Origin: Arenimonas sp. GDDSR-1
GTDB lineage: Bacteria > Pseudomonadota > Gammaproteobacteria > Xanthomonadales > Xanthomonadaceae
Reading direction: 5' to 3'
DNA length: 39,463 nt
Assembly: GCF_025980345.1 (NCBI RefSeq)
Contig: NZ_JAPDUI010000026.1
Coordinates: forward strand, 1-39,463
Each line of letters opens with the position of its first letter. Position 1 is the stretch's first letter. Shown one piece after another: positions 1-39,463 of this stretch. The notes under the pieces are model-generated. The model saw nothing but the letters and a program-made list of their open reading frames with translations. It was not told the DNA's origin and did no database searches. The position numbers and the translations under genes were made by a program.

Positions 1-111
1 CCAGCGGATACGGTGATCGTGGCCATCGGTAACCAGCCAAACCCCCTGGTGCCGCAGAGTTCGCCTGAGTCTTTTGCACGTTGCGGAGGGCAGCGCGGCC
101 GAATTATTGTC
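1..111 (+). pseudogene. 3' remnant or edge fragment of a GltD/SudA-type FAD-NAD(P) oxidoreductase
   Basis: The first 37 codons in frame 1 read like the C-terminal NAD(P)/FAD-binding part of the glutamate synthase small subunit / sulfide dehydrogenase alpha family. TVIVAIGNQPNPLVPQ is followed about 15 residues later by RGRIIV, where family members normally continue V-D-E and then a G-G-D motif. Here the similarity stops after about base 111. The frame continues without a stop to 393, inside the downstream receptor gene, with no recognisable continuation (no GGD, no ATVILAMGAG-like end). Either the gene is truncated by deletion or frameshift, or two sequences were joined here. The 5' part lies outside the window, so I cannot tell whether the rest is intact. 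The assignment rests on a short match only. Confidence 0.35.
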
Positions 112-190
112 TGCGGCGTTCTGCCGTGCAATGGTTTCGTCGGTTCCTCTTCATCGTGCGGCGCGGGTGCGCACCACAACAGGAACCGTC

Positions 191-1990
191 ATGAAATCTC
201 CAATCCGTTTCACCGTTTTATCCTCCGCCCTTCTGTTCACGCTGCAGGCAAGCGCCGACGATGCGGCCCGCAGTCTCGACCGCGTGCAGGTCACCGGCAA
301 CCGCATCGCGCAAGCGGCCGGCGATGCCGGCCACAGCATCACCGTGCTCGAACGCGCCGACATCGAAGCCAGCCGCTCCATCGATGTGATTGACCTGCTC
401 GGCAAACAGACCGGCATCGATGTAGTGCGCACCGGCGGCAGCGGTTCGCAGAACTCGATTTTCATCCGCGGCGGCAATTCCAACCACGCGCTGATCCTGA
501 TTGACGGCATGCGCGTCAACTCCGCGACGCAGGGCCTGTTCGATTTCGCCCATCTGCCGCTGGCGCTGATCGAGCGCATTGAAATCGTGCGCGGGCCGCG
601 GGCCTCGGTCTGGGGCTCGGATGCCCTGTCCGGCGTCATCCAGATTTTCACCCGGGCACCCGACAGCGCCCATGCCGAAATACGTGCCGGCAGCTACCGC
701 CGCGCCGGACTGGATGCCGGCACCGGCATCGCCGGCGAGCATGGCCGCGTTGCGCTCAGCGCCGGTTTTGACACCTTCGACGGCTTCTCCGCAACCACCC
801 CGGACAATGTCTGGAGCTATGATCCGGACAAGGACGGCTACCGCAATCAACATGCCGCGCTGCAGGCCGGCACCGCGCTCGGCACGCAGAACCTGAGTTT
901 CACCGGCATCGCCACGCGCGGCGATGTCGAATTCGACCAGGGCCGTACGCAGGCCGACAACCACAGCTGGAATCTCGCGCTCAGCGGCGCCCTGAGCACG
1001 AGCTGGCAGCACAAGCTCAGCCTCGGGGAATCCTATGAAAAACTCGACACGCCCGCCTATGCCAGCGTGTACGGCAGCCGCCGGAAAAGCCTGGATTGGT
1101 CCAACACGCTGACGCTTGACGACGGCACGGTGGCTTTCGGCGTGAATGCCTCCAAAGAATCGGGCTATTCAAACGGCTGGAGCGGGCCAGAGTTCAAGGA
1201 AACCCGCGACAACCACGGCGTGTTCGGCGTCTGGAACGGCAGCTACGGCCGGCAATCGCTCGAGCTGGCCTCGCGCTGGGATGACAACAGCCAGTTCGGC
1301 AGCCGGCTGACCTCCAGCGCGGCTTGGGGGCTGCAGGTTTCTCCGGCTGGCCGTCTGCGCGCCAGTTGGGGCCAGGGCTTCCGTGCGCCGAATTTCAACG
1401 AACTGTACTATCCCGGATTTTTCGGCAGCTTCGGCGGCAACCCGAATCTCGAGCCGGAACGCTCGCAGAGTCTGGAAATCGGCTACAGCCATGCCTTCGC
1501 CAATGCGCTGCGCGCCGAATTCTCGGCCTACCGCAGCCGCATCGATGACCTGATTGCCTTCGAAGGCGTCAACAACCAGGCCATCAACATCCAGCAGGCC
1601 CGGATTGAAGGGGCCGAGGCGGAACTGAGCGGGTCCGCCGGCGCTTGGCAGTGGCGGACGCAAGGCACCTGGACCCAGGCGGTGAATGAAACCACCGGCA
1701 ATGCCCTACTGCGCCGCCCGAAAATCAAAGGGCTGGCGGAGTTGCGCTACCGCTTCGGCAACGGGACGGAACTGGGCCTGGAGGTGACCGGCACCGGCAA
1801 GCGACCGGACCTCGGAAGCGTTCTGCCCGGTTATGGCCGCATCGACCTGAGCGCGAGCTGGCCGCTGGCTGAGCGCTGGCGCCTGGAGGGCCGGATTGAA
1901 AATCTGGGCGACCGCGACTACCGGCTGCTGGACGGCTATGCCACGCCCGGACGCAGCCTGTTCCTGCGTCTCAATTACCTCGCGCAGTAA
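191..1990 (+). CDS. btuB: TonB-dependent vitamin B12 receptor (BtuB-like)
   Basis: This is a 599-residue outer-membrane TonB-dependent transporter, close to the 614 residues of E. coli BtuB. The chosen ATG has AGGA six bases upstream and opens a signal peptide (MKSPIRFTVL... ending near QASA-DD); the frame runs open further upstream but without a sensible N-terminus. A TonB-box-like VQVTGNR follows at about residues 29-35. The plug domain then shows the family pattern FIRGGNSNHALILIDGMRVN and ERIEIVRGPRASVWGSDA. The rest is a 22-strand-type barrel, with RASWGQGFRAPNFNELYYPG and ENLGDRDYRLLDGYATPGRS near the C-terminus. Cobalamin is the likely ligand from family resemblance; another corrinoid or chelate is possible. 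No cobalamin riboswitch is visible in the 190 bases upstream, and no other cobalamin gene lies in the window. Confidence 0.85.
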   Translation: MKSPIRFTVLSSALLFTLQASADDAARSLDRVQVTGNRIAQAAGDAGHSITVLERADIEASRSIDVIDLLGKQTGIDVVRTGGSGSQNSIFIRGGNSNHALILIDGMRVNSATQGLFDFAHLPLALIERIEIVRGPRASVWGSDALSGVIQIFTRAPDSAHAEIRAGSYRRAGLDAGTGIAGEHGRVALSAGFDTFDGFSATTPDNVWSYDPDKDGYRNQHAALQAGTALGTQNLSFTGIATRGDVEFDQGRTQADNHSWNLALSGALSTSWQHKLSLGESYEKLDTPAYASVYGSRRKSLDWSNTLTLDDGTVAFGVNASKESGYSNGWSGPEFKETRDNHGVFGVWNGSYGRQSLELASRWDDNSQFGSRLTSSAAWGLQVSPAGRLRASWGQGFRAPNFNELYYPGFFGSFGGNPNLEPERSQSLEIGYSHAFANALRAEFSAYRSRIDDLIAFEGVNNQAINIQQARIEGAEAELSGSAGAWQWRTQGTWTQAVNETTGNALLRRPKIKGLAELRYRFGNGTELGLEVTGTGKRPDLGSVLPGYGRIDLSASWPLAERWRLEGRIENLGDRDYRLLDGYATPGRSLFLRLNYLAQ

Positions 1991-1998
1991 GCGGCCGG

Positions 1999-2019
1999 CG
2001 CCCCCTTGAAACGGGGGCG
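1999..2019 (+). terminator. terminator-like hairpin after the BtuB-like gene
   Basis: A perfect 7-bp stem (CGCCCCC / GGGGGCG) with a 7-base loop begins 9 bases after the receptor stop codon. There is no T-run after it (the next bases are GTCTGGGTT), so it may be a weak or Rho-assisted terminator. Its loop contains the likely -35 of the next promoter. Confidence 0.4.
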
Positions 2020-2033
2020 GTCTGGGTTATGCT
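2006..2033 (+). promoter_or_regulatory. candidate sigma70 promoter for the DUF1631-PilZ-pepQ unit
   Basis: TTGAAA at 2006-2011 and TATGCT at 2028-2033 are separated by 16 bases. Transcription would begin near 2040, which excludes the upstream ATG at 2029 as a start for the next gene and supports 2056 or 2062. The -35 sits in the loop of the preceding hairpin. Confidence 0.45.
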
Positions 2034-2061
2034 ATGGAGGCGCAGTTCGCACAGGATGTTC

Positions 2062-4326
2062 ATGGACAGTAGCGGTTCCCGGCACGTTTCAGGCGGTCTG
2101 CATCAGGCAGGCCTGCCGGTGCGCGTGCTTGCCCTGTGCGACGGCCTGCTTGATCTGGGTTCCGATTTTTTCGAACGCCAGCTGCATATCGCCCTGAATG
2201 AATTCGAAGACCTGCTGTTCAAGAGCGCGGAACACGTGCGCGGCGAACAGCAGAGCGAGCATTTCGGCAGTCTGCGCAACCTCAAGCGCACGCGTCATGA
2301 TTTCATCCCGCAGTTTCTGTCCAGCCTCGAGCAGCAACTGGCCGGAATCCGCCAGCCGGCAGGCCGCATGCCCAGGGCGGATGCGGCCGTGGAGATCTCC
2401 GCCGAGCTGCGTCTGCTTGATGTCGATGATTTCGACCTCGACCAGATACAGACCAACATGGCCGGACGCTGCGAATCGCAGAACAGTTTCGAGCTGTTCC
2501 TGCTGGCCCAGCGGCTGGGCGTGTTGGCCGCAGGTCCGGCCTTCAGTTACGAGCAGGTGCCGTTCGGGCCGAAGCGCCTGTGCGACAGTTTCCGCAGTGC
2601 GCTGGCCTGTCTCGGGCTCGATCCGGACGGCACCCGGCAGATCTATCACTTGTTCGAACGGCATGTGCTCGGCCACTATGCCGAACTTCTGCAGGCCTGC
2701 AACGCGTTCCTTGCCGGCAAGGGCGTGCTGCCGAACCTGACCTATGTGCCGTTCCGCAATCCTCTGCTGCGCCACAAGCGGGCGGCGACGGCCAAAGCCG
2801 AGGAAGCCGTGGCCGGGGCGGCCACCGAACCGGCCAGCGCCAAAATCTACACCTTGTTCCCCAATGCCGATGCGCCGAAAAAGTCCGCTGGCCATATCGA
2901 GGAAAGCTTCAGCAAACTGCAGCATCTGCTGGCGCGCCGGAAACAGCTGCTGAACAAACTCAATTCCTTCTCGAACACTTATCTGAGCGGCAATGCCGCC
3001 GGTGACGGTGCCGAAAGCCCTTCCGTCGCGGCCTCCGATGAACAGATCGGCGGCATCCTCGATGAGTTCCAGCGCAATGCGGTCAGCAACCCAGGCGTGG
3101 GCGCCAGCATCCAGCACCTGAAACATGACCTGATCGCGCGCCTGCGCAACCAGTCAACGCCGGACAAGGAGCTGACGCTCGATCCGGAAGACAGCGATGC
3201 CATCGATCTGGTCGGGCTGCTGATGGACGATGCGATGAAAAGCATCAACCCCGGATCGCCGACGGCGCAGCTGATCGCAATGATGCAGACCCCGCTGATC
3301 CGCGTGGTCATGCGCGATAAATCCTTCTTCAGCGACCGCGTGCATCCGGCACGGCAGATGCTGAACATCCTGGCCGAAGCCGGCTTCAACTGGCTGGAAA
3401 GCGGCGATGCCGATGACGGCCTGCAGGGCAGTCTGGCCGGCATCGTCGGCAGCACGGTCCGGGATTTCGACGGAGACAGCCGCCAGCTGCTGGCGGCCTA
3501 CGAGGAAACCAACCGGCTGCTGCAGAGCCTGATCAAGAAGGCCGAGGCCGCCGAACGGCGTCAGATCGATGTATCCAAGGCCAAGGAAAAACTGCGCATC
3601 GCCCGCGACCGTGCCGAGAAGACCATGTCCGGACTGATGGCCGAACAGGATATTCCGGTATACACCAAAGCCATGCTCAATGAAGCCTGGGCCGATGTGA
3701 TGGCACTGACCGAGCTGCGCAACGGGGCCGAATCGGACGACTGGCGGGATCAGAAGAAAATTGCCGAGAACATCATCGCCGCCAACACGCCGGCCAACGA
3801 CGGCCTCAGCAACGCGCTGATCGAACAGCTCAAACTGCAGATTCAGCAGTCGCTGTCGCTGGTCGGCTATCACGAAGAAGAGGCCGCCAAGATCGCGGTC
3901 AATCTGATCGAGCGCAACGCCGAAGCGCCCGAACCGGTACCGCATGAAAAGCCGCGCTTAGGCGAAAGCACCCGCAGCGTCAGCACCGATATTTACGATC
4001 TCGATGATGAGCAGAAAGCCTTGGTCGACCAGCTCAAGGACATCCCGATCGGGACCTGGTTCGAGTTCCTCGAGCCGGGCGCGAACCGGCCGAGCCGGGC
4101 GAAACTGACCTGGCTCAGCCGCATCACCCACAATGTCCTGTTCGTCAACCAGCGCGGCCACAAAACCGCGGAGATGCTGCTGGAAGAACTGGCCGTCGAG
4201 ATTTCCGAAGGCCGTGTCTGGATCCAGCAGGAAAACAAACAGGGCATCTTCGAGCGGGCCTTCGAAAACATGATCACCTCGCTGCGTAATTTCCTGCCCG
4301 GCGGCCAGGACAAGAACGATGACTGA
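2062..4326 (+). CDS. DUF1631 family protein
   Basis: About 754 residues. Family DUF1631, often mislabelled thymidine phosphorylase in xanthomonads, is supported by segments such as RDKSFFSDRVHPARQMLNI and LGHYAELLQACNAFLAGKGV and by overall length. The protein is predicted cytosolic and rich in acidic, helical segments; residues around 470-510 (EAAERRQIDVSKAKEKLRIA) look coiled-coil. The last about 90 residues (IPIGTWFEFLEPG... AKLTWLSRITHNVLFVNQRG) read as a compact beta-rich domain reminiscent of PilZ/YcgR-type barrels; that is my inference. ATG 2062 is chosen because AGGA (2053-2056) is correctly spaced and because of the promoter position; 2056 is an alternative. The stop overlaps the PilZ gene start by 8 bases, implying translational coupling. 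Molecular function is unknown. Confidence 0.85.
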   Translation: MDSSGSRHVSGGLHQAGLPVRVLALCDGLLDLGSDFFERQLHIALNEFEDLLFKSAEHVRGEQQSEHFGSLRNLKRTRHDFIPQFLSSLEQQLAGIRQPAGRMPRADAAVEISAELRLLDVDDFDLDQIQTNMAGRCESQNSFELFLLAQRLGVLAAGPAFSYEQVPFGPKRLCDSFRSALACLGLDPDGTRQIYHLFERHVLGHYAELLQACNAFLAGKGVLPNLTYVPFRNPLLRHKRAATAKAEEAVAGAATEPASAKIYTLFPNADAPKKSAGHIEESFSKLQHLLARRKQLLNKLNSFSNTYLSGNAAGDGAESPSVAASDEQIGGILDEFQRNAVSNPGVGASIQHLKHDLIARLRNQSTPDKELTLDPEDSDAIDLVGLLMDDAMKSINPGSPTAQLIAMMQTPLIRVVMRDKSFFSDRVHPARQMLNILAEAGFNWLESGDADDGLQGSLAGIVGSTVRDFDGDSRQLLAAYEETNRLLQSLIKKAEAAERRQIDVSKAKEKLRIARDRAEKTMSGLMAEQDIPVYTKAMLNEAWADVMALTELRNGAESDDWRDQKKIAENIIAANTPANDGLSNALIEQLKLQIQQSLSLVGYHEEEAAKIAVNLIERNAEAPEPVPHEKPRLGESTRSVSTDIYDLDDEQKALVDQLKDIPIGTWFEFLEPGANRPSRAKLTWLSRITHNVLFVNQRGHKTAEMLLEELAVEISEGRVWIQQENKQGIFERAFENMITSLRNFLPGGQDKNDD

Positions 4327-4663
4327 AGAATCACGGCGGCTGCAGCGGCGAAAAGCGGATACCCCGATCACGGTCATCGACGCCATGACCGGGCAGCGTC
4401 TCGGCATGGTCATCGACCTGTCCGAATCCGGCATGATGCTGAGCTCCGAACAGTCCGTGGCGGCCGACGCCCTGTTCCAGTGCGAATTGCAGTTCAGCCA
4501 TGGTGCCGCACAGCCGGTCAAGGTTGGCCTGCATGAACTCTGGAGCACCAGCGATGAGGCCAGCGGTGCCGTGCTGATCGGCTTCCGTTTCATCGACATC
4601 AGCAAGGACGACCGCATCCGCCTGCGGGCATGGGTTGCCGAACCCGGCAGCCATTACGTCTGA
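4319..4663 (+). CDS. PilZ domain protein
   Basis: A single-domain PilZ protein of 114 residues. The c-di-GMP signature is present: an arginine-rich RRLQRRK at residues 6-12 (containing R-x-x-x-R) followed by D-L-S-E-S-G at about 37-42, matching D/N-x-S-x-x-G. A later GFRFIDI fits the strand before the terminal helix. By family knowledge it should bind cyclic di-GMP and act through a partner. The ATG lies inside the last codons of the DUF1631 gene (8-base overlap), so the partner may be that protein. The pepQ start follows 44 bases after its stop, probably in the same transcript. Confidence 0.88.
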   Translation: MTEESRRLQRRKADTPITVIDAMTGQRLGMVIDLSESGMMLSSEQSVAADALFQCELQFSHGAAQPVKVGLHELWSTSDEASGAVLIGFRFIDISKDDRIRLRAWVAEPGSHYV

Positions 4664-4707
4664 ATCCCCTTCCCGCCAATCCGAGCACCGCCACGGAATC
4701 ATCCGCC

Positions 4708-6006
4708 ATGACCCTCTATAAACAGCATCTCGATACCATCACCGGCATCGCCGAAACCGCACTGGCCCGGTCCGGCCATGACCACTTGGTCATCGCTTCC
4801 GGCATCGAAAAAATCCGTTTTCTCGACGACTCTCCCTATCCGTTCAAAGCCAATCCGCAGTTCAAATACTGGCTGCCGCTCTGCCAGCACCCGAACAGCT
4901 GGATTGCGTTCACGCCCGGCAGGAAACCGCTGCTGGTGTATTTCCAGCCGGATGATTACTGGCATGTGCCGCCGAGCGCGCCGCAGGGCGAATGGACCGA
5001 ACATTTCGACATCCGGATCATCGGGGACGCCAGCGAGGCCGCCGCACATCTGCCCGATCCGGCCCGCAGCGCGATCATCGGCGAAGCCGATGCCGCGGTC
5101 GGCGCGGTTGTACCGAACAACCCGGCCGGTTTGTTGGCCTACCTGCATTATCACCGTGCCTACAAAACGCCCTACGAAATGGCGCAGATGCGCAAAGCCC
5201 AGGCCAAAGCCGTGCGCGGCCATGCCGCCGCGGAGCAGGCATTCCGTGCCGGCGCCTCGGAAGCACAGATCAATGCCGCATTCCTCGCCGCCGCCGGCCA
5301 TACCGACAACGATGTGCCCTACAACAACATCGTGGCGCTGAATGAAAACGGCGCAACCCTGCATTACCAATACAAGAGCTTCAACAAACCGGCGCATCAC
5401 CGCTCGCTGCTGATCGATGCCGGTGCCGAATACAACGGCTACGCCGCCGACATCACCCGCACCCACGGCAATGGTTTCGAACTCTACGAACAGCTGATCG
5501 CCGCGGTGGATAGCGAACAGCAGGCTCTGTGTGCCCAGGTACGCGCCGGCACCGATTACCGCGACCTGCACCTGCAGACGCATCTGCGCCTCGGCGGCGT
5601 GCTGCGCGATCTGGGCATCGTGGACATGGATCCGGGCAGCATGCTGGAAAAAGGGGTCAGTTCCGTGTTCTACCCGCACGGCCTCGGCCATCCCATCGGC
5701 CTGCAGGTGCACGATGTCGCCGGTTTCAGCGATGAAAACGGCAGCTTGATTCCGCGCCCCGAAGGCCATCCGTACCTGCGCATGACCCGCACCCTGGAAT
5801 CCGGCATGGTGGTCACCATCGAGCCCGGCCTGTATTTCATCCCGATGCTGCTGGCCGATCTGAAAAACCGCCCGGAAGCCAAGGCAGTGAATTGGGCCAA
5901 GGTCGAGCAGCTGATGCCCTACGGCGGCGTGCGTATCGAAGACGAAGTGCACTGCACCGATGGTGATCCGGAAAACATCAGCCGCGATGCCTTCGCGGCA
6001 CTTTAA
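4708..6006 (+). CDS. pepQ: Xaa-Pro dipeptidase
   Basis: A 432-residue cytosolic dinuclear-metal prolidase of the M24B family (E. coli PepQ has 443). It hydrolyses dipeptides with C-terminal proline. The five metal ligands of the pita-bread fold are visible: D237 (LLIDAG), D248 (AADITRT), H328 (HGLGH), E372 (TIEPG) and E411 (RIEDEV). The N-terminal domain (1-150) contains WIAFTPGRKPLLVYFQP, typical of the PepQ/OPAA subfamily. The start at MTLYKQHLDT is chosen by alignment with family N-termini; the frame is open for 26 codons upstream, but that part overlaps the PilZ gene end and has no family match. Related enzymes can also hydrolyse organophosphates. Confidence 0.93.
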   Translation: MTLYKQHLDTITGIAETALARSGHDHLVIASGIEKIRFLDDSPYPFKANPQFKYWLPLCQHPNSWIAFTPGRKPLLVYFQPDDYWHVPPSAPQGEWTEHFDIRIIGDASEAAAHLPDPARSAIIGEADAAVGAVVPNNPAGLLAYLHYHRAYKTPYEMAQMRKAQAKAVRGHAAAEQAFRAGASEAQINAAFLAAAGHTDNDVPYNNIVALNENGATLHYQYKSFNKPAHHRSLLIDAGAEYNGYAADITRTHGNGFELYEQLIAAVDSEQQALCAQVRAGTDYRDLHLQTHLRLGGVLRDLGIVDMDPGSMLEKGVSSVFYPHGLGHPIGLQVHDVAGFSDENGSLIPRPEGHPYLRMTRTLESGMVVTIEPGLYFIPMLLADLKNRPEAKAVNWAKVEQLMPYGGVRIEDEVHCTDGDPENISRDAFAAL

Positions 6007-6030
6007 GCACAGATCCAGGGAATCCATCAC

Positions 6031-7698
6031 ATGCTGCGTGCTTTTCTTGCCGTTGTACTGCTCGGTCTGTGCCCCGCGCTAGCCGCCAAAACCCCGCCGG
6101 TCAACGAAGCACTGGCCGGCGGTCAAGGTGCGGTGCTGTTTCAGCTCAGCAATGACTTTCCCGCGGTCTTCCCGGGCGCCCTGATTCCGCAGATCTCGGT
6201 GACGCCTGCCGGATCCGACGGCACGACCGTGTTCTTTCTCGAGGGCAGCAGCAACGGCTTCCGGACCACGCGTTCGTACCTGGGGGCATTGCCACCGGGG
6301 CGTTACCGGTTCGTGGATTTCCAGGCGGTGGACTGCAAGGTCCTCTGTGCGGATCCGGCTTTGCCCGCGCCGACGGACATGCCTGAATTTGAAATCAGTG
6401 CTGGCCGCGTGCGCTATCTCGGCACCATCGCGTTGGCGATGGTTTCAAACAGCTACAGCACCGATCCCAGCGCATTCCGCAACTACTGGAGCTGGAATCA
6501 CAGCCCCGGGGCAGACGAAGCCAAGCATATGCTGGGCGCCTACCCGGCGTTGTCGTCCTACGCCGCAAGCTTGGACAGCGGCTGGGCCGGAAATCAGGGC
6601 CCAACGTCGGAAATGAACCGCATCCAGATGAAAGCTCGCAGCTACGGCATGCTGGGCGCGACCGACTACAGCGAGGATGGTTTTTATTTCAGTTCGCACA
6701 ACGGCATGATCAAACGCTACAAACCCGGCAACGCACTGGAGCTGCTCGATACCGGCCATGACCTGATGATCACCTCGGTCCGGGAGTTGAGCGACGGAAA
6801 AGTATTCACCACCGGCGAGGCCGGCATGCTGCGTTATTCCGCGGATGATGGAATGACCTGGGTCGACCGCGGCGAAGGCTTGCCTTTCGGCCTCACCACC
6901 AACGCCGTGGTCATCGGCGATGACGAGGTGGCGTTTACCCTTCAGAAAAACGAGGCCGTGTCGCTCTACCGCGGCAAGGCTTCCGGCGGGGAATGGCGGA
7001 AAATCGGCGACTACCCGTTGGTGTTCGCGACCTGGACCGGTCTGCCCGGCGCGCAACCGGAGTTGTTCCACCACAATGGCACGCTGGTGCTGACCCTGCC
7101 GAGCCGTAAAATCGCGGCGATTGATCTGGCCACGGGGACGAGCAGCTTGCGCGATCTGCCCGGCAGCATCGCCACGGCCAAATTGTCCGCCGACGGCGTA
7201 CTGCGCTGCGCCTGCGCCAAGAGCATCGCCACCAGCCCCTATGAGAGCCGCGACTACGGACAAACCTGGACGCCGGCAAGCTTCAATCGGTTTCTCGGGC
7301 TGCCGGAGTTCCACGATGCGCAGAACGGATTCAGCTATCAGAGCGCGCCGTTTTCCGCCAAGAAATCCGGGCTGTCATTCACCCGCGACGGCGGCAAGAC
7401 CTGGGATTTCACCCATCACCCCGACCTGAGCCGGAGCTGGTGGCAACCCGCCTACTCGCGCAACGGCAAGGTCCTGATGCTCTACAGCATCAGCTTCTTC
7501 GGACAAACCGCGCTGCAGTTGGTAAAGACCAGCGTGGACGGCGGCAAGACCTGGCAAGGCATGACCGGTCCGGTGCGATGGCCGAATGCACCACCCTCGG
7601 TAAGGCCGACAGGACCCAGCCCGGTGCCGAATGCGGTACCGCCGGTCGCGCTGCCCTCACCGCCGCCGCCACCGCCCGGTCAGCCGCCGCGGCTTTAA
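6031..7698 (+). CDS. exported Asp-box (BNR/sialidase-like repeat) beta-propeller protein
   Basis: A 555-residue protein with a clear signal peptide (MLRAFLAVVLLGLCPALAA, cleavage after AxA). At least four Asp-boxes of the S-x-D-x-G-x-T-W type are visible: SADDGMTW (about residue 270), SRDYGQTW (about 405), TRDGGKTW (about 450) and SVDGGKTW (about 500). This indicates a sialidase/Ycf48/sortilin-like beta-propeller. The first 150 residues look like a separate N-terminal domain. The C-terminus is a low-complexity proline-rich tail of about 35 residues ending PPPPPPGQPPRL, perhaps a linker or wall-interaction segment. The conserved arginine triad of a true sialidase is not evident, so I do not call an enzyme. 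It starts 24 bases after pepQ and ends convergently, 3 bases from the selO stop. Confidence 0.7.
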   Translation: MLRAFLAVVLLGLCPALAAKTPPVNEALAGGQGAVLFQLSNDFPAVFPGALIPQISVTPAGSDGTTVFFLEGSSNGFRTTRSYLGALPPGRYRFVDFQAVDCKVLCADPALPAPTDMPEFEISAGRVRYLGTIALAMVSNSYSTDPSAFRNYWSWNHSPGADEAKHMLGAYPALSSYAASLDSGWAGNQGPTSEMNRIQMKARSYGMLGATDYSEDGFYFSSHNGMIKRYKPGNALELLDTGHDLMITSVRELSDGKVFTTGEAGMLRYSADDGMTWVDRGEGLPFGLTTNAVVIGDDEVAFTLQKNEAVSLYRGKASGGEWRKIGDYPLVFATWTGLPGAQPELFHHNGTLVLTLPSRKIAAIDLATGTSSLRDLPGSIATAKLSADGVLRCACAKSIATSPYESRDYGQTWTPASFNRFLGLPEFHDAQNGFSYQSAPFSAKKSGLSFTRDGGKTWDFTHHPDLSRSWWQPAYSRNGKVLMLYSISFFGQTALQLVKTSVDGGKTWQGMTGPVRWPNAPPSVRPTGPSPVPNAVPPVALPSPPPPPPGQPPRL

Positions 7699-7701
7699 GC
7701 C

Positions 7702-9246
7702 TCAGGAACTGCAGCTCAGCATCGAACAACCGGCCCGGTGCATGGATTCCGGCGGGCACTTCCTGACCCAGCGCGCATCATCGGCGGCATCCGCATACGG
7801 CGTTTTCAGACGCACGAAAATATCCTGAAGCGGCTGAAGGTCCCCGGCATGCGCCGCATCGATGACATCCTGCACCAGATGGTTGCGCAGAATGAACACC
7901 GGATTGACGGCGCGCATCGAAGACCCGCGGTCGGCAAGCGCCGATTCCACAACGAGTTTCCGGTAAAGCTGCAGCCACTCTTGCAAGGGTGCAGGATCCG
8001 GCGTTTGGGCATAGCTGCAAGCCAGCAGCGCCTGCAGTGATTCGGTGTTACTGCAGTCCGCATCCTGCGGGGCCATACGGGTCAGCGCATCGAAGAACAG
8101 GTTGAAGTCCATCTCCATTGCGCTGAGCACATGCACCAATTGCTGGTAGCACAGCGGATTGGCCTGCAGTACCTCGGCGCTCAGACCGAGTTTGGCCGCA
8201 AGCAGACGGTTCCATCCGGCATGGAATTCCTGATTGAAGGCCGTGAGGCTGTTCTGCAGGGGCTCGACATCCTCGATCAGGGGATACAGGGCGTTACCCA
8301 GTCGTGAGAGATTCCATTGGGCGATGGCCGGCTGGTTGCCGTAACAGTAACGGCGGCCCTCGGCATCGGTGGTGTTGGGCGTCCACTGCAGATCGTATTT
8401 TTCCAGCCAGCCATAGGGGCCATAGTCAATGGTTTCCGACAGCATCGACATGTTGTCGGTATTCATCACCCCATGTACGAATCCGACGGCCATCCAGCGG
8501 GCGATCAACGTGGCGGTGTCCCGACAGATCCGATCGAACAATTCGGCGACGGCCTCCGGCGTTGTGGCATCGGCATCCGGATCAGATGGATTCAGGGTGT
8601 AAGCCGTCAGCCGCTTGAGCAGATCCATCTCGCCGCGTTGGGCCAACAGCTCGACGTGGCCGAAACGCAGGAAGCTTTTCGATACCCGGCACACCAGTGC
8701 GCAGGGCTCGTTTTCGGGGTTGCCGTCATAAAACATGTCACGCACCACCGTGCTGCCGGTGCCGACCAGCGATAAGGCCCGCGTGGTCGGAATGCCCAGA
8801 TGGTGCATGGCTTCGCTGCACAGGAACTCGCGGATGCTCGAACGCAGCACGGCGCGGCCGTCGGCATGGCGCGAGAACGGCGTGCGGCCGGCACCTTTGA
8901 GCTGCAGCGTAAAATCCCCGATTTCGCCGAGGTTGATGGCGCGCCCGTCACCGAGCTGCCCGGCCCAATGCCCGAACTGGTGTCCGCCATACACGGTGGC
9001 ATAGGGGACACTGCCGGAAACCACGGCATTGCCGGCCAGCACATCACGCACCGCATCGGACCTCGCGGCAGCTGCCGGCAAGCCCAGCAGGTCCGCCGTT
9101 TCTTCAGACCATAGCAATAATTTCGAACGACTGATCGGCTCCGGTTCTACCCTTGCATACAGCGCATTCTGTACCGTGCGCGGCTCCCGGCCGGTGGCGG
9201 TATCGGCGGGAAAGTAACGGGTGAAGCGGTCTTCGAAAACGAGCAT
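7702..9246 (-). CDS. selO: protein adenylyltransferase SelO (YdiU family)
   Basis: A 514-residue pseudokinase-fold enzyme that transfers AMP to Ser/Thr/Tyr of target proteins, linked to redox stress in E. coli and yeast. Hallmarks are GGHQFGHWAGQLGDGRAINL (88-107), the Lys-containing QLKGAGRTPFSRHADGRAVL, HGVMNTDNMS with D264 and N265, and the DFG-like DYGP with D274. The antepenultimate residue is Cys (C-terminus SCSS), the position occupied by selenocysteine in vertebrate SelO. The frame is open upstream to 9402, but family N-termini begin near FEDRFTRYFP, so the ATG at 9244-9246 is used. It lies 176 bases from the divergent valS and ends 3 bases from the converging BNR gene. Confidence 0.93.
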   Translation of the reverse strand: MLVFEDRFTRYFPADTATGREPRTVQNALYARVEPEPISRSKLLLWSEETADLLGLPAAAARSDAVRDVLAGNAVVSGSVPYATVYGGHQFGHWAGQLGDGRAINLGEIGDFTLQLKGAGRTPFSRHADGRAVLRSSIREFLCSEAMHHLGIPTTRALSLVGTGSTVVRDMFYDGNPENEPCALVCRVSKSFLRFGHVELLAQRGEMDLLKRLTAYTLNPSDPDADATTPEAVAELFDRICRDTATLIARWMAVGFVHGVMNTDNMSMLSETIDYGPYGWLEKYDLQWTPNTTDAEGRRYCYGNQPAIAQWNLSRLGNALYPLIEDVEPLQNSLTAFNQEFHAGWNRLLAAKLGLSAEVLQANPLCYQQLVHVLSAMEMDFNLFFDALTRMAPQDADCSNTESLQALLACSYAQTPDPAPLQEWLQLYRKLVVESALADRGSSMRAVNPVFILRNHLVQDVIDAAHAGDLQPLQDIFVRLKTPYADAADDARWVRKCPPESMHRAGCSMLSCSS

Positions 9247-9341
9247 CGCATGCGGCGCCTGGCGGCAAATGGAAGCCTGAAGCGTAGCAGTCGGCCCGTG
9301 AAGGCTCAATAGCGGCTTGATTTTACTGGCGCCGATCATCT

Positions 9342-9361
9342 GCGGCTTTCGGAAAAGCCGC
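9342..9361. other. perfect 8-bp hairpin in the selO-valS intergenic region
   Basis: GCGGCTTT (9342-9349), a 4-base loop CGGA and AAAGCCGC (9354-9361) form a perfect inverted repeat about 60 bases before valS and 95 bases before selO. No T-run follows on either strand, so it is more likely an operator or mRNA structure than a terminator. The function is unknown. Confidence 0.4.
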
Positions 9362-9365
9362 GGAT

Positions 9366-9394
9366 TTGCTAGTCTAGAGGTCTCATTCTTTACT
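9366..9394 (+). promoter_or_regulatory. possible valS promoter
   Basis: TTGCTA (9366-9371) and TTTACT (9389-9394) are 17 bases apart, each matching four of six consensus positions. Transcription would start near 9401, giving a leader of about 20 bases. No strong Shine-Dalgarno precedes the valS ATG, so this is tentative. Confidence 0.3.
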
Positions 9395-9422
9395 AAAAAC
9401 AAGCATTTGCTTGCCGCCCGTC

Positions 9423-12185
9423 ATGGATAAAAGTTTCGATCCGAGCCAGTTCGAAGGCAAATGGTACGCGCACTGGGAACACACCGGCTGTTTCACCCCG
9501 TCAGGTCAGGGCCCGGCGTACACCATCATGCTGCCGCCGCCGAATGTGACCGGCACCCTGCACATGGGTCATGCCTTCCAGCACACCCTGCAGGATGCGC
9601 TGATCCGTTACCACCGGATGAACGGCTACGACACGCATTGGCAGATGGGGACCGACCATGCCGGCATCGCCACCGAAATGGTGGTCAACCGCAACCTGGC
9701 GCAGGCCGGCACCGGCGAAACCCGCGACTCGCTCGGCCGCGAAAAATTCATCGAAAAAGTCTGGGAATGGAAGCAGCAGTCGGGCGACACCATCACCCGT
9801 CAGATGCGCCGGCTTGGCACCTCCGGCGATTGGAGTCGCGAACGCTTCACCATGGATGAAGGTCTGTCGGAGGCGGTGATTGAAACCTTCGTGCGTCTGC
9901 ATGCCGAAGGTCTGATTTACCGCGGTCAGCGTTTGGTCAATTGGGATCCGGTGCTGAAAACGGCCATCTCCGATCTGGAAGTGGTCAGCGAGGAAGAAAA
10001 CGGCTTCCTGTGGTCGATCGCCTATCCGCTCAGTGACGGCAGCGGCACGCTGACCGTGGCCACCACCCGTCCGGAAACCCTGCTCGGCGATACCGCGGTG
10101 ATGGTGCATCCGGAGGACGAACGCTACGCGGCTCTGATTGGAAAGACCGTCAAGCTGCCGCTGACCGAGCGCCAGATTCCGATCATCGCCGACGACTACG
10201 TCGACCGCGAATTCGGTACCGGCGTGGTCAAAGTCACACCGGCACACGACTTCAATGACTATGCGGTCGGCCAGCGCCACGGCCTGCCGATGATCAACAT
10301 CCTGACGCCCGACGCGCATCTGAACGATGCCGTGCCGGAAAAGTACCGCGGCCTGGACGTGAAGAGCGCACGCAAGACGGTGCTGGCCGACCTGACCGAG
10401 GCCGGACTGCTGGTGGAGGAAAAGCCGCACAAACTGCAGGTGCCGCGCGGCGACCGGACCGGACAGATCATCGAGCCCTATCTCACCAACCAGTGGTTCG
10501 TGAAAATGGACACGCTGGGCAAACGCGGCCTGGAACTGGTTGAAAACGGCACGGTGAAATTCGTGCCGGAGAACTGGATCAACACCTACCGGCACTGGAT
10601 GGAAAACATCCAGGACTGGTGCATTTCGCGCCAACTCTGGTGGGGCCACCGCATTCCGGCCTGGTACGACGCTGAGGGCAACATTTTCGTCGGCCACAAT
10701 GAAGCGGAAGTACGCAACAAACACGGTATTGCCGAAGCTACCGTTCTGACCCGCGATAACGACGTGCTGGAAACCTGGTTCAGTTCGGCGCTGTGGTCGC
10801 ACTCCACGCTGGGCTGGCCTGACGAAAAAGCCATGGCCGCGCTGGAATACGACAAGCGCCTGCCGACCTCGGTACTGGTCACCGGCTTCGACATCATTTT
10901 CTTCTGGGTCGCCCGGATGATCATGATGACCGATCACTTCACCGGCCGCGTACCGTTCAAGCATGTGTACATCACCGGCCTGGTGCGCGACAAGGACGGC
11001 CAGAAGATGTCGAAATCGAAAGGCAACATCCTCGATCCGATCGACATCATCGACGGCATCACGCTGGAAGCCCTGATCGAAAAACGTACCCAGGGCCTGA
11101 TGCAGCCGCAGATGGCCGAGAAGATCCGCAAAGCGACCCAGAAGGAATTCGCCGACGGCATTCCGGCCTTCGGTACCGATGCCCTGCGCTTCACCTTCGC
11201 CTCGCTGGCCACGCACGGCCGCGACATCAAATTCGACCTGAACCGTGCCGAAGGCTACAAGAACTTCTGCAACAAACTCTGGAACGCCGCACGTTTCGTG
11301 CTGATGCACTGCGAGGATTTTTCGGCGCAGGGCGCGCCGCCGGCGCATTCGCAGGCGGAACGCTGGCTGCTGGCCCAGCTGGCCCAGACCTGCCAAGAGG
11401 TGGAGACCCATTTCGCCGAATACCGTTTCGATCTGGCCAGCACCGCACTCTATGAGTTCACCTGGAACACCTACTGCGACTGGTTCCTGGAGTTCGCCAA
11501 ACCGGCGCTGGCCGGCGAGGATAAAACTGCCGCCGACAGCATGCGGCATACCCTGCTGTTCGCGCTGGAAGCGACCCTGCGTCTGCTGCACCCGGTCATC
11601 CCGTTCATCACCGAAGAAATCTGGCACGCCATCGCGCCGAAACTCGGCATCGGCGGCGACACCATCAGTACCCGCAGTTACCCGAAAGCCGTCGATTTCG
11701 GCAACACCGATGCCGGCGCCGTGGCCGACATCGAATGGCTGAAGGCCGTGGTCGGCAACATCCGCCGTATCCGCAGCGAAATGAACATCGCGCCGGGAAA
11801 AACCATCCCCTTGCTGTGGCAGTCCCGTCAGAACGACGACCGCAGCCGTTTGGCCAACGCCGATGCCGCCCTGAAATTCCTCGCCCGCCTGGAGTCCATT
11901 GATGAACTCTCCGGCGAAGCACCGGCCGCGGCAACGGCCCTGGTCGGTGAGCTGCAGATCTACATTCCCTTGGCGGGCCTGATCGATCTGGACGCCGAGA
12001 AATCACGTCTGGCCAAAGAGCTCAAACGCATCGAAGGCGAAATCGGAAAATGCCGCGGCAAGCTGTCCAGCGACACTTTCGTGGCCAATGCGCCGCCCGC
12101 GGTGGTGGAGCAGGAACGCCAGCGCCTGGCCGATTGGCAGGCACAGCAGAGCGCGCTGGCCGCGCAATTGCAAAAACTGGGATGA
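9423..12185 (+). CDS. valS: valyl-tRNA synthetase
   Basis: A 920-residue class Ia synthetase that charges tRNA-Val and edits misactivated threonine. The HIGH motif is GTLHMGHA (residues 44-51, HMGH at 47-50) and the KMSKS motif is at about 528-532 ([10 protein letters not shown]). The CP1 editing insert includes [20 protein letters not shown]. The anticodon-binding domain follows ([10 protein letters not shown] onward), and the last about 65 residues are the ValRS-specific C-terminal coiled coil ([20 protein letters not shown]). Length is normal (E. coli 951). ATG 9423 is preferred over an in-frame TTG at 9411. I see no sign of truncation. Confidence 0.97.
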
Positions 12186-12213
12186 TTCTGCAGGGACGCT
12201 GCTTACTGCGCCC

Positions 12214-12696
12214 CTAGGCCGTGAAATCGAACTCCTGCAGCTCGATGGCCATCACGATGCCGTCTTCGCGACCCTTGGCCGCCGGGTAATAATTCGGCCG
12301 CTTGCCGATTTCATTGAAGCCTTCGCTCTCGTAAAGGGCAATGGCATGCGGATTGCTCGGCCGGACTTCGAGGAACAGCCGTTGCAGACGGTGCCAACGT
12401 GCCACTTCGAACACTTGCCGCAGCAGGCGCCGGCCCTGGCCATGACCCTGATGCTCGGGCGCCACGCACAGGTTGAGCAGATGGCCCTCGCCGGCCGCGC
12501 AACTCATCACGAAATAGCCGATGATTCCGGACTGTCCTTCCAGCATCCAGCACTCGTGCCCGGCATACAGGCAATCGCGGAATATTCCGGCCGTCCAGGG
12601 AAACGGATAGGCGCGGTTCTCAACCGCCATCACCGCATCGACATCGCTCTGCCTGATCAGCCGAAGCTGGGGATCCGTGGCTTTCTGCGCGTTCAT
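12214..12696 (-). CDS. rimI: ribosomal protein S18 alanine N-acetyltransferase
   Basis: A 160-residue GNAT acetyltransferase using acetyl-CoA to acetylate the N-terminus of ribosomal protein S18. The fold is complete: MAVENRAYPFPW near the N-terminus (typical RimI A-x-P-x-P-W), the acetyl-CoA loop LCVAPEHQGHGQGRRLL (Q/R-x-x-G-x-G/A), and the terminal EVRPSNPHAIALYESEGF and RPNYYPA motifs. It is the last gene of a minus-strand pssA / small protein / rimI unit; its ATG overlaps the stop of the upstream gene by 4 bases. The start is fixed by that overlap and by family alignment. Confidence 0.95.
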   Translation of the reverse strand: MNAQKATDPQLRLIRQSDVDAVMAVENRAYPFPWTAGIFRDCLYAGHECWMLEGQSGIIGYFVMSCAAGEGHLLNLCVAPEHQGHGQGRRLLRQVFEVARWHRLQRLFLEVRPSNPHAIALYESEGFNEIGKRPNYYPAAKGREDGIVMAIELQEFDFTA

Positions 12697-12950
12697 CGGC
12701 CGTGACGCAATGACCGGATGATGTTCCAGACCGATTTCTTGCCCTCGGCACCCGTAACCGAGGCCGGCAGGGCCGCGGTGTCGATGCCTTCGGCGTAACG
12801 GCGGATATTCAGGCCAAGGCGGGTCTGCCAGAATCCGGATTCGGCGTTAGTGGTCGATATTTCCGATAGCGCAGGAGGCGCGGATTGCGCCGATTGATAC
12901 ACGGTCAATCCCATGGCCTGCAGGCGTTCGCGCTCCAAACGGCTGAACAT
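12693..12950 (-). CDS. short HolD-like protein (candidate DNA polymerase III psi subunit)
   Basis: An 85-residue basic protein starting MFSRLERERLQAMGLTVYQ. This resembles the N-terminus of E. coli HolD (psi), MTSRRDWQLQQLGITQW, in spacing (R, then L-Q-x-(M/L)-G-(L/I)-T). In psi the N-terminal peptide contacts the clamp loader. The position also fits: in E. coli holD lies immediately before rimI and overlaps it, and here the stop overlaps the rimI ATG by 4 bases. Psi is normally about 137 residues, so this would be a reduced form; the C-terminus (LGLNIRRYAEGIDTAALPAS, then KKSVWNIIRSLRHGR) has no match I recognise. ATG 12950, two bases after the pssA stop, is preferred over GTG 12989. The function is inferred from weak similarity and synteny. 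Confidence 0.55.
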   Translation of the reverse strand: MFSRLERERLQAMGLTVYQSAQSAPPALSEISTTNAESGFWQTRLGLNIRRYAEGIDTAALPASVTGAEGKKSVWNIIRSLRHGR

Positions 12951-12952
12951 AT

Positions 12953-13729
12953 TCAGGCGGAAGCGGATTTCGGTTTGAGTTTCAGCCACAGCCAGTACAG
13001 CGGGCCGGAGGCCGCATAGGTGCCTGCCATCAACAGCAATACCCGCGGCGGATCAATGAACAGGGCGACCAGCACCGCGACCACCACCAATGCCATGCCG
13101 AACGGAATGCGGTCTTCGCGCTCTTTCGGCTGGCCGGAGCCTTTGAAGCTGGAGTAACGGAAACGCGAGACCATCAACAGGCCGCAGACCACGGTCAGCG
13201 CCAAGGCGATGTAACGCAGTTCCCGGCCGTTCCAGCCGAATTCATTCATCGCCCACACGAAGGACATCATCATGCCGGCCGAAGACGGACTGTTCAGGCC
13301 GATGAACCAGCGCTTGTCGACCGAGCCGACCTGGGTGTTGAAGCGGGCCAGACGCAGGGCCGCACAGGCGGCGTACAGGAAGGCGGCGGCCCAGCCGACC
13401 TTGCCGGCCAGGGTGCCGTCGAGCTTCATGGTGCTCAGCGCCCAGTGGTACATGACCAGCGAAGGTGCCATGCCGAAGCTGACCAGATCGGCCAGGGAAT
13501 CGTACTGCACGCCGAACTCGCTGCTGGTGCCGGTCAACCGGGCCACCCGGCCGTCGATGCCGTCGAACACCGCCGCGATGAAAATGGCCACGGCGGCGGC
13601 CTCGAAGCGGCCGCTGGCGGCGGCGAGAATCGCATAGAACCCTGCGAACATGCCGCAGGTGGTCAGCAGGTTGGGCAACAGGTAGATGTGCTTGTTGCGC
13701 GGGCTTTGCGGTGCGGGATTCGGTTCCAT
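12953..13729 (-). CDS. pssA: CDP-diacylglycerol--serine O-phosphatidyltransferase
   Basis: A 258-residue integral membrane CDP-alcohol phosphatidyltransferase making phosphatidylserine, the precursor of phosphatidylethanolamine. The family motif D-G-x2-A-R-x8-G-x3-D-x3-D is intact (DGRVARLTGTSSEFGVQYDS followed by L-A-D). About seven hydrophobic segments are visible, beginning LLTTCGMFAGFYAILAAASG. The early YLLPNLLTT pattern and the length fit the Bacillus-type (type II) PssA rather than the E. coli phospholipase-D-like enzyme. It is first in a minus-strand unit with the HolD-like gene and rimI, and divergent from proS. Confidence 0.92.
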   Translation of the reverse strand: MEPNPAPQSPRNKHIYLLPNLLTTCGMFAGFYAILAAASGRFEAAAVAIFIAAVFDGIDGRVARLTGTSSEFGVQYDSLADLVSFGMAPSLVMYHWALSTMKLDGTLAGKVGWAAAFLYAACAALRLARFNTQVGSVDKRWFIGLNSPSSAGMMMSFVWAMNEFGWNGRELRYIALALTVVCGLLMVSRFRYSSFKGSGQPKEREDRIPFGMALVVVAVLVALFIDPPRVLLLMAGTYAASGPLYWLWLKLKPKSASA

Positions 13730-13773
13730 GGACCCAGTTTACCCAGTTTCGGCGGCCCCTGTCCAAAAATGGC

Positions 13774-13802
13774 TTGGGCAATCCGGCGTTAGCCCTTACA
13801 AT
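13774..13802 (+). promoter_or_regulatory. candidate sigma70 promoter for proS
   Basis: TACAAT (13797-13802) is a good -10, with a weak -35 TTGGGC (13774-13779) exactly 17 bases upstream. The predicted start near 13809 leaves a leader of about 22 bases before the proS ATG. Confidence 0.5.
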
Positions 13803-13830
13803 AAACGCTTGAAAACATGTGATTTACGCC

Positions 13831-15531
13831 ATGCGCCTGTCCCAGTTCCATCTGCATACTTCGAAAGAAACCCCGGCCGATGCCGAAATCGTCAGTCATC
13901 AGCTGATGCTGCGTGCGGGCCTGATCCGGCGTCTGGGATCCGGACTGTACACCTGGACCCCGCTCGGCCTGCGCGTACTGCGCAAGGTCGAGACCGTGGT
14001 GCGCGAGGAAATGGACCGTGCCGGCGCGCTGGAACTGCTGATGCCGTCGATCCAGCCGAAAGAGCTCTGGGAAGAAACCGGCCGTTGGGAGAAATTCGGC
14101 GGACAGCTGCTGAAGATCAAGGACCGCAAGCAGGCCGACTACGTCTACGGCCCGACCCATGAGGAAGTCATCACCGATTTCGCCCGTCAGGAACTGCGCA
14201 GCTACAAGCAGCTGCCGGTGAATTTCTACCAGATCCAGACCAAATTCCGCGATGAGATCCGCCCGCGCTTCGGGGTCATGCGCGCCCGCGAATTCCTGAT
14301 GAAGGACGCCTACTCGTTCCACCTGAGCCCGGAATGCCTGGCACAGACCTATCAGGCCATGTACGCGGCTTATAGCCGTATCTTCACCCGTCTGGGCCTG
14401 CGTTTCCGTGCGGTCAACGCCGACACCGGCGCCATCGGCGGCAGCGCCTCGCATGAATTCCATGTGCTGGCCGATTCCGGCGAAGACGCCATCGCCTTTT
14501 CCGACGGCTCCGATTACGCCGCCAATATCGAAATGGCGGAAGCCGTCGCCCCGAGTGAAACGCGTGCAGCGGCTTGTGAAGCGCTGCGCGATGCCGCCAC
14601 CCCGACCCAGACCACCTGCGAAGCCGTGGCCGACCTGCTGGGCGTCGCGCTCGTCAAAACAGTCAAAAGTCTTGCCTTGATTTCCGAACATGGCTTCACG
14701 CTGGCCTTGGTGCGCGGCGATCATGCGGTCAATGAAATCAAGCTGGCGAAACTGCCGGGGCTCGCCGATTACCGGATGGCCAACGAGGCCGAAATCGCCG
14801 AACATCTCGGCGCGCAGCCGGGTTTCCTCGGCCCGGTCAAGCCGCTGAAACCGGTTCATATCATCGCTGACCGCACGGTGGCGCACATGGCCGACTTCAT
14901 CGTCGGCGCCAACCGCAACGGTTTCCACCTGCAGGGCGTGAACTGGGGCCGCGATCTGCCGGAACCCGATCTGATTGCCGATATCCGCAATGTGGTCGAA
15001 GGCGATCCCTCGCCGGACGGCAAAGGTGTGCTGTCGATCGCGCGCGGCATCGAAGTCGGTCACGTGTTCCAGCTCGGTCAGAAATACGCCGAAGCCATGA
15101 ACGCGACCGTACTCGATGCCAATGGCAAAGCGCAGATCATGTTCATGGGCTGCTACGGCGTCGGCGTCAGCCGGATCGTGGCTGCCGCCATCGAGCAGAA
15201 TTTCGATGCCAATGGCATCCGCTGGCCGGAAGCCATGGCGCCCTGGCAGGTCGCCGTGTGCGTGATCAATCCCAAGGGCGATGAAACCGTCAGCGCCTAT
15301 GCCGAAAAACTGTATGCCGATCTGCAGGCCAAAGGCCTGAGCGTGTGTCTGGACGACCGCGGCCTGCGCCCCGGCGCCATGTTCGGCGACATCGAACTGA
15401 TCGGCATTCCGCACCGCGTGGTGGTGTCCGACCGCGGACTTCAGGCCGGCACGCTGGAATACCGCCAGCGCAGCGCCGAGGCGTCGGAAAACCTCAGTGA
15501 AAGCGAATTGATGGCACGTCTGGCCGGCTGA
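13831..15531 (+). CDS. proS: prolyl-tRNA synthetase, bacterial type with editing domain
   Basis: A 566-residue class II synthetase that charges tRNA-Pro (E. coli 572). The N-terminus [20 protein letters not shown] is family-typical and fixes the start; a GTG at 13819 is less likely. The T-x-E-like loop is YGPTHEE (106-112), motif 2 [20 protein letters not shown] begins near 144, and motif 3 [13 protein letters not shown] is at 440-452. Residues about 224-405 are the YbaK-like insertion domain that deacylates Ala-tRNA-Pro, with the conserved lysine at about 279 (VKTVKSLAL). The anticodon-binding domain occupies the last about 95 residues. No defect is seen. Confidence 0.97.
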
Positions 15532-15540
15532 TCCGGCGGC

Positions 15541-16830
15541 TTACAGGTAGCGCCGCGACGACACCAGAAGATTGCCGAACAGAATGCCGGCAACCAGGGC
15601 GATCAGAGCGGCGAACAGCGAAAATGCCAGATCCAGACTGCTGGCCAGATCCTGGGCGAAGGCGATATTGAGCGTACGGTAACCCAGGCTTCCCGGCACC
15701 AGCAGGATGATGCCGGGAACACGGATCAAGGCGCCCGGGCGATTGAAAATACGCGCATACAGATTCGACACCGCGGTGACCGTGAATGCGGCGAGGAATG
15801 CGCCGACCGGAATATCCCCGGCGGTGAGCGCCGGCACCAGCGCGCAGACTTTCATCACCCCGTAACCGAGAAGCACCGCCGCCATGGCGATCGGGATGTC
15901 GCGCCAATGGGTCTTGAACAGCACGGCCAGTGCGAACGCGCCGGGCAGCAACATCGCCCAGGGCATCCAGCCGGGCAGCACCGAAGAACCGGCATTGCTG
16001 AGCAGCTGCCAACCGGTTATCTGGACCAGCTGCGCCGCGAGAATGGTGCCGAACGTGAGTTTCATCAGCACGGTCATCGCGCCGGCGAAACGCGCACTGC
16101 CGGAAACCAGCTGTTGGTTGGCGAGTTCATTGATGGCCGAGGTCAGCATCATGCCGGGCATCATGATGATCAGCGCCGAAATAACCACCGGCTGGATGCT
16201 CAAGGGCACCATAAGACATCCGATGAGGGATGCCGCCAAGGTGACCAGAAACGCCGCGACCGCCTCTACCGCATCATGCAGCTGGGGTTTGCGTTCACCG
16301 TACTGGGCCAGCACGCCGATCATCATCCCCAGCAGCGCGGCAACACCGAAATCATTCCAGCCCGTTCGCGGAAACAGACTGACCACCATGGCCGAAGCGA
16401 TGCCGAAACACAGTACCGAAGCGATGCGGAATAGCCGTGTCGGTTCGCGGTCCATGGCCTTGAGCCGGGCCAGACCGCTGGCGATATCCAGGCCGCCGGC
16501 CATGACCTGTTCGGCGATGGCATCGGCATCGGACAGACGCCCGAGATGGGTATCGCCCGGCTTCAAACGCATGACCCGGGTCACCGTATGCGGCGGCCCG
16601 AGCACCGGATCCTGGAAACTGATGATGAATCCGGTCGGATTCGACCAGATGCTGACCTGCAGGCCGAGTTTGTTCGACACGCGCTCGACCGCGCCTTCCA
16701 GACGATTGACCGATGTTCCCGCCGTGTGCAGATGCCGCGCCAGCTCGAGCACGAAGTCGACGCGTTCACCGAATCGGTCGTGGGTGATGCCGCCGGTCAT
16801 GCGTGTGCGCGTTTCAGAGTCATGCGTCAT
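15541..16830 (-). CDS. threonine/serine exporter family membrane protein (ThrE-like)
   Basis: A 429-residue membrane protein of the ThrE/YjjP-YjjB class with both halves fused. The N-terminal soluble part (DFVLELARHLHTAGTSVNRL) and first membrane domain match the DUF1212 half. The C-terminal half (about 290-429) matches the ThrE_2/YjjB-like half. About ten hydrophobic segments are visible, and the conserved MPGMMLTSAINELA lies in the middle. Family members export threonine/serine or small dicarboxylates; the substrate here is unknown. ATG 16830 is used, with ATG 16800 an alternative; neither has a clear Shine-Dalgarno. It is convergent with proS (9-base gap) and divergent from the Mce operon. 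Confidence 0.82.
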   Translation of the reverse strand: MTHDSETRTRMTGGITHDRFGERVDFVLELARHLHTAGTSVNRLEGAVERVSNKLGLQVSIWSNPTGFIISFQDPVLGPPHTVTRVMRLKPGDTHLGRLSDADAIAEQVMAGGLDIASGLARLKAMDREPTRLFRIASVLCFGIASAMVVSLFPRTGWNDFGVAALLGMMIGVLAQYGERKPQLHDAVEAVAAFLVTLAASLIGCLMVPLSIQPVVISALIIMMPGMMLTSAINELANQQLVSGSARFAGAMTVLMKLTFGTILAAQLVQITGWQLLSNAGSSVLPGWMPWAMLLPGAFALAVLFKTHWRDIPIAMAAVLLGYGVMKVCALVPALTAGDIPVGAFLAAFTVTAVSNLYARIFNRPGALIRVPGIILLVPGSLGYRTLNIAFAQDLASSLDLAFSLFAALIALVAGILFGNLLVSSRRYL

Positions 16831-16895
16831 TGTAGGGCAACTGCTATTGTTTGCCCATCTGCGATAAACTGGGCGCATCCCACAGGATGTCCGTG

Positions 16896-18026
16896 ATGCC
16901 GATGGCCACATGGCTCGACAATACCGAACCCGGATTGGATCCGGACCCGCAGCAGGCCGGACGGCTGCTGGCTTCGGGTGACTGGACATTCCGCCGGGCC
17001 CAGCGCCTGCTGGATCTGATTGCGGCTAGCGGAACCGGCGTCATGTCGGTCGATGCCAGCGGCATTTCGCGTCTGGACGCAACCGGTTCGCAGCTGCTGC
17101 TGGCCTTGCTGGCGCAGCACGGGCTGACGGCGTCGGCATTCCACGCCAAACCCGAACACGAAACCCTGATCAATGCCGTCCGCTCCGCCTCGGCACCGCT
17201 GCCGAAACCGCCCGCCGCGGGCGCGTTGCTGTACCGGATTTTCGAAAGCATCGGGAAATGGGTCGACAATGCCTACCGCAATATCCTGGTCTTTCTTGCC
17301 TTCCTCGGCAGGACCCTGCTCAGCCTGATCGAAAGCCTGCTCAATCCGCGGCACTGGCGGGTGACCTCGATCGTATTCCACATGCAGGCCGTCGGTTTGA
17401 ATGCCGTGCCGCTGGTGATGCTGCTGAGTTTCATGGTCGGCGCGGTGGTCGCCTTTCTTGGCGCCACGGTACTCAGCGAATTCGGCGCGCAGCTGTGGGT
17501 GGTGGAACTGGTCGGCGTGGCCTTCTTCCGCGAATTCGGCGTTCTGCTGACCGCCATCCTGCTCGCCGGCCGTACGGCCAGTGCGTTCACTGCCCAGATC
17601 GGTTCGATGAAAAGCGGCGAAGAACTGGACGCCATCCGCACCATGGGCCTGGACCCGATCGAGCTGCTGGTACTGCCGCGTCTGAAGGCCCTTCTGCTCA
17701 CCCTGCCCTTGCTGACTTTTTTGGCCACCATGGCCGGTCTGCTCGGCGGCATGGCCGTCTGCGTCTGGCACCTCGACATCTCGCCGGAAATGTTCATCGG
17801 CCGCCTGCAGAACGAGTTGTCGCCGCGGCATTTCTGGGTGGGCATGAGCAAAGCCCCGATTTTCGCCATGGTCATCGGACTGATCGGCTGCCTGGAGGGT
17901 TTCAAGGTCGAAAACAACGCGCAATCGGTCGGTGAACACACCACCTCCAGCGTGGTGCAGTCCATCTCCCTGGTCATCCTGCTCGATGCGCTGGCCGCCA
18001 TGTTCTTCATGGAGCTCGATCTGTGA
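16896..18026 (+). CDS. Mce-type lipid ABC transporter permease with N-terminal STAS domain (MlaB-MlaE fusion)
   Basis: 376 residues. The first about 100 form a STAS domain like MlaB (GVMSVDASGISRLDATGSQL), keeping the D-x-T-G segment whose threonine matters in E. coli MlaB. The rest is a complete MlaE permease with several membrane helices and the family signatures FFREFGVLLTAILLAGRTAS and GEELDAIRTMGLDPIELLVL. It would form the inner-membrane channel of a phospholipid/lipid transporter. AGGA at 16884-16887 suits ATG 16896; ATG 16887 and 16902 are alternatives. The stop overlaps the ATPase GTG start (GTGA). In E. coli MlaB is a separate protein, so fusion guarantees 1:1 stoichiometry. Confidence 0.9.
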   Translation: MPMATWLDNTEPGLDPDPQQAGRLLASGDWTFRRAQRLLDLIAASGTGVMSVDASGISRLDATGSQLLLALLAQHGLTASAFHAKPEHETLINAVRSASAPLPKPPAAGALLYRIFESIGKWVDNAYRNILVFLAFLGRTLLSLIESLLNPRHWRVTSIVFHMQAVGLNAVPLVMLLSFMVGAVVAFLGATVLSEFGAQLWVVELVGVAFFREFGVLLTAILLAGRTASAFTAQIGSMKSGEELDAIRTMGLDPIELLVLPRLKALLLTLPLLTFLATMAGLLGGMAVCVWHLDISPEMFIGRLQNELSPRHFWVGMSKAPIFAMVIGLIGCLEGFKVENNAQSVGEHTTSSVVQSISLVILLDALAAMFFMELDL

Positions 18027-18799
18027 GCACGGAGTCCATCATCGAAGTATCGGGCCTGACCAACCGGTTCGGCGATGCCGTCGTGCATGACAGTCTCGAC
18101 CTGGAAGTCCGTGCCGGCGAAATCATCGGCGTGGTCGGCGGCTCCGGTTCCGGAAAGTCGGTGCTGATGCGCAGCATCCTCGCCCTGCACCGGCCGCAGG
18201 CCGGGCGCATCCGCGTGCTGGGCCGCGACGCGCTTTCGGTCGATGCCGGAAGCCGCGAATTCATCGAAGGCAACACCGGGGTACTGTTCCAGAACGCCGC
18301 GCTTTTTTCGTCGCTGACCGTTCTGGAAAACGTGATGGTGCCGCTGAAGGAGCACAGCAGTTTGCCGGAAGCGGTCATCCGCGATCTGGCCATGATCAAG
18401 ATCCAGCTGGCGGGACTGAGTGCCGACGCCGCGCTCAAATTGCCGGCCGAACTGTCCGGCGGCATGCGCAAGCGGGCCGGCATCGCACGGGCACTGGCAC
18501 TCGATCCGGCACTGCTGTTTCTCGATGAACCGACTGCCGGCCTGGACCCGATCGGCGCCGCCGGTTTCGATCAGTTGATTCTGTCCATCCAGCGCGCACT
18601 GGGACTGACCGTGTTCCTGATTACGCACGATTTGGATACCTTGTACACTATCTGCGACCGTGTAGCGGTGCTGGCCGACCGCAAGGTCCTGATCAATGCA
18701 CCGATCGACCGGGTCGCTTCGTTCGAGCATCCTTGGATCCAGGAATACTTCCACGGACCGCGCGGACGGGCCGCCGCACATGCCCAGGAGACGCTGTAA
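18023..18799 (+). CDS. mlaF: Mce-type lipid ABC transporter ATPase (MlaF-like)
   Basis: A 258-residue ABC ATPase that energises the MlaE-type permease. The Walker A is GGSGSGKS (about 38-45), the Q-loop LFQNAALFSSLTVLENV, the signature LSGGMRKR, the Walker B LLFLDEP with catalytic Glu, and the H-loop LITHDLDTLY. SGGMRKR rather than SGGQ is typical of the MlaF branch. It starts with GTG overlapping the permease stop by 4 bases and ends TAATG with the MlaD gene, so translation is coupled throughout. Confidence 0.94.
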   Translation: MSTESIIEVSGLTNRFGDAVVHDSLDLEVRAGEIIGVVGGSGSGKSVLMRSILALHRPQAGRIRVLGRDALSVDAGSREFIEGNTGVLFQNAALFSSLTVLENVMVPLKEHSSLPEAVIRDLAMIKIQLAGLSADAALKLPAELSGGMRKRAGIARALALDPALLFLDEPTAGLDPIGAAGFDQLILSIQRALGLTVFLITHDLDTLYTICDRVAVLADRKVLINAPIDRVASFEHPWIQEYFHGPRGRAAAHAQETL

Positions 18800-19743
18800 T
18801 GGAAACACGTGCCAATCATGTCCTGATCGGGGTTTTCACCCTGGTGGTGCTGACGCTCCTGGTCGGCTTCGCCCTGTGGGCCGCCAAATTCGCCTCCGAC
18901 AGCAGCTGGAATGAATACGATGTGGTGTTCTCGGAAGCGGTCACCGGCCTGGGCATCGGCGGTACGGTGCAGTTCAACGGCATTTCAGTCGGCGAGGTGC
19001 GCCGTCTGGAAATCGATCCGACCGACCCCAACAAAGTGCTGGTCCGGGTGCGCATCCAATCCAATACGCCGATCAAGATCGACACCGAGGCCAAACTGGC
19101 CTTCGTTGGATTGACCGGCATTACCCAGATCCAGCTGAAATCCTACAATGCCAAAAGTCCGGCACTGGTGCCCACCGAGAGCACGCCGGTTCCGCGCATT
19201 TACGCCAAGGAATCGGCGCTGTCGAAACTGTTCAGCTCGACCGACGACATCACCACCACCGCGACCAATGTCATGCTGCGCCTGAACCAGGCCTTCAGCG
19301 ACGAAAACATCAAGAGCATCAGCAAAACCCTGGATAACCTCGAGAAGATTTCCGGCTCGGTCGCTGCCGAGCGCCAGGACATCGGCGCCATCATCCGTGA
19401 TACCCGGGCCGCCATTGCCAAGCTCGACAGCACCTTGGCCAGCACCGACAGCATCGCCAAGAAACTGGACAGCGGCGTGGCCGACCAGTTGCCGGACCTG
19501 ATCGCCAAGCTGGAAAAAACCCTGGTCCAGTATGAAGCGCTCGGCCGCAACGCCAACCGTATTCTCGAAACCAATGGCGATGCCATCGACAACTTCTCGC
19601 AGCAGGGGCTGGCCCAGGCCGGCCCGGCCATTGCCGAGCTGCGTACCCTGCTGAAACAGCTGCGCCGCGTTGCCGCCGAAATCGAAGAACGCCCGAACGC
19701 GCTGGTGACCGGTAAAAGCACCACCGAGGAATTCAAACCATGA
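18799..19743 (+). CDS. mlaD: MCE domain substrate-binding protein (MlaD-like)
   Basis: A 314-residue periplasmic protein anchored by one N-terminal helix (NHVLIGVFTLVVLTLLVGFA). The MCE domain follows at about 40-120 (YDVVFSEAVTGLGIGGTVQF, VGLTGITQIQLK). The remaining about 190 residues are a long helical region with coiled-coil character, longer than E. coli MlaD (183 in total) and closer to the LetB/PqiB-type or Pseudomonas-type MCE proteins with helical tails. By family it forms a hexameric ring that binds lipid at the permease. AGGAG about 10 bases upstream supports the ATG. The start overlaps the mlaF stop by one base and the stop overlaps the next ATG (ATGA). Confidence 0.92.
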   Translation: METRANHVLIGVFTLVVLTLLVGFALWAAKFASDSSWNEYDVVFSEAVTGLGIGGTVQFNGISVGEVRRLEIDPTDPNKVLVRVRIQSNTPIKIDTEAKLAFVGLTGITQIQLKSYNAKSPALVPTESTPVPRIYAKESALSKLFSSTDDITTTATNVMLRLNQAFSDENIKSISKTLDNLEKISGSVAAERQDIGAIIRDTRAAIAKLDSTLASTDSIAKKLDSGVADQLPDLIAKLEKTLVQYEALGRNANRILETNGDAIDNFSQQGLAQAGPAIAELRTLLKQLRRVAAEIEERPNALVTGKSTTEEFKP

Positions 19744-20366
19744 ACAAGCATCCTTTGCGCTTCATGCTGGCATTGGCGATGGTACTGCCGCTGGCCGGCT
19801 GCATTTCGCTGATCAAGGAACCGGATCCAATCGCCGTGTACGCGCTGCGGCCGCAGGCGGTCGACGCCGCCAGCCTGCCCGAGGTGAACTGGTCGCTGAC
19901 CGTGATCCGCCCGAACAGCGTCGCCTTTCTGGACTCCAACCGCATCGCGGTGCGTCCGGAACCGAATGTTCTGCAGGTCTACAAGGGGGCGAACTGGTCG
20001 GAATCGCTGCCCGATCTGGTTCAGGCCAATCTGGTGCAGGCCCTGGAAAATTCCGGGCGGATCAAATCCGTGTCGCGCCAGAACAGCGGCGTGCCGGCGG
20101 AAGTGGCGATGCTGGTCGACATCCGCCAATTCGAATCGGTGTATGCCCCGGGCGCCAGAATTCCCGACGCCGTCATCCAGATGCATGTCAAAGTGCTGGA
20201 ATATCCGAGCAACCGCGTCATCGCGGCGCAAACCTTCAATGCCGCCATTCCCGCGGCCAGCAAGGACATCCCGGATGTGGTTTTGGCCTTCGAGCGCGGC
20301 CTGAACACCGTCAACGCCGACATCATCGCCTTCACCCTGGCCAACGGCCGCAGCAAAGCCAAATAA
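19740..20366 (+). CDS. ABC-type transport auxiliary lipoprotein (PqiC/DUF330-like)
   Basis: A 208-residue lipoprotein. The N-terminus MNKHPLRFMLALAMVLPLAG ends in the lipobox L-A-G-C, with acylated Cys at residue 21. ISLIKEPDPIAVYALRP and INS-type WSLTVIRPNSVAFLDSNRIA fit the ABC_trans_aux (PqiC) fold. In PqiABC the equivalent lipoprotein sits at the outer membrane and binds the MCE component. Here it ends a four-gene coupled operon with STAS-MlaE, MlaF and MlaD. No MlaC-type shuttle gene is present, so this protein may supply the outer-membrane contact. The residue after Cys is Ile, not Asp, consistent with outer-membrane sorting by the E. coli +2 rule. Confidence 0.82.
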   Translation: MNKHPLRFMLALAMVLPLAGCISLIKEPDPIAVYALRPQAVDAASLPEVNWSLTVIRPNSVAFLDSNRIAVRPEPNVLQVYKGANWSESLPDLVQANLVQALENSGRIKSVSRQNSGVPAEVAMLVDIRQFESVYAPGARIPDAVIQMHVKVLEYPSNRVIAAQTFNAAIPAASKDIPDVVLAFERGLNTVNADIIAFTLANGRSKAK

Positions 20367-20368
20367 GC

Positions 20369-20989
20369 TCACTCCGCCCGGGCCGATGTCCGGATATTTC
20401 TGAAAGTCAGGTTGATGCGGCCATCCACCTGCTTCGCGGTTCGCGGCAGGCTGTGCCGGTAATTTTTCTGGGTCTCGCCGCGCATCAACAGCAGACTGCC
20501 ATGCGCCAGTTCAATGCCCGATGATTTTCCGCCGGCGCGTGGACCGAACAGGAAACGGCGCACACCGCCGAGGCTGACCGAGGCGATTACCGGGTTCGGG
20601 CCGAGCTCGGGTTCATCATCGCTATGCCAGCCCATGGCATCGCGGCCGTCGCGGTAATAATTCAGCAGCACGCTGTTGAAGACGGTGCCGGCCAATGTTT
20701 CCACCGCCGTTTTCAGGCGAGATACCGGCGCAATCCAGGGCTCGGGCATGAACCGGGTGTTGGAATAGCGGTATGCCGCGCCCGGATCGCCCATCCAGCA
20801 GCACAGGCGCGGCGTGGGCAGCTGCCGGCCGTGGATGAACAGTTGCGGCTGCTGCCACGGCACGGCGTGCACAAGGGCGGAAAACAGGGCATCGGCCTGC
20901 GCCGGCGGCAGGAAGGCGGGCGCGTAGGCGATATCGGCATGCGGGAGCGGCAGGGCCTGCAGACCGGAAAGTGCGGATTCCTCGAACAT
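20369..20989 (-). CDS. AlkB-like Fe(II)/2-oxoglutarate-dependent dioxygenase
   Basis: 206 residues of the AlkB2/AlkB3-like branch, which repairs alkylated DNA or RNA bases by oxidative demethylation. The iron triad is present: H-x-D in MGWHSDDEPELGP and the distal His in NYRHSLPRT. The 2-oxoglutarate-binding arginines lie in RINLTFRNIR. The substrate lid YRYSNTRFMPEPW and NSVLLNYYRDGRDAMGWHSD are family-typical. ATG 20989 is chosen because upstream codons have no family match and lie over the ETF-QO gene. It is divergent from ETF-QO with a 64-base gap and converges to 2 bases from the lipoprotein gene. Confidence 0.9.
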   Translation of the reverse strand: MFEESALSGLQALPLPHADIAYAPAFLPPAQADALFSALVHAVPWQQPQLFIHGRQLPTPRLCCWMGDPGAAYRYSNTRFMPEPWIAPVSRLKTAVETLAGTVFNSVLLNYYRDGRDAMGWHSDDEPELGPNPVIASVSLGGVRRFLFGPRAGGKSSGIELAHGSLLLMRGETQKNYRHSLPRTAKQVDGRINLTFRNIRTSARAE

Positions 20990-20999
20990 CCCGCGATTA

Positions 21000-21028
21000 T
21001 TGCCCAAAGCGCGCGAAACCGCGACAAT
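21000..21028 (+). promoter_or_regulatory. candidate sigma70 promoter for ETF-QO
   Basis: TTGCCC (21000-21005) and GACAAT (21023-21028) are exactly 17 bases apart in the 64-base gap between the divergent AlkB-like gene and ETF-QO. The ETF-QO ATG follows about 25 bases after the -10, with GAGG as its Shine-Dalgarno. Confidence 0.5.
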
Positions 21029-21053
21029 AGAACGATATTTCCGAGGTGTCCCC

Positions 21054-22655
21054 ATGTCCGAACGCGATGTAATGGAATACGACGTATTGACCGTAGGCGC
21101 CGGCCCGGCCGGGCTCGCTTTCGCGCTGCGTCTGAAACAGCTGAATCCGGCCCTGAGCGTCTGCGTCATCGAAAAAGCCTCCAGCGTCGGGGCGCATGCA
21201 CTCTCGGGCGCCGTCATCGAAACCGAAGCGTTGGACGAACTGATTCCCGGCTGGCGCAGCAGTCCGCCGCCGATCTGCGTCCCGGCCAAAAACGACGAGT
21301 TCTGGTTCCTCAGCAAAACCGGAGGCTTCAAAGCACCGATCAATCCGCCGCAGATGAGCAACCACGGCAACAGCATCGTTTCGTTGGGCGCCCTGTGCGC
21401 CTGGCTGGCCGGTCATTGCGAGGCGGCCGGCGTGGAAATCTATCCGGGCTTCGCCGCCTCGGAAGTCCTGTACGATGAGGCCGGCGCCGTCTGCGGCGTG
21501 CGCATCGGCGACATGGGCGTGGCCAAGGATGGAACGCACAAACCGACCTACACCCAAGGCATCGATATCAAAGCCAAAACCACGGTGCTCGGCGAAGGCG
21601 CGCGCGGACATTTGAGTAAACAGCTGATCGCCCGCTTCAAACTGGATGCCGATAGCGACCCGCAGAGCTACTCGATTGGCATCAAGGAACTCTGGCAGGT
21701 GCGCGAAGGAGTGTGCGAACCCGGCAAGATCGTGCACAGCATGGGCTGGCCTGCCGACAGCGCCACCTACGGCGGGAGCTTCCTGTACCACCTGGACGGC
21801 AACCGCATCGCGCTCGGCTACGTCTCGGGCCTGGACTACAGCGATCCGAATTACCAGCCGTACGAGGCATTCCAGCAGTGGAAGAACCACCCAAGCGTGA
21901 AACCGCTGCTCGAGGGCGGCAGCATCCTATCGGCCGGTGCACGCGCCATCGTCACCGGCGGCTACCAGAGCCTGCCGAAGGTCGAGATGCCCGGCGCGCT
22001 GCTGATCGGCTGCGCTGCCGGTCTGGTCAACGTGCCGAAAATCAAGGGCGTGCATCAGGCCCTGCGCTCGGGCATGCTGGCCGCCGAACACATCGCGGCC
22101 AACAATGATTCAGCAGGCTGGGACGCCAAACTGCGCGCCTCAAAGGTGGTCGCCGAACTCAAGAAGGTGCGCAATTTCAAACCGGCGTTCAAGAAGGGCC
22201 GTCTGTTCGGCCTGATCAACGCCGGCTGGGAAACGCTGACCGGCGGCCTGTCGCCGTGGACGCTGAAGGTGAAGGCGGACTGGTCGAGCCTGAAGAAATT
22301 GAGCGAAGCCGAATCGCCGCAGCGCGAATATGTGGAACGCACGCTGGCTCCGCGCGACCGACTGGCCGGCGTGTATTTCGCCGCCACCGAACACGATGAA
22401 GACCAGCCGGTGCATCTGCAGGTGGCCGACACCGACATCTGCATCACCAAATGCGCCGAGGAATACGGCAACCCGTGCACACGCTTCTGCCCGGCCGGCG
22501 TGTATGAAATCGCACAGGACGATGCCGGAAAGCGTCTGCAGATCAATGCCGCCAACTGCGTGCACTGCAAGACCTGCGACATCAAGGACCCGTACCAGAT
22601 CATCAACTGGGTCACGCCGGAAGGCGGTTCGGGCCCGAACTACCAGAATCTTTAA
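21054..22655 (+). CDS. electron transfer flavoprotein-ubiquinone oxidoreductase
   Basis: A 533-residue membrane-associated FAD/4Fe-4S enzyme passing electrons from reduced ETF to ubiquinone. The N-terminal dinucleotide motif is GAGPAG (15-20), followed by HALSGAVIETEALDELIPGW and EGARGHLSKQLI. The C-terminal ferredoxin-like part carries the cluster ligands C479 (FCPAGVYE) and C502, C505, C508 (NCVHCKTCDIKDP). The ending PYQIINWVTPEGGSGPNY is highly conserved in this family, and the length is normal. ATG 21054 has GAGG at good spacing. EtfB and EtfA lie 1 kb downstream on the same strand, separated by a frameshifted ATP-grasp gene. Confidence 0.96.
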   Translation: MSERDVMEYDVLTVGAGPAGLAFALRLKQLNPALSVCVIEKASSVGAHALSGAVIETEALDELIPGWRSSPPPICVPAKNDEFWFLSKTGGFKAPINPPQMSNHGNSIVSLGALCAWLAGHCEAAGVEIYPGFAASEVLYDEAGAVCGVRIGDMGVAKDGTHKPTYTQGIDIKAKTTVLGEGARGHLSKQLIARFKLDADSDPQSYSIGIKELWQVREGVCEPGKIVHSMGWPADSATYGGSFLYHLDGNRIALGYVSGLDYSDPNYQPYEAFQQWKNHPSVKPLLEGGSILSAGARAIVTGGYQSLPKVEMPGALLIGCAAGLVNVPKIKGVHQALRSGMLAAEHIAANNDSAGWDAKLRASKVVAELKKVRNFKPAFKKGRLFGLINAGWETLTGGLSPWTLKVKADWSSLKKLSEAESPQREYVERTLAPRDRLAGVYFAATEHDEDQPVHLQVADTDICITKCAEEYGNPCTRFCPAGVYEIAQDDAGKRLQINAANCVHCKTCDIKDPYQIINWVTPEGGSGPNYQNL

Positions 22656-22663
22656 GGACCGTC

Positions 22664-23523
22664 ATGCTCGCTCTCGTCTCCGTCGCCGCCGCCCATGCCC
22701 TGGATGAAGATCTGGCACCGCTGTCGGCCGCGCTGGACGAGGCCGGCATCGCGCACCGCGTGGTGTACTGGGATGAACCCTTCGTGGATTGGTCGCACTA
22801 CCGCGCCGTGCTGATCCGCTCGCCGTGGGACTACATCGACAAGCTGCCGGAATTCCTGGCCTGGGCCGCGCGTGTTTCCGAACAGAGCACGCTGTTGAAT
22901 CCGCTTGAAGTCATCACCAGCAACACCGACAAGCATTACCTCGAAGTACTGGCCGGCCAAGGCATTCACACCGTGCCCAGCCGCTTCATCGAACCCGAAC
23001 AGCATGCCGAAGACGGCCTGCATGCCTTCCTTGAGGCTTTCGACCATGCCGAATTCGTGGTCAAGCCGGCCGTAGGTGCCGGCTCGAAAGACGCGCAACG
23101 CCATGGCCGTGAAGAAGTCGATGCGGCACTGATGCACATCAAGCGCCTGCAGCTGAAGAACCGCAGCGTGTTGCTGCAGCCTTATCTCAGCCGCGTCGAT
23201 GAAGCCGGTGAAACCGCGCTGCTGTATTTCAACGGCGTGTACTCGCATGCCATCCGCAAAGGCCCGTTGCTCCCGAAGAAATCATGGCGCGTGTGCCGGG
23301 TGAAGATGAAATGGCCTTGGCCGGGCAGGTCATCGCCGCCCTGCCCGCCCTGTTCGGCTTGGACGGTCCCTTGGCCTATGCGCGCATCGACCTGCTGCGC
23401 GACGAAGACGGCCGACCCTGTCTGCTGGAGCTCGAGCTGACCGAGCCCTCGCTGTTCTTCAATTACGCCGATGGTGCCGCCCGGCGTTTTGTCTCCGCCC
23501 TGAAAAGCCGCTTAAGCCTTTGA
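22664..23523 (+). pseudogene. ATP-grasp (RimK/glutathione-synthetase-like) protein, frameshifted
   Basis: From the ATG at 22664 (8 bases after ETF-QO) the frame reads as an ATP-grasp ligase-like protein: RSPWDYIDKLPEFLAW, LNPLEVITSNTDKHYL, FVVKPAVGAGSKDAQR. At about 23270-23272, after RKGPLL, similarity moves to the frame starting at C23272 (P-E-E-I-M-A-R-V-P-G-E-D-E), which carries the essential C-terminal ATP/Mg part (ARIDLLRDEDGRPCLLELEL, TEPSLFF) and stops at 23523. One missing base near 23271 would explain it; repaired, the protein would be about 286 residues. As read, translation stops at 23440 without the metal-binding residues. The break is not in a homopolymer longer than three. A true mutation and a sequence error are both possible. 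The substrate is unknown. Confidence 0.78.
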
Positions 23524-23538
23524 TTTCACATTTCCTTC

Positions 23539-23574
23539 AGCCCAAACGGCTGTTTGAAAAACCGGATTTGGGCT
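23539..23574. other. inverted repeat overlapping the etfB promoter region
   Basis: AGCCCAAA (23539-23546) and TTTGGGCT (23567-23574) form a perfect 8-base inverted repeat with a 20-base centre, which contains a further CGG/CCG pairing. The right arm touches the likely -10 TAGAAT (23574-23579). There is no T-run after it, so an operator or a Rho-type terminator for the preceding gene is possible. Confidence 0.4.
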
Positions 23575-23579
23575 AGAAT
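23551..23579 (+). promoter_or_regulatory. possible etfBA promoter
   Basis: TAGAAT (23574-23579) is a good -10. The -35 is poor (TGTTTG at 23551-23556 with a 17-base spacer, or TTGAAA at 23554 with only 14). The leader to the etfB ATG is about 38 bases and contains AAGGGG/CCCCTT arms (23580-23585 and 23606-23611). Confidence 0.4.
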
Positions 23580-23623
23580 AAGGGGCTGATTTTTCCCGAA
23601 ACACTCCCCTTTGAGGCCGAGCA

Positions 23624-24370
23624 ATGAAGATTCTGGTTGGTTACAAGCGCGTGGTCGATTACAACGTGCGCATTCAAGTCAAACCCGACGGTTCCGGTGT
23701 CGTCACCGATGGCGTGAAACTGTCCGCCAATCCGTTCGACGACATCGCTCTGGAAGAAGCCCTGCGCATCCGCGACAAGGGTCTGGCCACGGAAGTAGTG
23801 GTGGTCACCATGGGTCCGGCCGATTGCCAGGCGCACATCCGCAACGGCCTGGCCATGGGCGCCAACCGCGCCATCCACGTGGTCACCGAGGCCGCCATCC
23901 AGCCGCTGACTGCCGCACGCGCGTTCCTGAAATTGATTGAAAAAGAGCAGCCCGGCCTGGTGCTGATGGGCAAACAGGCCATCGACGATGATGCCAACCA
24001 GACCGGCCAGATGCTGGCCACGCTCTGGGGCCGTCCGCAGGCCACTTTTGCCGGCGCCATCGCCATCGACGGCGGCAAGGCGCAGGTCACCCGCGAAGTC
24101 GATGCCGGTCTGGAAATCCTCGACATCGATCTGCCGGCCGTGGTCACCGTCGATCTGCGTCTGAACGAGCCGCGTTTCATCAAGCTGCCCGACATCATGA
24201 AAGCCAAGAGCAAGCCGCTGGAAACCCTCGCCTTCGCCGATCTGGGTGTGGAATCCGCCGACTTCCTGGAAACCACGCACTACGCACCGCCGGCCAAACG
24301 CAGCAAAGGCGTGATGGTCAAAGACGTCGCCGAGCTGGTTGCCGCCCTGAAAAACAAAGGACTCGTCTAA
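23624..24370 (+). CDS. etfB: electron transfer flavoprotein beta subunit
   Basis: A 248-residue AMP-binding subunit of the ETF heterodimer, which accepts electrons from acyl-CoA and other dehydrogenases. The start MKILVGYKRVVDYNVRIQVK and NPFDDIALEEALRIRDKG are hallmarks. MGKQAIDDDANQTGQMLA and the ETF-beta signature region VDLRLNEPRFIKLPDIMKAK are present. GAGG lies about 9 bases upstream. The stop shares one base with the etfA ATG (TAATG). Confidence 0.96.
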   Translation: MKILVGYKRVVDYNVRIQVKPDGSGVVTDGVKLSANPFDDIALEEALRIRDKGLATEVVVVTMGPADCQAHIRNGLAMGANRAIHVVTEAAIQPLTAARAFLKLIEKEQPGLVLMGKQAIDDDANQTGQMLATLWGRPQATFAGAIAIDGGKAQVTREVDAGLEILDIDLPAVVTVDLRLNEPRFIKLPDIMKAKSKPLETLAFADLGVESADFLETTHYAPPAKRSKGVMVKDVAELVAALKNKGLV

Positions 24371-25308
24371 TGTCTCGCGTACTGATCATCGCCGAACACC
24401 TGAACGGCCAACTCAACGGCGCTACCGCGCGCTGTGTGTCCTGCGCCGCCGCCCTCAATGCCGACGCCATCGACGTGCTGGTGCTGTCCGATGCCGGCCA
24501 GTCCGTAGCCACGCAGGCCGCGAAAATTTCCGGCGTCAGCACAGTGCGGGTGTCCGATAATGCCGCCAACGCCCATGCCATCGCGCAGGTCCTCGCACCG
24601 CAGATCGCGCAGGCCGCCGCCGGCTACAGCCACGTGTTCGGCCCGTCGACCACCTTCGGCAAAGATCTGATGCCCTGCGTGGCCGCCCTGCTCGGGGTCG
24701 GCCAGATTTCGGACGTGATGAGCGTGGAATCCAGCCACAGCTTCAAGCGCCCGATCTATGCCGGAAACGCCATCATCACCGTCAATGCACCGGCCGACAA
24801 GCCGGTGGTCGCCACTGTCCGCACCGCGTCCTGGCCGGCCGCCGGAAATGACGGCAGCGCCGGTATCGAACCGCTTTCCCTGTCGGCTCCGCTGCCGGCG
24901 CACACCCGCTTCGTTTCCCTGCAGCAAGGCAAGTCCGACCGCCCCGATCTGCAGAGCGCCGGCAAAGTGGTCTCCGGTGGCCGCGCCCTGGGCTCGGCCG
25001 AGAACTTCGCCATCGTGTATTCACTGGCCGATAAGCTCGGTGCCGCCGTCGGTGCCTCGCGGGCCGCGGTCGATGCCGGCTATGTGCCCAATGAGCTGCA
25101 GGTCGGCCAGACCGGCAAGATCATCTCGCCCGAGCTGTACATTGCCGCCGGCATTTCCGGTGCCATCCAGCACCTCACCGGCATCAAGGACGCCGGCACC
25201 ATCGTCGCCATCAACAAGGACGCCGAAGCACCCATTTTCGAAGTGGCTGATTTCGGTCTGGTCGGCGATTTGTTCCAGATTCTGCCGGAACTCGAAAAAT
25301 CGATCTAA
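24370..25308 (+). CDS. etfA: electron transfer flavoprotein alpha subunit
   Basis: A 312-residue FAD-binding partner of EtfB. The C-terminal FAD domain carries [40 protein letters not shown] and the ETF-alpha signature [20 protein letters not shown], followed by [19 protein letters not shown]. It is translationally coupled to etfB. With the ETF-QO gene upstream, the window encodes a complete path from dehydrogenases to ubiquinone. A strong terminator follows 30 bases after the stop. Confidence 0.97.
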
Positions 25309-25337
25309 CTCTCTGATTCAATTCAGTTACTGCAGTG

Positions 25338-25365
25338 AAAAAAACGGCCCGCAAGGGCCGTTTTT
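25338..25365 (+). terminator. rho-independent terminator after etfA
   Basis: AAAACGGCCC (25341-25350), the tetraloop GCAA and GGGCCGTTTT (25355-25364) form a perfect 10-bp stem ending in a run of five T (25361-25365), with an A-run before it. It closes the etfBA transcript and isolates the next operon. Confidence 0.9.
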
Positions 25366-25380
25366 GTGATTCGCATCACA
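25365..25380. promoter_or_regulatory. CRP/Clp-type operator palindrome
   Basis: TGTGA (25365-25369), six bases TTCGCA and TCACA (25376-25380) exactly match the CRP family consensus TGTGA-N6-TCACA. In xanthomonads the same site is used by Clp, the CRP homologue that responds to c-di-GMP. The centre lies about 49 bases before the expected transcription start of the downstream promoter. The site begins on the last T of the etfA terminator. Whether it activates or represses cannot be read from sequence. Confidence 0.7.
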
Positions 25381-25386
25381 GTTTTT

Positions 25387-25414
25387 TTGACATCGCCGCG
25401 AATCGGCCTATAGT
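25387..25414 (+). promoter_or_regulatory. near-consensus sigma70 promoter of the polysaccharide-type operon
   Basis: A perfect TTGACA (25387-25392) and TATAGT (25409-25414) are separated by 16 bases. Transcription should start near 25421, giving a leader of about 28 bases before the epimerase ATG. It is the best promoter-like sequence in the window. Confidence 0.8.
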
Positions 25415-25448
25415 AAACACGGGGAAAATACAATTCAGGGGAGATTGG

Positions 25449-26408
25449 ATGGCGAACTATCTGATCACGGGCGGTGCCGGCTTCATCGGCTCGCATTTAT
25501 GTGATGAACTGCTGGCGGCCGGGCACCATGTCCTGGTCATCGATGATCTGTCCACCGGCAGCCGCGACAACATCGCCGCGCATCTCGGCAAGGACGCTTT
25601 CGAATTCCATCAGGATACGGTGCTGAATTATCCGCTGATGGAAAGCCTGGTGCAGCGCGCCGATTACATCTTCCACCTGGCGTCGGTGGTCGGCGTGCAG
25701 AGCGTGATCGACAGTCCGGTCAAAACCATCGAAACCGGTGCGCGCGGCATGAATATCCTGCTGTCGCTGGCCGATCAGTACGGCAAAACAGTCCTGTTCA
25801 CCTCGACTTCGGAGGTGTACGGAAAATCCGAGAACCTGCCCTACCGCGAAGACGACGACATGGTGTTCGGCGGTACCCACATCGGGCGCTGGTCGTACGC
25901 CTGCAGCAAGGCGCTTGACGAGTTCCACGCCCTGGCCTATCACCGTGAACGCGGACTGCGCATCGTCGTGGTGCGCCTGTTCAATACCGTCGGCCCGCGC
26001 CAGACCGGAAAATACGGCATGGTGCTGCCCAAGTTCGTTGCCAGCGCCAAAGCCGGAACCCCGATCACCGTATACGGCGATGGCAGTCACCGGCGCTGCT
26101 TCGGGTACGTCAAGGACGTGACCTGGGCGCTGAAGCAGTTGATCGTGAAGCCCGAATGTTACGGCCGCGTGTTCAACATCGGCTCGCACGAGGAAATTTC
26201 GGTGATCGGACTGGCCGAACTGGTCCGGGAGCGCCTGGGCAGCGCCTCCGACATCGCCTATGTGCCCTATCGCGATGTGTATGGCGATAATTTCGAGGAA
26301 ACCGTCAACCGCTCGCCCTGCACCGAACGCATCGAGGCGGCCATCGGTTACGCCCCGAAAACAACCCTGCGTGAAATGATCGACGCCATCGCCGCCACGC
26401 TGCGCTGA
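25449..26408 (+). CDS. extended SDR nucleotide-sugar epimerase/decarboxylase
   Basis: A 319-residue NAD-dependent extended short-chain dehydrogenase acting on an NDP-sugar. The nucleotide motif TGGAGFIG is at 7-14, the catalytic serine region TSTSEVYG at 118-125, and the Y-x-x-x-K pair Y150/K154 (YACSK). RLFNTVGPRQTGKYGMVLPK, ITVYGDGSHRRCFGYVKDV and FNIGSHEEISV fit the UDP-glucuronate decarboxylase / UDP-hexose 4-epimerase branch. The S-E-V-Y-G box is shared with UDP-xylose synthase and the ArnA decarboxylase domain, so product identity is open. GGGGAG lies at 25438-25443. It is the first gene after the CRP/Clp site and promoter, 28 bases ahead of the glycosyltransferase. The likely role is supplying the sugar donor. 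Confidence 0.85.
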   Translation: MANYLITGGAGFIGSHLCDELLAAGHHVLVIDDLSTGSRDNIAAHLGKDAFEFHQDTVLNYPLMESLVQRADYIFHLASVVGVQSVIDSPVKTIETGARGMNILLSLADQYGKTVLFTSTSEVYGKSENLPYREDDDMVFGGTHIGRWSYACSKALDEFHALAYHRERGLRIVVVRLFNTVGPRQTGKYGMVLPKFVASAKAGTPITVYGDGSHRRCFGYVKDVTWALKQLIVKPECYGRVFNIGSHEEISVIGLAELVRERLGSASDIAYVPYRDVYGDNFEETVNRSPCTERIEAAIGYAPKTTLREMIDAIAATLR

Positions 26409-26436
26409 ACGCAGCGCCGTCTTAGAGGAGTTCACC

Positions 26437-27828
26437 ATGGCCACTGCCCCCTGGTTCGTCATCAGCCCGAATACGCTGGTCAGCCTGATCGGCCTGATCC
26501 GCGGGCCCGATAAAACCGAACCGACCCCGGTCGAGGATTGGCGTACCGCCGTCATCGACGTGGTCATTCCCGCCTTCCGCGAACAGGACAACATTGCCTA
26601 CACGCTCAGCTCATTGATGACGCAGAGCATGCAGCCGCGGCAGGTCATCCTGGTCGATGACGGCGGCAAGGACGCCACCGTGGCACGGGCCCGCGAATTC
26701 GCGCAGGCCAACGGCATGAACCTGACGGTCATCGAACGCGCCTCGTCGATCGGCAAAACGCCGACCATCAAACGCCAGGCCCGCGAATTCGACTCGGACG
26801 TCGAATTCATCCTCGACGGCGACACCTTCCTGGAAAGTCCCGACTACATCGCGCGCTGCGTGCAGGAGCTTTATCAGGGCGTCGGCATCGCCAGCGCCTG
26901 CGGCACCATCCTGCCGATGCGCATGCGCGACCGCTCTGAAATCGAATACTCCCCGCCGTTCCGGAAATACCTGGCCGGCCGGCCCTATGAAGACCCTTTC
27001 CATGAAAAAAGCAGTCTGCACCATCTCTGGTGGTGGATTACCAACACCTACCGGGACTGCCTGTACAAATTCCTGCAGCGCTTCGTCTATCTCGGCCAGA
27101 TGGTGTTCTTCGGCGGCATCACCAATCCGGTCGGCTGCGCGGTGGCATACCGCCGCAAATACATCAAGGATCTTTTCGACCGCTACGAACCGCTGTTCGG
27201 CGACGACCTGACCAACTCCGAGGATATCTTCATCGGCTTCGCGCTCAACAACGAAGGCTACCGAAACATTCAGTTGCAGGACGTGCAGGCCCGTTCGGAA
27301 GAGCCGCAGGTCCAGAAGCTGCCGCGCCAGGTCTATCTGTGGTCGTCCTCGTTCCTGCAGAGCTGCTATTACTTCGACGCCCTGATGCGCAGCCCGTTCA
27401 AGGCCCCGAAACGGCTGTGGCAGCGCATCAAGCGCAAGAACAGCGGCGAAGCGGAACGCATCGAAGAACTGCGCAAGATCAAGGAAGCCTACCGGCAGCC
27501 CTTCGGCGAAGCGCACACCCGCAGCAGCGGACGGCCGATCGGCTGGGTGATCTTCATGTCGGCCTTCGAGAAAATCGGCTTTCCGACCGCCATGATCATC
27601 CTGATCCTGCTGAAGATGTGGGAACCGCTGGCGGTCACCATCGCCGCCGAGGTCCTGCTGTCGACCTTCGTGCTCACCTTGGTCAGCAAGGGCGAGCGTC
27701 TGCGCGGATTTTTCAATGCCCTGCTGGTCACGCCGCTGCGCTATGCCTTGATGGCGTGGGATGTGGTGACCATCAGCCGCTTCGCAATTGATCTGTGGAT
27801 TACGGGGAACCGGAAATGGCGCAAATGA
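26437..27828 (+). CDS. membrane family-2 glycosyltransferase (polysaccharide synthase-like)
   Basis: 463 residues with a GT2 catalytic domain followed by a membrane-associated C-terminus. IDVVIPAFREQDNIAYTLSS begins the domain near 40. The acidic motifs are VDDGG (73-77), the metal-binding DGD (127-129) and SED (261-263, likely base). After about 380 there are two or three hydrophobic segments (IGFPTAMIILILLKMW; PLAVTIAAEVLLSTFVLTLV). The layout resembles PgaC/NodC/HasA synthases, but the processive QxxRW motif is not clear; the closest segment is LPRQVYLW (295-302). The protein may therefore be a variant synthase or a non-processive transferase. GAGGAG precedes the ATG. Its stop overlaps the next gene's ATG (ATGA). 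Confidence 0.88.
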   Translation: MATAPWFVISPNTLVSLIGLIRGPDKTEPTPVEDWRTAVIDVVIPAFREQDNIAYTLSSLMTQSMQPRQVILVDDGGKDATVARAREFAQANGMNLTVIERASSIGKTPTIKRQAREFDSDVEFILDGDTFLESPDYIARCVQELYQGVGIASACGTILPMRMRDRSEIEYSPPFRKYLAGRPYEDPFHEKSSLHHLWWWITNTYRDCLYKFLQRFVYLGQMVFFGGITNPVGCAVAYRRKYIKDLFDRYEPLFGDDLTNSEDIFIGFALNNEGYRNIQLQDVQARSEEPQVQKLPRQVYLWSSSFLQSCYYFDALMRSPFKAPKRLWQRIKRKNSGEAERIEELRKIKEAYRQPFGEAHTRSSGRPIGWVIFMSAFEKIGFPTAMIILILLKMWEPLAVTIAAEVLLSTFVLTLVSKGERLRGFFNALLVTPLRYALMAWDVVTISRFAIDLWITGNRKWRK

Positions 27829-29204
27829 AAACACTCCCTCTCGCACTGGCCGCATTGCTGGCGCTGCCGGCAGCCGCACAGGACCGCAGCCAGGAAGCGC
27901 GCGACGCTTCCGCCCGCGGCGACACCGCCACCGCCATCACCGCCATGCAGGCACATGTCGCCGCGCATCCGGACGACGTTGAGGCGAAAAAAGATCTGGC
28001 CCGCTATCTGCTCTGGACCGGCGCCTACGCCGAAGCCGACGCCCTGCTGGCGCCGATGGCCGCCAACGACCCTGAGGCCGCGGCGCTGCAGGCCAACAAT
28101 GCCGCCTGGGCCGGAAAAATCGATCAGGCCCTGCAGCTCAACGCCGCCGGCATGCAGAAATCACCGCCCGATTTCCTGGCGCAGTTCACCCAGGCCGTCG
28201 CGCTGCGCCAGACCGCGCAGGCTTACCGCGCCTGGCCGCATGTCGATGCCGCCGAAACCCTGCAGCCCGGCGGCAAAGACGTCAATGACCTGCGCCGCGG
28301 CACCCGCATCAGGACGGCATCGGAAATCACCGCAGGCTGGACGCTGCTCGATGATTCGGACGATATCCGTGCCGAACGCTTCGGCCTGTCCGCCGCCGTG
28401 CGCCTGAGCGATGACTGGCGCCTGATCGGTGGCTGGAGCAATACCGACTACCGCGCACCGATCGGCGGCGGCTACGAGCCGGTCAGTGGCGGCGACAGCA
28501 TCGATGACCGTCAGTACTGGCTGGGCGTTGCGGTCACGCCTGCGCCGGACACGCGCATCACGGCCCAACTCGGCCGCAGCGACACCGATGCCGGCGATGA
28601 CACCACGGGCCTGCTGCGGGTGGACCAGCGCATCAACGACGATTTCAGTTTCTCGGCCGGTTACGACCGCAACCGGCTCGGCATATCGCCGCGCTCGGTC
28701 TCGCTCGGACTGATGCGTGACCAATTCCTCGGCCAGATCCATTACACACCGGGCTACCACTGGACCTTCGATGCCTTCGGGTCTTACCAGGACATCGACG
28801 ACGGCAACAGCCGCAGCGAATGGCAGCTGGCCGCACGCCGGGCCGTGGTGCGCAGCAGCAAACTGCAGCTCGATCTGGGCGGTGAAGTGCAGTGGCTGTC
28901 GTTCGCCAATGCCACCGGAAACGGCTATTACGCCCCCGACAGTTACAAACGCGCGGCCCTGACCGCCAGCGCCTATCTGCCGTTCAGCGACGATGTCGGG
29001 CTGTATGCGCGGGCCGGTGTCGGTCTGCAGCGCGATGAGAGCTTCAGCAGCTGGAAAAGCGCGAACGACGTGAGCGTGGAACTGATTGCCGGCATCTTCA
29101 GCGACTGGGAACTGCGCATCTCCGCCGGCTATTCCGACCGCGCCCAGCAGGCCGGCCTGTACGATGCCAACAGCTTCGGCGTGCAGATCAAGCGGCGATT
29201 CTGA
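27825..29204 (+). CDS. TPR-containing YaiO-like outer-membrane beta-barrel protein
   Basis: 459 residues with a signal peptide (MKTLPLALAALLALPAAAQ). Residues about 20-155 are Ala-rich helices of TPR character (ARDASARGDTATAITAMQAH; AEADALLAPMAAND). From about 160 the sequence turns into amphipathic beta-strands with aromatic girdles (SEITAGWTLL; FGLSAAVRLSDDWRLIGGWS) and ends FGVQIKRRF with a terminal Phe, the usual barrel signal. This matches the YaiO/PgaA/BcsC-like logic of a TPR plus porin for polysaccharide export, though with a shorter TPR part. ATG 27825 overlaps the glycosyltransferase stop; ATG 27816 is an alternative. The terminator follows about 20 bases downstream. The export role is inferred. 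Confidence 0.8.
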   Translation: MKTLPLALAALLALPAAAQDRSQEARDASARGDTATAITAMQAHVAAHPDDVEAKKDLARYLLWTGAYAEADALLAPMAANDPEAAALQANNAAWAGKIDQALQLNAAGMQKSPPDFLAQFTQAVALRQTAQAYRAWPHVDAAETLQPGGKDVNDLRRGTRIRTASEITAGWTLLDDSDDIRAERFGLSAAVRLSDDWRLIGGWSNTDYRAPIGGGYEPVSGGDSIDDRQYWLGVAVTPAPDTRITAQLGRSDTDAGDDTTGLLRVDQRINDDFSFSAGYDRNRLGISPRSVSLGLMRDQFLGQIHYTPGYHWTFDAFGSYQDIDDGNSRSEWQLAARRAVVRSSKLQLDLGGEVQWLSFANATGNGYYAPDSYKRAALTASAYLPFSDDVGLYARAGVGLQRDESFSSWKSANDVSVELIAGIFSDWELRISAGYSDRAQQAGLYDANSFGVQIKRRF

Positions 29205-29222
29205 GCACATCGGCAACGCATG

Positions 29223-29249
29223 AAAAACCCCGCTGTCGCGGGGTTTTTT
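29223..29249. terminator. bidirectional rho-independent terminator
   Basis: AAAAACCCCGC (29223-29233), loop TGTC and GCGGGGTTTTTT (29238-29249) form a strong stem flanked by A5 and T6. It serves both the plus-strand polysaccharide-type operon and the converging CoA-transferase operon, whose last stop is 19 bases away. Confidence 0.9.
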
Positions 29250-29267
29250 GTCGAGTGTTCCGCAACA

Positions 29268-29897
29268 TTACTGCAGAACGGGAACACCGGTCTTGCTTTT
29301 GATTTCCGCAAGCGAAACCTCCGGCGCCAGTTCCACCAGTTTCAATCCGGCCTCGGTCACGTCGAACACGCCCAGCTCGGTGATGATGCGGTTGACCACG
29401 GCCAGACCGGTCAGCGGCAAGGTGCATTCGGGCAGGATTTTCGGAGAACCGTCTTTGGCGGCGTGCTCCATCAGCACTACCACGCGCTTGACGCCGGCCA
29501 CCAGATCCATCGCGCCGCCCATGCCCTTCACCATCTTGCCGGGCACCATCCAGTTGGCCAGATCACCCTTGTCGGTAACCTGCATGGCGCCGAGAATGGC
29601 CAGATCGATATGTCCGCCGCGGATCATCGCGAACGAATCATGGCTGCCGAAATAACTGGCGCCGGCACGCGCGGTCACGGTCTGCTTGCCGGCATTGATC
29701 AGATCGGCATCCACCTCGTCTTCGGTCGGGAACGGACCGATGCCGAGCAGGCCGTTCTCGCTCTGCAGCCAGACATCCATGCCCTCGGGAATATGGTTGG
29801 CCACCAGAGTCGGCAGGCCGATGCCGAGGTTCACGTAAGCACCGTCGCTGAGTTCTGCGGCGGCGCGTTTGGCCATGTCATCACGGGTCCAAGCCAT
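29268..29897 (-). CDS. scoB: 3-oxoacid CoA-transferase subunit B
   Basis: 209 residues. With subunit A it moves CoA between succinyl-CoA (or acetyl-CoA) and acetoacetate. The catalytic glutamate lies in the S-E-N-G motif (LQSENGLLG). [40 protein letters not shown] and [20 protein letters not shown] are typical of the SCOT/ScoB branch. GGAGAA precedes the ATG at 29895-29897; the frame is open further but overlaps subunit A. It is the last gene of the CBS / PLP enzyme / scoA / scoB unit. The neighbouring tyrosine pathway yields acetoacetate, which this enzyme could activate. Confidence 0.94.
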
Positions 29898-29907
29898 GTC
29901 GTTCTCC

Positions 29908-30609
29908 TTATGCCGTGCGCACGGTGCGTTGTTCGATGCGTTTTTCCGGCGCGGCGTTGACCACGATGCGGTCGACGTAAATGCCCGGGGTGTGGATGGC
30001 GTCCGGATCGAGCGCGCCGACCGGCACGATTTCCTCGACTTCGGCAATGCAGATTTTTCCGGCCATCGCCACGGCCGGATTGAAATTGCGCGCGGTCTTG
30101 CGGTACACCAGGTTGCCGGAGGCATCGGCTTTCCAGGCTTTCACCAGCGACACATCGGCGTGCAGCGCGGTTTCCAGCACGTAATACTTGCCGTCGAACT
30201 CCCGGGTTTCCTTGCCCTCGGCCACGATGGTGCCGTAGCCGGTGCGGGTGAAAAAGGCCGGAATGCCGGCGCCGCCGGCGCGCAGGCGCTCAGCCAAGGT
30301 TCCCTGCGGATTGAATTCAAGTTCGAGCTCGCCGGCCAGGTACTGGCGTTCGAACTCCTTGTTCTCGCCCACATAGGACGAAATCATCTTGCGGATCTGC
30401 CGGGTATTCAGCAGCATGCCAAGGCCGAAACCGTCGACGCCGGCATTGTTGGAAATGGCGGTCAGTCCGGTGGTGCCGGAATCGCGCAGGGCGGCAATCA
30501 GGGCTTCGGGAATGCCGCACAGGCCGAAACCGCCGACCGCGATGGTCTGGCCGTCCCGCACGATGCCGCGCAGGGCGTCATCGGCACTGGCGTAGAGTTT
30601 TTTGTTCAT
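29908..30609 (-). CDS. scoA: 3-oxoacid CoA-transferase subunit A
   Basis: A 233-residue partner of subunit B, ending 10 bases before it. The CoA-binding loop [20 protein letters not shown] is near residue 25, followed by [39 protein letters not shown] and [26 protein letters not shown] lies about 9 bases before the ATG. It follows the PLP enzyme gene by 28 bases on the same strand. Succinyl-CoA is the likeliest donor judging by SCOT-like motifs, but acetyl-CoA:acetoacetate (AtoDA) activity cannot be excluded. Confidence 0.94.
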
Positions 30610-30637
30610 ACGGAAATCCTTTCAGGAACCAACAGTA

Positions 30638-31798
30638 TCAGGCCGACAATGCCTGCTGGATATCGGACCAAAGGTCGATGGCATCCTCGACGCCGACACT
30701 GAGCCGGACCAGATTGCCGGTGACACCCAGGGCGTTGCGGCGATCTTCCGGAATCGAGGCATGGGTCATCACCGCCGGGTGATTGGCCAGGCTTTCCACA
30801 CCGCCGAGCGATTCGGCGCAGGTGAACAGTTCCAGCCGTTCCATGAAGCGCTTGGCTTCCGGAAATCCGCCCTTGAGCCAGACACTGACCATGCCGCCGA
30901 AGCCGTGCATCTGCGTTTTGGCCAAGGCGTGCTGCGGATGCGAGACCAGGCCCGGATAGGCGACTTTTTCCACCGCCGGATGCGCTTCCAGTTTTTCGGC
31001 GATGAATTGCGCGTTTTCGCAGTGCGCCTTCATGCGCAGGTGCAGGGTTTTCAGGCCGCGCAGCGCCAGGAAGCTGTCGAACGGCCCCTGCACGCCGCCG
31101 ATGGCGTTCTGCAGGAAGGTCATCTGTTCGGCCAGGGCCGCGTCCTTCACCACCACCATGCCGCCGACGATGTCGGAATGGCCGTTGAGGTATTTGGTGG
31201 CCGAATGCATGACGATGTCGGCGCCGAGCTCCAGCGGGCGCTGCAGCACCGGCGAACTGAAGGTGTTGTCGACCGCCAGCAGCAGACCGTTGGCCTTGGC
31301 GAATTCGGCCAAGCGGCGGATGTCGACCAGCTTCAGCAGCGGATTGGTCGGGGTTTCGCACCAGATCATTTTGGTGTTGGGTTTCAGCGCGGCGTTCACC
31401 GCATCCAGATCGTTCAGATCAACGAAGCTGAACTCCAGACCGGCACTGCGCCGACGTACGCGTTCGAACAGACGGTAGGTGCCGCCGTACACGTCGTCCA
31501 TGCAGATCACGTGCGCACCGGAATCAAGCAGCTCGAGCACCGTCGAGGTCGCGGCCAGGCCGGAGGCGAAGGCATAGCCGTGCGTGCCGGACTCGAGCTC
31601 GGCCACGCAGCGCTCGTAGGCGAAACGGGTCGGATTGTGGCTGCGCGAATATTCAAATCCCTGATGTTCGCCCGGGCTGGCCTGGGCGTAAGTCGAGGTC
31701 GCGTAGATCGGCACCATCACCGCGCCGGTGGACGGGTCGGGGCTTTGGCCGGCATGGATGGCCTTGGTGCCGATGCCGTGGGTTTTCTTGCTGCTCAT
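30638..31798 (-). CDS. Cys/Met-metabolism PLP enzyme (cystathionine gamma-lyase or gamma-synthase)
   Basis: A 386-residue fold-type I PLP enzyme. The Schiff-base lysine is K202 in SATKYLNGHSD. Family hallmarks include YSRSHNPTRFAYERCVAELE, FASGLAATSTVLELL, DDVYGGTYRLF and ESLGGVESLANHPAVMTHAS. Motifs alone do not separate cystathionine gamma-lyase from gamma-synthase. The gene directly follows cystathionine beta-synthase (9-base gap), which favours reverse transsulfuration: cystathionine to cysteine, 2-oxobutyrate and ammonia. A clear AAAGGA precedes the ATG. Confidence 0.93.
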   Translation of the reverse strand: MSSKKTHGIGTKAIHAGQSPDPSTGAVMVPIYATSTYAQASPGEHQGFEYSRSHNPTRFAYERCVAELESGTHGYAFASGLAATSTVLELLDSGAHVICMDDVYGGTYRLFERVRRRSAGLEFSFVDLNDLDAVNAALKPNTKMIWCETPTNPLLKLVDIRRLAEFAKANGLLLAVDNTFSSPVLQRPLELGADIVMHSATKYLNGHSDIVGGMVVVKDAALAEQMTFLQNAIGGVQGPFDSFLALRGLKTLHLRMKAHCENAQFIAEKLEAHPAVEKVAYPGLVSHPQHALAKTQMHGFGGMVSVWLKGGFPEAKRFMERLELFTCAESLGGVESLANHPAVMTHASIPEDRRNALGVTGNLVRLSVGVEDAIDLWSDIQQALSA

Positions 31799-31807
31799 GG
31801 GATTCCT

Positions 31808-33178
31808 TTATTGCACGCGGCGGCGCAGGTAATTCAACAGATCGATGCGGGTAATCAGACCGAGGAAACGGGTGCCGTCCATCACGATGGCGACCTTGCC
31901 GGCATCGAACACCGGCATCAGCGCCGCCATCGGCGCGCCGACCTCGAGCACTTCCAGCTCGCGCACCATGGCGGTGGACACCAGGTCCTTGAAACGTTCC
32001 TGGTCGGTGTGCACGTGCATCAGCACGTCGGACTCGTCGACGATGCCAACGATCTTCTCGTCGTCCATCACCGGCAGCTGGGAAACGTCGTACATCTTCA
32101 TGCGCTGGTAGGCCACGGTCAGACTGTCATTCGGGCCGACCACCACGGTATCGCGCTTGGCGTAAGGCCGCAGGATCAGATCGGACAGGTCGCCCTTGGC
32201 TTCGCGTTCGAGAAAGCCGTTATCCAGCATCCAGTAATCGTTGTACATCTTCGAAAGGTATTTGTTGCCGGTATCGCACACGAACACCACCACTTTCTTC
32301 GGCGCGGTCTGTTCACGGCAGTATTTCAGCGCGGCCGCCAGCAGTGTGCCGGACGAAGATCCGCCGAGCACGCCCTCCTTCATCAGCAGCTCGCGGCCGG
32401 CCATGAAGCTTTCCTTGTCGGAAATGGCATAGGCTTTCTTGACCCGGTGGAAATCGGAAATGCCCGGAAGGAAATCCTCGCCGATGCCTTCGACCATCCA
32501 GGATCCGGATTTGGTGCTGAGCACGCCTTCGTTGATGTACTGGGTCAGAATCGAGCCGACCGGATCGGCCAGCACCAGTTCGACATGCGGCGCGGCCTTC
32601 TCGAAGAAGCGCGACAGCCCGGTCATGGTGCCGGAACTGCCGCAACCGAACACGATGGCATCCATGTCCTGATTCATCTGCTCCCAGATTTCCGGGCCGG
32701 TGCCGGTTTCGTGCGCCAGCGGATTGTCGGGGTTGCCGAATTGATTGATGAAATAGGCGCCGGGCGTCTCGCGCGCGATGCGCTCGGCCATGTCCTGGTA
32801 GTACTCGGGATGGCCCTTGGCGACATCGGAACGGGTCAGCACCACCTCGGCACCCATGGCACGCAGGTTGAAGATCTTTTCGCGGCTCATTTTGTCGGGC
32901 ACCACCAGCAGCAGCTTGTAGCCTTTCTGCTGGGCGACCAGGGCCAGTCCGATACCGGTATTGCCGGCGGTGCCTTCGACCAGGGTATCGCCCGGGGCGA
33001 TCTTGCCGGCACGCTCGGCCGCTTCGATCATCGAAACGCCGATGCGGTCCTTGATCGAGCCGCCCGGATTCATGCATTCAAGTTTGAGGTAGAGCTCGCA
33101 AAGGCCGGTGTCGAGATGCCGGGCTTTGACCATGGGCGTCTGCCCGATCAGTTCCAGAACACTGTGATGGATGGTCAT
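31808..33178 (-). CDS. cystathionine beta-synthase with C-terminal CBS pair
   Basis: A 456-residue fold-type II PLP enzyme condensing serine and homocysteine to cystathionine. PLP lysine K43 lies in NPGGSIKDR, the phosphate-binding loop is TAGNTGIGLA-like (EGTAGNTGIGLALVAQQKGY), and CGSSGTMTGLSRF follows. Residues about 335-456 carry two CBS domains (SQLPVMDDEKIVGIVDESDV; GTRFLGLITRIDLLNYL), as in eukaryotic-type enzymes, here without the N-terminal heme domain. The CBS pair may bind an adenosyl ligand. ATG 33178 is preferred over GTG 33205. An extended -10 promoter and a large hairpin lie just upstream. It heads the four-gene operon. Confidence 0.94.
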   Translation of the reverse strand: MTIHHSVLELIGQTPMVKARHLDTGLCELYLKLECMNPGGSIKDRIGVSMIEAAERAGKIAPGDTLVEGTAGNTGIGLALVAQQKGYKLLLVVPDKMSREKIFNLRAMGAEVVLTRSDVAKGHPEYYQDMAERIARETPGAYFINQFGNPDNPLAHETGTGPEIWEQMNQDMDAIVFGCGSSGTMTGLSRFFEKAAPHVELVLADPVGSILTQYINEGVLSTKSGSWMVEGIGEDFLPGISDFHRVKKAYAISDKESFMAGRELLMKEGVLGGSSSGTLLAAALKYCREQTAPKKVVVFVCDTGNKYLSKMYNDYWMLDNGFLEREAKGDLSDLILRPYAKRDTVVVGPNDSLTVAYQRMKMYDVSQLPVMDDEKIVGIVDESDVLMHVHTDQERFKDLVSTAMVRELEVLEVGAPMAALMPVFDAGKVAIVMDGTRFLGLITRIDLLNYLRRRVQ

Positions 33179-33205
33179 GGGATTGGCAGAAAATGGCGAG
33201 AACAC

Positions 33206-33231
33206 ATTCTACCAGTTTCACCCCCTGCCAA
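33206..33231 (-). promoter_or_regulatory. candidate extended -10 promoter of the transsulfuration operon
   Basis: On the minus strand TGGTAGAAT contains an extended -10 (TG-n-TAGAAT, the hexamer at 33206-33211). TTGGCA (33226-33231) lies upstream, but only 14 bases away, too close for a classical -35; the extended -10 may compensate. The expected start near 33199 gives a leader of about 20 bases. Confidence 0.45.
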
Positions 33232-33280
33232 GGCCGGGTGACGGCGGTCCGACGAGGAGGACCGGATCGCCACCCTGGCC
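33232..33280. other. large imperfect hairpin between the YdcH-like gene and the CBS gene
   Basis: The arm at 33232-33250 (GGCC, GGGTG, GGCGGTCC) pairs with 33259-33280 (GGACCG, CGCC, CACCC, GGCC) through two or three helices interrupted by one bulge and one small internal loop. The tip is a perfect CGGTCC/GGACCG stem (33245-33250, 33259-33264) with an 8-base loop. No T-run follows. It lies 14 bases after the YdcH-like stop and directly upstream of the CBS promoter. Confidence 0.45.
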
Positions 33281-33294
33281 TGATTCCGAACGGC

Positions 33295-33513
33295 TCAGTG
33301 GCCGTGTTCGCCGAGCATGCGGGTCAGACGATCCTTGGCCATCAGTTTTTCCCGCTTCATGCGGGTCAGCGTCCGGTCGTCGATCGGCAATACGCCGAGT
33401 TCGGCGTCGGTGACTTTCTTGTCGAGCTTCTGATGGTGGAAATACAGACGGCGGAAATCGCTGTCTTCCTGCATGCGTGAATCTACCGATTGTTGCGATT
33501 GACCTTCAAACAC
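33295..33513 (-). CDS. YdcH/SlyX-like small conserved protein (DUF465)
   Basis: A 72-residue charged helical protein. The DUF465 pattern is visible: DFRRLYFHHQKLDKKVTDAE and RMKREKLMAKDRLTRML, i.e. F-R-x-L-x-x-x-H-x-x-L-D near the start and L-K-x-E-K-L-x-x-K-D at the end. The predicted structure is a two-helix hairpin. GTG 33513 (reading V/M-F-E-G-Q-S-Q-Q) is chosen because AAGGGGG lies about 6 bases upstream and family members begin at this point; an upstream in-frame ATG at 33561 would lie inside the terminator hairpin. The function of the family is unknown. Confidence 0.8.
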   Translation of the reverse strand: MFEGQSQQSVDSRMQEDSDFRRLYFHHQKLDKKVTDAELGVLPIDDRTLTRMKREKLMAKDRLTRMLGEHGH

Positions 33514-33530
33514 GGGAACCCCCTTGGCAA

Positions 33531-33558
33531 AAACAAAACCCCGGCATGGCCGGGGTTT
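33531..33558 (-). terminator. rho-independent terminator on the minus strand, upstream of the YdcH-like gene
   Basis: Read on the minus strand, AAACCCCGGC, a 3-base loop and GCCGGGGTTT (33558 to 33536) are followed by TTGTTT, a classic terminator shape. It ends just 18 bases before the YdcH-like GTG. No protein-coding gene is evident directly upstream on that strand for about 320 bases, so it must end either long read-through from the OmpA-like gene or a small RNA. Confidence 0.7.
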
Positions 33559-33878
33559 CATGGGTTGTGCGCGCGTTCATGACGTCGGAACCGCGGCCCG
33601 CTTCCGGCCGGAATTCCTGTGCTGCATCGGGACGAGGTGATGTGGCGTCGTGCATGATCGTGGCTCGCTTTCGCCATGCAACGGAAAACAGCCTGCATGG
33701 GATATAAAACCTACGCCGGTCTTTTCCGGGCCGCAAGCGCTTTTTTATCCCCTTGATTTCGCGGAATTTTCCAAACGGCTTTGGACGGATTACGGAAAAT
33801 CCGGATTTTTCCGTTTCAATTCATTGGCTTACTGCATGCCGCCGGACGGCATGAATCCGCAAACCCCTGATTTACCGC
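33559..33878. other. gene-free, AT-richer region with several hairpins
   Basis: No reading frame here looks coding. The stretch 33690-33830 is clearly less GC-rich than its surroundings. It contains the quasi-palindrome 33792-33814 (ACGGAAAA, TCCGGA, TTTTTCCGT), a small CCAAA/TTTGG hairpin (33771-33784) and a perfect 7-bp hairpin CATGCCG/CGGCATG (33835-33853) that lies 25 bases after the OmpA-like stop and may help end that transcript. A minus-strand terminator closes the region. A short untranslated RNA on the minus strand is possible; I could not find a convincing promoter. Confidence 0.5.
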
Positions 33879-34790
33879 TTATTTCTGGATGATCTCGACG
33901 CGGCGATTCTGCGCACGCCCTGATTTTCCGGCGTTGGAGGCCACCGGCTTGGCCGAACCCCAGGCTTTGACGCTGAGTTTGCCGGGCGGAACCCCGGCCG
34001 CTTTCAGGACTGCCATGACTGCCTCGGCCCGCTGGCGCGACAGGGCCAGATTGGCTTCCTCGCTGCCAAGGTTGTCGCTGAACCCTTCAATGGACCAAGC
34101 CTTGCCGGAAGCCTTCAGGCGCTTGCCCAGCTGACTGAGCTGCTGCCGCGCTTCCGGCTGCAGACTGGCTTTACCGGCCTGGAAAGCGGTGCCGGCCACG
34201 CGGTAACGGCCTTTTCCTGAGCCGCCCAGGCTGAGCAGAACATCGCCGTTGGCAGTGGCCAGCGCCGCCAGCTCTTCTTCCAGCCGGGCCAGCTCGCCGT
34301 CTTTGGCGGCCAGCGCGGCACCCGCCAGGGCGGTTTCCTCTGCCATGGCGGCCGTATCGGCAGACAGCAGGGCTTCTTCCTCCTCGCGTGCCAGGGCCTG
34401 CAGACGCAGGCGCTCGGCCTCCTTGCGCGCCAACTCGGCATCGCGCCGGCTGGCTTCGAGCACGATGGCATCGCGTTCGCGGTCGAGTTCAAGCGATTGC
34501 TGACGCAGCTGCGCCACCTTCAACGCGGTTTCAGCCGTGGCCACCCGCAGTTCGGCAATGCCGGTGGCGAAGGCACGGTCCCGTGAGCGGACCTCCGGCA
34601 AAGCCTGCACGGCCTGACGGGCCTGCAGACGCTCGAGTGCCGCGGCGTCGCCCTCGCCGGCGGCGGCATCCACGGCAGCCAGACGCTCCTGCAGCACGGG
34701 CCATTGCTGTTCCGGATCCGCGACCGGGTTCTGTGCCTGCGCAGCCGCGCAGACCCCGGCAAGCAACAGCACCGGCAGGAAGCGGCTCAT
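33879..34790 (-). CDS. OmpA-family envelope protein with coiled-coil region
   Basis: 303 residues with a signal peptide (MSRFLPVLLLAGVCAAAQAQ). Residues about 30-185 are Ala/Glu/Arg-rich coiled coil (ELDRERDAIVLEASRRDAEL; AKDGELARLEEELAALATA). The C-terminal about 105 residues are an OmpA-like peptidoglycan-binding domain: FQAGKASLQPEARQQLSQLG, then EGFSDNLGSEEANLALSRQR-A-E-A-V and the terminal RAQNRRVEIIQK. The Asp and Arg residues for diaminopimelate binding are kept (SDN; NRRVE). The domain has no Cys lipobox, so it is probably periplasmic. The ATG overlaps the stop of the DUF4398 gene by 4 bases, a pairing seen in other genomes. Confidence 0.87.
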   Translation of the reverse strand: MSRFLPVLLLAGVCAAAQAQNPVADPEQQWPVLQERLAAVDAAAGEGDAAALERLQARQAVQALPEVRSRDRAFATGIAELRVATAETALKVAQLRQQSLELDRERDAIVLEASRRDAELARKEAERLRLQALAREEEEALLSADTAAMAEETALAGAALAAKDGELARLEEELAALATANGDVLLSLGGSGKGRYRVAGTAFQAGKASLQPEARQQLSQLGKRLKASGKAWSIEGFSDNLGSEEANLALSRQRAEAVMAVLKAAGVPPGKLSVKAWGSAKPVASNAGKSGRAQNRRVEIIQK

Positions 34791-35179
34791 GGCCGTTTGC
34801 CGTCCTTGCCCAGCAGCAGATCACGGCGCAGGGCATTGTTCTCGGAAATCTTGCGCTCGACCTGTTCGGCCAGACGCCGTTGGCGGGCCTGTGCAGCGGC
34901 CAGAGCCGCCTGGGCTTCGGCAGTCAATGCCGCACGCTCGGCATCGGTTTTCTTGCGTTTCAGTTGCAGGGCCTGCGCCTGGGCATAGGCATCCCGTGCG
35001 GCCTGGTAAGGCTCCGCTGCCCATTGCCCGGCCTGCTCGCGCTCGGCTTCAAGCAAGGCGCGCTCGGCGGCGGCAAACGCCGGCGTGGCTTCCGGTGTCT
35101 GTGCCGCAAGGGGCATGACCGCCAGAAAAAAAGCGAGGACCGGCAAGTACACAAAACGCTTGGACACTCTATAATCCAT
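34787..35179 (-). CDS. DUF4398-like exported protein
   Basis: 130 residues beginning with an N-terminal signal sequence (RFVYLPVLAFFLAVMPLAAQ). It is followed by an Ala/Glu-rich helical region with the DUF4398 style of repeated A-x-x-A-x-x-A (AFAAAERALLEAEREQAGQW; EPYQAARDAYAQAQALQLK). The signal ends A-A-Q and no lipobox Cys is present, unlike many DUF4398 lipoproteins. ATG 35179 is used; GTG 35167 is an alternative start that still keeps the signal. It is coupled to the OmpA-like gene by an ATGA overlap and divergent from pilU. The function is unknown; an envelope structural role with the OmpA-like partner is my inference. Confidence 0.75.
   Translation of the reverse strand: MDYRVSKRFVYLPVLAFFLAVMPLAAQTPEATPAFAAAERALLEAEREQAGQWAAEPYQAARDAYAQAQALQLKRKKTDAERAALTAEAQAALAAAQARQRRLAEQVERKISENNALRRDLLLGKDGKRP
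35146..35175 (+). promoter_or_regulatory. candidate pilU promoter
   Basis: A perfect TATAAT (35170-35175) is preceded by a weak -35 AGTACA (35146-35151) at 18 bases. Transcription would start near 35182, leaving an untranslated leader of about 70 bases before pilU. The -10 lies across the first codons of the divergent DUF4398 gene. Confidence 0.5.
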
Positions 35180-35252
35180 TGAATAAGGGAATCTGGAACC
35201 GCGTTCCAGTGTACACAATAACGGTGCCGGCAAAAACCGGACAAGGGCAATT

Positions 35253-36359
35253 ATGGATATCGGCTATTTCCTGAAACTGATGCGCGAGAAAAACGCGTCC
35301 GACCTTTTCCTGAGCACCGGGGCGCCCGTCTACATCAAAGTCGAGGGCAAGCTGTACGCGCTCGGCAACAACGGCCTGCCGACCGGCATGGTCAAGAAGA
35401 TCGCGTACTCGCTGATGGACGAAGACCAGATCAAGGTCTTCGAGCACGAGCTGGAATACAACATGGCCATCTCCATCCGCGAGGCCGGCCGCTTCCGGGT
35501 CAATTGCTTCAAGCAGCGCGGCGAGATCGCCATGGTCATCCGTGCCATCAAGAGCGAAATCCCGACCATCGAAGAGCTGAAGCTGCCGCAGACCCTCAAG
35601 CGCATCATCAACGAGCCGCGCGGCCTGGTGCTGGTGGTCGGCTCCACCGGTTCGGGCAAATCCACGGCGCTGGCGGCGATGATCGACCACCGCAATGAAA
35701 CCCAGACCGGCCATATCCTGACCATCGAGGATCCGATCGAATTCCTGCACCGGCACAAGAAATCGCTGGTCAACCAGCGCGAGGTCGGTTTCGATACCCA
35801 CGGCTTCCACAACGCGCTGAAGAACGCCATGCGCGAGGCGCCCGACGTCATCCTCATCGGCGAAATCCTGGACGCCACCACCATGGAAGCGGCCATCACC
35901 TTCGCTGAAACCGGCCATCTGTGCCTGGCCACCCTGCACTCCAACAACGCCGACCAGACCCTCGAGCGCATCCTGAACTTCTTCCCGGAAGCCGCGCACA
36001 AGAACATCCTGATGAATCTGGCGCTGAACCTGCGCGCGGTGATTTCCCTGCGCCTGGTGGTCGGCGTCGACGGCCGCCGCATGCCGGCCACCGAAGTGCT
36101 GATCAACACCCCGATGATCCGCGACCTGATCCGGCGCGGACAGATCCACGAAGTCAAGGAAGCGATGGACACCAGTCTGGAAGAGGACATCCACACCTTC
36201 GACCAGTCCCTGTTCCGCATGTACAAGGACGGCAAGATCACCCTCGACGAAGCCCTGCTCAAAGCGGACTCGCGCGACGGTCTGGCACTCAAGGTGCGTT
36301 TGTCGGAAGGCGGCAATGCCGAACACGACCCGTACGGCGATCTTTACAACAACCAATAA
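35253..36359 (+). CDS. pilU: type IV pilus retraction ATPase PilU
   Basis: A 368-residue hexameric secretion-superfamily ATPase of the PilT/PilU class, driving pilus retraction with PilT. Features: the N-terminal PAS-like domain (MDIGYFLKLMREKNASDLFL), Walker A GSTGSGKS (130-137), Asp box ILTIEDPIEF (155-164), Walker B DVILIGEILD (198-207) and His box HLCLATLHSNN (222-232). The length and the C-terminal extension ending HDPYGDLYNNQ favour PilU over PilT (about 344). The Walker B tail usually reads GE(M/I)RD; here residue 206 is Leu instead of Arg. The later S-Q-R-L motif reads S-L-R-L. pilT is not in the window. A strong terminator follows. Confidence 0.93.
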   Translation: MDIGYFLKLMREKNASDLFLSTGAPVYIKVEGKLYALGNNGLPTGMVKKIAYSLMDEDQIKVFEHELEYNMAISIREAGRFRVNCFKQRGEIAMVIRAIKSEIPTIEELKLPQTLKRIINEPRGLVLVVGSTGSGKSTALAAMIDHRNETQTGHILTIEDPIEFLHRHKKSLVNQREVGFDTHGFHNALKNAMREAPDVILIGEILDATTMEAAITFAETGHLCLATLHSNNADQTLERILNFFPEAAHKNILMNLALNLRAVISLRLVVGVDGRRMPATEVLINTPMIRDLIRRGQIHEVKEAMDTSLEEDIHTFDQSLFRMYKDGKITLDEALLKADSRDGLALKVRLSEGGNAEHDPYGDLYNNQ

Positions 36360-36363
36360 CGGC

Positions 36364-36389
36364 AAAGCCCGCGCAAGCGGGCTTTTTTT
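36364..36389 (+). terminator. rho-independent terminator after pilU
   Basis: AAAGCCCGC (36364-36372), tetraloop GCAA and GCGGGC (36377-36382) followed by seven T (36383-36389). It lies 4 bases after the pilU stop and ends 6 bases before the converging maleylacetoacetate isomerase stop. Confidence 0.92.
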
Positions 36390-36395
36390 CCGGCC

Positions 36396-37073
36396 TCAAT
36401 TGACGCGGAACTCCGCAGGCGTATCCGGTTGCCGCCCCGGGTGGGCGCGCGCGAAGGCCGGCATGGGCTGGCATTGGCCGACGATGCGCATCACGTTCGG
36501 ATACGGCGTCATGTCGAGGTTGAAGCGCGCGGCAGCGAACACATGCGGCACCAGACAGCATTCGGCCAGTCCCGGCGTGTCGCCGGCGGTGAAGGTGCCG
36601 CCATGGGGATTATTCGCCAGCTGCGCTTCGACATTGCCGAAATTGACCGCCAGCCAGTGCCGGACCCAGGCATTGCGGGCATCTTCATCCAGGCCGTGGG
36701 TATGCTGCAGGTGCTGGAGCACGCGCAGATTCATCAGCGGCTGGCCTTCCGAGGCGATGTACAGCGCCAGCCCGCGCACGAAGGCGCGCGCCAGAGGTTC
36801 GGCCGGCAGAAGTCGCGGCCCCGGGAACACGTCATCCAGATATTCGATGATGGCCAGCGACTGGCCGATGGCCTGGCCGCCGTGCACCAGGGTCGGCACC
36901 AATTGCTGCGGATTGAGGGCGCGGTAGGCGTCGTGGTGCTGTTGACCGCCGTCTTCCAGCAGATGCACCGGCACGATGCGGTAATCCAGACCTTTCAGAT
37001 TCAGCGCGATGCGGGCGCGGTAGCTGGCACTGGAACGCCAGTAGTGGTAAAGCACCAGATCGGGATCGGCCAT
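36396..37073 (-). CDS. maiA: maleylacetoacetate isomerase (zeta-class GST)
   Basis: A 225-residue glutathione-dependent isomerase converting maleylacetoacetate to fumarylacetoacetate. The zeta-class signature S-S-x-S-x-R-x-R is seen in YHYWRSSASYRARIALNLKG, and NPQQLVPTLVHGGQAIGQSL forms the glutathione-binding cis-Pro region. The C-terminal helical domain includes FTAGDTPGLAECCLVPHVFA. It follows the fumarylacetoacetase gene by 3 bases and is the last gene of the homogentisate operon. Confidence 0.94.
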   Translation of the reverse strand: MADPDLVLYHYWRSSASYRARIALNLKGLDYRIVPVHLLEDGGQQHHDAYRALNPQQLVPTLVHGGQAIGQSLAIIEYLDDVFPGPRLLPAEPLARAFVRGLALYIASEGQPLMNLRVLQHLQHTHGLDEDARNAWVRHWLAVNFGNVEAQLANNPHGGTFTAGDTPGLAECCLVPHVFAAARFNLDMTPYPNVMRIVGQCQPMPAFARAHPGRQPDTPAEFRVN

Positions 37074-37076
37074 GGT

Positions 37077-38078
37077 TCAGGCTCCGGCGACGGTGATTTT
37101 CTGTTCGATGGCGCCGAACACGCTGGCGCCGCTGCGGTCGAGCATCTCGATGCGCACGACATCGCCGAATTTCATGAACGGCGTGCTCGGTTTGCCGTCG
37201 CGCAGGGTTTCCACCGTGCGCCGTTCGGCGAAACAGGAGGCACCGAGCGCGGTGTCTTCGTTGGCCACGGTGCCGGAGCCGACGATGGTGCCGGCCGACA
37301 ACGGCCGGGTCTTGGCGGCGTGGGCAATCAGTTGGGCGAAATTGAACTGCATGTCGACGCCGGCTTCCGGTGCGCCGAACCACTCGCCGTTGATGTGGGT
37401 CAGCAGGGCCAGATGCACTTTGCTGTCCTGCCAGGCCTCGCCGAGTTCATCCGGCGTGACGAACACCGGGCTGAGCGCCGAACGCGGCTTGGACTGCAGA
37501 AAGCCGAAACCCTTGGCCAGTTCGTCGGGAATCAGGTTGCGCAGCGACACGTCGTTGACCAGACCGATCAGCTGGATGTGGGCGGCGGCCTGTTCGGGCG
37601 CGACTGCCATCGGCACGTCGTCGGTGACCACCACCACCTCCGCTTCCAGATCGATGCCGAAGGCTTCGCTGGGCACCAGCACCGGATCGCGCGGGCCGTA
37701 GAATCCGGCCGACACCGCCTGGTACATCAGCGGATCGGTGTAGAAGCTCTCCGGCACTTCCGCGCCGCGGGCCTTGCGCACCCGCGCCACATGCGGCAGA
37801 TAGGCGCTGCCGTCGACGAATTCGTAGGCACGCGGCAGGGGCGCAGCCAGCGCAGCCATATCGAGCGCGATGACGTCTTCGGCGTCGATGGTCTGCACGT
37901 TGCCGTGGTTCAGCGCTTCATACACGCGGTTCAGGCGCGGCGCGGCGTTCTGCCAGTCTTCCAGTGCGCGTTGCAGGGTCGGCGCGATGGCCGGCACCGG
38001 CACGGCGCGTTGCAGGTCTTTCGAGACCACCACCAGCGTGCCGTCGCGGCCGCCTTGTTTCAGGGAAGCGAGTTTCAT
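37077..38078 (-). CDS. fumarylacetoacetate hydrolase family protein (fumarylacetoacetase)
   Basis: 333 residues that hydrolyse fumarylacetoacetate to fumarate and acetoacetate, the last step of tyrosine degradation. Family features are the N-terminal [20 protein letters not shown], the metal-binding [15 protein letters not shown] segment and [20 protein letters not shown] near the C-terminus. It is of the two-domain bacterial type (about 330 residues) rather than the about 420-residue mammalian form. The ATG overlaps the hmgA stop by 4 bases, and the gene is followed at once by maiA, which fixes its role. Confidence 0.93.
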
Positions 38079-39352
38079 GCGTTATCCGGAGTGAAGTGTT
38101 TGCGCAGGCCCTGCCAGCAGGATTGGTAATCGCGCTGGCGGCTGGCACATTGTAGCGCCTGCTGCGTGGGCGCGAACATGTGGCGGGTTTCGAACATGAA
38201 GGCCATGGTGCCGGTGATGACATCGGGCTCGCTCAGATCGGCGTTCGAGGCTTTTTCGAAGGTGGCCGCATCCGGGCCGTGCGCGGTCATCGCATTGTGC
38301 AGCGACGCTCCGCCCGGCACGAAGCCGTCGGCCTTGGCATCGTACACGCCATGGATCAGGCCCATGAATTCGCTGGCGATGTTGCGGTGGAACCACGGCG
38401 GGCGGAAGGTGTCCTGCGCCACCAACCAGCGCGGCGGGAAAATGACGAAATCCAGATTGCTGGTACCGGCGGTATCGCTCGGCGAATACAGCACCAGGAA
38501 GATGCTCGGATCCGGATGGTCATAACTGATCGAGCCGATGGTATTGAAACGGCGCAGATCGTATTTGTAGGGTGCGTAGTTGCCGTGCCAGCCGACCACA
38601 TCCAGCGGCGAATGCCCGATCGGGGCGCGCCAGAGCCGGCCTTGGAATTTATTGAGCAGTTCGAAATCGCCCTCGCGGTCTTCGTAAGCGGCAACCGGAT
38701 ACAGGAAATCGCGCGGATTGGCCAGGCCGTTGGAACCGATCGGACCCAGATCCGGCAGGCGCAGCAGCGCACCGTAGTTTTCGGCCACGTAACCGGCGGC
38801 GCTGCCGTCCGGCAGATCGACCGCGAAACGGATGCCTCGGGGAATCACCGCGATTTCCTGCGGTTCGATGTCGAGCACGCCCATTTCGGTGCGCAGACGC
38901 AGACGGCCGGCCTGCGGCACAATCAGCATCTCGGCATCGGTGTTGCTGAAGAAACGACCGCGCATGTCGGCATTGGCGGCATAGCGGTGCACGCCCACGC
39001 CGCCATTGCCGCACATGGCGAACAGACCGCCGATGAAATCGGTGCCCGGCGTGGCGGCCGGCAGCGGGGACCAGCGCAGCTGGTTCGGATCGGCCGGCAG
39101 TTCCGCAAAGCGATTGTGGAACGTGGTTTCCGGCTGTAGCTCGAAACTGCCATGCAGCGCGGCCGGACGGATGCGGTAGAACCAGGTGCGGCGGTTGCTG
39201 TGCCGCGGCGCGGTGAACGCGGTGCCGCTCAGCTGTTCGGCGTACAGACCGTGCGCCACGCGCTGCGGCGAATTGCGGCCCTGCGGCAGCGTGCCGGCCA
39301 AGGCTTCAGTGGCGAATTCATTGCCGAAGCCGGATTGATAGGCGAGCGTCAT
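38075..39352 (-). CDS. hmgA: homogentisate 1,2-dioxygenase
   Basis: A 425-residue non-heme Fe(II) dioxygenase opening the homogentisate ring to maleylacetoacetate. The start [20 protein letters not shown] and [14 protein letters not shown] are family-typical. The iron ligands are the His of PPWFHRN, the Glu of ASEFMG and the His of [28 protein letters not shown] is also conserved. Length matches other bacterial enzymes (about 430). It begins 9 bases after the hppD stop; both neighbours are in the same pathway. Confidence 0.96.
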
Positions 39353-39361
39353 GGCGGCTCC

Positions 39362-39463
<102 letters not shown>

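Follow-up and report, generated by a model that had tools for sequence, protein, structure and literature searches.

A conserved three-gene cassette in Arenimonas as a candidate compact exopolysaccharide synthesis and export system

Can three genes supply a sugar donor, polymerise it and export the chain across two membranes? The question is raised by a locus of Arenimonas sp. GDDSR-1, found in a stretch of 39,463 nucleotides (the window, meaning the whole of the DNA analysed), in which genes for an SDR nucleotide-sugar enzyme, a membrane GT2 and a predicted outer-membrane exporter follow one another (Table 1). We consider it probable (roughly 0.7) that this triplet is a compact synthase-dependent exopolysaccharide system. 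The SDR would convert a UDP-sugar, most likely UDP-glucuronate to UDP-xylose or UDP-galacturonate, into the donor for the GT2, which would polymerise the donor sugar and move the chain across the inner membrane; a short TPR domain would receive the chain in the periplasm and a 16-strand barrel would release it through the outer membrane. The copy in the window would be the bare core, with GT2 and exporter as a fixed pair, the SDR as an exchangeable part, trimming or decorating enzymes as optional extras in some relatives and no c-di-GMP receptor included. An earlier, sequence-only reading had proposed precursor supply, polymerisation and export for this locus; the conserved operon and the modelled exporter strengthen that proposal, while processive synthesis is put in doubt by a GT2 without the arginine of QxxRW. 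If the scheme is right, polysaccharide synthesis and export over two membranes would take three genes and ~1,240 amino acids, the triplet would be compact enough for whole transfer into a laboratory strain, and it would help to separate the essential parts of Pga, Pel and Bcs from regulation or decoration.

Table 1. Features of the cassette and its boundaries, in window coordinates.
Feature	Coordinates	Strand	Details
Hairpin terminator 3' of etfA, upstream boundary of the cassette	25340..25365	.	11-bp core stem
Sigma-70-like promoter TTGACA-16-TATAGT, predicted	25387..25414	+	11/12 consensus positions
SDR nucleotide-sugar enzyme CDS	25449..26408	+	319 aa; frame open to stop; Pfam Epimerase 4.9e-51
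Membrane GT2 CDS, candidate polysaccharide synthase	26437..27828	+	463 aa; frame open to stop; Pfam Glycos_transf_2 7.2e-16
Predicted outer-membrane exporter CDS	27825..29204	+	459 aa; frame open to stop; TPR + 16-strand barrel
Hairpin terminator, downstream boundary of the cassette, common to the convergent CoA-transferase gene	29220..29251	.	

Conservation, coupling and all-or-none occurrence of the cassette

Coordinates and open frames agree with the coupling of the three genes first read from the sequence: a 28-base gap separates SDR from GT2, and the GT2 stop and exporter start overlap in an ATGA at 27825–27828. Terminators had also been claimed on both sides, and in folding against shuffles both hairpins stand out (upstream, whole stretch, −22.3 kcal/mol, z −4.8; downstream, −21.8 kcal/mol, z −5.1), but a terminator scan listed neither because the T tract of each is taken up into its stem. 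The claim of one strong promoter fared less well: TTGACA-16-TATAGT is the sole promoter site found in the region and fits the consensus closely, yet shuffled sequence yields a mean of 0.9 sites, and so its role as the cassette promoter is suggestive only.

The triplet was complete in all 25 loci of the genome_contigs set and its genes were adjacent in 24. Of 250 order genomes, nine had the GT2, eight the exporter and eight both (hypergeometric p 2.7e-14, kinship not corrected), the exporter adjoining the GT2 in each of the eight; among 369 genomes of the class, ten carried the GT2 and all ten also carried SDR and exporter. The earlier expectation that the three genes travel together is thereby borne out. 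Genus, order, class and genome_contigs counts are not additive because assemblies recur among them: those entered under handles such as L013, L014, L015 and L029 reappear as G634, G628, G623 and G616, with L013 = L106 verified and the remaining identities judged by coordinates. In a close relative (G626), etfA (93% identical) and the CoA-transferase gene (98% identical) flank an empty site, where the upstream hairpin is missing and a downstream-like hairpin is retained (L103 1690–1718).

Decay of a larger operon, its other genes lost from this 2.0-Mb genome, would account for the extra linked genes of some relatives and for their larger exporters (open frames up to ~1,175 aa), but the three frames of the window are intact and coupled, and the bare triplet recurs in Guyparkeria (L034), where the next annotated genes downstream code for a sulfate permease and a stress protein. 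One genome (G249) retains a GT2 at 46% with neither SDR nor exporter beside it, and dN/dS of the triplet genes against A. maotaiensis reaches 0.30, 0.21 and 0.46, which would also suit decay; by the same rough method, however, the values against the nearest relative (L013) are 0.07, 0.04 and 0.09, like the 0.06 of neighbouring etfA, and we regard a remnant as very improbable. The triplet is a conserved, translationally coupled cassette that genomes carry whole or not at all; it is under purifying selection and occurs as one package in scattered Gammaproteobacteria.

Exporter model and GT2 motifs

An AlphaFold2 model of the third protein (pLDDT 92.0, pTM 0.85), whose signal peptide was called by eye, shows the predicted fold of the Pga, Bcs and Pel exporters, with nine TPR-type helices (residues 21–164) followed by a 16-strand barrel (167–458). 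Its first four Foldseek matches in the PDB were BcsC (5.8e-18), BcsC again (2.4e-16), PgaA (4y25, 1.1e-15; TM by target 0.87, rmsd 2.9) and PelB (9h80, 1.1e-15); a modified OmpG came next at 1.5e-10, and ordinary porins ranked behind the exporters. The TPR-like helices noted earlier are also recognised by Pfam (TPR_19, 1.1e-5), and the PelB_C barrel model matched at 6.6e-7, slightly below its cut-off. A risk raised at the outset, that the barrel would model as a non-porin, did not materialise: the predicted barrel is of the PgaA/BcsC/PelB type. By sequence alone the exporter found no PDB match at E up to 1 and its best NCBIfam match was PgaA (2.8e-14; 52 bits against a cut-off of 367), and no match of either exporter or GT2 reached a curated NCBIfam cut-off.

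Such weak sequence matches to PgaA and PelB would be expected if the locus served another envelope task, for example glycosylation of an outer-membrane component, with the barrel a porin carrying a TPR scaffold for a non-glycan purpose. We give this little credence, given that the fold matches BcsC, PgaA and PelB before ordinary porins, that every order genome with the exporter has it beside the GT2 and that some relatives have linked enzymes for polysaccharide modification.

The Pfam match of the second protein and its hydropathy confirm a GT2 with C-terminal membrane segments; the N-terminus has a weak hydrophobic segment only. Its motifs, placed in an alignment of 26 rows, are DDG (74–76), DGD (127–129), SED (261–263) and Q298-x-x-L-W302. 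A motif count found DxD and SED kept in 35/35 rows and the arginine of QxxRW absent from the same 35. The frameshifted GT2 of L036 was excluded from alignment A1 and the trees and retained in this count; L062 entered the identity table, the count and the tree with the first piece of its GT2 only; L064 and L066 lay outside the 35 rows and the trees; and the L021 paralogue, which lacks these motifs, was in A1 and outside the 35 rows. L014, cut by contig ends, was excluded from A2 and A3 and retained in the trees. No GT2 match was found in plasmids at E up to 1e-20.

The altered QxxRW position raises the question of whether the arginine is required for processive synthesis, and because it is missing from every row the GT2 is no more than a candidate for polymerisation, with processive synthesis predicted at most. 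A non-processive enzyme might instead place a short oligosaccharide or a single sugar on a lipid carrier, the barrel then exporting or displaying a surface oligosaccharide or glycolipid. The lost arginine and the weak N-terminal segment would fit such an enzyme, whereas the complete retention of DxD and SED speaks for a synthase. The structural matches divide similarly, as the best Foldseek match of the GT2 model (pLDDT 66.5) is the mannosyltransferase PcManGT (6yv7) and the top matches include BcsA and hyaluronan synthase. PgaC, the best NCBIfam match (48 bits against a cut-off of 422), aligns over the GT-A part alone (about residues 36–170), but a deacetylase is linked or fused in some relatives, and high polymers are the cargo of those exporters with this fold that the accessible part of PMC9384988 names. 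We judge the non-processive alternative unlikely.

The SDR gene, linked enzymes and regulation

The closest solved structures to the window SDR are UDP-glucuronate decarboxylases (UXS), of which PDB 4lk3 (5.7e-49 with a single sequence, 2.3e-63 by profile) ranks above other SDRs in the PDB sequence search, and the NCBIfam models LegB, RmlB, UXS and ArnA all matched, all under cut-off. Going by nearest solved structure, the enzyme would be UDP-glucuronate decarboxylase-like, a candidate activity. The identity table and trees indicate that it is a lineage-specific subtype, exchanged in the Arenimonas lineage; besides itself, its sole match in the 250 order genomes was at 49% in G027 (E up to 1e-80), and the subtype had no match in the 369 class genomes (E up to 1e-85). 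Position, and position only, suggests that the exchanged SDR arrived with the YaiO-HEAT-GT2 block of A. maotaiensis. That GT2 and exporter were kept through the swap points to a secretion core that may accept a changed sugar donor.

A UDP-HexNAc-uronate substrate was considered and set aside. Plasmid relatives of the SDR (2/2 records, E up to 1e-60) adjoin a nucleotide-sugar dehydrogenase, and TviB-like dehydrogenases lie between SDR and GT2 in L063 (367 bits, below the TviB cut-off of 592) and ~2.6 kb beyond the exporter in L025. The genome-wide test lends the link no support because TviB-like genes are widespread (186/250 order genomes, including 7/8 triplet genomes of the order) and absent from the window's own genome at E up to 1e-80. 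The broader UDP-glucose/GDP-mannose dehydrogenase family was present in 17/17 triplet genomes versus 13/14 controls.

Pfam assigns the scanned genes around the window triplet to ETF, CoA-transferase and PLP-enzyme families. Neighbouring ORFs scanned with Pfam (10 per set, four sets, some picked by coding signal alone) included no Wza, Wzx or Wzy, so the missing polymerase, Wza and Wzx are not always linked. Among 36 loci searched, four had a linked polysaccharide deacetylase gene and four an AT3+SGNH acyltransferase gene; a deacetylase domain lay inside two of ten exporters (Pfam scan), in a stretch that matches PgaB models, and three loci (L021, L029 and L062) had additional GT2 genes. The sequence-only reading that a periplasmic modifying enzyme is missing and the system reduced to three genes thus describes the window's copy but not the whole family. 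Its further observation, that a c-di-GMP receptor subunit is missing, was upheld: Pfam and NCBIfam found neither PilZ nor MshEN nor any other regulatory domain in the three proteins, and the one PilZ match in the genome (window 4334–4639) is 21 kb from the triplet. Outside help or regulation is conceivable, since Wza-like and PilZ genes sit elsewhere in the genome.

More tentatively, the family may form a separate undescribed class, in which a c-di-GMP-independent core of QxxLW-type GT2 and TPR/16-strand exporter would take plug-in SDRs (at least three types) and tailoring modules (free or exporter-fused deacetylase, O-acyltransferase), yielding different polymers from one secretion core; we hold this to be possible but rather doubtful.

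Comparison with known systems

The sequence-only reading had expected an unusually small member or a new type. The triplet is small, but size by itself makes no new type because a similarly small system of GT2, TPR-barrel protein and epimerase, E. coli NfrB-NfrA with WecB, is already published for the N4 glycan receptor, with linked epimerase or acetyltransferase genes in some genomes, according to the accessible parts of PMC8669469 and PMC8669472. As described there, it shares with the triplet a membrane GT2 synthase, a TPR/16-strand exporter and a donor-supplying epimerase, the last being WecB rather than an extended SDR. NfrA has 990 aa against 459 aa for the triplet exporter, NfrB-type GT2s have QxxRW and usually MshEN where the triplet GT2 has QxxLW and no MshEN, and the triplet family profiles matched neither NfrB nor NfrA.

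PgaABCD resembles the triplet in that PgaC and PgaA are the top NCBIfam matches and PgaA shares the exporter barrel fold; it differs in that scores fall far under the curated cut-offs, the triplet has an SDR and PgaC matches the GT-A part alone. Neither PgaB nor PgaD lies beside the window triplet. PelB and BcsC likewise combine a 16-strand barrel with a TPR domain, and the triplet operon contains none of the proteins that we take to be the Pel and Bcs partners. Their predicted 19 TPR motifs, as given in the accessible part of PMC9384988, compare with about four and a half in the triplet exporter.

An open-access literature search, mostly at listing level, recognised no paper describing the SDR-GT2-exporter triplet. 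XagA may be kin to TPR exporters. Xanthomonas, which belongs to the same bacterial order, makes a biofilm polysaccharide with the glycosyltransferase operon xagABCD, likened to the triplet by its description in the accessible part of PMC3609779, not by sequence.

E. coli yaiS-yaiP-yaiX-yaiO is also a small locus of GT2, outer-membrane barrel and accessory enzyme, and YaiP matches the triplet GT2 weakly, over the GT-A part. The barrel of the window had at first been called YaiO-like, a reading that we reject: the YaiO barrel model (PF19413) gave no exporter match in Pfam or NCBIfam at E up to 1, the exporter-family profile did not match E. coli YaiO (257 aa), and the model has 16 strands. Separately, Arenimonas maotaiensis carries a genuine YaiO-domain barrel at the corresponding locus.

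Layout and distribution of the cassette

The cassette encodes an SDR nucleotide-sugar enzyme, a membrane GT2 and a probable outer-membrane exporter with predicted TPR helices and a predicted 16-strand barrel. As the sequence-only reading had proposed, these are three real, coupled genes: all frames are open, 28 bases separate SDR from GT2, and an ATGA overlap joins GT2 to exporter. The terminators it placed on both sides are also upheld by hairpins that fold far below shuffles, while its one strong promoter survives as a single site whose match is weak by itself, because shuffles of the region average 0.9 such sites. The GC content of the stretch is unremarkable relative to its flanks, which are etfB-etfA upstream and, downstream on the opposite strand, two CoA-transferase genes, a Cys/Met-metabolism PLP enzyme and a PLP enzyme with CBS domains (Pfam). 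The downstream terminator stretch (window 29199-29249) is repeated on contigs C11 and C82 of the same genome at 88% and 80% identity, and the sole PilZ match in this genome (91% complete) lies ~21 kb upstream of the cassette (window 4334-4639, + strand).

Features of the window cassette and of fused exporters at two related loci
Feature	Location	Strand	Remark
SDR CDS	window 25449-26408	+	open to stop
GT2 CDS	window 26437-27828	+	open to stop
Exporter CDS	window 27825-29204	+	open to stop
Promoter-like site TTGACA-16-TATAGT	window 25387-25414	+	11/12 consensus positions
Upstream hairpin	window 25340-25365		z -4.8 against shuffles
Downstream hairpin	window 29220-29251		z -5.1 against shuffles
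Deacetylase-containing exporter	L060 4838-8362	-	modifying enzyme fused into the exporter chain
Deacetylase-containing exporter	L061 10461-13994	+	modifying enzyme fused into the exporter chain

Scanning genome contigs with the GT2 gave 25 loci from Arenimonas, Lysobacter, Rehaibacterium, Vulcaniibacterium, Rhodanobacter, Halothiobacillus, Guyparkeria and MAGs named to higher rank only. The SDR and exporter are encoded at all 25 and are adjacent at 24, including L036 (frameshifted GT2) and L014 (cut by contig ends); the sole exception in gene order is Arenimonas maotaiensis (L029), where three genes (YaiO-domain, HEAT-repeat and another GT2) separate SDR from GT2. Across 369 sampled genomes of the class, the GT2 occurs in 10 (7 genera, 7 families as coded), each with SDR and exporter; nine have the order SDR-GT2-exporter, among them G313 with a stop within its GT2, and genome G289 has exporter-SDR-dehydrogenase-GT2. 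The order sample (250 genomes) holds the GT2 in nine and the exporter in eight, every one of them among those nine (p 2.7e-14, uncorrected for kinship); the ninth, G249, carries a 46% identical GT2 with neither SDR nor exporter alongside. Five of 27 genus members have the GT2, adjoined by the exporter in all five and by the SDR in four, that of A. maotaiensis lying 3.4 kb off. These four samples overlap. The triplet, whose conservation elsewhere the proposal had been made to depend on, is a conserved but patchy module, and most sampled genomes are without it.

The genes inside the A. maotaiensis cassette (L029 6616-9831) encode a barrel with a YaiO domain, a protein with HEAT repeats and a distantly related GT2, giving two GT2 and barrel pairs within a single gene row. 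The lone GT2 of G249 (L064 9593-10999) adjoins a LysR-type gene, its upstream gene is related to the acyltransferase gene preceding the cassette in Lysobacter, and it looks like a cassette relic. The GT2 gene is broken by an in-frame stop in L062 (8772-10160) and by a frameshift in L036 (10001-11376), with SDR and exporter frames open in both; these may be sequencing errors or decay.

Three genus members lacking the GT2 were inspected for an empty site. In G626, whose etfA and CoA-transferase proteins are 93% and 98% identical to those of the window, the two genes stand ~70 bases apart, the cassette is absent and a hairpin resembling the window's downstream one is kept; the distance is ~100 bases in G630, and G618 has ~2 kb of other DNA there. 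Because the empty site lies between the same flanking genes, the cassette was gained or lost as one unit. Relative to L013, the nearest relative (GT2 97% identical), dN/dS is 0.071 for the SDR, 0.041 for the GT2 and 0.092 for the exporter, close to the 0.06 of etfA; the same rough method gives 0.30, 0.21 and 0.46 against A. maotaiensis. These ratios point to purifying selection on all three genes, looser on the exporter.

Predicted exporter fold and the question of GT2 processivity

By itself the exporter sequence says little, with matches to the Pfam PelB_C barrel (6.6e-7, slightly below cut-off), TPR_19 (1.1e-5) and NCBIfam PgaA (2.8e-14; 52 bits, cut-off 367). An AlphaFold2 model built with 25 family members reaches high confidence (pLDDT 92.0, pTM 0.85) and has nine helices (residues 21-164) followed by 16 strands (167-458). 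Its top four Foldseek matches in the PDB are BcsC (two entries), PgaA 4y25 and PelB 9h80 (E 5.8e-18 to 1.1e-15; for 4y25, TM by target 0.87 and rmsd 2.9), and a modified OmpG comes next at 1.5e-10. The PgaA and BcsC porins are described as 16-stranded (PMC9384988). Given these ranks and the 16 predicted strands, the earlier label of a YaiO-like barrel is wrong, and the predicted export role is firmer than first thought.

The GT2 matches Pfam GT2 at 7.2e-16, and its best NCBIfam model is PgaC (6.6e-13; 48 bits, cut-off 422). Foldseek with a model of middling quality (pLDDT 66.5) ranks PcManGT (6yv7) first, and the hits that follow include BcsA and hyaluronan synthase (TM by query 0.55 for 8snc), so the fold is compatible with either a processive synthase or a simple membrane transferase. 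In 35 aligned rows (the window, related loci L013-L037 and nine of L058-L068), DxD and SED are invariant; at the QxxRW place, assigned by motif order along the chain and not by verified structure alignment, Q and W occur in 35/35 and Arg in 0/35 (27 Leu, 7 Met, 1 Lys). This missing Arg is the main doubt over processivity; the NfrB homologues found in PMC8669469 are all said there to keep DxD, TED and QxxRW. Outside the 35 rows, L021 has a diverged GT2 paralogue upstream of its cassette (6894-8528; about 50%); this paralogue is without these motifs, having lost SED and Q-x-x-L-W, and is perhaps inactive or regulatory.

Likely donor and exchangeable or optional parts

Among solved structures, UDP-glucuronate decarboxylases lie nearest the SDR (5.7e-49 when the protein is searched alone, 2.3e-63 when its family profile is used); NCBIfam LegB, RmlB, UXS and ArnA all match, well under cut-off. 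Its closest plasmid relatives (two records in total, E up to 1e-60), from Streptomyces (47.8%) and Haloplanus (44.5%), both adjoin a nucleotide-sugar dehydrogenase gene, and locus L063 has a TviB-like dehydrogenase between SDR and GT2. On account of the UXS-like structures, these plasmid neighbours and the L063 gene, our best guess, held at somewhat below even odds, is that the GT2 donor is a derivative of a UDP-uronate. For the UDP-glucose/GDP-mannose dehydrogenase family, the window genome gives a single strong match (236.6 bits) and a second below cut-off (19.5 bits); at E up to 1e-80 it has no TviB-like gene.

Outside Arenimonas, 29 of 30 SDRs share 38-45% identity with the window SDR and the remaining one, from L062, shares 28%, whereas the window GT2 reaches 74% identity with that of Lysobacter. 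The trees are consistent with these identities: the Arenimonas GT2 adjoins Lysobacter (support 94/83), and the Arenimonas SDR stands apart on a long branch (99/97; long branches flagged). Among non-Arenimonas lineages SDR identity follows GT2 identity (for example L016 versus L063, 52% and 49%). Sequence comparison thus suggests that the SDR is the exchangeable part of the cassette. The L062 SDR is a third type (28-31% in a 14-row identity table), with a further GT2 gene upstream (L062 6537-7460).

Exporter length varies between 459 aa and, for the longest open frames, ~1,175 aa, and two of the ten scanned with Pfam contain a PF01522 polysaccharide deacetylase domain between TPR arrays (L060, 3e-22; L061, 2.4e-18). 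A gene adjoining the fused L061 exporter has faint endoglucanase similarity (E 0.12) and a homologue in L060. When 36 loci were searched by tblastn with deacetylase and AT3+SGNH acyltransferase queries, together with Pfam, a deacetylase gene was found to adjoin L017, L026, L065 and L066 and an acyltransferase gene L016, L027, L028 and L068; the remaining loci had no tblastn match to either query, and the window cassette has neither gene linked (tblastn, Pfam).

Relation to known systems

Synthase-dependent systems are described as having four parts: a synthase, a c-di-GMP receptor or co-polymerase, a periplasmic modifying enzyme, and a TPR protein with pore (PMC7112194). The window cassette has the last (predicted) and plausibly the first, but lacks the other two, as the sequence-only reading had said, and by analogy it would work like these systems. 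Apart from the barrel family, that reading's observations were right; its interpretation holds in outline, but 'minimal' is too strong given relatives with linked or fused modifying enzymes. Tests on the cassette proteins ruled out membership in Pga, Nfr or YaiO, and the partner genes of Bcs and Pel are lacking from the cassette. 'New type' also went too far: the closest published parallel, E. coli NfrB-NfrA with WecB, likewise pairs a GT2 with a TPR/16-strand exporter and has an epimerase as well. No description of the triplet was found in the open-access literature searched, which is weak evidence of absence, and profiles of the SDR, GT2 and exporter families match neither NfrA nor NfrB. There is a moderate, less than even chance that the cassette represents a separate class of system.
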